DNA from: Macrocystis pyrifera
Lineage: Eukaryota > Sar > Phaeophyceae > Laminariales > Laminariaceae
Assembly (NCBI GenBank): GCA_031763025.1
Contig: JASSKH010000005.1
Coordinates: 4,296,092 to 4,360,091 of the forward strand
Length of the DNA stretch: 64,000 bases
Reading direction: 5' to 3'
A program made the position numbers and the translations under genes. Below, one piece after another: positions 1-64,000 of the stretch. Each line of letters opens with the position of its first letter. The first letter of the stretch is position 1. Below the pieces are notes generated by a model. It made no database searches and was not told the DNA's origin. It saw only the letters and a list, made by a program, of their open reading frames with translations.

Positions 1-299
1 TTCTCTGGAGGGTCAGAAATAAGGCTGTTGGTCAGAACTGGGGCCAGAAATAGTGGATCTTGGAGGATTTTTGATGAAAAATCACGATGTCCTCAGAACT
101 GGAAATATAGACGAACAGTCCAACGACGACTCTGGAGAAACGGAAAAGTGTTCGAGAAAGCTCTCGGAAAACTAAGGGGGGCATCCTGAGGAGTCTACCG
201 GTGTTTTTGACAGTCTCGTTGAGTAAATCGCGGGTTTTCGGTAAAAAAGCCAGTTCTGAGACCACTTCAAATTTTTTCCCATAATAGTTGGTCTACTAG
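1..299. other. Unassigned sequence at window start
   Basis: I recognise no gene. The short ORF on the minus strand has no family resemblance. The stretch ends at a long microsatellite. Confidence 0.5.
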
Positions 300-328
300 T
301 AGTAGTAATAATAATAATAATTATTATA

Positions 329-376
<48 letters not shown>

Positions 377-562
377 GTAGTAATAATAGTAATAACAGTA
401 ATAATACTAGTAATAATAATGATAATAATATTTTAATAGTAATAATCATAATAGTAGTAGTAGTAGTAGTGGTAGTGGTAGTGGTAGTGGTAGTAGTAGT
501 AGTAGTAGTAGTGCTAGTAGTAGTGCTAGTAGTAGTGCTAGTAGTAGTGCTAGTAGTAGTGC

Positions 563-598
<36 letters not shown>
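300..598. repeat. Trinucleotide microsatellite, AAT then GTA/GTG units
   Basis: The left part is mostly AAT/ATT-type triplets and the right part mostly GTA with GTG and GCT interruptions at regular spacing. Interrupted units near 515-570 (GTAGTAGTGCTA) form a 15-bp higher-order repeat. Long ORFs across it (poly-Val on +, poly-Thr/Leu on -) are artefacts of the triplet repeat. Confidence 0.95.
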
Positions 599-609
599 GA
601 GGCAAGGCG

Positions 610-1330
610 GTTTTTCGCGTGTGCCGAGTGCACCCGATCGTATTCACGCCCTCGACTTCACCAACCCCACTATCATAACTGATCCTGAACTCGGATGGTC
701 GTATACGGATAACCTGTAACCACAAACACGTCAACGAGCAGTCTGTAATACCGGTTATGCCCTTGCCGACTATTAGTCGTGATGACCTACCGTACGTTCA
801 TATCTAGAAGGCGCGCACGCGTTCAGTACGGTGAATTTAAATGGTGGATTTCCCCAGTGCTCCATTCACGAAGACTCCATTCCCCTGAGGGAAGTATCTA
901 CACAATCGGGCAACTGGGAGTGGCCGGATATGCCGATTGGCCTTGCGTCGAGCCCGCGGTGGTTCCAATCGCTTATGTTGCGGGTGTGTGAAGTCCTGGA
1001 GCGCCTCTGCGTAGACGAACCAGAGTGTTTTTCGAAAAAAGTTTGCGAGAATGTCAGTGATCTACGCAAATTCTTCGAACGGCTCACCATTTTTTATATG
1101 AAACTAGTGCCTAAGAAATCGTGCCTGGAGATGAAAACAGTGAGCCGTTGGCGGCACAGAGTAACCGCCGAAGGTATATCACCCGATCCTGACAAGGCAG
1201 AAGCGTTGCTGTAACTGCCGATGCCTGCGAACGTTGGTCAGCTGCGCTCCCTCTTGGGGGAGCTGACTTACTGCCGGAAAATCTTGGCAAGAAGGGCAGC
1301 CGAGACAAAGACTCCAAATGCCCTACTAAC
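610..1330 (+). pseudogene. Reverse transcriptase remnant (Ty3/gypsy)
   Basis: Scattered over frames are an N-terminal RT stretch around 640-770 resembling the usual DGRIR..N.K.VN region, a fingers/palm stretch around 840-1000, and the connection region around 1100-1330 with the typical HRVTAEGISPDPDKAEALL signature and the LRSLLGE-like segment after it. The catalytic YxDD box is lost: the equivalent place (about 1005-1030) reads CVDEPECFSK. Stops and frameshifts occur about every 100 codons or less, so no product is expected. Confidence 0.8.
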
Positions 1331-1399
1331 ATAAGGCGTGGAACTTGAGTGGCCGCTTGAACATACTCAAATAGTACAAGCAATACTGGAGCAGCTGTC

Positions 1400-1830
1400 G
1401 ACTCCAAAAGTGCTGACGTTCCCAAATTGTGCCTCCACCATTGCAGGTGATCGTCTGTTCCACCTGATCACGGACGCGTCAGTGGACGTGTCAGGCGCGG
1501 TGGTGTAGCAAGATCAGAAAGACGGTACGACACGTCTCATATGTGTGTTTCAGCCAATCTACACTTGCGAACGAGCGAAATTGGAGCGCCACAGACGTAA
1601 AGTATGCAGCGCCAAATTTTATCCATAGCGAAAAATCGGCAACTGTTTTGTGGTATGCCCTTAATCTCAGTAAGTGACCACCAACCACTGAAAAATCTGG
1701 AGAGTATGACAACAGAAGTCGCCGAGTACAACGATGATTTGGATTTCTAAGCGTGTACAAAAAAAAACTAGTTTACAGACCGGGAAGACTGAACGAAAAT
1801 GCAGACCTCATGTCCCACCTGTCATCACCG
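1400..1830 (+). pseudogene. RNase H remnant (Ty3/gypsy)
   Basis: A stretch at about 1455-1500 reads LITDASVDVSGAVV, the usual first catalytic Asp region of the retroelement RNase H. At 1675-1700 the SDHQPLKN-like motif can be traced in broken form. At 1753-1830 the C-terminal signature YRPGRLNENADLMSHLSS is intact. The domain is broken by stops and frame changes. Confidence 0.75.
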
Positions 1831-2494
1831 GTGATCCAAGAAGCCAACAATGTTAACCTGCATCTGACCGATCCCAGGGATATCGATGTTTGTTCCACAG
1901 ATGCCAGGGGTGTACAGCCGCGACTTAGGAGTCGGACGGGTTCCAACTTGGGTGGGCTCGAGCGCCCAAAATGATTTTGTTGTGGTAGGGGAGATAGGGC
2001 ACAGAGCGGCACCACGAAAAACGGACAAACATGCGCAGCTGCTTCGGCACGTGGTGCAGTGTGACCGAGAGTGTGAACGAAAACGGATAGCCGCACCAGA
2101 GAGTAAGAACGATCATGTGATACGAGATGAGAACCCTTTGTGTGTTCCGGACGAGAGTGTACTACTCAGCGGCCAGATTGAACCTGGTTTATTGTTGTGT
2201 GCGAGTCCGACGGCTGTCGAAGGTAGCGAGGTTTGGCACTCAAGGTTGAGACAGGATGTGGCGGGAATAAACCCTGAAAGAGGAGGCAGTAGTGCAAGAG
2301 AAACAGCAGGTACTAGCCAGATCGATAGCGCAGCTAGACTGTCGGAAATTTCGGCGGGAGAATTCGATAGCAAAATAGAATGAGAATTTGGGAAACCTTA
2401 TTCCAGGCAAGCGCTAAAGATTGGGCAGAGGCCCAACTAAAAGACGACACGGTCAGTTTAGTGATGACGTGCATAGAAAACGATACCTCCAACA

Positions 2495-3420
2495 GTGAAA
2501 TATCCGAGGAAGGTTTGGATCCGGGAATTAACCTGCAGGAAGTTAAACGTTGTGTCCCAAGGGGAAATAATCGAACTATTTGTACGACGCCCATCGCGTG
2601 CTCCCGCTGACCGCGCAGATATAACCCCCGGACAGTACGAAAGACTGCTTGGAGACGAGCCGGTGAGAACCTATGTGCTGCTGCTGCTGCTGCTGCTGAG
2701 ACCCTGGGTAGTGGACTGTATTAACAAAGGGGCAGTTCACGTGGGAGAGAAGATGACACTCAGGTTGTTACAGAGATTTTATTTCTGGATCGAAATGGCT
2801 GAAAGCGTTAGGTGGTGGATTAGACGATGCTATGCTTGTCGGGCCAGCGAAAGTACTAGACAAACCGTGCGATGGCCTCTAATGTTGTTGCCGCTACCTA
2901 GTAGACCTGGACAGATGGTGTCTTTTGACCCGTTGAGAATGTTGCCGACAACGGCCATGGGAACAAAAAACGTCTTTTTGGTAGTGGATTCGTTCGGCCG
3001 CCACGCGAGCGCATACGCCATAACGAAGGGCGAAAATAACACGGAGGTTGTGCCGGGTGGTTGGTAAATTATTGTATCCTGTGGGACCGCGGCGCAGAAT
3101 TTGTGTCGAAGGTGTGCCGGAGAGGTTTCAACGTGTTAGTTTGGTGGTAAAATACAAGTTCATACCATCCACAGACAAACGGCATGTTAGAGAGACTGAA
3201 CCGTACCTTGTTCCAAACGTTGTCGTATCTCATTACGGATGTCCAGAATATTGACACGAGATGTCACTGCACGCCAAACCCGTACACAACGACAACTCAA
3301 GAAGAGGAACAGGATTAGCACCTAATGAAGTTCACATATGCCGGTACCCGACGTTGCCATTGACTATATTAGAGGATAGCGGTATGAAGAGTCACTAGAG
3401 TGCAAAACGAAATCAGCTTG
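2495..3420 (+). pseudogene. Integrase remnant (Ty3/gypsy)
   Basis: The open stretch 2495-3067 carries the zinc-binding region (RFYFWIEMAESVRWWIRRC..C) followed by the start of the catalytic core, with SFDPLRML in place of the usual D-x-xGPL and the VFLVVDSFGR strand after it. A CTG microsatellite (about 2675-2698) interrupts the region before the zinc finger. The second half of the core continues in other frames from 3050 to about 3420. The catalytic triad is not intact in any frame. Confidence 0.75.
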
Positions 3421-3745
3421 ACTATCTAGAGTGGATGCGGGACGGGCAAGTACGCGCATTTTTTTTTGTGCGAGAACAGGACCGGGTGACGAAAGCAAAA
3501 CATCAAGCTGCGAACGAAAAAATCGATGCCATCATGAACAATCGGTCGAGAGTTAAAAACGGAAGGTTAGACTTGGCTATGCTACGACCACAGCACTATC
3601 ACCGGAGGAGGAAAACACGTACACAAACCAACGGAAGATAGTTCAGAACAGAAAGCTTTTGGACAAATCAGCAAACTGACACACTGTTGGACCGGCCCGT
3701 ACAAGGTGCTACACGTAGGTCCCGGGGAGTAGGAAGCTAATACTA

Positions 3746-4111
3746 TTGGATATTCACCCGGATGAGCCCGGACGTCGGACAAAGGCCAAAGGATGGGTAC
3801 GCCGATGCAAGAAGTGTTTTAATACCCACAACGGAGCGACCGCAACCAGATGTTTGCAATGGACCGTGAGCAATTACGTGCTAAACAAATGCTCCGAAAT
3901 GTATCGACCGTTCCGCCTAAACACAGACGATGTGAACGTAGAGCTAGAGACTCACCGAGTAACACCCCGCAAGATGACAAAATATCGTTTGAGAACGGGG
4001 CTAGGTGCTAAGATTGCAGAGAAATACCTCGCGTATTGGGACAGGATAGAGTCATCCACATGGGAGCATGAACACGCAGTGGAATATTGGGCGAAAGAAC
4101 CTGTTCAGTAG
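3746..4111 (+). pseudogene. Integrase C-terminus with chromodomain
   Basis: This 121-codon open stretch ends in a chromodomain-like segment: LETHRVTPRK, a basic strand, then EKYLAYWDRIESSTWEHEHA and a short helix ending in EYW. In Ty3/gypsy chromoviruses a chromodomain here targets integration to modified histones. The fragment is out of frame with the integrase core upstream, so it is a relic. The next 350 bp contain another partly open stretch (4192-4470) that may be a further C-terminal part, but I do not recognise it. Confidence 0.7.
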
Positions 4112-4508
4112 GGAGGAGGGAAAGCAAAATGTCGACAGCACAGAGTTCAGGGAGCTAGAGACCTAGTGCCCGCGAAAAAGGCGAGAGACATGTGCTGCCG
4201 GTAGATCTTGTGCGTTGTGACACAACATCCGGCATAGATGTTTCAACGACCCAAACATGTTTGCAGCTGTCACGAGCGGGGGGGGTAGCGAAGGACGCGG
4301 AGAGCAAGAAACTACCACACACAATCAGAATGCGGGACCTGGGAAAGCGATACAACGTACATCTGTCCAAGGCCACACTAATCACCGTGGTGAATGGGCG
4401 AGGGTGGTGGTGCTGGCACGTACACCGGAGGGCGAGGAGTACCAAGAACTACACACCATCGTTGGGTTAAGGTCGGCCTTGGGGGAGGGGGAGTTAAACT
4501 TAAGGTGA

Positions 4509-7069
4509 AAATATAAGTATGGATCAAGAGTTTTCCCATCACTTTTATATAGCACTGTAAGGGGGTTGGAGTAGGCAACTACTTCGATGTCAGGTGTGAC
4601 ATTGAGGAGGGTAGTCTATAAACAAGAATTAAATAATCAGAGTTACCAGAACATGATAGTTTCTACTGTTTTAAAGAAAAGCCATTACCATTGAAAGAAG
4701 GAGATCAAGATACATAAACATAATCCGATTTTTTTTTTGCCAAGGTTAATTTAGCATGTTTTCTGGGGAGCGGGATATATGGTTTGTTTCCTAGCTTAGT
4801 TTGCACGTGTTTGACAGGGGGGCGGGATTTTTTTCGGAGCTTCCCTACTGAAAGCTGGCATGGAAACAGAGGATTTTCGTATTTTGTTTCTGGGGTTTCC
4901 ACCCTTTTAATTCTGTTTTTTTTTTTCAGGATATTAACTAGAAATCAAAACCTGTGAAAAACTGAGTGTTGTTCCAGCGCATGCTCTTGACATGTCGACG
5001 GTGGATCAGGGTGGGCTATTGTTGTGAGGTTGGAATTCCATAATATCGAGTATCATTATAATGCGGGACATAGGGGATACAGTCAGGGCTGAGGGGCGGG
5101 GGCACAAAGGCAGGCCAGAGGAACGACTACTCTGTGACTACGTTCAACGCCAACATGCTGTAAGAAGAAAGTCAGTAGAACAGCGGATACTGATAATACT
5201 GGGGTAGGAGAAGTCAGAGCAGTATAAGTGGACAGGGAAATAGGAGTTTAGGACACACGGAGCAAAGCCCTGTTGATAACGAGGTACGTTCGCGATATGC
5301 CGTTGAGATATAGACTCACAGCAGCAAGCTGATAGACCGGGGTCCAGCAGATGAGCAGATAGTGGGAGGTTGATGAAGGACAACTTGAGCACGCACTATG
5401 ACTCATGTAGGACTAAGAGCGACCATCTCGTGCTGCATTACTAGTAAACGTATGTACGTAGACACAGATGGGACAGCCCCTTCTGGTCAGTGTTCGGTTT
5501 TCCCTCCTATTCCAGCATGCTGGGTACCAGGAGTAAACATCATTTTCACACATTTTCCTCTCTCATCCCTTGATCCGGGCCACTGTTCTCTGTCCACTCC
5601 AAACCAAACAAACTCTGACGCCCCCCCCCTTCAATCTATCAGCGAGGACGGCTACCAACGCCCCCCTTTTCCTTACAGGAGTTGAAGGGAGTTCCGCGTT
5701 ATTTTCGTTGCTTTAGTTACTGAAGATGTAAAAATACTTTGCCCCGCAAACAATTCAGCAAACAATCTGGAAACAAATATTGCATCATGCATCTTAGGCT
5801 GAATGGGCATTGCGGCATATATGAAAACACGTTGAGTCGAGCGAACTCATCATTATCATCGGGTACATTGACTATCATCATCCCCAGCAGCATACCTTCA
5901 CAGCTATTTCTCGTAGAAAATTCTTTCCACTCTTCTTCCACTTCTCCATGATCATGAAGACCCTCACGAGCAGCGACGACAACGACGCAACACTGTACCA
6001 AGAAGCAGAGGAGCCTCCAGCAATACGCGCAACAGTGGGCATTTCTCAATGTCTTTCTCATTGTGCTCTCTGGGGAAGGTTTAGCTATCTTTCGAGTACG
6101 CATCAAGCATACACGCACACAATGCTGAATATACTACACAGAGTTCAGTATAGCGCTGGGCATCATTACATGCACGTGTACGTCCACAGTTTCTCTTCGG
6201 TTATATTTTTCGATTTCTTACCCTAGAATCGTTGAGGGGGCGAAGTATGGTGGTATCATGTATTTAAATCAGACTTTTTTTTACGCTTTCGTTTCTGGGA
6301 TATTACTCGCTGGTGAACAAAATGGCACCACGAGGATATTTCGTGCTAGAATTACGCCCGATCTATTGCTGTACTATCAAATACTTATTTCGAGTACTTA
6401 CGCACACTTTCAAGACTGGATAGTACGCCTTTTGACTGTCCTGGGCGAGCGTCCACGGATTTCTACTTCTTCTATTTCATGTTGCTCCAGGTATCAACTC
6501 AGGGAGCGCGTTGGGCACACAGCAGACGGGTTCGCGCTTCCTTTTTCAGGTCACGTACACCTCGCTGGTATTCACGTATTCACACAACGATTTGTTTTCA
6601 TGTTTGACCGTGTCTATACTACTGTAGGTACTAGAATTCATACGAGTGATCAATAGTACATACACAGGTGTATACACGTCCCTGTTTTCTCAAGTGTACC
6701 TTCAGCTGTCCGCTGTTGATCGCCGGACGATTGGGTGTAAATACATGCTGATACATAGTAGTTCAACGTTAGATTCGTCTTGAGGTATACACCCGCCGAA
6801 GTTCTCATGTTTTGCAGGTATAACGTGCTCTTTTTCTTATCTCTATTTTCGTAGCATCCGATTGAGGGGGCGCGTTGCAATAGAGCAGACGATATTTTAG
6901 GCCTTTATTTCGCAGGTTATGACTCGGTGGTCATGGATAACCACGATTAGCTTTTGTGACATGAATACACCCATATTGCGACAGCTCTTACACGGACCGA
7001 TCACTTTGATATTACATTCGCATATACTGATTTCAATGTTGCCGTCCGGTGTTTCTCAATACTTGGTAA
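4509..7069. other. Intergenic; nothing recognised
   Basis: Only short unsupported ORFs are present (longest 133 codons on the minus strand at 5717-6118 and 132 codons on + at 6258-6656). None shows a family motif or consistent codon bias. Pyrimidine-rich stretches occur near 5570-5680. I see no repeats that recur elsewhere in the window. Confidence 0.5.
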
Positions 7070-8140
7070 ATGAGTAGAAGCTTCCATTCGACTTCCATTT
7101 GAGACCCAAAACTTCCTTTCAAAACCCAAATGGAAGTGGAAGGGAAATCAAATGGAAGATTTGGAAGTCGAATGGAAGTTTGGAAGTTGAATGGATTCGA
7201 ATGGAAGCTAGATGGAAGTTGATGGAAATAGTCGGAAGTGGATTGGAAGTAGATGGAAACTTGCATGCACTTCCATGAAGGTTTTCACTTTACGAGCTAG
7301 TGGAAGCTACTAGTGGAAGCTTCCACAGCCATGCCCGGTGGAAGCTTGGTCGAGCTTCCACTAAGCTTCCATACACCCTGATATAGTCCCATCTACTTCC
7401 ACCTATTTCCACCTAGCTTCCATTCGACTTCCGTTCGAAGTCCAAAACTTCCATCTGACTCATATTTTCAAGGAAACTCTCATGTGGGTCCGTAATCGTC
7501 GGAAACAGAGCAGGCCCCTGCTTGCCTCTCCTGATCCCAACCGGACTTGATCCCATCCAGATTTGATCATATTGGGAACCTCGCTCCCACCCACAAGGTG
7601 CAGAAATGTAACTAGCCCTCCGCAAGAGCCGGCGGAGGTCGTGAACGCAAAGCGCGAACCATCAACGGTATTAAATCGTCGAACGCTCAAACATCGTTTG
7701 ATGAGAGTGAATGGAAGTTATTGCGGACGTAGATGGAAGAAGTTTCCGTACGAATAAAGGCCAAGTGGAAGTTCTGTAAGCTTACTGGAAATGAATGGAC
7801 TTGGGGTAGAAGTAGATGAAAGTCGTGCTTGCATATAGAAGTAGACGGAATCTTGTACGGGCGTGAATAGAAGTTACCGCAGAAATTCATGCAACTTCAT
7901 CTTTCATGGACTTCTATTTTGCTTACGTGGGAGCTTGAATTTGGAAAATTCCATCTGCTTTCATCCAAACTGCCATGTGTTCCACTTCACCTTCCATCTA
8001 CTTCCATTTAACTTCCATTGAACCTCCATTTGGAGGTCATTTGGAAGCTGCACATCCATTCGGAAGTAATTTAGAAGTCGAATGGAAGTTTTCAAAGTTG
8101 AATGGAAGTCGAAGGGAAAATTCCATTTTACTTCCACCCA
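7070..8140. repeat. Degenerate self-complementary block built on a GGAAGT/ACTTCC motif
   Basis: The heptamer TGGAAGT and close variants, and its complement ACTTCCA, recur dozens of times on both strands in 7070-7460 and 7700-8140, with a less repetitive centre. Both orientations are interleaved, so either strand could fold into long imperfect hairpins. ORFs inside it are motif translations. It resembles foldback-type repeat DNA more than a simple tandem satellite. Confidence 0.8.
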
Positions 8141-8640
8141 TTTATCATATAATGAGGTTGACGCCAATTCTGCCGGTGCCATCGCGCAGGACTAAATATG
8201 GTGTAGTACCATTGTTCATTATGAGCACCAGGTTTCTACACCGTAAGCGATACGCTAGCTACTGACTTACGGGCGCGTGTCAGCATATTGACGTTGAGAT
8301 CAATGCGAACATAGTGTGATGTGCAGTCACTAGGGACGGATACGAGTATACGCATACTTTGATTTGGATATTCGGGTAAAAGCCATATGCGGAGACATTC
8401 CGAGCCGGTCTCACTCGTAGTACGGTCTACGGCATATGCAACGCATCGCCATCAGTAACGATGCTGAAAACGTGTTAGAACGATACTACAACGTTGTATA
8501 GAACATTGGCAGTACGGGCTACGGCAGAATACACCTACTCGTAATATGGGCATCGTCCCGGATGACCAGGCGAAGGTCAGCCCTACCTCGCTCACTCTTA
8601 CTCCACTCCATTCCTCGCTCTTCTCTTTTTTCCACACTTT
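8141..8640. other. Intergenic; nothing recognised
   Basis: No supported coding sequence. The stretch 8175-8190 resembles part of the small ORF at 8733, which may reflect a short duplication. Confidence 0.4.
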
Positions 8641-8732
8641 CTTCTCTATTTCGTTTCCACAATGACCATATAAAAGGCCCATTTCAAACCACCTTATTTC
8701 TTCTTCTTCATCACTGACCTGCACAGACACCA
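8640..8732 (+). promoter_or_regulatory. Candidate core promoter with TATA box
   Basis: ATATAAAAGG lies at about 8670-8679, preceded by a pyrimidine-rich stretch and followed by a second one. An ATG in a good context (CACGATGCC) follows about 55 bp further on. This arrangement fits a TATA-dependent RNA polymerase II promoter, but transcription is inferred only. Confidence 0.35.
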
Positions 8733-8876
8733 CGATGCCACCTCTGTCTTCTCTGTTTACAGAGACAGAACCTCGAAACGTATTCGTTCAAGGTGGAGAT
8801 CTAAAAATACCGGCAGTGCCATCGGTAGGACGTAAAACTGATGTAACCTCTCGCCCGCATCTGAGGCAAACGTAAA
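8733..8876 (+). CDS. Small hypothetical ORF or first exon downstream of a TATA box
   Basis: An ATG at 8733 opens 47 codons ending in TAA near 8876. The product begins MPPLSSLFTETEPRNVF and has no hydrophobic segment, cysteines or recognised motif. The support is its position below a TATA box and pyrimidine-rich leader; without that it would be ignored. It could be the first exon of a longer gene, but I find no convincing downstream exon. Its MPP start resembles the start of the ORF at 16328. Confidence 0.25.
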
Positions 8877-9157
8877 AAACAACATTCCAGTCCGACAGGC
8901 AAGGGAGAACAAGTCGTTCTCATCTAGACGAGTCAAAACAAAAATGGCATATTCAGCCGGCGACAGTGACGCACCTTTCCGATGTGAGCAGTTCCTATTT
9001 ATATTCCTAATCTCCGTGCGGTGAGGTCGAATATAAAATAGCGCGACAGCACGACGTATCGCCGACATCCAGTATTTTGTTTCCGTACGGTACGCACTTG
9101 AACTGTTTACGCAGGGTACTACTTTCTGCCCTTGACTATACAGTACAGTATTGATCT

Positions 9158-9645
9158 TTAGCCTAAGGCAGCCGCGAACACGGCAGTGGCGGTAGCGACG
9201 ATCGACCAGCTGAACCCCCCCCCCCCCACGGCTAGAAGGGGCGAAGAACCGTCAGAGCTGTCATCCTCGTCGGTAGATGCTTCGCTGTCACCGGTAGATG
9301 TATCGCTGTAGTCGGTAGAGGACGGCTCTGAGCATGTGGCCACCATGTACGACCCCACGCCGAAAATTGACGCCGAACAGCTACTAGATTCAGCTGCAGA
9401 GGCCAATAAGAAGCCGGAAGAGCAGGTGGTGTCCGATGGGTTGTATAAGACACTTGATAGCACACCGTTGATGCAGCGTAGCGCTTGATAATAAGAGGAA
9501 GAAACGATGCAGTTGTCAATCCCGTATGCTTCAAGGACTTCTGACATGCTATACTGCACGGGTTCGCCTCTGGCTGTGCTGCAGCCCACATCCGCGTAGA
9601 AAGTGGCTTCCATCATCCAGTCCGTTAGAATGGTCCAATCGGGCT
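9158..9645 (-). CDS. Last exon of a secreted cysteine-rich, probably GPI-anchored protein
   Basis: The minus-strand reading frame begins after a strong splice acceptor: pyrimidine-rich DNA ending CCCCCTGTACAG at 9646. The exon encodes a module starting EPDWTILTDW, then ATFYADVGC, QYSMSEV and SDTTC, with six or more spaced cysteines. A Ser/Asp/Thr-rich stalk and a hydrophobic C-terminal tail (WSIVATATAVFAAAL) follow, which together look like a GPI-attachment signal. It is about one third identical by eye to the last exon at 61084-61565, and both start in phase 1 after the same type of acceptor. Upstream exons were not found. A run of C at about 9217-9229 codes for glycines and is a frameshift risk. 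The molecular function is unknown. Confidence 0.7.
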
Positions 9646-10652
9646 CTGTACAGGGGGAATAGGCAGCAACAGAAGAAGCAGCAGCAGTAGAATTACCACA
9701 AGCGCTGCGTCTCGTGTTTTGTATGTTGAAACCGTACACTATAACTATTATAATGATCCACAGTGTACCGGAACGTGGGTGCTGTTTTACTTTACTCGTA
9801 AGTGTGGAGGGGTCGTAACATGCCGAAATAAAATCACCCGCTTATTGCCTGTCTCACATCTGGTACCTGGTGTAGCTCAAACTCTATAACTACTGTGTCT
9901 CTTTCTACTGTACCTCAAGCGTGCTTGATATAAAATGTACCGCCTGCCCTGCTTGACACGCGCCAGAGATCACTCTGTCGAAATAAATGCATGGACCGTT
10001 GGCTCTTCATATTCATACGTGAAAGGTCCTTATAGTAGTGCCTAGAAGGTTAGCACGTACTGTACGTAGCAACACTCAACACAGACTTTCGTGTGGACTT
10101 ACACTTGTATTCGCGCGTGCTTCGACGCTTCGCGCGTGTTTCGACGCTCAACATATGTCGGTGAAATACACTTGACACTTCAATAAGTCTACATTTAACC
10201 ACACAATTACATCCGAACGCATAATTACATACCAGGTATCTCGTATACCCGACGAAGAATGGTGAGTAGAATATGATCTAAAGCAATACCGACACGTCGT
10301 ATGCACTAAGACTGTGCGCGGAGTGATGAAGACCGCGCACTGTTTCCTAAGAGCTGTGTTTTATTGTCAATAACGCAAGCTCACACCGGCACTCGAGCCA
10401 ATTAGGGCCGAGATGAAGATGCTACGAGGTGGTGCCTATCGAGGCAGCTGCGAAATACTCGCACAGGCACATGAGCCGACTGGCAGCGAGTTTGAGGTAA
10501 CAGCATGACTCTTGACAAATGACCAGGGTGTATGTATGGTTTTGGTGTAAATGCGTGTGCGGTGTAACTGACAATTTTCAAACACCCTTACGACTCTTGA
10601 ACGATATTCCACGACGTAGCAGCAGCGGCAGCAACACTAGTACATTAGTATA

Positions 10653-10756
10653 TCGGTACAGGTTGATTCGTAGAACGAGTGCACGAAGACTTGTATCCAA
10701 TTAATCGGTACAGGTTTATTCGTAGTACGAGTGCACGAAGACTTGTATCCAATTAT
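10653..10756. repeat. 52-bp tandem duplication
   Basis: The unit beginning TCGGTACAGGTT at 10653 is repeated from 10705 with only a few mismatches, ending with the shared ACTTGTATCCAATTA. Confidence 0.9.
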
Positions 10757-12355
10757 CCTGTTTATTTGTGACAACGTGAAATCCCAAAGTGTTTACGAGC
10801 CTATTTATTAAAGTTCTGCGCATGTGTCGCCTACGGGAAGGGGTGAAGGGGTTGAGTGGTTGAGAGATTTCCTGCGATCATCATGGCAGTTATTATCGTG
10901 AGCGTTAGGGGTAGAGACACTGTCAAGCGTTTGGAACGCCGATGGCACACATGCTGCGGAGAGGGGGGAGCGGGTGCTTGGCAGATAGCAACATTACGTT
11001 TGACGTCAACGTCCGTGTCACTATTGAACCTTAGATAGATTATCGTGATGACATGCGTGATGTTGATGTAGAAACTTGTTTTTAGCTATCAAATCGTGTG
11101 CATGGTGCGTTGGTCTGCTGGGGCTGTTTTTTAGTTTGGTGCATCACGCAGCTGCGTACCAGCATGTGTGTGCGCGCGCTTATCCTTGCTGTCTACTCGC
11201 TGGCTGGTGCTTATTCTAGTGTCGAAGTCGATCGTCAACCTATCTATGGTCTCTACGTATATACAGAGAGCAGTACAGTAGTGGTAAGCAAGTTTTCGGT
11301 TTTGCGGGAATAAAAGAAAACAGAACGTCGACAGCAAAACGATACAATCCATCCCACTGCTGTTGTTGGTGTGTATTTATTTGAGGTGCGCCTGCTCCCT
11401 TGACTGCGGTCGGTACGAAATGATCAAACCTCGTCGTAAAAAAAGTATGCTGCTGTACGATACCTACCCGGTATGACACCGTAAAACCTACAGCAGGTAT
11501 AATGTCGCTACACGGCAGTAGTCCTGCACCCGTGAGAGCCATTACTGATAAATATACCCATGATGATCCTCAGTCTGATCCGATCCGTTTTTCGTCGGCG
11601 GATCTCTCCCGCCTCTGACGGTCTCTCCGCGCGTTTTCTTCGACGGGGCGTGCCCTCTCCATGCCTGAACTGCCCGGCGTCGGAGGATCCGCCTGCTCAG
11701 CGCCGTAGCGCCCGCGCGAAGCCTTGACATTGAAATCTACGAAGGAGTATCTAAAATCTCTACCCTGTCAGTGGTTTGGCCCGTGGTCGACGGGGTGTAT
11801 ACATTCGCGTAGTTCTTTCCGACACTTCCTCTCCGACCTCCGGCCCATGGAGAGGGCCAGACAACCGGCTGGCGTCGCCATTGTCGGGGCCTGCGCGGGT
11901 GGCTGTATCTGAGACATCGATGGAACGCCCCGATGGCACATGCCACCCAGGCTTACTGTAGTTGAGAACTGCTATCCACAAACACCTCGAGCCATATATA
12001 TATAAAAAGCTAGGCATCAAAGCAGCAGCAGCAACAACAGCAGCAGCTCATCTCCGGAAAATCACTCACATTTAGAACCATACCATACTAAAACTCAACA
12101 ACACTCAATCAATATATAAATATTTGTAAAATCAAAAGGTTTCGACATGTTGCAACGTCATATCATTCTCCGTTGTTCGGGTTATATAGTAGTGTCACAG
12201 TGCGCAGAATGATTATTCATGTTGTCCTGTTGACCCGGGCAGCATCCAGGGGAGCCACTGGCCTATATCTTTGACAAGGAATTACATACAGAATACGCGC
12301 GTTCGGCTTATCATAACACTTGTAAAATTCAGTAAAAATCGAATTCAGACGAGAC

Positions 12356-12418
12356 GTATTACGCAGCTTGCAAAGTCGAGTATCAACTACTTGATCAGTC
12401 GAACTCACAGCTGACGTA
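12356..12418. repeat. Dispersed repeat, copy 1
   Basis: This 63-bp stretch (GTATTACGCAGCTTGCAAAG ... CACAGCTGACGT) recurs at 55380-55441 with few changes and, in its right half only, at 22801-22839. The shared right end suggests 5'-truncated copies of one element. Confidence 0.75.
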
Positions 12419-12987
12419 TATCATCATTTTATAGAACGATTCTGCCGGGATATATGAGATTGTAGAGCAGGGCAACCTGTTCCCTAGGTGGTACCATGTA
12501 ATACCAGGTTAGACGGAGGTATGAAAATTCTCTCGCGACGTAGATACTTGCTACGTAGAATATTACTCGTTTGAAGACGCTGCTGTTGCCGTTATTTCGA
12601 AGCAAAAAACCAAAACAATGTATCACAGTCGCATCGCGCAGATTGCGATGACCTCGACGTGTCGCGAACAAATATAACGCCGCAGTAAAATCCAACACGA
12701 CAAAAGGCATACAAGCAGACTTTTCGCCGATGCTCGTTATGTACATGCACCCCGTAAACAAAACTCTGTCGACCAAACAGATAATATCAATGTAGCTGCG
12801 CAGAACTCGAAGGGTTGGACGCGCCGTGCAACATTTCTGCCAAATGCGTTCTAGCAAAAAGAGGGAAAGAAGAAGGCAGGCAGTCCTAATCGAGAAGCAA
12901 TATCACACAAAAAATCAAAATGTTTCAATTCACATGTGAAGAACACGTCTCGAGTCGGCAGGGCACAGCTGCGCTCCCCACGTCGTA

Positions 12988-13359
12988 GTGGCCAGGACTT
13001 CGGTAAGGCGGAGGCATGAATGGTCCTTGTCTAGTTGCCTCGGTTATCTCAGAGCGTTCTTGGCTTGCGCGCTCATGGTAGCTAGCACTACGGTATGCTG
13101 TCGTTTGTGCCTGGGGAACAGGCAAGGTCATAGACTTTCGAAGGTAGACATACATATGCTGGAAACCGTGCAGAAGACGCAATCGCCGCAGCGCCCGCAG
13201 TCACCGCAGGGGGCGGAAGCGGCCCAGAGCTCCCGTACGCCGCAAAAAACAAGTCCGGCCCAGACTTGCAAGGGGAAACCGAAGGGCAAAAACAAGTCTG
13301 TGGATCACAGAGAGGGTCCGATCGAGACCCCGTCCGCTACGCGCCAGCATGTCGAGTAG
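12988..13359 (+). CDS. Hypothetical protein with one hydrophobic segment
   Basis: A 123-codon ORF. Residues about 15-40 are hydrophobic (LGYLRAFLACALMVAS) and could be a membrane anchor or uncleaved signal. The rest is Gln/Pro/Lys-rich. Its 3' end runs into the first unit of the 61-bp tandem repeat (DHREGPIETP). I recognise no family. The Pro/Gln-rich composition could equally come from non-coding repeat DNA. Confidence 0.25.
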   Translation: MARTSVRRRHEWSLSSCLGYLRAFLACALMVASTTVCCRLCLGNRQGHRLSKVDIHMLETVQKTQSPQRPQSPQGAEAAQSSRTPQKTSPAQTCKGKPKGKNKSVDHREGPIETPSATRQHVE

Positions 13360-13480
13360 ATCGGACCACAGAGAGGATCCGATCGAGACCGCGTCCGCTA
13401 AGCGCCAGCACGTCGAGTAGATGGGACCACAGAGAGGGTCCGATCGAGACCCCGGCCGCTAAGCGGCAGCACCGTAGTTG
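13303..13480. repeat. 61-bp tandem repeat, three copies
   Basis: Units start with GA(T/C)CACAGAGAG at 13303, 13364 and 13425. Because 61 is not a multiple of three, each copy is read in a different frame, which argues against selection on a protein repeat. Confidence 0.92.
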
Positions 13481-13487
13481 ACAGGGG

Positions 13488-14480
13488 GCGTTATCGTCCT
13501 AATGTAAGTATCAAGAAAAGTACGTAGGAAGCACGTATTCGTACCATAGATTTTCCACTTTTTCTAGTGGTTTTGGTAATATAAATTTTGGTTTTGGCAC
13601 TATAAATAGTGGGTACCGTAGGTTGTAGGTATCGAGAAGTCAACATCACTGCAGTCTTGTTTCGACCAGCTGTGTAGGGTGTTAGAAGGGTAGTTGTCAG
13701 TCGTCCTTTGTTGTTGTCGGCCGTTGTTGCCGGACGTTGTTGGCGTGGGACGTTATCCTGTTTTGTGTCATTGTCCGTATGCACTACAACTAGGAGGCAC
13801 CCTTTCTGGTTTCAACCTGTGTATTAGGTAGTATGTTAAAAGGATAAGTTGTTTGTCATTTTGTAGTTGTAGGCCGTTGTTGACTTGGGTTATCGTCCTG
13901 ATGCAAGTATCGAGAAAAGTATGCAGGAAGTACGTATTCGGTTTATCGAATTTCCGCTTTATTTCTTTTGGTTTTGGTACTATATAGAATTTGATTTTTG
14001 GCACTAAAAATAGTGGGTACCGTAGGTTGTAGGTACGGAGAAGTCAGTATCACTGCTGTCTTGTTTCGACCAGCTGTGTGGGGTGTTATAAGGGTAGCTT
14101 GTCTATCGTCCTTTATTGTTGTAGGCTTTGTCGTCGGATGTTGTCGTGGGACGCTGACCTCAATGTGGGCACTAAATTGCTGTATATACATCGTCCTATA
14201 GTGTAAGTATCAAGAAAAGTACGTAGGAGGCACGTATTCGTACCATAGAATTTCCGCTTTTTCTTTTGGTCTTGGCACCATAAAAATTGGTTTTGGCACT
14301 ACTGTAGAAATAGTGGGTACCGTAGGTTGTAGGTATGGAGTTGTAAGCCGTTGTTGACGTGGGCCGATATCGTCCTGTCTAATGCAAGTATCAAGAAAAG
14401 TACGTAGGAAACACGTATTTTGTCACTTTGTTCGTATGCACTACAAATAGGAGGCACTGTGGGTTGTACGTATTTCGCGT
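13488..14480. repeat. Tandem array of a 170-400-bp unit, four copies
   Basis: The segment TATCGTCCT...AAGTATC(A/G)AGAAAAGTA recurs at about 13488, 13888, 14188 and 14362. It is followed by a conserved block with AGTGGGTACCGTAGGTTGTAGGTA. Units differ in length by internal deletion. No coding potential is consistent between copies. Confidence 0.88.
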
Positions 14481-14591
14481 CTTCTTCTTGCCGATTGTTG
14501 TTGTCGTGAGACGCTAACTCTTGTCGCGGTCGACCTTGTTTTTTTCTTCGAAGTAGTTGGAAATAATGTTTTGCCTTCAGCTTCTTCTTCT

Positions 14592-14900
14592 TCTGTCCTG
14601 CTGGGCATTTTTATGAGCGATGGACGACGAAACTCTTCCTTCATACCGCACATTGTCGGATATCGTCTCGACACAAAAGACAGCACTGCACGTATAAAAC
14701 TTTCTTGTGCACGTGGAACATTCGGAGAGACACTCTCCCTCTGTCCTGCCGGGGATTTTATTGGCGATGGACGACGAAACTCTTCCTTCATGCCGCACAT
14801 CGTCGGATATCGTCTCGACACAAAAGACAGCACTGCACGTATAAAACTTACGCACATACTGTAATACAGGTACTTGTGCACGTAGAACATTCGGAGAGTT
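14592..14900. repeat. 148-bp tandem duplication
   Basis: Units begin TCTGTCCTG at 14592 and 14740 and share the GATGGACGACGAAACTCTTC block and the CACGTATAAAACTT block. The second unit has about 24 extra bases before the shared CTTGTGCACGT. ORFs on both strands simply repeat this unit. Confidence 0.9.
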
Positions 14901-15649
14901 CACGATGTTTTCGGGCTATTCGTATGAACATGCACGATGCGAAAAAGCACGGAGAGGGGAAAAATCCCTGTCTCCTCTCATGGGATAATTTTCTGCCTGA
15001 TTAGAACACGTGCAACCGATCACAGAAAAAAAACGAACCGCAGAGCTTCCCTCTTAGCTTTGTACGCCGCTCGCCAGTCTCGCGTCCACCTCGCCACCGA
15101 TTCGATCCGGATAAAGTTTTCCTCCCTCTCTGCCACAGTGAGCCCCGTCGCCCGCCTCGCGTGAAGCCCGGTGCTCACCGTGGCCCTTCTTCGCCACTTC
15201 GACAAAGTTGGTGCTCAAACTGCATTGAAGTCTCTTTGAAGTATAGTTTGGTCGCAAAAATAAGCACCGCTTGAATATTATTTCGCATATCAAGACGACC
15301 TTTATATCTCGTATATGGTACAAGCGGAGCCTCACAAGGAAGCCAGACAGAGCACATTCGTCCTTCCTACGTGTCTCGAGGCACACGCGATGCGTAGCCA
15401 TGCAAACGGCGACCGCGCTCCTTGCAGCACCCCCTCTACCTGATAGCACCCGCTGACACCTGCGGCGGCGCCGGGCTCGCCCGCGATACCGTGTTCTGAG
15501 TACACGCACGCGCACGAAACGAAATAAAATGTCTTCTTGACTCGTACCTGGTATGTTCGTATGAACGCGAGTACAAGAAGGCGCTTCTATTAACGAACGC
15601 GGTTTTTGTTCGACAATATAAGCTGTACCGGGACATTGCTTTTTGGCCA
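14901..15649. other. Intergenic; nothing recognised
   Basis: Overlapping ORFs on both strands (up to 153 codons, minus, 15054-15515) lack motifs, and none is favoured by composition. Confidence 0.4.
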
Positions 15650-15945
15650 GAAAACAGTATACCTAGACAGAAAACGTCATAGAACTTGAGTTTGGTGTGC
15701 CCTGATCACCTCGTTTTACTTTTCCGTACCTTAAACTGGAAAAAATACGATGGTGTACCATTTTTTGGCATTTTCGCAAGTGAGACGGATGGACGTGGAT
15801 GCTTCGCCATAAAACGGTTGACCTTGACAGAAAAATTCATCTAACTTGGGTTTGGTGTACCCTGATTGCCTGGTTTGTGAGTTTTTCGTACCGTAAACTG
15901 GTAAAAAAGCGCTGGTGTACCGTTTATTTTGTCATTTTGTCCGAT
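15650..15945. repeat. 160-bp direct repeat, two diverged copies
   Basis: GACAGAAAA...AACTTG(A/G)GTTTGGTGT(G/A)CCCTGAT recurs at about 15666 and 15826, followed in both by a CGTACC(T/G)TAAACTGG segment and a GGTGTACC segment. Confidence 0.85.
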
Positions 15946-16327
15946 AGGAGAGGAAATTAATTTTGCTTTCAGGCCTAGGTAAACCTAGGGAATATATATC
16001 GCATGTCACCTAGAGTCAGCAGCACTGATGACGGCCTGCAGCACTTATGGTGTGTACGCTATCGTACAGCGGCAGCTGCACTGCGGTGGAACTGTACGAC
16101 GTGGCTGCTTATCCGCAGCACATAACATTTTTATTCTCGCCAAGGTCATCCCCCGGCCTACGCATAGATGTACAACTATAGCAGTAATGCTACAGCAGCT
16201 TCTGTGACGGCACCTTTCTGCGGACGTGCGCTGTCGGTCATCGAGTGCCCCCCGAGTTAGGAGTTAGATACACGGCCTTATAGTATGCCGCCGCTCTTCG
16301 GTTGATCGTTAAGTAATCGTAAGCATT
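15946..16327. other. Intergenic; nothing recognised
   Basis: No repeat or gene signal seen. It would hold the promoter of the ORF at 16328 if that is real, but no TATA box is evident. Confidence 0.35.
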
Positions 16328-16861
16328 ATGCCGCCTTTTCCAGCGTTCACCCTCTTCACGCTCCGTACCACCTCGGACACGAAGGCACCCCCCAACTCCA
16401 AACTCCGTCCCAGCACCTTCCACACCATCATCTCTCATCTGCTGGCCCCCATACCTCCTGCTAAGAAGGCAAAGTCCACTGAGACCCCCGACGACGCCAG
16501 GCCTCACCAGGTTGTAGGCGACATCACCACCAAGCCGTTTGGTGGTAATCGATGCAACGGCTTTCTTCTGGTGAAAAATACTGAGCGTGGAGTTATTGGA
16601 CACTCCTGCAACGCAAACGTGCAGGGCGACCCAAACTCGTGCCCGTTCGCCGCGAACAAGATTCGCCCTGAGCGTTACTCCACCAAGAAGCAGACCAAGC
16701 TTATCTGCGTCATCTGCGTCCTCCTAGTGAATGGGGCCATCTCGATAAGGGAAAAAAATCGACGGGGAGCTCGACGACGGCCGCAAACAAAGAAAGTGGT
16801 GTACTTTTCGGAGTACCGGTATGCAATTTTTGTTTTCCTCTGTTTTGTTTTTACCTTTTAG
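16328..16861 (+). CDS. Hypothetical protein (177 aa)
   Basis: The ORF starts MPPFPAFTLFTLRTTSD. Codons from about 16380 to 16740 favour G or C at the third position, unlike the surrounding DNA, which is the main support for coding. The middle part (VVGDITTKPFGGNRCNGFLL, then HSCNANVQGDPNSCPF and a Lys/Arg-rich stretch) has four cysteines in the pattern C..C..C and a later ICVIC. I recognise no domain. The last 40 codons are A/T-rich and probably read past a splice site: GTGAATGGG near 16727 or GTACC near 16820 are possible donors. Function unknown. Confidence 0.4.
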   Translation: MPPFPAFTLFTLRTTSDTKAPPNSKLRPSTFHTIISHLLAPIPPAKKAKSTETPDDARPHQVVGDITTKPFGGNRCNGFLLVKNTERGVIGHSCNANVQGDPNSCPFAANKIRPERYSTKKQTKLICVICVLLVNGAISIREKNRRGARRRPQTKKVVYFSEYRYAIFVFLCFVFTF

Positions 16862-16869
16862 GGTTTCCG

Positions 16870-18000
16870 TCTCGTATCTTCAACCTTACGCCCAATACAC
16901 TACTCTGCTCTATGATGGCCGATGCTTCGCATCCTTTCGTCGTACCGATGTGTCATCGCCTGCGTGTCATGGCCTGCTCATGTGCATCCCGTTCCGTCGG
17001 CGCCCCCTTTCCTGTACCGTACCGAGGGTGTATGTTGAAGTTTGTTTGCTTTGACAAACTGCTTTTCTTTCCCCTTACACTGCTATATGTGGCCCGTTTA
17101 CATATATATATGTTCAGCAGTGCTGTGCTGGCTGTATTTACACTGCTTGCTGTTGCCGCTGCTTTCTGTTTTTTTTTTTTTTTTTTCCTTTGGATCCATG
17201 CCCAACCATATACTCTGCCCCTCACGCGGCAGTTGTATGATGCCCCGTGTGTCCCGTTCATGCCTTGTACCCTTTCGTTCAGCGCCCTGTTTCGTGTGCC
17301 GTACCACAAGGGAATGACAAAGTTTTTTTCTTTTGAGAGCCCGAGCCAATCTTATTTTCGCCGCTCAACCTGCTGTATGAGCACCCTCCTGTATGATTAC
17401 CTTTGTGTGAACTTTGTGTGTGAATTGCTCCGCTACTTTGCTGGATCGCCAGGCTATATGTGCGCCCCGTTCCTTCGGCGCCTTCGTTCGGGTGCCGTAC
17501 CGAGGGTGTATAACCTTTTAGCCTTTGAAAAACCGAAACCGCTCTTTTTTCCAGGTTTACCCTGCTATATGCTATCCTGTGTTTGTGAACTGTCTCCCTT
17601 GCCTGCTGTATGATGAACCTGTGTGTCAACTGTTTGCGTGAGTTGTTCGCTGTATGATGCCCTATTAGTGTCCCGTTCTTGCCTCGCATCCTTTTTGTTG
17701 TACTGCTGTGTCGTCGCCTACCCTATGTTGTGTCCCACCCTTCGACGCAACCCAAACCGCTCTTTTTTTTTCCGTTTTCACTGCGGTACGATGCTCTGTG
17801 TTTGTGAACTGTCTGTCCTTTTGTTTTTCGCTCTTCCTAAACGTAAATACCAGCTGCATGTACCAGGCACCAGGTGCGCGATTAGAACTCTTTTTTTACC
17901 GTAAGGGTATTGTGTAGTTGTTTTCTTTCGAAAGCCCGAACCGATCATATTTTCGCCCCTCATCCTGCCGTACGATTACCTGTGTATCTGAATTTTGTGT
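16870..18000. repeat. Degenerate tandem array of a roughly 200-300-bp unit
   Basis: Recurring pieces include a CGTACCGAGGGTGTAT-like block (about 17020, 17300, 17492, 17898), a TTTTCTTT(C/T)GA(A/G)AGCCCGA block (about 17325, 17920) and CTGCTGTATGA-type pieces. They keep the same order but are strongly diverged. Large + strand ORFs here (up to 233 codons, Cys/Phe/Leu-rich) follow the pyrimidine-rich composition and are not supported as genes. Confidence 0.65.
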
Positions 18001-18179
18001 GTCCACTTATTTTTCAACCCAATCTCCAAACAATACGTTCCCTCCCCACCAGCAGTTACCGTCACCGATGCACTTCCAACAGATGCCTAGGTTTTACTGC
18101 ATCGGCGTGTTTCGAACACGAGACCACGCCTCAGCATTCATCAACCTCGATGATTGCTTGAAATCGTCCTCTTGATGTA

Positions 18180-20153
18180 CACACACAGTAGTTGGGATTG
18201 CGGTTTCTGGAGCTTACTGTCAGTAGAACATGTACATACGTACATTCCGTCTTCTTAACGGGGAAGTCCATTGTGGGACCGGTTTAACCGGGTCCACGAA
18301 CAAACGCCTCGAGGGTGGTTGGTTTGCCTCAGACAGCCCGCCCCCCTGGCTTTGTTTAATAGGACTATTCGCATGTCCTTGCCACATGATACGGGAGCTA
18401 AGTGCTCTGTACGGTAGGCCGTTAATGACTTCGGCAGGCATCAGGGATCGGGAGGTCGTCACCGCGACATCATCGGCGCCGGGAGCACATTAGCACCGGG
18501 AGCAGACACTACATCAAGCTGTAGTTTCACATGTACTCGTAGAAATACCTTTATTTTTAACCAAAAAGGTGAAACCGCCCTCAGAGACTCCCTTCGCTGG
18601 CGTCTATCTGTTGTATTCCTCTTTCAGGCTTGCGTGGGAGAGTTTTTGTCTCAGTTCTTCGGGTAATTCTTAACAGTGCACAGATAAATGTCCATCTCAG
18701 GTTTGGCGCGGTCGCGCCCGGCGATCTCTGGGCCACCTCCGACTGCACGAGGTGGGATAGGCGCGGCGGAGGTAGGGTCGCCCGACCGGCCAAGAGAGCG
18801 GCCGAGAAGGCGAGTGCGAGCCGCCGAGCCGAACGCATTGGTGTCCGGGAACCCGAACTCCAGTACAAAGATCTCCGCTTCGCTCTCGTGCTCTCTGTAC
18901 TGTAGAGGGGCCGACGTTGCCAGCGATTGGTCGTATGTATATAAATATACAAGGGGTCAGCATGAGTGGCGGCATTCCCCGGCGCCCATGCTTCGGATAG
19001 GAAATATACATCAGTGAACTTCATGTTCGAGATCTGATTATTCAGTTCCAGGATCAATTCCATGCCAATCGTTAAAAAAAAATAGATTTCAGAACCGCAG
19101 TCCTGTTTTGGGGACAAACTACTTAGAACTTTGAGTGGTTTGTCCCCTAAACGGGACTGAAGTTTTAAAAAGGGTCAATCAATCCAAAATGCCAGGTCGT
19201 GTATTGCAGATTGACAGCAAAATGCCAAGTGTGCCAGCAGGCAGAGCAGTCTAATTCGCGCTACAGGGTACCGGTATCGTATATCAGGGTATTTGTTATG
19301 GTATTCAGTCCTCGCCCTCATTTCTAAGACGTCATCAACACATCAGTACGCGTAGTCCCATTACTCTCTCGAGCTCGTTGGGATTCCTGGTATTTGATTA
19401 CCAGTCTCTCTCAGATCTCAGGCTCATGTATGAGATTCTTATTCATCCGCAAGCCAAGTCTCCGCTCCCAATCTTCTGATCTACACTCATTTATGAAATT
19501 TCTCGGTTCGATTGTGATTTCCCGCCCCACCGCAGAGACTCAACCCGTGGATACGTGCTGCAGTACGACACACGGTAAGTATTATATCTATATACAATAG
19601 GGGCTTCGCAGCGACGAGTCCGCTCATGCCCAAAATGACTGAAGGCGTACCGGCATGCAACTCGAAGCTGTTAGTGCGACAGTATTGCCAAGGGGGTGAT
19701 TTTATCATAATAATTTTGAGTGAATGGACAGAAAACGCTAGAAACACGAGAAAAGAACATTGCTGTTCGCCATCCGGCACAACAACACATAACTCGTTTG
19801 TACAGCAAGCAGCACTACAAATTACTACATACGAGACGCTCGGCGTCCGTACTGTATCCTTCGTATACACATAGACACAAAACAGCTAGTTGAGCAGCAG
19901 TCGATCGAGCTAATCGACAGCATGAAATGCCGGCGATTACGTTTGTGCTGCAAAGACTTCAAACAAATGTCAATTGCGAGACGGTGCTCGTGCAGCTTCC
20001 GAAGCAGATGGATCCGTATTTCAGATTAAAATGCAGAGACAGATCACTGAGAGGGTTTGACTTGAATAATAACCATACTCACGGGGGTCAGCAGCAAAAA
20101 TATATCGCCGAAATAGCAAGAAAGCAGAACAGCACAGCAGTAGCACATAAATA
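18180..20153. other. Intergenic with one short hairpin; no supported gene
   Basis: A 178-codon minus-strand ORF (18581-19117) and several shorter ones overlap in all frames of a GC-rich patch (18690-18880) and show no motif. The hairpin at 19098-19159 is listed separately. Confidence 0.4.
19098..19159. repeat. 62-bp near-perfect hairpin
   Basis: The left arm CAGTCCTGTTTTGGGGACAA and the right arm TTGTCCCCTAAACGGGACTG match in about 21 of 24 positions, separated by about 14 bp. No clear target duplication flanks it. Confidence 0.8.
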
Positions 20154-20480
20154 GCAGCAGCGGCAGAACAGCGGCAGGAGCAGCCGCAGTTTCACATCAT
20201 GCACGCCTGAGGCTGCCCCTGGCACAACAATCGGGAAAGGGCAGCCCGGTGGCGCACGAGAAGAAAACGCATGAACCTATATTTCAGACTGACCTACCCT
20301 GTGAGGCGGACTGCGTGAGTAGCAGCAGCAACAATAGTAGAACAACACAGCAGCTGCACGTAGCAGCAGTAGCAGAGCAGCAGTAGAAGAACAGCGGCAG
20401 CAGAACCGCAGTATCAGTAACACATCACAAACACCCGAGGCTACTCTCGGCACAGCAGTCGAGGGAGGGGAGCACGGTGG
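20154..20480. repeat. CAG/AGC-rich interspersed stretch with repeated modules
   Basis: AGCAGC-type triplets alternate with a module close to CCCGAGGC...CACAGCAGTCG...GAGCACGGTG, seen at about 20207-20255 and 20430-20490 and again at 20990-21035 and 22900-22950. Confidence 0.7.
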
Positions 20481-20504
20481 GGCACGACGGAAGGTAAAAT
20501 GGCG

Positions 20505-20800
20505 TGCCCTATGGAGTTACTTCGTAGTGGGTGAATCTCATCCCTACTAAAGTCAAATTGTAGGTTCGAGTCTCACCGAGTGCGTGCTCGTGCTCGTAGG
20601 CATTTATTCTTGCGTACAAACTAGACAAGCCGGTAGCCCGAGAGCGAGAGTTAGCAAGTTTTATGAATAACCGATGAACGTTGGGAAGGCTGAACCCTCT
20701 GTGCGATAAAAATGAAGGCACTAACCGGGGGCGGAAATGGACAACACCTGTTACCACGGCTTGTCTAGAAGTTGAAAAGTTAAAGCCAGATTGAAAAAAT
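20505..20800 (+). mobile_element. tRNA-derived SINE, copy A
   Basis: The head contains an intact T-arm/B-box sequence, GTAGGTTCGAGTCTCAC (20560-20576), as in tRNA-derived RNA polymerase III promoters. The A-box region upstream is decayed. The body aligns along its length with 53423-53756: a GAGTGCGTGCTC segment, GGGAAGGCTGAACCCT, GACAACACCTGTTACCACGG and a 3' end rich in A. The rest of a tRNA cloverleaf is not formed, so this is a SINE rather than a tRNA gene. Confidence 0.75.
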
Positions 20801-22060
20801 GCAAAACAACAAAGAACCGCACCCTCGAGGTTCAGCAACGAAACGTATCGCAAGCTGACCTACTCCATGAGGGGAGCTGCGTGAACAGCAACAGCAGAAC
20901 AGCACAGCAGCGGTGGTGCGTAGCAGCAGCATCAGCAACAAATCAACCGCGGCAGCAGCAGCAGCACCAAGCAGTGTATCACGCACGCCCGAGGCCGCCC
21001 CGGAACAGCAGTCGGGACAGGGAAGCACGGTGATCGAGGGGGGAGCCCATATCGGAGGCTCTGCATACTGGTCTACGGTGGGCGTGGGGGAAAAGTCGCC
21101 CTGAGGTCGTACATCATCACTTATTTTTCTTGCACGCGAAGGCGGGAGAAAACCCTTCTCTTTTATTCCTTTAAACTCTACTCGTACTGAAGACGGGGGC
21201 AGGAGAAACTCATCTCTATGCACGCCATTCAGCGCTTCTAGTACTGCAGGCGGGGTCGAGAGGAAATCGTCAACGTACACTCCATTCGTCCCTACAGAGA
21301 ATAGTCATCAACATGCACTCCAACCGTCTCTGCAGTCGTAGGCGGGGGCGGGAGGAAAACATCAAATGCACTCCATTCGTCTCTACAGCAATAGGCGGAG
21401 GCGGCAAGAAATCATCAACTTGCGCTCCATTCGTCCCAACAGCAACAGATGGAGGCGGGAAGGAATCATCGACATGCGCTCCATTCATATCTATAGCAGT
21501 GGTCGAGGGCGGGAGGAAATTATCGACATGCACCCCATTCGTCTCTACAGCAGTAGACGGAGGCGAGAGAAAATCGTCAACTTGCACTCCATTCGTCTCT
21601 TCCAATGTAGACGTGGGCGGGAGAAAATCATCACCATGTACTTCGTCGTCTCTACAGACGTAGGCATTAGGAGGAAAGACACAATCATGCCCTCAAGGGT
21701 CAGCAACGAAACATTTTGCAGGGCGAGCTGCTCCGTGAGGGGAGCTGCGTGAGGGTGTAAAAGAAACACGACGTCGTCGTACCTTGTCCTCACCCGCACA
21801 TGCGTCTCTACAGCAGGAGACGGCGGCGAGAGCAAATCGTGAACATGCACTCCATTCGTCAGATTCTGAAGTAAACGAGATGGGAGGAAAACTCCATTTG
21901 TCTCGACAGCGGTAGAAACACGATAAGGAAAGGCATAATCATACCCTCGAGGGTCAGCAACGAAACATGTCGTAGGTTGTGCTGCTCCTTGAGGGGAGCT
22001 GCGTGAAGGTTTAAAAGAAGCACGACGTCGTCGCCGTGCCTCGTCTTAACCGGCACATGT
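20801..22060 (-). repeat. Composite tandem array with an 18-codon (54-bp) repeat and a 250-bp module
   Basis: From 21605 back to 21130 (minus strand) a reading frame repeats an 18-residue unit of the form (E/D)TNGVHVDDFLPPPSTAV, four units clean and several decayed. Above it (21660-22060) a longer module occurs twice, each containing a minus-strand segment similar to HVSLLTLEGMI; a third copy of that segment lies at about 20810-20870 next to the SINE. Frames change between modules, so a single protein is doubtful. Confidence 0.75.
21270..21605 (-). CDS. Possible fragment of a repeat protein (18-aa acidic/proline units)
   Basis: The 111-codon frame reads four successive units of 18 residues with the core NGVxVDDFLPPPSxAV, then loses frame after a single-base change around 21380. 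The repeat length is an exact multiple of three and substitutions keep the V-D-D-F and P-P-P positions, which is compatible with past coding selection. No signal peptide, start context or family is evident. Alternatively it is a minisatellite that happens to be open. Confidence 0.3.
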   Translation of the reverse strand: MEETNGVQVDDFLSPPSTAVETNGVHVDNFLPPSTTAIDMNGAHVDDSFPPPSVAVGTNGAQVDDFLPPPPIAVETNGVHLMFSSRPRLRLQRRLECMLMTILCRDEWSVR

Positions 22061-23780
22061 ACTCGTTAATATTTTTTTTTCTGGCGGTTACATAAGATAA
22101 AAAACGCCTTTACAACACAGCCAGAACTCTACGATGCATGTGATACTGCCTGCGTGTACAAAAACAAAAATCGTAGACACCGTTTCTACCTCACACCGTA
22201 CCGCTCCTCCCGCGGCGTAGGCTCATCCGATTCTGTCGACACCACAGACTCCATTCTCTCAGCCTTGCGGAGTCTGGTCACCCGGCGTGCACAGTATCTG
22301 ACGTGGCTCGTGACGCTCGTTTCCCGACCATATGCTAGCTTACGAATCTCAACTTTTTTTCGCAAAACTCGTGCTTTCACACTTGTTTCACACGTAAAAT
22401 AGCCCGAATCGTAGTTTCGACTATCGATTCTGGAACGCCCAACCCTCAACGCTCAAGCAACGGCGGAACATAAGACCGGCGACCCCAGCCAATATTCCCG
22501 ACACTCTTGCCGCCATGTGCTGTCGAACGCCCTGGAGGCTGTTGCCTCTGCCGCTTCGGCCAGAAGAGAAGAGGTCCAATCTGGGTGCTGGCATCGAAAA
22601 CCGAATATTTTCACCGTCACGAGCGAGCATATACGTCGGTTGACGGCACATTTGCCCCTTGACGGGCAGCCCTCAAGGATATCCCACTGCTCAAAACTAT
22701 TATGGTGCACAACAGAGTTTGACAGGCCAAAGGCAGGCCTGAAGGGGCAAAGGTAGGCCGTCAACCAAAATCTTTGACCACGAGACTGTGACAAATCATA
22801 TATCGACTACTAAACTGGTCCAGTTCACAGCTGACGTATTGGAAATGTTGCTGGCAAAACGAACACAGCCCACACAGCCAGCCGGCAGCCAGGAACAGTG
22901 CAAGCAATCCCGAGGCCGCTCGCGACACAATCGGTCTCGGGGATCACAATGAGGCAGTTTCATCCCGTAAGGCGAGAATCATCTCGCGCTAGCACGAACA
23001 ACGCAAAAAAACAAGTCTAAGACACTCGGAGGAACGCTGAGAGCACAGGGCCAATAACATCGACTGTATATCTATTTTTCCTCTCAGGCTTGTTTCTGAG
23101 CAGCCTGGTATACCTCTTACTATCGTCCTGCTGTACAGCAGTACGTTCCTCATACTACCGTACAGCAGTAATACTGCTGTAAGACGGCAGTTACGCCCAC
23201 TCTAGCTACTGATCTGGTATGAATAAATCCCCGAAAATACTGATACATGGCAATATTCAGCCGAGTTTTTTTATGTCTTATTGTACCGTACAAAGACTGT
23301 TGTGCTTGCTACTGTACTTGTACTGGTTTCCTGACGAGGCAAGGTTGACGGGACGGGAATGACTTGAGGTGACCCGCTCAAGAGGTATTCAGTAAAATGC
23401 GGTCGCAACCGCGAGACCGAAATATCGAAGAGAAGGTTAATATCGAAGCTCGCGACATCCCACAAAGTTGACGATAATTTACAAATATCCACCAGCGCGA
23501 TTTCCTACAAAGCGGGAATCTCGTACGGTGCACTCGTACAGCAGCCGTGTATTTTACGGGAAGTAACTTATGTTACTATAAAAGCACTGTTATACGAGCC
23601 CCGAGGGAGTCCAGCCGAAGCCAGCCAAGCCAGGACGTGACACGGGGCCGAAACGGCAGGCCGACCCACAGCGGCTCGCAGCGTATCTATTTACCTATCG
23701 CACATCATACCCGTACTTCGATGTGTTTTATTCTCGACGATCAGTATCTCTCGCGGTGTGCTTCGATTAAACGAGAGATG
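22061..23780. other. Intergenic; no supported gene
   Basis: Minus-strand ORFs at 22186-22449 (87 codons) and 22453-22794 (113 codons) are unrecognised. Palindromic TACAGCAGTA/TACTGCTGTA motifs cluster at 23140-23190. Part of the dispersed repeat lies at 22801-22839. Confidence 0.4.
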
Positions 23781-23900
23781 GATGTACATTATTGTCCTTT
23801 TTCGCGAAATGCCGTGGCACCACCCGAGGCAAGGCCTTTCACGACATCTTCCACGGCATACCACGGAACCTTTCACGAATCTCCACGGCATACCATGGAA

Positions 23901-23926
23901 CCCTAACCCTAATCCTGTCCCTAACC
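23901..23926. repeat. Short telomere-like CCCTAA repeats
   Basis: CCCTAACCCTAATCC and CCCTAACC follow each other, giving about four imperfect CCCTAA units directly left of the MITE. Too short to indicate a chromosome end. Confidence 0.5.
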
Positions 23927-23928
23927 TA

Positions 23929-24034
23929 TTACGCGGGGGCATAGCAAATAGGACCAAATGATGTTCGTAAAAATAGAGAAATATACAAGTGTTTTGTTTG
24001 TACCGTAGGTCCTATTTACTATGGTCCCTCGTAA
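23929..24034. mobile_element. MITE, copy 1 (TTACGGGGG terminal inverted repeats)
   Basis: About 106 bp with inverted ends: TTACGCGGGGGCATAGCAAA on the left and the complement of TTACGAGGGACCATAGTAAA on the right. The inner part is A/T-rich. It is flanked by TA on the left and CA on the right, consistent with a decayed TA target duplication. It matches the element at 45009-45113 along its whole length. The TA duplication would fit a Tc1/mariner-type mover; no transposase is present. Confidence 0.85.
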
Positions 24035-24200
24035 CAGGTGGCGTGGACATTGGGGCGCCGTGGGGGTTGCCATGACATGCCGTGAGGTTGCCATGGAGTG
24101 CTGTGGCGGTTGCGCCTCGGTGGTTGCCATGGTACCGCCCATGGCATGCCGGGCACCCCCCACGGCGTGACATAGAATCCTATGCCATGGTATGCCATGG

Positions 24201-24478
24201 TGTTAAGATATTGTCTTGAATGAGATTGAAAGCCCGGTAACTACCTGGGTTCAGTCACTGGGAACTTATTTGTAGTACTTGGAAGGCGTATCTTAGATGG
24301 AAAACCAGGGGTTTTCCAGAGGAACACGAGCTTGGTCTCAGTCTCCGCGTGCACGAAAGGAATAAAACTGCTCTTCTTCTACAGCTAAGCAAACAACACA
24401 TGTGAGTACAATGTTTACCGACTTAAAAGGCAGACCTGTCCATTGATACAAAGTGTCCCGCAACCCTTGATCTTAACA
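24201..24478 (+). repeat. 5' LTR
   Basis: Starts TGTTAAGATA and ends GATCTTAACA, so the ends form a 9-bp inverted repeat. It contains a 19-bp palindrome GGAAAACC-AGG-GGTTTTCC (24299-24317) and an AATAAA polyadenylation signal (24361-24366). It matches 37810-38079 except for about six substitutions and two indels. Confidence 0.95.
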
Positions 24479-24480
24479 AG

Positions 24481-24498
24481 TGGCGTCTTCGGCTTAGG
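24481..24498 (+). other. Primer binding site
   Basis: TGGCGTCTTCGGCTTAGG begins 2 bp after the 5' LTR and starts with the TGG that pairs with tRNA CCA. The same TGGCGTC follows the 5' LTR of the deletion derivative (42216-42220 side). The primer tRNA cannot be named from the sequence. Confidence 0.75.
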
Positions 24499-24592
24499 AT
24501 TTTCCGCTTTTTTGTCGGTTTGCGTTGTTTGTCACTGTTTTTTATTTGTTTGCTTTCCTATTGTTGTTGAGTAAGTTTTTTCCGGCCACTGC

Positions 24593-27500
24593 ATGATGGA
24601 GACTCAAGAGGTGGGAGGGTCTGCTTCCCCTCACGGTGGCCGAGCCGCTGAGGCCCAGGGCCCCTCAGTGCCCCACCGCCCAAGGCCCGTCGATGTGGAT
24701 CGAGCGCCTTGTGCAACAGACCAACAAGTAGAGTACGAGCCTAGGCAGGAGCCCCATCAGAACGACGTGGATCGAGCGCCTTGTACACCAAACCATGAGG
24801 AGAAAGAGCTTCGACCGGAGCCCCCTGACGGGGCCCGAGCAGCCTCTGCTAGACGGACCTCATCCAAGACCCCTTCTGTGCCTCGCGCGAGCTCTGCCGC
24901 CCAAGACAACAGGACGCCCCGCTCCTTCGAGAGCGCGACGCGCGCCACCAGCCAGGCCTTGGGTCTTGCAGCATTGTCTCCCCACTCGTGCCCTCTGCTG
25001 TCCAAGCCACCTGGAAGCCCCGCTCCGCTGAGCGCGTACCCAGCCAGCCCGTGGAGCCAGCTGCGTCTGCTCCGGGCCGGAGCACGTCGGACAAACCTGG
25101 ACGCAGCGACCTGGAGGCATCCTAGTTGCGCTCTGCGCCGCTGGATCTACCTGCTTCTGGGCCAGATGAGAGAGTATTTGAGACTGTTTTTCCGCCTCGC
25201 ATTCCACTGTTGTTCGACTCTGCTCGTACTCGTAGGATGACCACGCGTGATGTTGCCACTCCTGAATATTTTTTTTTCCGTGCCGCGGCCACACGATGGC
25301 ACACTGGATTTCGTTGTTGAGTCTGCTTCCCGCGCTGCTCTATTAGGAGCTACAAACAGAGTTCCTGGAAATTACAGTGCTGGTTCGAGTTTTCACGCTG
25401 CTGATAGCGGGAGCACCACGGCCGCTCGCGTAATTTTTCCCGCTCCTCGCCCACAAGATGGCACACTGGATTTCAGTATTGCGTCCTTTTCGCCCGCTGC
25501 TGTAACCACCCACGCCCGTTCCACTGGAAATTCCACTACTGATGCGAGTTTTAATACTGCTGTTAGTGAGGACGATGCTTTTGATAGGCCCCCCAGTACC
25601 GGAGTGCCCGCTACTGTGGCTACCCGCGGCGTTTCTGCTGAGAATTCTCGCCCTGATGCGAGTTTTAATACTGCTGTTAGTGAGGACGATGCTTTTGATA
25701 GGCCCCCCAGTACCGGAGTGCCCGCTACTGTGGCTACCCGCGACGTTTCTGCTGAGAATTCTCGTCCTGATGCGAGTTATAACACTGCTGCTGGAGAGGA
25801 CGAGAGAGGACGATGCTTTTGATAGGCCCTCCAGTACTGACGTGCCCACTGCTGTAGCTACCCGCGGCGATCCGGTCGATCATTCTCGTTCCGGTGCGAG
25901 TTTTACTACTGCTGCTCGAGTGGATGGTGTTTTTGATAGGCCCTCCAGTACCGACGTGCCCACTGTAGCTACCCGCGGCGATCCGGTTGAGCATTCTCGT
26001 TCCGATGCGAGTTCTAATCCTGTTGCTAGAGGGGACGAGGCTTTTGATAGGCCCTCCAGTATCGGGGACGCGCCAACACCAACTACACTTGCTGTTAGTA
26101 CGCATATAAACCGCGACAGCCGCCACCCTATCACGACACCACCTACGGTCGAGGCTCGCTCGTAGGGCCCGCCGACTGGCGCCCCAGGCCTTGATCACAG
26201 CTATACGAGTTGCTGAAGCACAAGCTGCAGCTCCTGCCGCCGCTGTTCCTACCCACCACGACCCTGAGAACCGCCATTTCCCGTCCTACCCCGCCTCGGT
26301 GTCCCCCCTGCCCCGGCGTCGCCCTTTGCCCTGGTGTTTTCCGCCCGCCCCGCCTCAGCATGTCACGGACAACGAAAGCATGGGAGGGATCACCCAGCCC
26401 CGCCAGGTCTTCCAGAGGCCTGAGGACTTACGGCTCCTCCCCCTCTTCGGGAGCGAGGACACCCGAGCCCGCGGGCCCCACGTCTCTGGACGACGCCGTG
26501 GGCTTCGAGCCCCTGGACTCAGAGGACGAGCGGCTGGCTACCGGGAAGGCTGCGGCACCGGCGGCCGAGGACCCGGGCAGTGCCCAGGCGCCCCCCCAAC
26601 TACCTGGGGCGTGGACCTCCCTCTCGCCACAGGAGCAGGCGGCGGTGATCCAGCGTTGGGCCAACCAGTCGAGCCTCGAAGCCGGGACAACCGCCGATCG
26701 CCCCGCGCCCGGCCAAGCCGACACTGTCACGGCCGCGCGGGCTCCTGATGCCACGGACACCCACCCCGACGTCCTCGCGGCCGAGCAGGCTTTGGCCTCC
26801 GCCGAGGCCCTTGGGGCTGCCTCGGCGACAACGGCTAGTCGTCGAGCGCGGACGCGTGTGTCGGCCGAGCTCGAGGCTGCAGCTGCTGCCGCCCGCGCCT
26901 CCACGGCCGCCGCCGCCATCGCCACGGCTGCCGCCACGGCTTCCGAGGAAGCCGCTCGCTCCGCCTCTTGTGCGCGAGACTCCATATCTCGGGCCAGTGA
27001 GGCGCTGCGGGCTGCCCGGGCGTCTGCTTCCTCCGCGACCAGCCGGGCCGGCGAGACGAGGGCCTCAGCGGAGAACCTTCCACTTGCCTCCTCCACCGCG
27101 AAGGCCGCTCCAGCCCCCGGCCTTGGCCGCACGGACCCGTGTTCCCCCGCTGTGCTCGCGATCGACGCCCGGACCAAGCGTCCCGGGGATCTGGACTTTT
27201 TGCAGGGGAGTGTCGCCTGCATGGCGGCCGAGCCCAACCCGTGCTTCCCCCCCGAGGAGGCGGCTCTGGTGGTCTCTGCAGCTGGCCGCCTCCGACGCGA
27301 GCTGCCGGCCGAAGGCCTCTCGGTCCACGACGCTTGGCTGGGAATGTCAGACGTCTCCTGGTCGGACCAACAGCTCCAGGCCTACACAATGGCTCTGGTG
27401 GTGAGCCTTCGGAGGGCCCATGAAGCGTCTTCCACCACGGTTCAATGGCCGAGACCGGCCGCGTACCAGCTTCATTGCAGGCGGCGGTCGCGCGCTGCCC

Positions 27501-28219
27501 CCCAGGACCCCCCCCTCTCTTACTCGATCCCGGAAGCTGGACATCGCCCCACCTCCTCCAGCGGTCACCGGGGAACTGGCGACAGCTCTGTGGCCGGAGA
27601 CCGCGCTCGCTGCCGCTCCGGCGACCAGGCCCGCCAGCGCACGAGGGTTGGAGGGGATCCGGCCGGTCCGGACGGCAGGCTCCGCCGGGGCTCGGGCGGG
27701 GAAACGGGTGGCAGTTCGTCTCGGCGCAACGGGACTGGACGGAGAAAAAACCGGTGGAAGGGGAAGGAGCGATCGGGTGACGGTCGGTAAGGCCCGCGGG
27801 ACGACTCTGGTCGAGCTACTTCCCCCAGCTCTTCCTCGGACGGCGACACCAGAGCCCCCGTTCCAGCGAAGCACGCCATCAGCAAGAGGCAAGTGATCCC
27901 CTCGCTGACTGAGGTTGCTTCTTCCGCCGCGCGTCTTGGTCGCTTGACCATGCCCGATGACCGCGCCTTGCCTGTGTCATCTAACCTTGCTCACGATCGA
28001 ACTTCGTCGATTGACTCCGCCGCCGCTGCCGCCGCGAAACAGCACGCTGCCGACGTACAACGGGCGTACAAACGCCTGGGACTGAAGGATATTTCGCGCA
28101 TTTCTGTCTTGCCTTTCCCCTCCTCGATCGACCCTTGCGAGGCCGCACAGCAACTCATGCGTTCGGTAAAGGCCTCCGCCTCTGATATTCTCATGATGTG
28201 CAACGATGGCAGCCAATAA
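24593..28219 (+). pseudogene. Gag-side region of the NADAR element (broken ORFs)
   Basis: The first ATG after the leader (24593) opens 215 codons of Pro/Ala/Arg-rich protein; the reading then continues in other frames. Recognisable parts are a 38-residue tandem repeat (25541-26110), an alanine-rich probable coiled coil (about 26760-27070, in the 526-codon ORF 26210-27790) and a stretch at 27893-28219 with a helical AKQHAADVQRAYKRLG segment. Frame breaks occur near 25200, 25800 (a 10-bp tandem duplication), 26165 and 27420. The position between the leader and the zinc knuckle argues for a Gag or pre-Gag role, but no capsid signature is obvious to me. GC-rich third positions create long antisense ORFs. 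Confidence 0.6.
25541..26110 (+). repeat. 114-bp (38-codon) tandem repeat in the gag-side region
   Basis: Units start near 25541, 25655, 25769, 25893 and 26004 with GATGCGAGTT or close variants, coding for DASFNTAVSEDDAFDRPPS and similar. The first two are almost identical. The third contains a 10-bp duplication (GAGAGGAC repeated) that lengthens it to 124 bp and shifts the frame. Confidence 0.92.
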
Positions 28220-28331
28220 GGCCTTAGTTCTACTAACTGGATCCCCGGTTGGGAGTACCCTCTCAAAAAATCCTTCGCGCGCGCCATCACGCCTGACAAG
28301 CCTACGACCGCCCCTCTCACTACCTTGATGG

Positions 28332-29524
28332 ATGATTTTTTTTGGACAGGTGTCGCGCGCCCTCGCAGCAGGATCGTCGGGACCGGAGGCGTTCACGCTC
28401 CTCCTGAGGTTGCTGAGCAACCACTTTGACCGCACCAACACGAGGGCCAGCTACACCAAGTTGCATAATTTTGGCGTGGCTAACGGGAGTCCTTTTTGCG
28501 ATTTTAGTCGTGCATTGCGAGGGGTGGTGTCCGCAGCGACGGAGACTGAGCGTGTTTTGGCACCGGGGGTGGAGGTCGTTTTGGAGGTACTTCGGATGGC
28601 AGTGAACGAGCAGTACCCTAGCTTGATGCCGACGCTGTACCCTGGAGTTGTGGCTACGGTATCGAGGCCGTTCGGCACTTTGGACGCCATGTGGTTAGCT
28701 TTCGAGACTCTTGCGAATAATAAGACACCTGCCGTCAACGGCGAAAAATATTTTTCTTTGCCTGCTTCTTTGACGGGTGCGCGGTCATCCGCCCCGTCGG
28801 GGCCCCGGCCCGCCAATATTGGTTGCGGCCAGGGCCGGACGCTTCCCCAGTCGCCTTCTTGGCAGACGGGATCGCGCAATAATCCGCTTGTGATGAACGT
28901 CCACAAATCCATCCCTGACTGCCTCGACCCGTGGCTTGACGCCTCTTCCAACTGCTGGCCCCTTGAAGAACACCACTATGCCGAAGTTCACGTCGTTTGC
29001 ATGTCCATCCAGACCGAGGACCCTCCCCTCTGGAGCGGCCTACTTTCATCGTCCGCTCGCGCAGCCGCCCTCAGCGAAAACCGAGGACGCTGTTTAAACT
29101 GTCACGAAGACACATACTCTCTTCGACAGTGTAGGCACCCCTTTTTAAACCTTAGTGGTATCTTGAACCCCGACCTCGGAACGCTCGGCGACAACGGCGA
29201 GGCGTTCCGTCGTTGGCAAGAACACATGAACACCGCCGCGAGAACAATTCACGACCGAACAAATACAACCAGAAGAAACACAGGCGTCGCCCCGGCCCCT
29301 CGCGTGGGCAACATCACGGCCAGGGTCAGCAACACAGACAAGGTGATGGCTACAACACACACGCGGCACGAGGACACCAGCAGTCTCACCCCGGCCATCA
29401 TGGTGGTTCGACCGCCCCTGCCTCTTCCGCCCCGGCTCCCGTCTCGGGGGTTCGCTACGGCGCCTCGCATACCTCGGGGCTGAAACCCGAATGGACGCCA
29501 GCCAGGCACCTTCCGCGCCGGTAA
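28332..29524 (+). pseudogene. Gag C-terminal half with zinc-knuckle nucleocapsid
   Basis: The 383-codon ORF 28332-29483 has a helical N-terminal part (LLLRLLSNHFDRTN...SYTKLHNF, then ALRGVVSAATETERVL) typical in character of a Gag capsid region, and at about 29089-29130 a knuckle C-x2-C-x4-Y-x4-C (CLNCHEDTYSLRQC). The third ligand is Tyr where CCHC knuckles have His; TAC for CAC is a single C-to-T change. After about 29215 the plausible product moves to the next frame (to the stop at 29524), giving a basic tail rich in Arg, His, Gln and Gly, as expected for an RNA-binding nucleocapsid. So one frameshift separates knuckle and tail in this copy. Confidence 0.75.
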
Positions 29525-29590
29525 CTGACAGGTCGACGGCGGTTCGGCTTCTCCTGACCGCCCGCCGCCAGCATTGTCAGGAGAAAAACC

Positions 29591-31984
29591 TTGATTTCAC
29601 AAGATGCTCGCGTCCCAGGCTCGCTCAGTACTCCGCTCCCGCCCCGCGCGTTACTCCGTATTTCGGACCGACGCAGCGACTCAGCTCCACAGTTTTTTCC
29701 GGGGAGCCCTCGGGCGCCTTCCCCGACGTCAGGAGCCCGCGCCTCAAACGCGGCTCCCCTCAACCTGGGCACGAGAGCAGGCGCGATAAACGCCTCTCTC
29801 CCAAACCACGCACCGCGCAACACGACGGGTGTCTCGCCGTCGCGTCGTTTTTTTCAGCGAGGGTGTCCCCCTCCTACACCTCCCGGCCATGCGGTGGCGG
29901 TCGGTTTGAGGTGCGGGAAGGCAAACACCGAAACCCCGAGATCTCGGTTGAAGCTCGACTCGGCATTTCCTCGCAATAACGGTGGCCGCTCCACCCTTTT
30001 TCCTATTAAGGAGGAGTCGACAAGATTAGCTACCTCGTCCCCCTTCCCCACCAGGTCTACAGGACGGAAGCCCTCTCCGGTGGACCCTTTGTTGCCCCCC
30101 ACCCGAGCACCGTTCTTGAAGACGTCTATAGGGTCTGCAGGCCCTCTTTCGTCTTCGCGCACGCCACTCCACGGGCGCAGCGCTCCTTCAGCTCCAGTGG
30201 AACAGGAAAACCCTGGCACTGTCCGTCGAGCCAGTGGTGACTCCACGGCCTCCGGTCAGATCAACCGGACAGCATACCCGTTAAATTCGGAAGAATCGCA
30301 GCTCTCGTCAAGTAGAACGGGCTCAGAGCCTCCTGCCCCCTTTGGTCCAGGACAGAGATCATCGGGCGCAGCAAGAGAACCTTCTGGCGATTTTTTGCCT
30401 ACGGGCAATGGTGACACAGAGCCAGTATACGTGGAACCGGACTCGTCTCGTGCACCAGGGTCTCAGTGTTCTCAGAGAAGCACACTCCCCCCCCCACACG
30501 CCGCAACTGCGGCCACCGACGACTCGGCACCGTCGGTTTTTGACCCTACTCTCGAGTATACAACGGAGCGGGTGGTACTGTTCTGGCAGCCCCCCTATTA
30601 TTTTTCGCAGTGTTCCCCCTCGTCTTTTGTCGTCGACGATGTATCGTATTCCTGCGCGGAGCAGTATATGATGGCTGAAAAGGCTCGCCGTTTCCAGGAC
30701 CACGGCACAGCGGAGCGGATTATGGCCTCGCCAGACCCACGCGAGCACAAACGCCTCGGTCGAGGCGTGCATAACTTCGACCGCGCTATCTGGGACCGTG
30801 TTCGGGAAGACGCCGTCCTTGCTGGGAATTTTGCCAAATTCTCGCAGAACCCGGTCGTGAAGCAGCACCTATTGAGCACTGGCGCCAAAATTTTGGCTGA
30901 AGTCAGCCCTTTTGATGCCGTGTGGGGCATCGGTTTGCGGGCAGACGACCCCGAAGCTCACGACCCCTCTCGGTGGCGTGGAAAAAACTTGTTCGGTAAA
31001 GCTTTTTCCGCCGTTCGCGATACCCTCCGATCAAGTGAGGCCGGGTTGGCACACCCCGCCTCCTCTCACCAATTTTGCACCCCATCCAGACCTAACAGAA
31101 TTCATGAGATTACACCAGCGCCGCCCCGCCCATTGGCCGTGGCCCGCGCTTGCCCAGGTCCTCCTTTGGAGTTTTCGACCTATCTGTCTGACGCGCCGGC
31201 TGATCACAGCCCGGAGATTTTGGCTGTCGCACCTAGGGTCGACTCCTCCCTCGCGCTGCCAGAACATGGCCCCTGCCTCGTCGGGGGCACCATTACCCTC
31301 GATGACGCCTCGTTTACAACGAAAATCGCCATTCACAGCGGAGCTGGCGTTCTTGCACCTTTTGGTTGCGTGGCGCTTCTCGACACTGGCTCCCCGCAGA
31401 CTTTCATCCGACGAGATGTTTTGGATCGCATGCACTCGGTTGGTGCGGCCTCCCTCGCGTGCGAGCAGAAAGGCGCCCCTCGTTCTTGGGGGGGGTTTGG
31501 CGAATCGGCCCCTCTGAAGACTTCGACGAGTGTGTGCCTGAGCGTCCAATTTGTTCGAGAAAATGAGCCTACTTGCTCCCTCGCAGTTTGGGCCTGCGTG
31601 GTCCCCCCCTCGGTAATGCAGCATGCTGTACCATTGGGACGTGACAGCTGGATGCGCTTTAATAGCCGCTCCTACCGCTCTCTGCCACCTCGGCCGGCTG
31701 ATCAACGCGTTTTTGGCGAGCTGAAGTTAGTTCACCACGCCCCGACAGGCATGTCCGTGTACGCCATCGACTCCGCCGCTTCGGGTGGAGGCTTCCATCT
31801 ACGCTACGAGGGCGCAGCAGGCGTCCCCCTGTCAGACGATCCCCACCTGCTTGCTGTTAATTTGGTTCGAAGCGATGGCTCCCCGGCCCTCACTGGACAC
31901 TACTTGGTCGACATGATGCTCCAGCCCGACCTACCCTCGGTCGAGGAGCACTTCGTCTCCTCCGGACGACAGTTCTTCCCCTAG
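29591..31984 (+). CDS. NADAR domain fused to retroviral-type aspartic protease
   Basis: This 797-codon ORF is uninterrupted. Residues 1-325 are Ser/Pro/Arg-rich and probably disordered. Residues about 331-481 form a complete NADAR (YbiA/DUF1768) domain: it starts at F331, has the CAEQYMMAEKA segment with E357, the LGR turn, the KFSQNPVVKQHLLSTG helix, SPFDAVWGIGL with W445, and WRGKNLFGKAF at 462-472, followed by VRDTL. These are the family's conserved positions. Residues about 560-700 are a retropepsin-like protease with the catalytic LLDTGSPQTF (D598-T599-G600). NADAR proteins elsewhere are N-glycosidases acting on ADP-ribose-type or riboflavin-pathway substrates; in one toxin-antitoxin type they remove ADP-ribose from guanine in nucleic acid. 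The role here is inferred only. A frameshift just before the stop (31982-31984) separates it from the RT ORF. Confidence 0.92.
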   Translation: MISQDARVPGSLSTPLPPRALLRISDRRSDSAPQFFPGSPRAPSPTSGARASNAAPLNLGTRAGAINASLPNHAPRNTTGVSPSRRFFQRGCPPPTPPGHAVAVGLRCGKANTETPRSRLKLDSAFPRNNGGRSTLFPIKEESTRLATSSPFPTRSTGRKPSPVDPLLPPTRAPFLKTSIGSAGPLSSSRTPLHGRSAPSAPVEQENPGTVRRASGDSTASGQINRTAYPLNSEESQLSSSRTGSEPPAPFGPGQRSSGAAREPSGDFLPTGNGDTEPVYVEPDSSRAPGSQCSQRSTLPPPHAATAATDDSAPSVFDPTLEYTTERVVLFWQPPYYFSQCSPSSFVVDDVSYSCAEQYMMAEKARRFQDHGTAERIMASPDPREHKRLGRGVHNFDRAIWDRVREDAVLAGNFAKFSQNPVVKQHLLSTGAKILAEVSPFDAVWGIGLRADDPEAHDPSRWRGKNLFGKAFSAVRDTLRSSEAGLAHPASSHQFCTPSRPNRIHEITPAPPRPLAVARACPGPPLEFSTYLSDAPADHSPEILAVAPRVDSSLALPEHGPCLVGGTITLDDASFTTKIAIHSGAGVLAPFGCVALLDTGSPQTFIRRDVLDRMHSVGAASLACEQKGAPRSWGGFGESAPLKTSTSVCLSVQFVRENEPTCSLAVWACVVPPSVMQHAVPLGRDSWMRFNSRSYRSLPPRPADQRVFGELKLVHHAPTGMSVYAIDSAASGGGFHLRYEGAAGVPLSDDPHLLAVNLVRSDGSPALTGHYLVDMMLQPDLPSVEEHFVSSGRQFFP

Positions 31985-32111
31985 TTGGAGTGGCGGCTCT
32001 CGAGCCGGGGGATGTGCTCGGCGTCGCCCACGCCCCACTGCAGAGCGTTCCGCTGGACGTTTTGCAGCAGGACAACCGAGCCCCCAGCCCTCCCTCCGGA
32101 CTAGGTGAGGT

Positions 32112-33908
32112 GTGTCCGGTTTCAGCAGTTACTCCCCCCCCCCCCCCGTCGCAGCTCCAGCCTCGCCCTCGCCTGCGCTGCTTGAGCGTTTGACCTCAGA
32201 ACAGCGCGCTTCGTTCCTGCGCATCTGGGCACGCTTGCCGGCACATCTGGGGGAGGTGGCTTTTGATCTCCACGGCACAGGCTGGACCCCTGCGGTCATT
32301 GAACAGCTGGGGGACGTTCTCTGCGAATTTCCTGACGTTTTCTCAAAGTCCAAGTCGGAGTTTGGTTCCTGCTCGTTGATGCCTTTCGTGATCTCGGTCC
32401 CGGAAGGAAGCGCTCCTGTCACGTCCAGGCCGCACCGCATCAATCCCATCCTGGCCAAGGAAGTGGAGGCCACCTTAGATCAGTACCTAGCGGCTGGTCT
32501 GATCCAGCACTCGACTTCTCCGTACTCGAGCCCGCTGGTGGTCATCCCGAAGAAGTCTGGAGGTGTTCGGATCACCGTGAACTACAAAAAACTCAACCAG
32601 ATCAGCAAACTGAGCCAGCTGCCTATCCCTCGCGTGCACCAAGTCCTCGACTCCCTGGGGAAGGGACGGATGTTTTCCCTCTTCGATTTGGTCTCCTCGT
32701 TCCACCAGATTACCGCGCACAAGGACACCGTCCCTCTTACGGCGTTCTGCACTCCCACGGGCCTTTACGAGTGGCTCGTCATGCCCCAAGGCAGCAGTGC
32801 TTCGCCCGCCTGGTTCGTCAAAGTGATTAACGAAGTCATTAAAGGCCTGGCACAGGTGGTGGCCTACCTTGATGATGTGATCGTTTTCGAATCTGACCCG
32901 ACGGCCCACGTCAAGACAATACGAGCCCTCTTCGAACGCCTGCGCAAACACAACCTCAAGCTCTCCCCCTCGAAGGCTCGCCTCGGCGCCACGGACGCCA
33001 ATTTTCTGGGCCACTATATTTCGCCCGCGGGTATAAGCCCTAATGCGGACAAAGTTTCGGCCTTGCTGAAAATGCCCATGCCCAAGAACCTCAAGCAGGT
33101 CCGCGCCCTGATGGGCGGCGTAGGATACTATCGCAAATTCCTGCCCGACCTGTCTAAACGGATACGTCCTCTCACCGCCCTTCTCCGGAAGGGGGTCAAG
33201 TATGTCTTCACGCCGGCTATGGAAGTTATCGTCCGCCAGATCCTCGCCGAGCTCGCGGCCCCACCGACTTTGGTCTTCCCTGACTGGGATGCCGTAGTCG
33301 ACGGCTCCCGCCCCTTCCACGTGTACTGCGACGCCTGCATCGACCGTTTCGGTGCCGCGCTCGAACAAGAACAACCGCACGGCTCGGTACGGCCCATTGC
33401 TTATATCAGCCGCGCTACCCTCGATTCCGAAAGGCACCGTACACCGTTGGACCTGGAAGCTGGCAGCATTGTCTGGGCTATCAAACGACTCCGAGGTTAC
33501 CCGTGGGGCACGAAGTTTCGAATATTTTCGGATCACAAAGCACTTGAGAGTATCGCCAAAGTAGGGGACCACAACGCGCGAGTCCAGCGGTGGCTCGAGT
33601 TCCTCACCGCGTTCGACTACACCCTCGAGTACCGCAAGGGCAGCGCCAACGGAAATGCTGACTTTCTCTCCCGCTTGCCAGAGCCCGCCACAGAACACGA
33701 CCGCAGTGGGTCTAGCTGCCTCAACCCCGTCGAGGACGGTGGTATTCCTCATCCGGGCCTGCGGGTTTCGCACTCGCTCTTCGCCGACCCCTGGTGTCGG
33801 TTTAGGTGGGCTGGCGTCCCGCAGTGGAAGTGCCGTCTTGGGTGGGCTACCTCTCGCCTCTTCGGATTTTCGCGATTTTCGCACACACGGGCCACGTATG
33901 AGGATTGA
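32112..33908 (+). CDS. Reverse transcriptase and RNase H
   Basis: The 598-codon ORF holds an N-terminal linker (LLERLTSEQRASFLRIWARL), then RT from about residue 105: STSPYSSPLVVIPKK, FSLFDL with catalytic D192, LTAFCTPTGLYEW, and Y252-L253-D254-D255. The connection (NFLGHYISPAGISPNADK) and RNase H follow, with HVYCDACIDRFGAAL (D407) and FSDHKALESI, ending in the YRKGSANGNADFLSRLP signature around 33620-33680. The first codons overlap a run of 14 C at 32134-32147, across which the upstream coding (31990-32130) is in another frame, so the true domain start is upstream of the listed ATG. The last 70 codons after about 33740 read the wrong frame; the repeat region that follows continues in the frame opened at 33655. 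Confidence 0.93.
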   Translation: MSGFSSYSPPPPVAAPASPSPALLERLTSEQRASFLRIWARLPAHLGEVAFDLHGTGWTPAVIEQLGDVLCEFPDVFSKSKSEFGSCSLMPFVISVPEGSAPVTSRPHRINPILAKEVEATLDQYLAAGLIQHSTSPYSSPLVVIPKKSGGVRITVNYKKLNQISKLSQLPIPRVHQVLDSLGKGRMFSLFDLVSSFHQITAHKDTVPLTAFCTPTGLYEWLVMPQGSSASPAWFVKVINEVIKGLAQVVAYLDDVIVFESDPTAHVKTIRALFERLRKHNLKLSPSKARLGATDANFLGHYISPAGISPNADKVSALLKMPMPKNLKQVRALMGGVGYYRKFLPDLSKRIRPLTALLRKGVKYVFTPAMEVIVRQILAELAAPPTLVFPDWDAVVDGSRPFHVYCDACIDRFGAALEQEQPHGSVRPIAYISRATLDSERHRTPLDLEAGSIVWAIKRLRGYPWGTKFRIFSDHKALESIAKVGDHNARVQRWLEFLTAFDYTLEYRKGSANGNADFLSRLPEPATEHDRSGSSCLNPVEDGGIPHPGLRVSHSLFADPWCRFRWAGVPQWKCRLGWATSRLFGFSRFSHTRATYED

Positions 33909-34824
33909 CGACCTCTCTGCTCCTTCGGGGAGATTCGTCGCTCGTGTATCTGCCTCCGTCGCCACCGTCGACCGCCGTCCTGGCTTGGGGGATTTTTCAA
34001 CCCCCGCCAACGCCGCTTTCGCTTCGGTTTTTGTCGTACCCTCCGTGGGCGACCAGGGCTCTTCAGATGCCCCCGCTGCAGCGACGTTCGTCGCCCAGCG
34101 CGCTCCTCCCCCGACGAGCACTTTACAGGGAAAAGATTCCGTCGTGAGCACTGCTCTGGCCGTATCTTCCCTCTCAGGCCAGGGCTCTGCAAAAGCCCCC
34201 GCTGCAGCGATGATTGTCGCCCAGCGCGCTCCTCCCCCGACGAGCACTTTACAGGTCGAAGATTCCGTCGTGAGCACTGCTCCGGCCGCGTCTTCCCTCT
34301 CAGGCCAGGGCTCTGCAAAAGCCCCCGCTGCAGCGATGATTGTCGCCCAGCGCGCTCCTCCCCCGACGAGCACTTTACAGGTCGAAGATTCCGTCGTGAG
34401 CACTGCTCCGGCCGCGTCTTCCCTCTCAGGCCAGGGCTCTGCAAAAGCCCCCGCTGCAGCGATGATTGTCGCCCAGCGCGCTCCTCCCCCGACGAGCACT
34501 TTACGGGTCGAAGATTCCGTCGTGAGCACTGCTCCGGCCGCGTCTTCCCTTTCATGCCAGGGCTCTGCAGAAGCCCCCGCTGCAGCGACGATTGTCGCCC
34601 AGCGCGCTCCTCCCCCGACGAGCACTTTACAGGGAAAATATTCCGCCGTGATCACTGATCCGGCCGCGTCTACCCCATCGCCGCCTGGCAACCCGGCGCC
34701 TCCGAACGTTTTGCGGTCTTCAGGCCGCATCTCATCGCGGACGCGCCGACGAACAGCCGCCGCCGCTGGCGCCGTGCCGCCTGCTGTTGAGTATGGCTTC
34801 GAGCCCGGCGGGACCCCTAGATAA
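33655..34824 (+). CDS. Proline/alanine-rich linker between RNase H and integrase
   Basis: The coherent part begins about 33740 and is a low-complexity Ser/Ala/Pro-rich polypeptide. Its core is five units of 42 residues (34056-34680), each with APAAA, VAQRAPPPTSTL and SVVSTA segments; the middle three units are nearly identical. It ends in a basic SRTRRRTAAAAG stretch and a TAG at 34822-34824. Such an insertion between RNase H and integrase is not a standard Ty3/gypsy part. It may be a flexible tether or a substrate for the protease; there is no domain resemblance. Confidence 0.6.
   Translation: MLTFSPACQSPPQNTTAVGLAASTPSRTVVFLIRACGFRTRSSPTPGVGLGGLASRSGSAVLGGLPLASSDFRDFRTHGPRMRIDDLSAPSGRFVARVSASVATVDRRPGLGDFSTPANAAFASVFVVPSVGDQGSSDAPAAATFVAQRAPPPTSTLQGKDSVVSTALAVSSLSGQGSAKAPAAAMIVAQRAPPPTSTLQVEDSVVSTAPAASSLSGQGSAKAPAAAMIVAQRAPPPTSTLQVEDSVVSTAPAASSLSGQGSAKAPAAAMIVAQRAPPPTSTLRVEDSVVSTAPAASSLSCQGSAEAPAAATIVAQRAPPPTSTLQGKYSAVITDPAASTPSPPGNPAPPNVLRSSGRISSRTRRRTAAAAGAVPPAVEYGFEPGGTPR
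34056..34680 (+). repeat. 126-bp (42-codon) tandem repeat, five units
   Basis: Successive GCAAAAGCCCCCGCTGCAGC starts at about 34191, 34317 and 34443 give an exact 126-bp period. The first (from about 34056) and the last (to 34680) units are more diverged; the middle units differ by one or two bases. The near-identity points to recent expansion or replication slippage. Confidence 0.95.
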
Positions 34825-34887
34825 TCACCCCGGCGCGCTACCACCCCGCTGCGAGCCCCACGGCCACGACCGCCCGCACCCGGCGTT

Positions 34888-36603
34888 TTGGCCCCGACTC
34901 CTGCCGCCTCGTCCGTCCCGACGGTACCCATCCCGTCCGGCCGCGACCGCACCGAACCCGTGGGAACTCCTCTGTTACGACTTCCGCCGCCAACTGACAC
35001 ACCTCCCGTCACCTCGACCGACTTGGACGCACTCGGCGCAGCTGCCGAGTTTCAGTTTGGTGATTCCGCAGCGCGCTATTCGCACGCCGACTGGGCTCGG
35101 GAACAACAGACTGAGCCCGCGTGCAATGCCACCATGCGCTACATAGCCCTTGGCCAACCGGACGTTTTGCCAGACGACTTTTTATCAGGTTTCCCTTCCC
35201 ACCAGCGCCCTCCCCTCTCGGAAGTTCAAGAGCTGGCCACCAAAGGCCGCTTGCACGCCACTGACGCGGGCATCGTTCTACTTGTCCGACAGCCGTCTCC
35301 CCTTCCTGCGTTGGATACACCACGCCCGGTGGGCCGTACGGCCTGCTTACTGAACGACGAGCCTATTCGCATTTATGTTCGGCTACTCATGCGCCCCTGG
35401 GTCATGCAGGCTTGCCATTCTACGGCTTCCTGCCACCTAGGAACCGCGCGCACCCTACGTATGCTCGAACGTTTCTACTGGTGGTTCGGCTTGAGCATCT
35501 GCACCCGGTGGTGGCTACGCAACTGCTTAAAGTGCCAGGCACGGAAAACGTCGCGGCAGACGGTCCGGTGGCCCTCCATCACGTTGCCTTTGCCAGAAGG
35601 GCCCGGCATCGCCGTCAGCATCGACTATTTCGGCCCCCTCCCGGTGACGCCTCGAGGTAATACCTACATCTTGCTTTTCACTGATCGTTTCAGCCGCCGA
35701 GCTGACATGTACGCCGTCACAGCGGCAGAGTTCACCGCTGAGGGCACGGCTAACATTCTCATCAACCGGTATATCCCTCTTTGGGGGTGCCCGCGCAGCA
35801 TCCTCTCGGACAACGGCCTCCAGTTCTGCTCCAAGCTTTCGCACGCCGTATATCAGCTTCTCGGGGTTCAAAAAACTGCCACCAGCTCCTACCACCCAAA
35901 CGGCAACGGTGGGGTGGAACGTGTAAACCACACGATGGCCCAGATGTTGGAAATGGTCGTCAACGAGCTCCAAAACAAGTGGGATGAACAGCTCCCTCAC
36001 GTCGAATTTGGGTACAACAATTCCGTCAGTGCCGCCACGGGTCTGGCTCCCAACGAGGTACATATGGGTCGGCTCCTATGCCTCCCACTCACGATTTTCG
36101 AACGTGCAGGAGTCGCCGGCCACCAGAGCTTGGCCCGCGACCATCTTGCCTACTGCGACTTGGCGACGGACCGCCAGCAGCGCGCGTACGACATCGTTCG
36201 AGAACACCACGCCCTCACTGTCGCTCGCGTGAACCGCCGCGACTCCGCCCTCTCCGACGCTCTGCGTCCGGTCCCCAAATTTGACGTTGGTGGTTGGGTG
36301 TGGGTGTACAATACGGCGGCCACCATCCGCCAGGGCGCGAAACCAGACACGAACGCCAAGGTCCTCAAGGCCAAACTCTCCCTCAACTGGACGGACCCCT
36401 ACAAAGTTTTCGCAGTTGGCCCCTGCTCCTCTGCGGACACCCCGGATGGATCTCCTCTCGGAGCAAAGCTCTCCTGTATTTGGATCTTCCTTCCGATATG
36501 CCCGGCGCCGAGGCTCGCCGGCGCGTATCTGTTCAACGCTGCAAGACCTGTGCCAACCCCCGCGACCGTGACGACATGCCGAAGTATTTGCCGGCGGGGT
36601 TGA
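34888..36603 (+). pseudogene. Integrase
   Basis: The 571-codon ORF holds a zinc-binding domain with H-x5-H (ACHSTASCHLG) and C-x2-C (NCLKCQARK), then the catalytic core with D246 (SIDYFGPL), D308 (LSDNGLQF) and E344 (GGVERVNHT), giving the canonical D,D(35)E spacing. The fold then continues through the EQLPHVEFGYN strand and a GPY-like region (WTDPYKVFAVGP). After about 36465 a 2-bp insertion (CTCTCC) shifts the frame, and the true C-terminus continues in the frame of 36294-36800. The listed ATG follows a stop at 34822-34824 that cuts it off from the linker. The core itself is intact. Confidence 0.9.
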
Positions 36604-37280
36604 CGCAATACGTGCTCAACAATTTCTCCAAGAAATCTTCTCCGTACCACGTCACCGAGGACGACGTTTCGACCCCTCTTGAACGACTCGAAGTGGAAAA
36701 GATTACTGGACATCAATCGGTTCGAGGTCGAGGTGGCGTCATCGCGGTGATGTACGAGACGCACTGGAAGGGACTTTCCCGGCCATCTTGGGAACGGTAA
36801 ATGGACCTTCAGCTTTCTCGCCACGCAATTTTGCGCTACTGGGCCGGCACCCCGAACCAACACCGCCAAACCAACCGCCTGTATCGCCGAATGAGAATTG
36901 GCGCGGCACAACGGGAGCTTTCCCGGAGTAACGGCGAGCGGTTTCTAGCACCCGGTTATGGTTGCGTATCGCACGCCAATTGGCTCCGCCGATACAGCAA
37001 CACTGTACTTCCCAACGGGGCCCACGTTTGGTACAAGGGCGACGACGGTCTGTGGTGGCTCGGAACAATCAGCGCAACTACACCGACGGATGGAGTACAT
37101 TTGGTTCGATGTTTGGACGACCCGGGACCAATCAAGCTTCCACTTTCTCCGGCGCGCTACACGACTTCGACGAGAGCTGTACGAGGTTCTTGGTGTCTGC
37201 AAATTCACTTGGCTAGCGCGTTTATACGGGGGGTCCAGCGTAACGTAGATGAATCACGAGGTGCCGCCGTGGATAGCTGA
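36471..37280 (+). pseudogene. Integrase C-terminus: chromodomain followed by Tudor-like domain
   Basis: The frame runs from about 36471 to an in-frame TAA at 36798-36800 and continues in the same frame to 37280. Around 36670-36850 lies a chromodomain-like segment: PLERLEVEKITGH, then GGVIAVMYETHWKGLSRPSWER, and after the stop DLQLSRHAILRYWAG as the C-terminal helix. At about 37024-37160 a small barrel-like segment follows: GAHVWYKGDDGLWWLGTI, VHLVRCLDDPGPIKLPL and ARYTTS. Its pattern of W-x-G-x-I and a V-R-x-L-D-D strand resembles Tudor/Agenet-type histone readers. Chromodomain identity is well supported by position; the Tudor-like call is an inference from pattern. Confidence 0.7.
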
Positions 37281-37809
37281 ATTTCCCGTCTTGACTGCAC
37301 TCGTTATTTAGTTATTTTTGTCGTCTTCCTGGGTCTTGGGGGATGATTTTTTGTCTGCCCGATATGTTTCTGGTGTGTTTTCTTCTTTTTTTTTAACTGG
37401 GTTGGGGATGTGGTTTTGCGTATTCTGTCCTGCCCCCCCCCCCCCCCGCTCGGTGTTGGGACGCGCTTCAGAGTGGTAGACTGGGTATAGGTGGTTCTTG
37501 TCGTCCTCCGTGTTATTTTTATTTTTGTTCCCGTACGTACTTTTCGCTTTTCCGTGCATCTTCCTCGCCCCCCCCCCGTGCGGGCGGTATGGCGATGGCT
37601 TTCATCGACGATTTCTTCCTGCCCCTTAAGGCTAAGTCTTCCCTTTGTTTTTTTTTACGTACTTTCCCGGCTTCGTTGCCTCGCCGTTCAGAGGTGTGGG
37701 AGTGGGTTTTGAGGAGCCGCATCTTCGACTCATGTTCTAGTTCGTGGAATCGGGGTTTCCACGAATTTCCCATAATTCTGCATATACGGCTCATCAGAGT
37801 GGGCTAGTG
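37281..37809 (+). other. 3' untranslated part of the NADAR element
   Basis: T- and C-rich DNA with two C runs (37434-37447 and 37570-37578) lies between the last pol codon and the 3' LTR. The final 220 bp, ending CATCAGAGTGGGCTAG directly before the LTR, are conserved in the derivative at 41134-41350. No long polypurine tract is present; AGAGTGGGC is the best candidate. Confidence 0.7.
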
Positions 37810-38079
37810 TTAAGATAATGTCTTGTATGAGATTGAAAGCCCGGTAACTACCTGGGTTCAGTCACTGGGAACGTATTTGTAGTACTTGGAAGGCGTATCT
37901 TAGATGGAAAACCAGGGGTTTTCCAGAGGAACACGAGCTTGGTCTCAGTCTCCGCGTGCACGAAAGGAATAAAAAACTGCTCTTCTTCAGCAAACAACAC
38001 ATGTGAGTACAATGTTTACCGACTTAAAAGGCAGACCTGTCCAGGGACACAAAGTGTCCCGCAACCCTTGATCTTAACA
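37810..38079 (+). repeat. 3' LTR
   Basis: Begins TGTTAAGATAATG and ends ATCTTAACA. AATAAA lies at 37968-37973. Relative to the 5' LTR it lacks about 10 bp near the TTCTTC run and has two extra A in the AATAAAAAA stretch. The 4-bp ATGG after it (38080-38083) repeats the one before the 5' LTR. Confidence 0.95.
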
Positions 38080-38083
38080 ATGG

Positions 38084-39228
38084 GTAGTACGATGGCAACG
38101 CCACGTCATGCCACGAAAAAGTCATATAGTGTAGAACCCTGGATTAAACCCGGTGAATCGAAACTAAATCGAGTTTTGTTTGATTTTATATTCAAACGTT
38201 TTCGCCGGAAAACAATCAAAGGAACAAAAATGTACGATAAAACCGGGCCATCTTCGTACATATCATACCTGATACGAGCCAGAGATAACCTTGCTGCCTC
38301 GAAGAAACTACCTCGGCGTTTCGTCGTCTCGCTTTACGAGCGCAGTTCAGGGTCACCACGTTCGACGGCGGAGCTTTACCCCAAAAATGCGCGCACAGCA
38401 TATGTACGAGGTGTACACTTCTATGCCTTCGGTATTGATTTGTGTATATCAATTCGACAAACGAAAAAAACGAAAAAGGTCAGTAGTACAGTGCGCGAGG
38501 TGTTGTAAAAACTGTAGGATCAAAGTTGATAGATGTACGAGTACACAGGTGATTCCATGCAATCTTGGGCTAGACGACCGTATTGGCAGTTGCCTCTCTA
38601 CTTTTTGTGGACTCTTAGCCGCGCTTAATTCCAGTCTCATTGACCAGAACGTGCCGACGAAGAAGACCGTTGGTAGACTGACTCATGGTGCATGTATCAT
38701 CACTTCCTCATACGATTGACCTACAGTACACCTGGTAATTGGTACACGTATAAATCTTGGACGACTGCACGCGCGCGGTTGTTCACCAGAATTATGCGGC
38801 GATGATCCAGAAATGGTCTCAGTTTCTTGAAGTCAGACGTTTGAGAAGCGTACTTGAAACTACAGCCCCTTGTCTTCCCACCTAAAGTTCTACCGGGCAG
38901 TAATTAACCCACAGAAGTCTGGACCAGGACTCGATACTTCAAGCTTTACAAGGTGGTTAATGACGGGCTCACGGAATGATCAAGTGCGCTATAAGTCATT
39001 ATTAAGTCGAACCGACATATTTTTCTTATTTTGGGCGTCGCTTGAATGCACCCAGTTGTTGAATGATTGCGTACGTCATCAAGTCGGGGTGTACGAAGGC
39101 GGGGAGAATCAGTGTGGTCCTTTGGTTCTTCACACCTGGCTTACAGTTTATACTGTTTTTCACTCGCCTAGTGCGCAACTTCGATGATCCTAGATAATCT
39201 ATCTATCTACGTCGGCTCTTGCCCTCAC
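38084..39228. other. Intergenic; nothing recognised
   Basis: The first 35 bp continue the CCATGG-type block split by the LTR element. The ORF that begins inside the 3' LTR (37939-38508) runs through the insertion site and is accidental. No other support for a gene. Confidence 0.45.
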
Positions 39229-39450
39229 CTTCAGTTGTGCAGCGTGTGATCCTCATGTTCCCGTTGTTTTCGTGGCACGTACTATTGGAACTCTCGTCAT
39301 AGTCGTCTAAGTCGCCGCTAATGCAAGCTGCGCTCCGGTAGTAGGTCATTATCGCTACATTGTCGATACACTCCATCAAGCTTGACGAGAAGCCCGTCCC
39401 TAAGCCCGCAATATCCGTGCACGTGCCGAATGCCTGCAGCCCAGACCAAA
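39229..39450 (-). pseudogene. Orphan exon of the secreted cysteine-rich family
   Basis: On the minus strand a 222-bp segment lies between an acceptor (CAATGATAG, 39451 side) and a donor GTGAGGGC (39221-39228). It encodes GTCTDIAGLGTGFSSSLMEC, then IDNVAIMTYYRSAAC and SNSTC, ending RCTTE. It aligns over its full length with the exon at 62719-62937, and the acceptor and donor positions coincide exactly; both exons are bounded by phase-1 introns. I find no flanking exon on either side, so it may be a shuffled or abandoned copy, although the exon itself has no stop or frameshift. Confidence 0.6.
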
Positions 39451-39736
39451 CTATCATTGCAGTGCGCACCGAAAAGCAGAGGACGCAGGAGGGGTTGGCT
39501 TAGATCTGTTTTGGGTTTCTGCTGTGACTCTCCTACTGCATCCAGTTTGTACAGCAGTACTGCTGTGCCTCTGGTTTGCTGTACTGAATATTATTATTAT
39601 TAGTATTATGCTTGCCATCTGACAATGTGTAGTGTTGTTCCACAAAAGACTGAGGAACAGACACTGAAAAACCCTCCGGAACTGTACTTTTGTAAAACAA
39701 TGTTTGTACTCGTCCCCCGTCGCGATGCAGACTGGC

Positions 39737-39830
39737 TGTCGGGAGCACACTCGCTGACACGATGGGCCGAGCCAGAGTCGGTTCATAGACGAGCACTCCT
39801 TATTATGTAGAAGCCCGACAAGATATACAC
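39737..39830. repeat. Dispersed repeat shared with 51295-51390 (LTR-like end)
   Basis: TGTCGGGAGCACACTCGCTG ... GAGCACTCCT matches TGTCGGCAACACTCGCTGAT ... GGGCACTCCT at 51295-51390. Both start TGTCGG, as an LTR end would, and the second lies upstream of the copia gag. Confidence 0.65.
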
Positions 39831-40148
39831 GTACGAAGTATATATAGTTAGATATTTAGCCAAAATCAGGTACGAGTATACCTGGTCACTTTTGGGTCAG
39901 AATCAGTTACATATTAAAAACAAGTACAAATCACACGCCAGGAGCCCTCCTATTGTTGGCCAGACTGACATCATACCTAATTTTAGGCTCGAATTGGCCA
40001 GGGTACATACCTGACATTGTCCTGTGTAGCTTTCAACTGATTTCGGCTTATTTTTAACCGATCAAAGAGGCCAGCCGCTCACTGTTTTTCCTCTGCGTAT
40101 GCGTCTGCGGTCCGTCCGTTTCACAGTTCTTGTGTTTAAACTCTGTAC

Positions 40149-40222
40149 TCGTACGTACGTACGTACGTACGTACGCATACATAGGTACGCTCTGTACTTG
40201 TACGTACGTACTTATGCATACA
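40149..40222. repeat. ACGT tetranucleotide microsatellite
   Basis: Seven or so GTAC units in a row at 40149-40176, followed by a second shorter run near 40200-40212. The motif is self-complementary. Confidence 0.9.
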
Positions 40223-40856
40223 TACGTACGGTCATTTCTTTTTGTCTTCTTTGGGGGGTACGCCAAAGATGTCAGGAGACAGCAATTTTCACACCTTGAC
40301 AGGCAGCAACTTTACCTCGACATGCCTCGAGTGACATCAAACTACTAGGTTTTAGTGGGCAGCACTCGGTCCTACACCCTTGTCAGCGCACGTTTTGCCT
40401 TGCTCGATTTGTCTCCTGATATCTTTGGTGTACCATGTGAATCAGTGGTCATGAGATGTACTCTGTTGTTCTCTATTGCCTACACACAGTACCCTAAATA
40501 AAACCAAACAATTCATATTTTGAAGGCCAACCTCACGCAGTTTTTAATTCAAAAGGATTTCCGGGGACAAAACACCGCTCGTGGCGCGCGTTTATTACTT
40601 GATTTTAGTATGTACCTGATGTTTTGTCTTGAGGGCGTTGAAAAGGGATTTGGCCCAAAAGTGGTCAGGCATACCTGATTTTGGCCACAGCTTTATTTAT
40701 TCTAGTAATTGGTGGCAGTGAGGCGTGACCTCAGTAATACCTGCAGCAGTCATATCTGCGATGCATCTTACTGGACGAGCGCGGATTGTTCTGTATTGTG
40801 CTGAACAACACGGTCGGACATCTACGTAGGCGTATGTATCCGTGATCACGTTGTGA

Positions 40857-41133
40857 TGTTAGGATCAGCGTCGGGACACTTTGTATCCCTGGACAGGTTG
40901 CCTATTAAGTCAGTACTCGTTGGTACTCATGTGTGTTGTTTGCTTAGAGATAAAAGAAAAGTCGCTTCACTCCTTTCGTGCACGCGGAGACTGAGAGCCA
41001 AGCTCGTGCCTCGCCGGGAATATCCCTGCTTTTCCATCTACGATACGCCTCCCAAGTACTACAAATACGATCTCAATACTTGAATCCAGGTATATACCGG
41101 GATTTCAGCCTCATTCAAGGAAGTATCATAACA
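40857..41133 (-). repeat. 3' LTR of the deletion derivative
   Basis: On the + strand it starts TGTTAGGATC and ends ATCATAACA. It is the reverse complement of the LTR type seen at 24201-24478, including the GGGAATATCCCTGC...TTTTCCATCTA region. Confidence 0.9.
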
Positions 41134-41477
41134 CTAGCCCACTCTGATGAGCCATATATATATGCAGAGTTTTGGGAAGTTCATGGAAACCTCGACTCCA
41201 CGAATTGCAACATGAGTCGAAGGTGCGGCTCCTCAAAACCCACTCCCACACCTCTAAACGGCGAGGTAACGAAGCCGACAAGGTACGTCGAATAAAAACA
41301 ACGCAAGGAAGGCCTAGCCCTAAGGGGCTGGAATAAATCGTCAACGAAAGTCATCGTCATGCCACCCGCAACGGGGGGGAGGGCGAGGAAATTTCATGGA
41401 AAAGGGAGAAGTGAATACCAAAAACGAGAAGAAAAATAACACGGAATACTCCAAGAACCACCTAAACCCAGCCAACG

Positions 41478-42200
41478 TTAAGTTTGAGGACTGGATGCAG
41501 AGCGTCGGAGAGGGCGGAGTTGCGGCGATTCGCGCGAGCAACAGTGAGGGCGTGGTGTTCGCCAACGATATCGTACGCACGCTGCTGGCGGTCCGTCGCC
41601 AAGTCGCAGTAGGCGAGGTGGTCGCGGGCCAAGCTCTGGTGGCCAGCGACTCCAGCACGCTCGAAACTCGTGAGAGGGAGGCGTGGCAGCCGACCCATAT
41701 GGACCTCGTCGGGAGCCAAACCCGTGACGGCACCGACGGAATTGCTTTGTACCCAAATTCGACATGAGGGAGCTGTTCATCCCAGGTTTTTTGGAGCTCG
41801 TTGACGACCATTGCCAGCATCTGGGCCATCGTGTGGTTTCTACGTTCCACTCCACCGTTGCCGTTTGGGTGGTAGGAGCTGGTGGCCATTTTTGGACCCC
41901 GAGAAGCTGATTAACGGCGTGCAAATACATGGAGCAGAACTGGAGGCCGTTCTCCGAGAGGATGCTGCACGGGCACCCCCAGAGGAGAATATTCCGGTTG
42001 ATGAGAATGTTAGCTGTGCCCTCAGCGGTGGACTCAGCCGTTGCGACGGCGTACATGTGGGCTCGGTGGCTGAAACGATGGGTAAAAAGCAGCAAGATGC
42101 AGGTATTTCCTCGAGGCGTCAGCGGGAGAGGGCCGAAATCGAGGCTGACGGCGATGCCGGGCCCCTTTGGCAAAGGCAACGTGATGGTAGGCCATCGCAC
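41478..42200 (-). pseudogene. Integrase core fragment
   Basis: Reads from TLPLPKGPGIAVSLDFGPL through the HRFSHRAHMYAV strand to ILSENGLQFCS, then shifts frame; the remainder (HPNGNGGVERRNHTMAQML) is in the frame of 41341-41889. The zinc-binding domain is absent. The second catalytic residue is Glu where the large element has Asp (SENG for SDNG), so the core would be inactive even without the frameshift. Confidence 0.85.
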
Positions 42201-42222
42201 CGTCCTGCCGTCGACGCCACTT

Positions 42223-42498
42223 GTTAAGATCAGGGTCGGGATACTTTGTATCCCTGGACAAGTTGCCTAGTAAGTCCGTACTCGTTGGTACTCACGTGTG
42301 TTGTTTGCACAGAGACTAAAGAAGAGCAGCTTTGTTCCTTTCAAGCACGCGGAGACTGAGAGCCAAGCTCGTGCCTCGCTGGGAAAATCCCTGGTTTTCC
42401 ATCTACGACACGCCTGCCAAGTACTAAACAAAAGATCCCAATACTTGAATCCAGGATATTACCGGGATTTCAGCCTCATTCAAGGCAGCTTCATAACA
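42223..42498 (-). repeat. 5' LTR of the deletion derivative
   Basis: On the + strand starts TGTTAAGATC and ends TTCATAACA. The primer binding site TGGCGTC lies 2 bp inside it (complement at 42214-42220). Confidence 0.9.
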
Positions 42499-42539
42499 GT
42501 GGCGTTTGGGTTCATTCTTTTAAGGAAACAAAAAACGTC

Positions 42540-42596
42540 AGCAACTGCAGCAGAAGTGGCGGCGGCAGCAACAGCAGCACCAGCACCAGCACAAGC

Positions 42597-42639
<43 letters not shown>

Positions 42640-42655
42640 ACAACAGCAACTGTTG
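42540..42655. repeat. GCA/CAG microsatellite
   Basis: GCAGCA triplets with GCACCA and GCGGCA interruptions, an uninterrupted run at about 42598-42632. It is the first of a set of CAG-rich stretches that belong to the tandem array to its right. Confidence 0.9.
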
Positions 42656-42657
42656 CG

Positions 42658-43450
42658 CACACGAGGCCAGGGTCAGCGTCGTTATACGCTCGGCTTGTCG
42701 GTGTAACTCAACCCTTGAACGCGCTGTAAACACACTCGATTTTGTTGTGTGTTTCTTGGTTCCCACCTCAAAATCCTGCATAATTGAATGAAGACGAAAC
42801 ATCTGCACCTAACATGTTTTGTTCAACCGAAAGAGCTTCTCGTAGCAGGTGCCACCACAACTGCTGATGTACGACATCTACAGCAGAGCCTCCAGCAGCG
42901 AAACAGCAACAGCAGCAGTAGCAGTAGGACACACGAGGTCAGGGTCAGCTTCGCGGTACGCTGGGATTGTCAGTCCAACCCTTGAACCCTGACGTACTCG
43001 ATTCTGTCGTGTGGTTCCTGGTTCCGAACTCGAACTTCGGCGTAATTTGAAGACCAAACATCTGCACCTGATATGTATTGTCCAACAAAGAGAGCTTCTC
43101 GTAGCGAGTGCCACCACTACTATTAATAGTGACGTACGACGTCTACAGCAGAGCTTCTCCAGCAGCAAACAGCAGCAGCAGTTGTAGTAGTAGGACACAC
43201 GAGGCCAAGGTCAGCGTCGCTGTACGCTCGGCTTGTGTCGGTTTAACCCTTGACCCTTTTGTACACGTTGTCGATTTTGTTGTGAGTTTCCTGGTTCCGC
43301 ACTCACATTTTGAAGACAAAAAATCTACAACCTGACATACATGTGTCCAACAGAGCTTCTCGTGGCAGGTGCCACCGCTACTGCTGCTGCACAACATCTA
43401 CAACACATCTTTTCCTGCTTCTCCGTCCCCTCACCAATAGGAGGGTGGGC
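42658..43450. repeat. Tandem array of a 266-272-bp unit, three copies
   Basis: Units start CACACGAGG at about 42658, 42930 and 43196. Each contains AGGGTCAGC, a TTGAACCC or TTGACCC block, the TCGTAGCAGGTGCCACC-like block and a CAGCAG-rich end. They have drifted and have no common reading frame. Confidence 0.88.
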
Positions 43451-43959
43451 CTGACAACACCAGCAGCAGCATGTTTGGGGGCATGGCCGGAACGTTGCTG
43501 TGGACAGGCGTAGTCTGCCTACGAGTACTCGTAGACAGAGTTGGGTTTCGTCATGTAGAACTCAAAAAACAAAACCGTTGTGATATTTGACGGCTGTTGG
43601 TTCTGTTATTTTTTTCCCATGGCCCAGCCATGTGCCTACGTACACACGTTGCCGCACCTAGCCCCACCAACTGTGAACGACTTATCACCCACCGGCAAGA
43701 GAAGGTTTCGTTTGCGTGTGTACGTAAACAGGGCCCGTTGGAACTGGAATTGATGCCGTGTGCGTTGAGCGCGGTCGACAAACGTGGCCAAAAACAATAT
43801 TGAATCATGACGACAGACAGACACGGAAAAACTTAAAACAAGGCACCCTACCCCCGCATACGACTCGTTATGAAGAGGCTGTATTTCCTTGGAAAATCAA
43901 GAAAAAAAGGCTCGCGTGTCGCCCTCGCGCGCCCCGTTCAAACTTGAAAGCAACAACCG

Positions 43960-44135
43960 TGACCGAGGATTTGGTGGAAACTCATATTTGCAAGCCGTGT
44001 CATGCTTCGATCGTGCGTACAACAGTGCGTACGGCTTTATATGGTCTCATGCAGGAAGTACGGTCCGTATACGACGAAGATAAACTCTGAAGCTGCAGAT
44101 TTCAAGGAGTGGGGTGTGTTTATATTTTGAAAACA
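43960..44135. repeat. Diverged segmental duplication, copy without MITE
   Basis: GATTTGGTGGAAACTCATAT ... GTGTCATGCTTCGATCG ... TATATGGTCTCATGCAGGAA ... AAGCTGCAGATTT aligns with 44965-45225. Where the other copy has the MITE between GTGTCATA and the CTTCGATCG block, this one continues without interruption. Confidence 0.75.
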
Positions 44136-44964
44136 GTAGCAAGAAATTTCGAGGTTGCACGTAGCTTGTCACGTTTCCGAAAAGACTTTTTATCGTCCCA
44201 TTAGATATCCTCCATTTCGAAGTCATACCTGCGACATGTTAATGTACCTCAGCAAGTCAACAAATAAGTGCTTGTTCCGTTGGAACTCTTTTCACTCATC
44301 TCATTAGATATCTGTATGCTAAAGTTGCACTTGTAACCATCGGTATAACGTAATACATGAATCGGTTTACTTCCGATTCTCCAACTGAATACCATAATTG
44401 TGGTGAGCTTGAGGCTTATTTTTTAAATTACCAATCGGCCGGAGCGTGAGAAAATAAAAATAAAAATAAGGTTAACCATAGGAATTACTTAAACCACCAG
44501 ACAACAAATAAGGCTTTAGAAGCTGTACCATTATTAGATATCTATCGTGAACGACTCCGACAACTCGAAGGGTATAGTAAAGTCATACCCGGATGGGTCA
44601 AGGCTTCGTGGAGTTTGACGTTTTCAAACGGGCCTACTAGCCTAAGCCGTTACAAGTCTTCCATCCAAATTGATCGGATCACTCAGGCTACCACGTGGAC
44701 TCTTGATATATTTATAAAACTAAAATGAAAACAGCTGTGAGATCAAGGGCGCCCGGAAAAAAAAATCTGAACCGTCACAGATTTTGTTTTCACCAGACAG
44801 GGGGGTAGGGTTGTTAGAACCAAGTGCCAAAAAATGGAAAAATGAAAATATATATATATTTCTTATTTCATCATGTGATCACAATGGTTGCAACGGTTTT
44901 CCATTCCGGCCTTTGGGGGGTGTGGTGTGTCGTTTTCTCTTTTTCACGGACGCCCCTGGTGAGA

Positions 44965-45225
44965 TCGATAATTTGGTCGAAACTCATCTCGGTAGGCTGT
45001 GTGTCATATTACGGGGGTCCATAGTAAATAGGACAACATATTGTTAGTAAAAATAGGTAAATATATAGGTTTTTGTCTGTACCGTAGGTCCTATTAACTA
45101 TGGTCCCCCGTAATAGTAGTGATACTTCGATCGCGTATACTACGGGTATTATATGGTCTCGAGCCGTAAGTACAGTCCGTACAAGAGGAAAACAAGCTCT
45201 GATTGAAGCTGCAGGATTTAACCTG
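44965..45225. repeat. Diverged segmental duplication, copy with MITE
   Basis: GATAATTTGGTCGAAACTCAT ... GTGTCATA, then the MITE, then ATACTTCGATCG ... TATATGGTCTCGAGCCGTAA ... AAGCTGCAGGATTT. It matches 43960-44135 outside the insertion. Confidence 0.75.
45009..45113. mobile_element. MITE, copy 2 (TTACGGGGG terminal inverted repeats)
   Basis: 105 bp with near-perfect inverted ends: TTACGGGGGTCCATAGTAAA and the complement of TTACGGGGGACCATAGTTAA. It is flanked on both sides by TA (45007-45008 and 45114-45115). The interior is A/T-rich with no ORF. The related uninterrupted sequence at 43960-44135 supports it as an insertion. Confidence 0.9.
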
Positions 45226-45283
45226 TAGGTGTGTCTATAAATTTTAATTTTTCAACGTAAAACACAAAAGAAAAAGGATGACA

Positions 45284-45410
45284 AATCATGTCACAACCCG
45301 TTGAATGCTCCGCAAAGAAACAAGCATATTCCCTATGCGAAAAAACCGTTACACATGTATTCCTACACCGAAGACTAGTACCTGTTACGTGAGCACTCCG
45401 AACAGCCCCT
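45284..45410 (-). repeat. Dispersed repeat shared with 51422-51550, possible 3' LTR fragment of the copia element
   Basis: CGTTGAATGCTCC ... GAAACA(A/C)GC ... CCGTTACACAT ... GAGCACTCCGAACA recurs at 51422-51550. The two copies flank the copia coding remnants at 46741-51193, so they are plausible parts of its LTRs, but neither LTR could be delimited. Confidence 0.5.
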
Positions 45411-46740
45411 CTGGTCTCAACTTGGTGATGGTGATAGGACAACAAAACATCGCTCATGATAAAAAATCCATGGTGATAAGCCAAGATCACCAAAAACAGT
45501 AATCCAGGTTATTATACTCAGACAAAATATGAGAAGTCAAAATCAACACTAACGAAAATCTCAAGCCCCAACTCTTAGCTCGATAATTCAATCATCAAAA
45601 ACCAGTATCTCAATTGTTAGCTTCATATTCAACAGGAAAAATTGCCACGGAAAACAGCAGTCCCAACAAAAATCTCTCAAGCGCGGTCAGTCTAAAAAAA
45701 AATAGCTGTTGTTATTGCACTGGCGCAACATTTTTTGTTGAAATGGCTGTTTCCCGCACCACTCGCCAAAAGCGATGTGCGGCTTGCCGTAACTCGGGGG
45801 TTCGGCGCCACAACTTTCCCTCGCCGCAGGCGGCATCATTGCTGCGCCGTCGAATTCGCCGAAGGCAAAATATGTATGTTTCGGGGCCTGTTTTTGTCTT
45901 CGCCCTAGGTTCACAAATGGGGCCCTGTTTTCCGTTCACCGAAGGAGAAGTTCTGTTTTCGGGCACTTTTTCAAGATGACTATCGTTAATAGGTGCGTTA
46001 TCGTTCTTCATTATTTCGATGATCGCTCCGCACGTTGCACGTCCTGTTTGGACACATTTATCAGTACCGTTTCGTAGATTTTGGTGAAGTCGCTTGCAAT
46101 TCACTTAGAGAAAGAACGAAACAATACACACATACATCCTGACGCTCTGTTTCGAGGCTGGGAAGGCCGCTATTAAGAAACGATACGTTGCTCAGTGATT
46201 TTCGCTCGTATATTCACACATGTGTTGAAATCAACGGCATACGCCGGCTCTCCGGGGGTCCTCGGGAACCCCTGCTGGGGGCGGCCTCCGGCGCGTGTTG
46301 CCGGAGCTGCAGCACGGCTGGAGGGTCTTGTTGGGCCGCGCGCAACAGACGCTCAAGCCCTAATGATAACCCAGGTGTACGCCTCCCGAAACTCTAGTGA
46401 CATTTCGGATTCAAAACTCAACAATCGAAAATCCCAGGAATATAAATCAACTCCTTCATTCTCTGGAAACAAAAACAAAGTCGCATATCTCAGAAAGATA
46501 GAAAATACAACCTCAGCTCTTGGAAAATAAAGCCAAGAACAGCCGCTCAAAAATCGGAAAAAAAAAACGGATTTAAAAAAAAATGCAGCATATTAAAAAG
46601 TAATTCTCCATATCTCAGCAACATATAAATCAACTCCTTGAATCTCAGAAAATAAAAATCAACGTCTCAAATCTCAGATATTAGAAATAAACTTTTATCA
46701 GGAAATCAAACCAAATCCGCGAACCTCAGAAAATGTATGA
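45411..46740. other. Intergenic, A-rich; no supported gene
   Basis: The part 46390-46740 repeats the short phrase TCTCAGAAAATAAAAATCAAC and variants many times. An ORF at 45614-45979 (121 codons, Cys/Arg-rich middle) has no recognised family. Confidence 0.45.
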
Positions 46741-47206
46741 TCAACCCATGTTCACGATGAAGTTCCTGTGGAAGCGGAAAGCATCCTTCGGAAAGGATTT
46801 CGTCAAGAAGTCGGCATGCTGGTATTCCGACTTCACATGCGTGATCTCAAACTCTCCCTGCTCGACAAGTTCTCGCGGGAAGGTTTGGCGGACATCTATG
46901 TGCTTCGAGTTAGAGATCATCACGGGGTTGACCGCTGTCTAGATCGCACCCTTGTAGTCATCAATGACCTGGATACACGGATCCCCAAACTCAGGCAAAG
47001 AAAACGCCACAAGGACCGCAGGAAAAGGGTATCTTTGAAACCCTCTGCCATCGCAACGTACTCTCCTCAGCCGTGAAAAGTGCGAAAGTAATGTGCGTCC
47101 TAGAAGCCCACTGGATGACCGCACCCCCACACATCACGGCTCGATCCGAGACAGACGTCCTCCTAGTGGTGTCAGGGGCATGATCTGCGTCTGCACAAAC
47201 CGCCAT
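46741..47206 (-). pseudogene. Copia RNase H remnant
   Basis: The upper part (47206 down to 46991) reads CADADHAPDTTRRTSVS, then AVMCGGAVIQWASRTHI, matching the first catalytic Asp region of copia RNase H. The lower part (46923-46741) reads ISNSKHIDVRQTFPRELVEQ and ends near the domain C-terminus. A frameshift around 46930-46990 separates them (DPCIQVIDDYKGAI in a third frame bridges the gap). Confidence 0.85.
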
Positions 47207-47219
47207 CTCTAAGCCACTG

Positions 47220-48600
47220 TCCCTCTAGAAGGTAAGGCCGTGGCTACTTGTCACCTTCAGATACTCCAAAATCCCTCTGGCAGCCCGCTAATGCTTACGC
47301 TTGGGGTCATGCATATACCTTGGGACCATCCTCATGGTATTCGAGATGTCAGGCCTCGTTTGGTTAGAAAGTCATAGCGAAGTGCCTACCAATTCCCGAT
47401 ATGGTCAATCACCAGTGGGCTCCTCCTCGTTAAACCTCTCAACAAAACCTCTGGCGAAAATGGAGCGGTCCTACCTGCGGTCACGCTAAAATACTTGACA
47501 GTCTTTTCCGCAATAAATTTTTGTGAGATTGTCAATAAACCCGCAACCTTGTTTCGGGGATAGTGGCAACCGGTATACCATCGCAGCTCGCCAAAGGTTG
47601 TTGATGGGGGCTTGGTGGTTCAAGTCCTCGCAAAACCGGTCGCACCTCTCCTTACGGCCTGCAGCAAAAACGTCGTCGACGTCAACCACAGCAATGACGG
47701 AAATAGACCCCTCCTCGATTAATCGAGAAAGACAAGGATCGGCGAGGCTCCGTTCAAATTTAGGACTCTTCAGACGGATGACCTCGTGTCTGTGCAGAGA
47801 GTTCGACGCCTGTTGCGAGCCATATATGCTGCAATTCAAGTGCATATTTTGCCGGTCAGAGCTCCACAGACCTGTGGCATCCACATCAAAATCAAAAGCC
47901 ACAGTAAACTGCCTTTTAATCCCGATATGGTCAATCACCAATGCGCTCCTCCTCGTGAAATGCCTCAAGAAAAACCTCAGGCGAATGTGGAGTATTCCTA
48001 GTGGTCACTTCAACATTCTTGACAGTCTTTCCCGCGAAAGACGTTTGTGGGATTGTCAACTAACCCGCGACCTTGTCTCGGGAATAGTGGCAACCGGCAT
48101 ACCATCCCAGCTCGCTAAATAAATTGATGGGGGCTTGACGGTTCAAGTCCTCGCAAAACCGGCCGCACCTCTCCTTACGGCCTGCCGCAAAACTGCAGTC
48201 GACGTGAACCACAACAATGATGGAAACAGACCCCGTCTCGAATAATCGAGAAACACACGGATATGCGGGTTTATGCTCAGACCTGAGACTCTCGAGACAG
48301 GTGACCACGTGTCTATGCCAATATCTCGACGCCTGTTGCGAGTCATATACGCTGTGATTCAAGCGCATTACTTTGACGGTCAGAGCTCCACAGCCCTGAG
48401 GTACCCGCATTGCAACGAGTTCGTGGAGTTCGGCCTGGACAAACGCCTGCTGTACGTCGAATAGCATAAATTCAACTGCAACTCGGACGCTATCGGGGTC
48501 ATCAAACGGATACAACACGCGGGCTGGGTGGGGGCAAATGTCTCATTGTAGTCAAGGTCCGGGCGCTAGGTAAACCCTCTAGCTAATAGTCGCACATGCG
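47220..48600 (-). pseudogene. Copia reverse transcriptase remnant with internal tandem duplication
   Basis: From 48600 downwards: an RT start (YNETFAPT), FDVQQAFVQAELHELVAMRV with the first catalytic Asp region, and the SVYDSQQASRYWHRHV segment, followed by VVVHVDCSFAAG in place of the YVDD box. A second copy of much of this (47968-47486) reads SIYGSQQASNSLHRHEV and VVDVDDVFAAG, where the double Asp is retained. The connection HDPKRKH..AARGILEYLK lies at about 47230-47340. Many stops. Confidence 0.85.
47395..48440. repeat. 525-bp tandem duplication inside the copia RT
   Basis: GATATGGTCAATCACCA at about 47400 and 47928, TTGACAGTCTTT(T/C)CCGC at about 47494 and 48017, and TTGATGGGGGCTTG at about 47602 and 48126 show a constant offset of about 525 bp with roughly 80 percent similarity by eye. 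Confidence 0.85.
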
Positions 48601-48606
48601 TCTTCA

Positions 48607-49086
48607 CTATCTTACCATTATCGTCTGCTTTCCATGTGAAGACCTACTTAGTCGATACCGTGTTCCCTCCCTTTTGCAGCTAAGCATCTCCGCCAGTCCC
48701 AGCTTCCTCGAGTCCGGCAATCTTCCTCTCCATTGCATAGAGCCAGTTTGCATTTTATAGGGCAAGTGCATCGCCTCCTGGTGTGTCGAGGACTCCGAGG
48801 ATTGACTCGCGTTGCACATTGGAAGGCTGGATGGGCGGGTGCTGGTTGCGGGTGCGTGGTCAGCAACCCGCGCTGTAGCAGATGCCTGGTGGTACGCTCT
48901 CGTCCTCGCGCGCGTCCACCCCGGTTGAAAGAGCTCGTTGCCCAGGGAGCCATCGTCTTCCTCGACCTGAGGGTTCTCGGCCCCTGGTATGGATGACGGC
49001 AGCATGACCCGCGGCGGCGGCGGTAGCCCCGGTATCACCGTTGCCAGCTCCGGCGACAAATCCTGACGTGTAGATCGGCCTCCCAC
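48607..49086 (-). pseudogene. Copia linker between integrase and RT
   Basis: A 159-codon open stretch: Pro-rich and acidic N-terminal half (EEDDGSLGNELFQPG), then ALP-type region LPDSRKLGLAEMLSCKREGT, the usual lead-in to copia RT. The stop at 48607 separates it from the RT start at about 48600. Confidence 0.6.
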
Positions 49087-49746
49087 GGTGCCGGCACGAC
49101 GTCCGACCTTGCCTGCGGCGCAGCCGAGATGATCGGCCTGCGCTCCACCTTCAGGTGACGTCCCGCGAGTCGTTCGTATGGCTGAATGCGGTGACCACTT
49201 TACCGCAGTCCCGCGGATGGTGTATCATCCTGTTGAGGTAAAATCTACGCTTGGCCTTGGGCTCCGGCTTGTGGGTCAGGTGCTGTACCTACTGCTGCAG
49301 CTGCGATTGTGGTTGCCACTGCTGGTACTAGAACGGTGGCTGCTGGTACAGCGGCTACTACTGCTGCTACTGTTGCTGCTGCTGCTGCTGCTGCTACGGC
49401 TGGGGAAAGGGGGCTGGGGGGGGGGCGCGTAGCGGCGCAGCATTCGTCCCGACGTGGCTCTGGTTCCTGTATACTTCGCGAGGTAGGTTCGAGTAATCTA
49501 CCAATGTCACGATAGCGCGGCAACTTGCAAAAACGTGGCATGTCAGGCCGCACCTACAACACCGTAGGCGGGGTCAGCGGCGTGGATTCCCGGTATAGTA
49601 CCTAGCGGTCGACGTAGGTTAGGGGGATATCCGGCGGCGTCGTATATACGGTCAGTGCCAGGCGGGTGTCCTCCGGGCCCGATAAAGCGAGCGTCGCGTA
49701 CCTGCGGCCACGACTGGTTTCCATCACCACCATTGACGTAGGACGG

Positions 49747-51193
49747 TCACAAATGGTTTCCGCCACCGCCGTCGGCGTATGGCGTCCACGGTATATAGAT
49801 GTCCACCGCCACCACTGGCGTGAGGATCGTGCTTCTGCCGACTTTTCTTCGACTTTCCGCTCTTGTTCTCCGAACGGTCATCTCCCCAGTTCTGGTCTGC
49901 CCAGTCTTGACCATGTTTGTGTTGCTGCGGGTACTGTCACGGTGCCTGCCGTTGGTGAGGCTCCTGGTACTGCTACTATAGCTACTACTGCTGCTGCGGC
50001 TGCTGCTGTTGCTGCTGCTGTTGCTTCCCCTAGTAACTAATGGCGCCACCTCTCGCCATGCCACCTCTGCTTCCCGTGTAGTGGCCGGAAGTGGGGAAAC
50101 TCCCCAGTCCTGTCCACCTGATCCACCCCCGCGGGTATCGATCAAGACCTGTGTTGCGCCATCGGCCACCTGCCTCCTCCTCGCTTCCAGTTCCCGGTAA
50201 GGTATACGCACCCGGCCCTCGATCATGTCTAGAGTCAGGTTCGGGACGTACTGCAGGACCGGTTTGTCTACCTCGTACTCGGACCTCAGGCATTGTAGGA
50301 GGTAGAGGTTGGCTTGCTGATCTGATTTCGAGATCCCTACGTCAAAAAGCTCACATCGGACGATGCTCATCCTCTTATAAAAAAGAGCGGGGTCCTCTCC
50401 CTCTGTAATAGGGGCGTTTATGCACTCCCTCTGATAGACTTTCTCACGGAGGTCGTCACTCGGGACGCAGTGCCGACAGACCGCGGCCATCGCAAGGGTA
50501 GGGCTATCGAGGTAGTAGACCTTGTGGGTCAGGGGCGAGTTGGTAATTGTGTTGGTTTAGCCCTCATACGCCCTGCGAGCCGCGGCTAACCTTGCTAATC
50601 CAAAACTGTAACATACCTCGTGTTGACTCCTCCTGTTGAGGCCCTGCTAAATAATCGGGTAGTTTTTCTCCTCCAACGCATCGTCGCAAGTGTTGGTGAC
50701 AGCCTATGTCAAAAACTGTTTTGACCACGGAAATAACTACCCTGATTACTGTTATTGAACTTCGGCGAGGGTTTGCTAAAACCAACTAGGAACGTACCTG
50801 GTTGACCACCCGGCTCCGGTGGGCGCATTTCTCCACTGGCCCCTTGCTGACGCCTCGCTAGCCTCATTCGCTTCTCCTCTCAGATCTCCATCCGAATCGA
50901 CATCTCGGCAATCTTCTGTTGCAGACGAGCGATCTCAGTATCACGGCCTGCGGCTCCGCCCTCCGGCGAAGCCTCGTTTCTTCTGCACTCTCTTGCTCTG
51001 ACGGAGCAGCGCCGCCCTCTAGCGGAACAGGTTTTCGCGCTCCTGCGCTACCAACCATTTCCGCTATCTCTGCCGCGGCGATGCTCCCCGCCTCTACGGT
51101 CGCTGAGACCGATGTTCCCGCAGCTTCCCTGACCGTGTCGACCTCGTTGTCGGCAGCGCCGCTGTTCAACTGCGGTCCTTCTGGACTCTGCAT
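49747..51193 (-). pseudogene. Copia Gag remnant (UBN2-type)
   Basis: The 247-codon stretch 50490-49747 reads DDLREKVYQRECINAPITEG, LFYKRMSIVRCELFDVGISK, QANLYLLQCLRSEYEVDKPV and LTLDMIEGRVR, which matches the helical UBN2 Gag fold. A Ser-rich and Arg-rich tail with CTG/AGC triplets follows. An upstream open stretch (51193-50864) with a probable coiled coil (EIARLQQ in the next frame) may be the Gag start. No zinc knuckle remains. Confidence 0.75.
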
Positions 51194-51294
51194 CCGAAAA
51201 AAAACGAAGCATTATCACTTGTCCTCGAGCGGGGAGTAGTTACCCCGGCGTAACCCCAACCATCGAATACGTCCATTTCGAATAGACGCTAGCG

Positions 51295-51560
51295 TGTCGG
51301 CAACACTCGCTGATATGATTGGCCGGGCCGGAGTCTGTTCATAGACGGGCACTCCTGATCTAGGAGCTCCGCCGGATATATATACAAATAGTATCTACTT
51401 AGATCACGAAAAAAAGAAGTGGCGGCCAAACCATGATACAAACCCTTGAATGCTCCACACAGAAACACGCTTACTTCCTGTGTGGAACTCCCAAACACCG
51501 TTACACATATATCCCTGCACCGAGTACCTGCGCACTCCGAACACTGTTCCTATTGTCACT
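51295..51560 (-). repeat. Probable 5' LTR remnant of the copia element
   Basis: The left end TGTCGGCAACACTCGCTGAT is shared with 39737, and the part 51422-51550 with 45284-45410. The position just upstream of Gag fits a 5' LTR. No primer binding site is visible inside of 51295, and the outer end is undefined. Confidence 0.45.
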
Positions 51561-53422
51561 AATTTCAAGTACACACTCGAGCATTGAGTGCTCATGGGTT
51601 CCTGGTACAGAGTAACCCGTACGCATCTATAAATATTCATAAATGCTACTACCCCGTCTGTCTGTAGTTGAGTAGCGCGATCAAGAGCGCTTCAACCCCT
51701 CCTTGCCCCATGGGTAGGGAGTCTGGGTGCCACAACCGGCAGAACACCGGGTACTTTGCCGCTCCGAGTCCTGACCGTCCCGTGCTGAGCACTGCGTCAA
51801 TCCCATGGTCAGTGACTACGAATGTTATGTATGGGCCGTTTCGGCTTTATACATGTTCGCAATGGATATCCGTTCAGATTGATACATCAAAGTACACTAC
51901 GAGTACTGTCATCATGGTCTTGCAAGTGTCGCGATGCAGAGCCCTTCAGCCCCGCCTGGCAGCATCGATAGAGAGAGTGTGAGACACAGTAAGCGGGATA
52001 CTGCGTCTCACGTCGCGCCGGCCGGGCCGTTGCGTGCTGAGCATTGCTGACAGCCCCACAGTCCATTGCAATACGCGGGATAGCAATGCGGCGGGATGTC
52101 GCTAGCGGTCAGCCGGCGTCGCTGCTGGGTCACAATTTTGAATTACGATCCAAGTCTACCTACCACTGCACAACTAATTGTCCATACCGGAGGGCACTAG
52201 ATCTTCTCTGGCTAATGTGCTGGACCCAGCATGTATTGCTTCTAAAAACGGTTACCAATCCGTACCAGGTAGCACAGCAGTAGTACCTCCAGTGGCCGCT
52301 GGCTATTTTCTATATAGAAGCTTTGCTGGTATTCAGTCTGTTAACTCGGTACCACAAGTAATATTACACAAGGCGCTTTGTTCGTAGCTTACGGCAACGG
52401 TAGCCCAGACTGCATGGCAGTCTACGAATGGACGTTTTAGGTCATCATGTGTTGGCCTCCCACAGGTAAGGGCAGAGAATAAATGAGCCTCGTGCGTCAC
52501 CACTTACAGCCTCAGAACTCAAAAGTCACATGATCCACAGCAGGCATTGGTACCAACCGGTAACGATCATTTTAAAGGAACCAAACGAACACCTTCCCTG
52601 GCTCTTTACATCACAGTGCCCAACCTAAATAACCACAGACCAGAACGTAGCTCGTTGGCCTACATCAACCTCAGTAACGGCAAGAGGAAACTCATCCCGA
52701 CGACAAGCAAAAACCTCTTTCGCAATCTCACACAAAACTATTGCAATCACGGGAGATATTACAACAGCAGCCGCGCCGAAAAAGACAAAACTGAGCCGAA
52801 ACATATCATGATAGAAATCGCGAGGTTCCCCGGACAAAAACCTTCCTTTGTCTCTCACTACCACCGCCATAGATACACAGATCCGTGACAGTTAACTCGA
52901 GATAACATAAATCATTTTTTACATACCAGGTAGAATTTTTCTGGCACTAAAATTACCCGAACTAAAAGTCGCTTGTGATTCACCATAAGACAGAAAATAC
53001 TCCCTTTTTGTCCTTTGTATACTAGCTCCTAAGAACCGAACAAAGAAACATTAAAATGCTGCAGCTTCCAGCACGAACAGCAAGCCCTTCCAGCTAATAA
53101 AGGTATTCGGTCATCCTCATAACATCAAATATTCCTTTTATTCTCCTTGGCGAACAAATCCAAGTTCGCACAGCAATTCTGGCGGTAGAATACCAATCAT
53201 GAATTATGATAAACCCCCCCATATTCTGTAACCATCAAGTAGTCACAACAGGTCACAAACACAGGTTCCAGGAGGAATCAATAAAATCAGTAGCCGCGAC
53301 CAATGCCACACATCTGCAATAACACCTCTCAAGGCGCACCAACATACCTTACTTTGCCAATCCGTTGAATATATACATGTATCAGTACTACCAGTCCCCT
53401 TCTGGTCCTGTCTATGCCGGCA
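51561..53422. other. Intergenic; nothing recognised
   Basis: Short unsupported ORFs only; the 113-codon ORF at 52547-52888 (Asn/Lys/Arg-rich) has no motif. The 53100-53330 part is A-rich. Confidence 0.45.
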
Positions 53423-53756
53423 TCCCCGGTGGCTTGGTAGGTGGTCCGCGTGCCTGTCAAGATCAATTTCGTGGGTTCAAGTCTCACCGAGTGCATGCTC
53501 ATAGGGACTTTTTCTTGCACAAAATTGATAAGCGGAAAGCGCGAAAGCGTGAGTTGGCTATATTCGATGAAAATCGACGAGCAGTGGGAATGCTGAACCC
53601 TATGCGCGACAAAAAACAAAGGCACGTACCGAGGGGGAGATGGGACGACACCTGTGACCACGGTTTGTCCAGAAGATCGTCGAGGGTAAAACCTCCTACG
53701 AGTGGGCTGGAAAGTAAAAGTGATTAAGAAAAAAAATAATAATAAAAAAATACCAG
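53423..53756 (+). mobile_element. tRNA-derived SINE, copy B
   Basis: A tRNA-like head has an A box TGGCTTGGTAGG (53430-53441) and a T-arm with B box, GTGGGTTCAAGTCTCAC (53471-53487), whose 5-bp stem is intact. The anticodon region and acceptor stem do not fold as a tRNA. The body shares blocks with copy A at 20505-20800 (GAGTGCATGCTC, GGGAATGCTGAACCCT, GACACCTGTGACCACGG). It ends in an A-rich tail with AAT repeats, typical of a SINE 3' end. Confidence 0.85.
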
Positions 53757-55379
53757 AGCAACACTCGTACCAGGCACAAATTTTTCGGATTTACAAATAC
53801 TGTTTGATTTGAACATGAAAATACATTTCAAAACTACCAGACGAAAACAAAAAGCTACATGCATCATCCAGGACAAACCTATAAACGGTGTATTCTACCT
53901 TTGTACCATTCGCGAATTCCCCGGGGTAAACTATATATTCCATGCCATTCAGAGATCCCGTATCCAGTGACAAACGATGTATTTCTTATATATAGTCCAT
54001 CACTTACGCGGGAAGAACGACAAATACCTTACCAACTACCTGGTATAGTTTAACAATCCCTAACACGTTGCAAACGGTATCTATCATGCGTATGACTTAC
54101 CCGAAACGAATCCCAACCCAGTCGCAAATGACATGTTTCCATTTATTGGCATGATCCAACACATATTTCAACCAACAGGTGTATCCAATCGTAAGAGAAA
54201 GCTTGACCCTTACAGAATACCCACAAATATTCAGACGTTTCCCCCCTTGTCCCGGGAATCACCAGAAATAAAAGTCCAGTTGACGACATGGTTCCTGAGT
54301 TCGATCAGGCACCCCGGCGCATATGTAAGCACTTCAGCCGGTGTCGAACCGACTGGTTGTTGTTCAAGCTCCAGCTCTCAGAAAAACATATGACGCAAAT
54401 GGCGCTCAAGGCCAGTTTCGAGTATCGGTCGTGTCCCACAGGACAGGATGAGAACGAAGAGGAAAAGAGAACAAAAGTGAAGAGAAGTGGACGAGTGCAC
54501 GTGTGCATAGTCTATCGATCACGGAGCTCTCAAGTCTCAAGACCCCCAGCATGTGGTGAACTCGGCTATGTATAACAAACCCGAGATAACTGATCCAATG
54601 GAGTACCACCGCACAAAACTGAATCGGCATTGAACATACCGCACTGTTTACACTGCGTGGCACTTCGTACTGTTGCTGTGACCTACTCGCTACAGGCGAC
54701 TATGATACCGATCAGTGACTCGGTATGCGTTACCGGCTGCTGCGGGGTAGCATGGTAGCATGGTAGCATGGTAGCATGGTAGCTACTTAATATAGTCCCA
54801 TCCCCGAATAATCATTCCATATGTACACCAACAACTCCAGCACATCGGGGACGAAAAATGTAGGCCCCTGGTTCGATACCGACTTGCACGGTGTGGACAC
54901 CCCAACTCCGGGTACAGCCTTATTGGTTGAGGTTCGTGAAGCCGGCGGCCCCCGCTCGCCCGGGGCAAGAAGGTTAACCAATGTCGAATACTATCATCAA
55001 CAAAAAAAGCATCTACGACCTTGTCTTGGCATACCCTACCTATAATATATCGCACGTGCAGTTGGTACAGCAGTAGGTTCAGTAGTTTACACTTTATATT
55101 GCAGTAGGTAGATCAATCACTAGGTGACCTTATGTGCAGTAGGCACGTGTATACCTTCACCAAAAGGCACAGCAGTAGATAGATGCAAGTGTACGTATGT
55201 GCGTACATCAGTATCAGCGAACAGACGATTGATGACGTACGTACATGCGGAGCCGTGGCCGGGATATAGTTGGCAACGCAGGGCTAGCGCCATGGGCAGA
55301 GTCGTGGCCGTGCGGCTATTTGATTCTTCATGTCAACTTGTGCACAACCCCCATACTATAAACGAGATACATAACAGAA
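53757..55379. other. Intergenic; no supported gene
   Basis: Contains an 8-bp tandem repeat at about 54746-54785. The ORFs on either strand at 54783-55055 are unrecognised. Confidence 0.45.
54746..54785. repeat. GTAGCATG octamer repeat
   Basis: About five copies of GTAGCATG in a row. Confidence 0.9.
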
Positions 55380-55441
55380 GTATTACGCAGCTTGCAAAGC
55401 TGAGTATCAAGAATTCAATCAGTCGAACTCACAGCTGACGT
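55380..55441. repeat. Dispersed repeat, copy 2
   Basis: GTATTACGCAGCTTGCAAAG ... CACAGCTGACGT, as at 12356-12418. Confidence 0.75.
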
Positions 55442-55671
55442 GTTGGATAAATTTTAACACTACAAAACAAATTGATCGACTTGTTGAAGTTCCACCACAT
55501 GGAGACGTAATGAAGCTGATTCCACGTTCGGAAAAACAACTTCGAATGTATGTGATGATCTCAACGTTTTGCGTGGGGTGGGTACATGTCGTAGTGTGGG
55601 CAGAGATACAACAACTCCCTTCGGAAACGAAAGGGGGTAGAGGCTAGAGGTCGCCCTCCCGTATTCTTACC

Positions 55672-55809
55672 GGATACGCCATCGAGCATGCTGGTGGACG
55701 ACAGTTCTTGACAAGCGCTGTCGGTATACCATTTCGTCTCGAAGTACTTGGCGGTCGCTGTCCCCACCGGCAGCACTGCTGACAACAAGATCATATGATG
55801 AGACAACAT
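55672..55809 (-). CDS. Signal-peptide exon, possibly of the secreted cysteine-rich family
   Basis: The minus-strand ATG at 55809 opens a hydrophobic N-terminus (MILLSAVLPVGTATA), a typical cleavable signal peptide, followed by KYFETKWYTDSACQELSSTS. It runs to a donor-like GTAAGA (complement at 55666-55671) in phase 1, as in the genes at 61084-63068 and 39229. The W-Y-x-D-x-x-C segment resembles the FY-x-D-x-x-C part of the family's last exons. No downstream exon was identified, so the gene is partial or broken. Confidence 0.4.
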
Positions 55810-56459
55810 AATAATTATATACCGAGGGATGTGCGTGTGGCGCTGCTGTTGCTGTTGCTGCGTGTGCTATTGCTGTCTGTCCGAACACGTCCGGCGGCTG
55901 AATGCGCGTGCCCAGCTTTCGGATGGAGGATGAAAGTATGAAGATGTACCGGTAGCACACAGCAGCAGTACATACCAGTATGAGTGCTCCTATCGCCGAG
56001 ACGTGCTTCCGGCATCTCACGTGTTCCTGTTCAATAATCACACGTTCCACGAAACGTCAAACCTTTCAAACTGTAGCATACTCCAACAGCCCCACAGTTA
56101 CAGTAGCACCAGAAATACGGTACATTGTACAAGATCTCAAAATAATAGCGTAACGGCCGTTGGTCGCAATAACGCCGCATTTTTGTTCAACACTGCGGCA
56201 CTGCGAGCTTCAGGGACGGTTCTCCGTAGTGCCGGCCAACAAGCGTTCTGTTTTGGGTGTCCTACAAATTGAAACCGTCGAGTACGTTCGCGGTTTTGTT
56301 CCCGGTAAATATACGCTGATCACATGCAAAAAGCATCACATCATCAGCCGTCGACATTAAGTCAGCTAATTAATTATTGTGGTGGACACTGTGTACCGTG
56401 CTCGTCAAAGCGATTGAATAACGAAACATCCGGCGTGTGTGTAAGCTCCAAAGAGGTAT
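55810..56459. other. Intergenic; nothing recognised
   Basis: Short ORFs without motifs. It would contain the promoter of the 55672 exon, but no TATA box stands out. Confidence 0.35.
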
Positions 56460-56990
56460 TACAGCACTACCCGCGGACTCTCGCGGGAAGCCATGGGACG
56501 CCGTGGGGTACACTGGTATCCCGTAGTGAGTCCCGTGGTAGCACACTGGGTCCCATTTGGCACCCACCGGTTCCCTCCGTAATTACCACGGGTTGCCATC
56601 GGTTCGGCGACTTCCTATGGCATTTACGGCAAGCTGCCTTGGGTTCCCACGCAAACATATCATGGCGACTACCACGGGTTCGCGTGGAAACTCATGTGGG
56701 AAGCCCCATGGATTGCCGTGAGGCTTTGAGTGGGGAGTCCAACGGGGATTCCCACAATACCCCATGACAAGTCTCATGAAAGGAACTCCCGCTGGAATTA
56801 CAGGGGGATCCCCGGGAGCCAACGGGATACCATCAGTTCTCATGCGCTCCCATGGGACGTCCACATGAGATGATGTGAATCCTACGCGGGTTCCCATGGG
56901 AAGTCTCGGGGGATGCCATGGAATCAACAGGGTCCCATAGGAACCCATGGAATTTGCACGGTATCCCGTGCGATCCCGCAGGATCACGTT
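56460..56990. repeat. Degenerate self-complementary block built on CCCATGGGA/CCGTGGG-like motifs
   Basis: CATGGGA, CCCATGG, GGGATTCCC, GGTTCCCA and related short palindromic pieces recur in both orientations. It resembles the block at 23780-24200 in style but uses a different core. ORFs across it are motif translations. Confidence 0.72.
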
Positions 56991-57519
56991 TAGTCTATAC
57001 CAGCACGATGTATGCCCGTTATCTATACGTGAACTGTACACTACACCTGTGAAGTTAGCAATTGCTAGTGGTTTATCTCTCTGACAAGGATCCTCGATCG
57101 TCCTGCACAACAAATACTTCATGTACTCAAGACAAAATTAAAAACGCGATGCTCGTAAAGCATGGGCGACGGCACAGAGGCGGGGGGGCGGGAAGGAGAC
57201 GTCATACTGACCTTGCTGAGGGAGGCTGGTCGTCGAAGGACGACACAAAAAGAAACATAAGCGAATGATACCCTAGCACAAGAGAGCCTGTGGGAGGGGC
57301 TGCATGGCGAGATCTCCGCATGGGGCGTGTGGTACGTGGCTCGTGAGTTGTCAGACAGCAGGAGGCCAACACTGTCAGTTGGCGTCGGCCCACTGATCAG
57401 CGACTGCTGGGTAATCTGCTAGCTATGCTGCTGGGCATCGTGGTTTAGCTATTCCAAACTTGGTATAAGCACCGGCGGGTGTCGTGTCGATAAGTCGCAC
57501 CCCACCTGTGTTGCACTAC

Positions 57520-57992
57520 TCACAAAACAAGATGATGGTGTTGCGAAATATCTTCACAACAAAGACACTGGAACCATGTCTGCCCTCGGGACATATCTAG
57601 TTTTTCTGCCATAGCTCCGGACGCTTCCATTGAGCCAGAATTATTTGTCAATGCAGATATATCAGTTTCTTGGTCCACTCTCGTGAGTGTACCAAAGCGA
57701 CAGCGCTTTCCGTGTTCTCCTTCGGGACGGACCTCGTTGCTGAAGTTTAAAAAGATGGTTCCAGGTGCTCGAATGTTGGGTTTCTCGTACTGTATTTGAG
57801 CCAAATATTTTGTTTTTGCTGTAGAACGAGAAGGAGGAGCGCAGAAGCTACTCACAATATCCTGTGCACACAGTTTGGCTCTCGTGCTTTAGCTTGCACC
57901 AGTAGAGACATGCCAAATATGTTTTCTCTCCCGATGCCCACACAGACAACACGTAGTCGATCGGCCTTGATATTGTAGACTGGCCGTGTTCT
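57520..57992 (-). CDS. Candidate spliced gene with a 37-bp intron
   Basis: Minus-strand exon A (about 57992 down to 57856) ends SRPIDYVLSVWASGEKTYLA ... TVCTGY and a GTGAGT donor. Thirty-seven bp later a pyrimidine-rich TTCTCGTTCTACAG acceptor (intron 57819-57855) leads into exon B, which reads KTKYLAQIQYEKPNIRAP, TIFLNFSNEVRPEGEHGKRC and RFGTLTR, ending at 57520. The join keeps the frame (37 is not a multiple of three, so without splicing a stop follows at once). A homologous segment in inverted orientation lies at about 58060-58265. I recognise no domain. The 5' end is not defined. Confidence 0.4.
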
Positions 57993-58059
57993 TGGAAAAA
58001 GCAGCGAGACAAAACGGAGCATATGTTCCACACTGGTATTAGTATAAAGTTACATACAG

Positions 58060-58265
58060 TAGCTCCTCCTGCGTTCCTCCTGCTCGTTCTACAGAAGAAC
58101 AAAAGTAATGGCTACAGTACCAGAAACCGAAAATCCATTGCCTGCAACTACATTTTCGAACTTCAGCGATGAAGTCCGCCTCGAAGGAGGGCAGAGAAAG
58201 TGCTGTCGCTTTGGCACACTCACGGGAATGCACCGAGGAGCTCACGCCTGCCCTGCTAAATTTTG
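58060..58265 (+). pseudogene. Inverted partial copy of the 57520 gene
   Basis: After the same CTCGTTCTACAG acceptor sequence (58084-58095) the + strand reads TTFSNFSDEVRLEGGQRKCC and RFGTLTG, which aligns with exon B of the minus-strand gene, then stops near 58263. The donor side is not preserved. Confidence 0.55.
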
Positions 58266-58299
58266 AGCTCAACAGAACGTTCGGAGCTGCTTCTGTTAA

Positions 58300-61083
58300 A
58301 TAAAAATAAAAATGTCAGACAGGAAAAAGAATGGGGGCAGACGTGGTTTCAGTGCCTTTGCTATCGGTAGTTTTTTTTTTGTGTTGATGGGCAGTGCAAC
58401 GCAGGTGGCCCGATGACATGCATGACAGGGACAGTGCCCACAACAGTATGCTATCGCGAAAGCTTTTGGCACATGTACTCCTCTTAGAAGGCAGGATTTA
58501 GGCGCCACCACACACCCCCAGCGCGAGGTGTGAGCCGAGTGCGACCTTGACGTAAATGAGGGAATTCTGCTCGCCGTTTGACTCACCTTGCTACGCAAAA
58601 AACACGCTATGTCGTACGTAGCTCTCAGCTCTGACCCCACGACAGACAGTCGTCGTGGGTGTGGAGGTAGGTCGGATAGAGGGAAGCCAACACATACGGT
58701 AGGTAGTATCGCGATTGGTCACGGAGGGCAAGAGACAATTCTCAGTGTTGCGCGAGCGCTGGCAATTTCAATAAAGAGGATAGGGAAGGAAAGATTGCTT
58801 GAGACGGGCAACGCTGGCATTGAGGTTCCTGGGGATTAGTACTACAGCAGTAGTACGTGATGCACCCCATAACAGCTTGCATTCGCGTGCTGTTATACAG
58901 TTGCCCATTTGTACTGGAATGTAGCGCATCAGTGGTTTGTGTGGTCCATGGTGGGTGGCAAGGCCGGGTGGAACAACAGTACTAGTATTTCTAGTATTCA
59001 ATGTCAAAGTCGATAGGATGACGAGAGCAAAACACGGCTAAATGTTACGCCTGCACGTGGCACAATATGATCGAGAAGTTACTGCGCAACGTTATGCAAA
59101 CGGTAGCTTCCTTGTTTGAAAATATGTTGGGATCACATTGTTCCTGCTCGCTGTGAGGAAACGATGAATATCGTCGGAGGGAACATACACCAGGCAAATT
59201 TACATGGGAGATGCCAGATCTGACCGGCGTATGGAAAGGGCAGGGAAATAATATAAACCACAAGGCAAACGCTGGGAACCCCGTCCCCCCTTCTCTCTTC
59301 AACGGTGCCCGGATCATAAAATCAGCATCACAAATCGAGCACTCCGTAGCCTTTGAACTAAGTCGGACGAATGCCTTGCATCGCGGTGTTCAGGTTGCTA
59401 AGAAAACGAGGACTTACAGGGTTTACGCCATATGCTGCCTGGGCGACGTGGAAGGGGATGTTAGCGCGATAGAATCGCTGAAAACACATCATCCATAATT
59501 ATCTATGACACCTGCATCGGTGAACTGGATGAATCGTGGCAGGAACGAGCAAAATTGTGTCGCGCAACCCGAGGACCGTGAGCGGAAGACAAGACCAACA
59601 TACAAGCTAACGGCGGACTACGCAATATGAATGGAACACATAAGGCACACGCCGTCAAAATAGAACCGGAGTTGACAGCGAGACATCATACACATGTGAC
59701 ATTAGTATATAGATAGAGCAAACGTACCAAAAACGTGGCCGAGGAACGATCGTACACCCTCTCACCTACCGACCTAATCGATTGATCGCGACCCAGGGGG
59801 GAGAATAAAACAACAGAACGAAGTCGATGACGGGAATCGAGGAGTAGTTCTCCGCAGGGTGCCGCTGCTGGTAATTCCTTACTCTCTCAGCAGCAGGCCG
59901 ACACTGTGTAATAACAAACATTTCGTGAGGACGGGCTGTCATCCTGTCGTTAGCTGAAACCTGAACGCTGGATAAGTTCAAGCAATGCCAACAATTATAG
60001 TAGTAGTTCGTGTACACAAAGTTGCTCATATAGACACACTACAGTAGTTCTTGGAATACGTTTGGCGTTTCGTGCGCTTGCTTACCTTGATTACTTTGTG
60101 AAACATTTGTTTATTTCTGTCTCACAGTGTGTGGCCACACACGTAATGTGTACCTGGTAAATTTCGAGGATAAATAATCGGACAGACACTGAGTGTGCTG
60201 ATGATGAAGTTGGGTAGAGGTCGAAGCGGTTTTATCAGAGGACAACACATACACTATCCGAAGGAAAATCGATAATGATAGTACGAGTGGTCAGCAGTGA
60301 AATATATCACCCGTCGGCAGGCGGTGTAGGGGGCGATTTGTACATCCCACTGCATCGTTGACAGCCATTGCGGCGGAGCGCATGTCATGCCAGTTCGAAA
60401 AGAAGTCTACTGTAAGAGCTATTAATATGCACAACGTGCTATTAAGCCACTTTCCTCTTTTCGAAGGTTCAGCCTGGCCAATTCTAGGCTTCAATATCAC
60501 AACGGGTACGTTGGGGTGGAAGGAAATTATTAACTAATTACCAGAGCAAATTAATGTACAGCAGTGTATTAATTGGTTCAGGTAAAACAGGGAAACGATA
60601 TAGGCATTTTAAATAAGAATACTATAGTTATATGAAAATACGCCAATTCAATATGGCCAACTTAGCAGACAGTGGGACAGCAGACGAAACCTGAGTGCTT
60701 GCTCTGTTACAAGGTGCCATGCAAGAAACGCAACATGCCAGGTATACAATAGATGCGATTCTCGCAGACAGCTGACAGGCGCAGCTTCGATCTCCGTGAC
60801 ACATCTCTGCTGCCCGGGATGCCTGTATCAGAAGCGGGAAAACTCGAGCCCGGTGGGGGTTGCGTCTGCGAAGAAACGACGCTACCTACGCACCCGTTAG
60901 AGATGTATGGGTATCCCATCATCACCAGCCTAAGGTACACTCATCACACGGTTTTTTTCTTTCGTCCATTCTCATCGAATAATACTGGCATGCCTGACGT
61001 CAAATAGCACGATGTACCGGTGACATCCGGGATCACTACCACCCCGTATTCCCACATACTGCTATCAATATCGGGGCCCGCCA
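58300..61083. other. Intergenic; no supported gene
   Basis: ORFs up to 114 codons (minus, 58296-58640) lack motifs, although AAG-GTGAGT near 58581-58589 (minus) is a good donor-like site. A palindrome GTACTACAGCAGTAGTAC lies at 58839-58856. The remainder to 61083 shows nothing recognisable. Confidence 0.4.
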
Positions 61084-63068
61084 CTACGTGCTAATATTGA
61101 CTATATTTAGCTGATAATCGGCGAAAACCACGGCGAGGACAGTAGCAGTGGTGGCGACTGCGATCGACCAGCCGAAACAACGAACTCTTCCGGCGAGAAA
61201 GGACCACGCACCATCCGATTCGGAGTCCGCTGAGCAACTTGTTACAAGATACTGCCCCTCCTCGAACAATGAATCCCAACAGAAACCAATCTCGAGCTTA
61301 AAAGCACCTATGAAATCGAGCGAACATGTGGTGTCCGATTCGACGTAGTCGGCGGCACCTAGGTTACCATCGATGCAGTGGTATCCCAGATTCGAAGACG
61401 ATCCGAAAAACCCCCCCATTACTTCGCAGGTCGTGTTCAAGCCAAATAGTTCCATCACTTCTGACATGCTGTACTGGGCGGTTTTTCCGCTGGGTGTGGT
61501 GCAGTCCTCGTCCTCGTAGAAGGTGGCGTCTAGTGTCCAGTCGGTCAGAATAGACCATTGGGGATCTGTGCAAGGGGAAGCAGCCGGAGCAGAAACAGCA
61601 CCAGCAGCAACCACAGCAGCAGCAGCAGCCGCAGCAGCAGCGCACCAATGACATCTTGCCCATCGGAAGGTGGGTGCTGGTACAGCGGCGTGGAGGGGTC
61701 TTAGACCAATCAAAAACAGCCCTTCGCGCACACCAGGCATATGAGTCATCTCTCAAACGTTGCCTTGACTGATACCCGCTTAGGTCAAACATGCTTGGCA
61801 TGTGCCAGTGGCGGCCCCGGTTTCCAGTTTCCGGAATCCACGGCGCGTGCCACGGTCGGGGTAGCACCTACAGTACAATCAAGTGTTTTCTGAGGCTGCT
61901 CACTTTGAGGAGAGCTCTGTACTACTGTACGCTAGCTACATTTATTTGTATGCCGCACCGACTTCGAGAAGGAAAAGTAGCAAGAAAAGCTCGCGTGATG
62001 GACAATCCCGTGGGGTAGCTACTACAGGTGACGATGTATTCCTTGAGCAGTACACATCGGATCTCCAAGGTACTTGGTATTTGGGTATAGCTCCTCGTTT
62101 TGCACATTTGAGGAGGTCTCTCTGCCGGGGATAAATGTTGGGCTCAAAGTGCAATCCTGACAATACGTGGCAAAGAACGGCAGCGCACCGCATCGCACCG
62201 CACCACGCCGCCGAGTACAGTAGGAATCCATAAAACAGGCGTATCCTACGATGCGGATTCAACTGATAGATAAACAAAAACGCCGCCAACCGCATCGTCG
62301 AACGGTGTGGTCCGTATGAAGTATCAAGCTTTGTACAACGATTCGGACGCAGATATGCAGAAGTGGTGGAAAGCTTCTACAATGAAGGTATGACACCTAT
62401 ACTATCAGTTGGAGCGCGGTTTTTGTGTAAATCTACGGAACGCCGGTTTTTCTGCTACGGTGCAAGCTCAGCAGCATCGCAAGAAACACCTGTTCGACGG
62501 ATAACCGCACCGCACCGCACCGCACCGCACGACTTCCGAAAAAGACATAAACCGCACCGAACCGCACCGTGTGATCTCGAAAAGTAAAAAACGCACTGTG
62601 GTGCGGTCTCAAGGCGTGAAAAGATCTGGTTGTGTATTGTCATACGTAGCCCAGACGAGAACATGCTATAAAAGTCCCTGGACTTCGTCAAGATATTTAC
62701 GACGGGATGCGCCCTCACCTTCCGTGATGCAACGAGAATTATAGTTGAATGTGTCGCCGTCGCTGCACGTGCTGTTGGAGATCTCGACCGACTCGGTCAC
62801 GTCACCGGTGCAAGTTTCGCTGTCGTAATAGTTCATTATCGCCACATTGTCGGTACACTCGTACATGCCGTACGAATAGGCCAGGTCTTGGCCCGCCAGA
62901 TTAGTACACGTGCCGAAAGTCTCGTACCCAATCCGACCTAAATATTGGCACCAAAGGAAAGCAGGAGAGGAATCGATTGGCTTATTTACCCAGAAATACG
63001 TAGAGCATCGTGCCACATCCTACCAAATAGTGTGAGTCGGCCCGCGGATATCGTACCTTTTCCATCAT
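61084..63068 (-). CDS. Spliced gene for a secreted/membrane-anchored cysteine-rich protein
   Basis: Minus strand, three exons proposed: 63068-62990 (or from the ATG at 63008), 62937-62719 and 61565-61084. Introns are 52 bp (62938-62989, GTAAAT...ATATTTAG) and about 1.15 kb (61566-62718, GTGAGG...CTTGCACAG). All joins are phase 1 and in frame. Exon 2 encodes GTCTNLAGQD, MYECTDNVAIMNYYDSETC, SNSTC and RCITE. Exon 3 encodes DPQWSILTDWTLDATFYEDE, QYSMSEVMELFG, SDTTC and a hydrophobic C-terminal segment (WSIAVATTATVLAVVFA), either a membrane or GPI-type anchor. Exon 3 is homologous to 9158-9645, exon 2 to 39229-39450. A TATATATA lies just upstream of the first ATG (63072-63079). The first exon is the least certain part: it shows no signal peptide, which a secreted product would need, so another 5' exon may exist. 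Function unknown. Confidence 0.6.
62160..62585. repeat. ACCGC/GCACC pentamer repeat patches inside the large intron
   Basis: CGCACCGCAC runs at about 62184-62212 and 62503-62530, with further CGCACCG(A)ACCGCACCG near 62552-62570. Both lie within the 1.15-kb intron of the secreted-protein gene. Confidence 0.85.
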
Positions 63069-63079
63069 GCGGTATATAT

Positions 63080-64000
63080 AGATGTCCTGCTTCCTGACGA
63101 AGTCTGCTTTTCGCCAGTGACCTCCCCTCTCCCCACTCCCATGTTTCAAACTACCCCCAAGCTACTTGCGTGCGACACTGAATTGAACACTATATTCTAC
63201 GAGGGTACGTTCGTGCTACTACAGTAAGTATCCGTACTACAACATAATACTGGCATTCCTGTTGAGGCTCAACCCAGAGGAAAACATTGACGTTGCGCTG
63301 TTGTTGTGCTGGCGCGCATATATCTGATAAGTCGGGATTAGTGCAACACGCTGTTCGAACTGTGCAACACTTTTCGCCCACACTGCTTTCGCATTCATGT
63401 TTGGTCTGTTTTTCCCCCCAGAGTAGTGCCATTGGTACCATTTTATGCGTACGCGCCTGTGTTTCCAGCAAAGCCGGGAATAACCATACTTTGCAGTGGC
63501 TGTATATTGCATTGGGCCAATTTTGTCAAGAGAGCTGACAAAAACGTGCATCACCGTGGTCTTCACTTACGTTGGAAGCGGTCTCTCGCGCTCCCCCGGG
63601 CACCCCGGCGGCGAGTGTCGCGCGCACCACGATACGTGCCTCCGGCCTATTTCATTCCCTGATCCAATACCCTTCAGAAGCGTATGAACAGATCCGTTGT
63701 TGAAAATACACCCTACTACGTAATAAACGCCTACGTTATACCTGATGCCGTCTCATCTATATGTACGTATAGTTATTACTGTATATCAAAACGACGTTTT
63801 TGAACATAGCTGCTTTTCCTCTTCCGACGGGGGGTATTTTCTCGTACACTCGGCCACGGGGCACGCAGGAGGCCCGCGTGTACACACGGCTTAAGTTTGG
63901 ACTCCGGCCGAGATCCGTGGCTCGTGCTCTGGGGGTTTTAAGTTGCGAAAACTAGCACGTAACTACGGGATCTTTTTCCGCAGAGTCAAACAAAGCTTGC
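63080..64000. other. Window end; no supported gene
   Basis: Overlapping ORFs (up to 109 codons, minus, 63237-63566) show no motif. Possible 5' exons of the 61084-63068 gene could lie here, but none with a signal peptide was found. Confidence 0.4.

What the first reader, a model, noticed from the sequence alone, without database searches (positions are those of the whole stretch)
29591..31984. NADAR domain embedded in the protease polyprotein of a Ty3/gypsy retrotransposon
Seen: one uninterrupted 797-codon ORF contains a full NADAR domain (residues about 331-481, with E357, SPFDAVWGIGL and WRGKNLFGKAF) followed by a DTG aspartic protease, inside an element with matching LTRs and target duplication. 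Known: NADAR proteins are N-glycosidases; one bacterial/phage class reverses ADP-ribosylation of guanine in nucleic acids, another acts in riboflavin metabolism. Inference: the element may use it to strip ADP-ribose from its RNA, cDNA or integration site, that is, to counter a host ADP-ribosylation defence, or to act on NAD-type caps. I know of no standard Ty3/gypsy element with this domain, though earlier domain surveys may have noted it.
Basis: partly seen in the sequence, partly recalled or inferred. Interest (0 to 1): 0.92.

Follow-up and report, generated by a model that had tools for sequence, protein, structure and literature searches.

The report
Kelp retrotransposon carrying an ADP-ribose-removing enzyme
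A family of jumping genes in a brown alga (giant kelp) carries, between its shell protein and its protease, a conserved domain whose best-studied relatives remove ADP-ribose from DNA; the fusion is real and long kept, but the same kind of element was already described in the brown alga Ectocarpus.

Summary
ORF 29591-31984 (+) contains a full NADAR domain (Pfam E 6.7e-48) followed by a retropepsin-fold DTG protease, inside a 13.9-kb LTR element with ATGG target duplications. The genome is almost certainly giant kelp (Macrocystis pyrifera). It is no one-off: of 60 kelp copies sampled by their protease, 57 have nearly all of NADAR upstream, 2 its last third, 1 none. At least four public polyproteins read NADAR-PR-RT-RNaseH-integrase in one ORF. 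Across lineages NADAR is as conserved as the protease (PR 46.5 / NADAR 50.9%; 82.9 / 82.7%); its flanking linkers are less so. Active-site columns are nearly invariant, the fold matches an ADP-ribose-bound NADAR, and an RT tree fits one gain. So it most likely encodes a working ADP-ribosyl-guanine hydrolase released with Pol. Substrate and any host defence are untested; no DarT match was found in the kelp, and within the window's young subfamily selection on NADAR is not significant. Dinatale et al. [quoted passage not shown] New here: the kelp family, selection and single-gain evidence, related stand-alone algal genes, and a multi-copy kelp derivative without RT that keeps NADAR and PR.

The parts
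24201..24478 (+). 5' LTR (278 nt)
24197..24200 (.). target duplication ATGG, left copy
28332..29483 (+). gag-like ORF (383 aa) with a knuckle-like CLNCHEDTYSLRQC at 29091-29132; the relative P0287 has a canonical CX2CX4HX4C upstream of its NADAR
   Evidence: no Pfam match; gag by place and motif only
29591..31984 (+). 797-aa ORF: N-part without Pfam match, NADAR, linker, aspartic protease
30581..31030 (+). NADAR domain (residues 331-480); E357, K364, K387, R391, W401, E437, D442, W445 correspond to E43, K50, K75, R79, W89, E125, D130, W133 of the Phytophthora NADAR (8BAU)
   Evidence: the chain index minus 2 gives the paper's numbering, all 13 named residues agreeing
31268..31981 (+). aspartic protease region (DTG at 31382-31390), retropepsin fold
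32112..33908 (+). RT (about 32544-33017) and RNase H (about 33306-33614) ORF, not in frame with NADAR-PR in this copy
33927..34808 (+). 126-bp tandem repeats between RNase H and integrase
34888..36603 (+). integrase ORF (H2C2 about 35389-35550, core about 35602-35898)
36690..36779 (+). weak chromodomain-like match (E 0.033, below cut-off)
37808..38079 (+). 3' LTR (272 nt)
38080..38083 (.). target duplication ATGG, right copy

Best explanation
A Ty3/gypsy lineage of brown algae once acquired a YbiA-type NADAR gene at the Gag-Pol boundary and kept it as the first domain of Pol. Shown: the fusion, its fixed place in the family, the intact active site in most members, and conservation across lineages equal to the protease. 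Inferred: the protease releases NADAR inside the particle, where it acts as an N-glycosidase that strips ADP-ribose from guanine (or a related ADP-ribosyl adduct) in the element's RNA or single-stranded cDNA, so that reverse transcription is not blocked. This would be a sanitising enzyme, comparable in place and logic to the dUTPase between NC and PR of some retroviruses (comparison from recall). Whether the adduct is damage or a host defence is open.
For: Pfam NADAR E 6.7e-48. AlphaFold model pLDDT 93.7; best structural match 8BAU, the Phytophthora NADAR with ADP-ribose (Foldseek E 2.0e-12, TM 0.80), then YbiA. 57 of 60 protease-sampled kelp copies have nearly all of it, 2 part. Among 54 non-redundant family NADARs (mean pairwise identity 0.61) all 13 positions that the paper names around ADP-ribose have mean top-residue frequency 0.891 against 0.740 for all 152 columns (permutation p 0.001); eight of them, picked by me, reach 0.962 (p 5e-5). 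NADAR identity tracks PR identity while the linker falls to 19%. NADAR-to-PR spacing is 231-250 aa in 14 of 15 measured polyproteins. In an RT tree the 14 NADAR rows kept (25 before collapse) lie in one clade (SH-aLRT 98) with other Gypsy outside. In the sections read, every wild-type NADAR tested reversed guanine ADP-ribosylation on model DNA, including an oomycete one (PMC11543638 sections 9 and 12; PMC11125620 section 4 part 1).
Against: No assay. Within the window's young subfamily shared variants show no significant purifying signal in NADAR (variants in 4 or more copies N/S 10:9 against singletons 124:45, p 0.066; all shared p 0.18), although PR (p 5e-5) and RT-RNase H (p 3e-11) do (the first run, included some non-homologous stretches and gave p 0.17 for NADAR). 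No DarT match found in the kelp, one PARP fragment. YbiA and a phage NADAR cleave guanine-ADPr in vitro yet do not protect cells from DarT1 (PMC11125620), so the physiological substrate cannot be read from the fold. Two contact positions (D86, R93 of 8BAU) are not conserved.
Confidence: 0.5

Rival explanations
1. The domain is an active ADP-ribose-processing enzyme, but its target is soluble (NAD-derived signals, ADP-ribose derivatives, NAD-type RNA caps or by-products of RNA repair) or protein-bound, not guanine in nucleic acid.
For: Proposed for viral NADARs, with soluble derivatives favoured for phages and macromolecules for RNA viruses, in PMC9503650 (passages). The residues kept here bind ADP-ribose itself, so other ADP-ribosyl N-glycosides could fit.
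Against: The activity shown on macromolecules for tested NADARs is on guanine-ADPr. The place between Gag knuckle and PR puts it with the element's nucleic acid (inference).
Confidence: 0.2
2. The domain works without catalysis, as an RNA- or cap-associated binding module for packaging the genomic RNA.
For: [quoted passage not shown] NADAR1 of SNA-3 lacks the catalytic residues.
Against: The catalytic E, K and E positions are kept in 92-96% of non-redundant family rows, and changing the corresponding residues in SNA-3 NADAR2 and NADAR3 impairs it.
Confidence: 0.12
3. Passenger: a captured gene fragment with no role, kept only because it sits in the Pol frame.
For: Non-significant selection signal in the young window subfamily; 27 of 60 copies have a full open NADAR.
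Against: Conservation equal to PR across lineages down to about 46% identity, linkers less conserved; active-site enrichment; kept in a multi-copy RT-less derivative.
Confidence: 0.1
4. A metabolic role as in YbiA: removal of riboflavin-pathway intermediates.
For: N-glycosidase activity on riboflavin intermediates is cited for some NADARs in PMC9303266 and PMC9503650 (passages).
Against: No evident need for it in a retrotransposon; Pfam shows no riboflavin enzyme in the element's ORFs searched.
Confidence: 0.04

Closest known systems
Ectocarpus NADAR Gypsy lineage, e.g. Gypsy-12_Ec32 (Dinatale et al. 2025, PMC12477816)
   Same: [quoted passage not shown] C-terminal chromodomain reported there, weak chromo-like match here.
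   Different: Another species (kelp). That paper suggests possible horizontal acquisition, its hits being almost all bacterial; here the family NADARs also group with stand-alone brown-algal genes (99/90 in one tree, unresolved in another).
Phytophthora nicotianae NADAR (PDB 8BAU)
   Same: Fold and ADP-ribose site; YbiA-type glutamate (E125 = E437).
   Different: Not part of a retroelement polyprotein in the paper's account; 30% identity in the structural alignment; D86 not kept, R93 kept in only about half of the family.
Stand-alone NADAR genes P0008, P0043 (Ectocarpus), P0029 (Pylaiella), P0067 (Scytosiphon), P0015 (unnamed EukProt source)
   Same: Nearest cellular relatives in one tree; 52-57% identity to the window domain for the three compared.
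   Different: Proteins of 209-252 aa with NADAR as only Pfam family over its cut-off; four of five with an N-terminal Cys/His-rich segment (seen by eye); no protease.
NADAR in polyproteins of RNA viruses (nidoviruses, hepe-like, picornaviruses; PMC9503650)
   Same: NADAR embedded in a replicase polyprotein.
   Different: RNA viruses; about 20-22% identity for yellow head virus type proteins.
Tx1 LINEs of Crassostrea gigas with NADAR in ORF1 (reported in PMC12477816)
   Same: Retrotransposon with NADAR.
   Different: Non-LTR element with a divergent NADAR; not tested here.

Membership tests
NADAR superfamily (PF08719) | significant full-length profile match | tested here: met
   E 6.7e-48, profile positions 2-163 of 163
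NADAR superfamily (PF08719) | NADAR/YbiA fold | tested here: met
   AF2 pLDDT 93.7; 8BAU and 2B3W are the two PDB matches at E <= 0.001
YbiA-type NADAR | glutamate at the E125 position (D in BC4488 type, H in phage type, per PMC11543638) | tested here: met
   E437; E in 49 of 53 non-redundant family rows
Guanine de-ADP-ribosylase | hydrolysis of guanine-ADPr | not testable with these tools
   no assay
Ty3/gypsy LTR retrotransposon | LTRs, target duplication, PR-RT-RNaseH-integrase order | tested here: met
   RT tree places it among Gypsy-type polyproteins
Ty3/gypsy LTR retrotransposon | retropepsin with D[TS]G | tested here: met
   DTG present; fold match to FIV protease E 1.4e-4 on a model of modest confidence; Pfam not significant
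Ectocarpus NADAR Gypsy lineage | NADAR at N-terminal region of Pol | tested here: met
   named Ectocarpus polyproteins P0272, P0287, P0302, P0303 lie in the same RT clade. Identity with Gypsy-12_Ec32 itself was not tested
Ectocarpus NADAR Gypsy lineage | C-terminal chromodomain | tested here: inconclusive
   E 0.033, below cut-off
DarT1-NADAR toxin-antitoxin system | adjacent DarT ADP-ribosyltransferase | tested here: not met
   no DarT match in the six-frame genome search (the control rang in 1 of 14 genomes)

The most novel reading that the evidence does not exclude
Brown algae restrict retrotransposons by ADP-ribosylating guanine in their RNA or cDNA, and this Gypsy lineage carries a packaged guanine de-ADP-ribosylase, derived from the alga's own NADAR gene, as counter-defence; RT-less derivatives keep the gene because it is needed in cis.
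Probability: 0.2. Interest if true: 0.88.

Novelty: new member of a known kind. Interest (0 to 1): 0.5.

Why it matters
It supports an enzyme of nucleic-acid de-ADP-ribosylation as a lasting part of a retrotransposon. If it is active, the open question whether eukaryotic cells ADP-ribosylate invading nucleic acid becomes directly testable: assay the domain, look for guanine-ADPr in kelp or Ectocarpus nucleic acid, and look for the transferase that makes it.

Tried and rejected
One-off host-gene insertion: rejected (57 of 60 copies with nearly all of NADAR, 2 partial). The one copy without it, L175, and the two partial ones, L127 and L148, lose similarity to the family altogether upstream of the break, so they look truncated or rearranged rather than cleanly lacking NADAR. 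NADAR swap inside the window's subfamily: suggested by low BLAST identity of L131, L137 and L154, rejected because nucleotide identity across the domain is about 93-98% in 150-nt bins; indels caused the low values. Two independent captures: the second kelp type (L177) pairs with P0132 (98/95) apart from the others in the NADAR tree, but one clade is not rejected (AU p 0.445; 0.611 with the stand-alone genes; 0.37 and 0.405 in the larger set). Origin in the alga's own gene: a 67-row tree gives family plus stand-alone algal genes 99/90 and a FastTree of 221 rows SH 92, but a 70-row tree with added family rows leaves that region unresolved; direct bacterial origin is not excluded and the direction between gene and element is open. 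An ART beside the near bacterial NADARs: neighbours of L012, L014, L019 were listed as ORFs only, not searched; nothing concluded. NADAR-less relatives: P0285 has a full PR with 262 residues upstream and no NADAR; P0284 and P0289 also have long upstream parts without NADAR, but their PR lacks its start, so missing exons or deletions are possible.

Prior-art searches: NADAR + retrotransposon, 'NADAR domain', NADAR + brown alga, YbiA + transposable element, NADAR + LINE + Crassostrea. Among the titles listed, PMC12477816 was the one on the point; I saw its passages on NADAR and part 1 of 2 of its section 5, not its supplements.

Rows dropped before counts: one search kept 54 of 121 rows (120 proteins and the window) with both domains nearly full length, many of them close kin, so the pairs are not independent; one search kept 54 of 128 NADAR rows (length, then 90% collapse; two Haliotis proteins left out beforehand); searches use 60 copies plus the window (one search left out L175; one search masked badly matching stretches, over 300 nt in 14 of 60 copies). 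The 60 copies are 60 of the 154 protease matches, from near the top, so they lean to well-kept copies. Of the 120 proteins listed (156 hits), 104 had NADAR and PR by BLAST, 14 lacked NADAR and had PR starting within 128 residues of their own start, 2 (Haliotis) had NADAR without PR.

Full report
What is there. The window lies in a 537,376,219-base, 223-contig genome. The published giant kelp assembly has 537 Mb, 35 scaffolds plus 188 contigs and N50 13,669,674 (PMC10498591, passages), and contig C196 here is 13,669,674 bases long, so the host is almost certainly Macrocystis pyrifera. At 24201-38079 sits an LTR element of 13,879 bases: LTRs of 278 and 272 nt (266 of 282 alignment columns identical, 10 of the other 16 gaps), ends TGTTAAGAT/ATCTTAACA, and ATGG on both sides. 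In order it has a gag-like ORF with a knuckle-like motif, the 797-aa ORF with NADAR and protease, RT with RNase H, 126-bp tandem repeats, integrase, and a weak chromodomain-like match.

Identity of the domains. NADAR matches Pfam with E 6.7e-48. Its model has pLDDT 93.7, and the two PDB matches at E <= 0.001 are the Phytophthora NADAR with ADP-ribose (E 2.0e-12, TM 0.80) and E. coli YbiA. By the phmmer alignment and the residue roles in PMC11543638 section 12, E43, K50 and E125 are E357, K364 and E437 here; K75, R79, W89, R93, D130 and W133 are kept in the window; Y84 is F396; D86 is R398. E437 puts it in the YbiA type. The protease carries LLDTGSPQ; Pfam sees only a weak Ty3 peptidase match (E 0.22), but a model of modest confidence matches FIV protease (E 1.4e-4).

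A family trait, not an accident. The 150 NADAR places scored in the genome (best of 1264 candidates) pass the Pfam cut-off. To avoid sampling by NADAR I searched with the protease (154 matches listed) and fetched 60 of them: 57 of 60 have at least 133 of 152 NADAR residues upstream at about the same distance, 2 only the last third, 1 none; the last three lose similarity to the family altogether upstream. Many copies are decayed: 27 of 60 have a full open NADAR, 11 of 60 NADAR and PR open together, 1 of 60 NADAR through RT. Among public proteins, 104 of the 120 listed relatives of the NADAR-PR stretch (156 hits) hold both. A search with the RT-RNase H of P0141 listed 120 of 234 hits; P0241, P0242, P0244 and P0279 read NADAR, PR, RT, RNase H and integrase in one protein, and Ectocarpus proteins such as P0272 combine NADAR, RT, RNase H and integrase without a recognised PR. 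NADAR was found in 38 of those 120; most of the rest start downstream of its place or are other Gypsy elements. NADAR-to-PR spacing is 231-250 residues in 14 of 15 measured cases. P0285 has a full PR with 262 residues upstream and no NADAR, and lies just outside the NADAR clade in the RT tree (SH-aLRT 98; 24 rows: 14 NADAR, 10 undetermined). P0284 and P0289 also lack NADAR but have an incomplete PR. One gain fits; it is not proven.

Selection. Across 54 rows, mean NADAR identity follows PR identity by bins (PR/NADAR 46.5/50.9, 52.2/53.7, 65.9/66.1, 77.4/79.6, 82.9/82.7, 92.5/92.2). In four rising PR bins (gaps counted) the NADAR-PR linker stands at 19, 36, 56 and 75% and the 100 residues upstream (35 rows) at 15, 48, 65 and 74%, below PR and NADAR in each. 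Among 54 non-redundant NADARs the 13 positions named around ADP-ribose have mean top frequency 0.891 against 0.740 overall (p 0.001); eight of them, chosen after the first look, 0.962 (p 5e-5). Against this, in the window's young subfamily the contrast of shared and singleton variants is not significant for NADAR (4 or more copies N/S 10:9, singletons 124:45, p 0.066; all shared p 0.18) while it is for PR (12:22, p 5e-5) and RT-RNase H (10:36, p 3e-11); linker and upstream part are not significant either (which corrects by masking non-homologous stretches). The deep record says function; the recent record of this subfamily is weaker than for PR and RT. The window copy has rare residues at conserved positions and is frame-broken between PR and RT, so it is a relic.

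A second kelp family. L177-L186 are ten copies of another NADAR type, nine of them nearly identical. One copy continues into a homologous protease and then jumps from the RT N-terminus to the RNase H C-terminus (read by eye). All 40 scored DNA matches (of 526 candidates) span this junction over the whole 240-nt query at 98-100% identity, and 25 of the 40 have a call-7 NADAR 1827-1891 bases away. So a young derivative in at least 40 places lacks RT but keeps, where checked, NADAR; PR was seen in one copy. It must take RT from elsewhere. Its NADAR is 51% identical to that of P0132 although their proteases are 76% identical, unlike other pairs; fast change or replacement are both open.

Origin. 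The nearest cellular relatives are stand-alone NADAR genes of brown algae (Ectocarpus, Pylaiella, Scytosiphon, and one unnamed) and genes of myxobacteria and planctomycetes. A 67-row tree joins the family with the stand-alone algal genes at 99/90, a 70-row tree does not resolve this, and AU tests reject none of the groupings tried. Dinatale et al. suggested possible horizontal transfer, citing bacterial hits; descent through an algal gene is a fair alternative, not proven.

Mechanism. In the sections read, wild-type NADARs hydrolyse guanine-ADPr on DNA and not thymine-ADPr, including an oomycete one outside any DarT operon (PMC11543638, PMC11125620). I therefore think the domain is a working N-glycosidase released by the element's protease and acting on ADP-ribosyl adducts of the element's nucleic acid; its place beside Gag and PR suggests action in the particle. 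The adduct's maker is unknown: no DarT match, one PARP fragment and three Macro matches were found. Counter-defence remains a guess.

Novelty. The NADAR-Gypsy fusion is in print for Ectocarpus (passages and section 5 part 1), where the role was called unclear and RNA processing proposed. This is a new member of that kind in another brown alga. Additions here: prevalence sampled without NADAR, selection and active-site evidence, single-gain evidence, the algal stand-alone relatives, and the RT-less derivative.

Noticed in passing
L177-L188 (G000:C48:78320-80900 and others): Multi-copy kelp derivative of the lineage without RT and most of RNase H that keeps NADAR (25 of 40 junction copies paired with a NADAR hit) and, in the copy read, PR.
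   Followed up: partly
window 40857-42503: What looks like a second, degenerate related element on the minus strand: two 282-nt LTR-like copies (87%) and an integrase piece inverted relative to 35672-36290.
   Followed up: no
P0132 and L179+L187: Proteases 76% identical but NADARs only 51%, unlike other pairs where the two values are close.
   Followed up: partly
window 33927-34808: 126-bp tandem repeats between RNase H and integrase.
   Followed up: no
P0234, P0238 (Haliotis): Abalone proteins of about 450 aa with two NADAR domains; not close to the kelp family.
   Followed up: no
window 36801-37280: ORF after the chromo-like match with a VWYKGDDGLWWLGTI stretch that looks Tudor-like by eye (not tested).
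   Followed up: no
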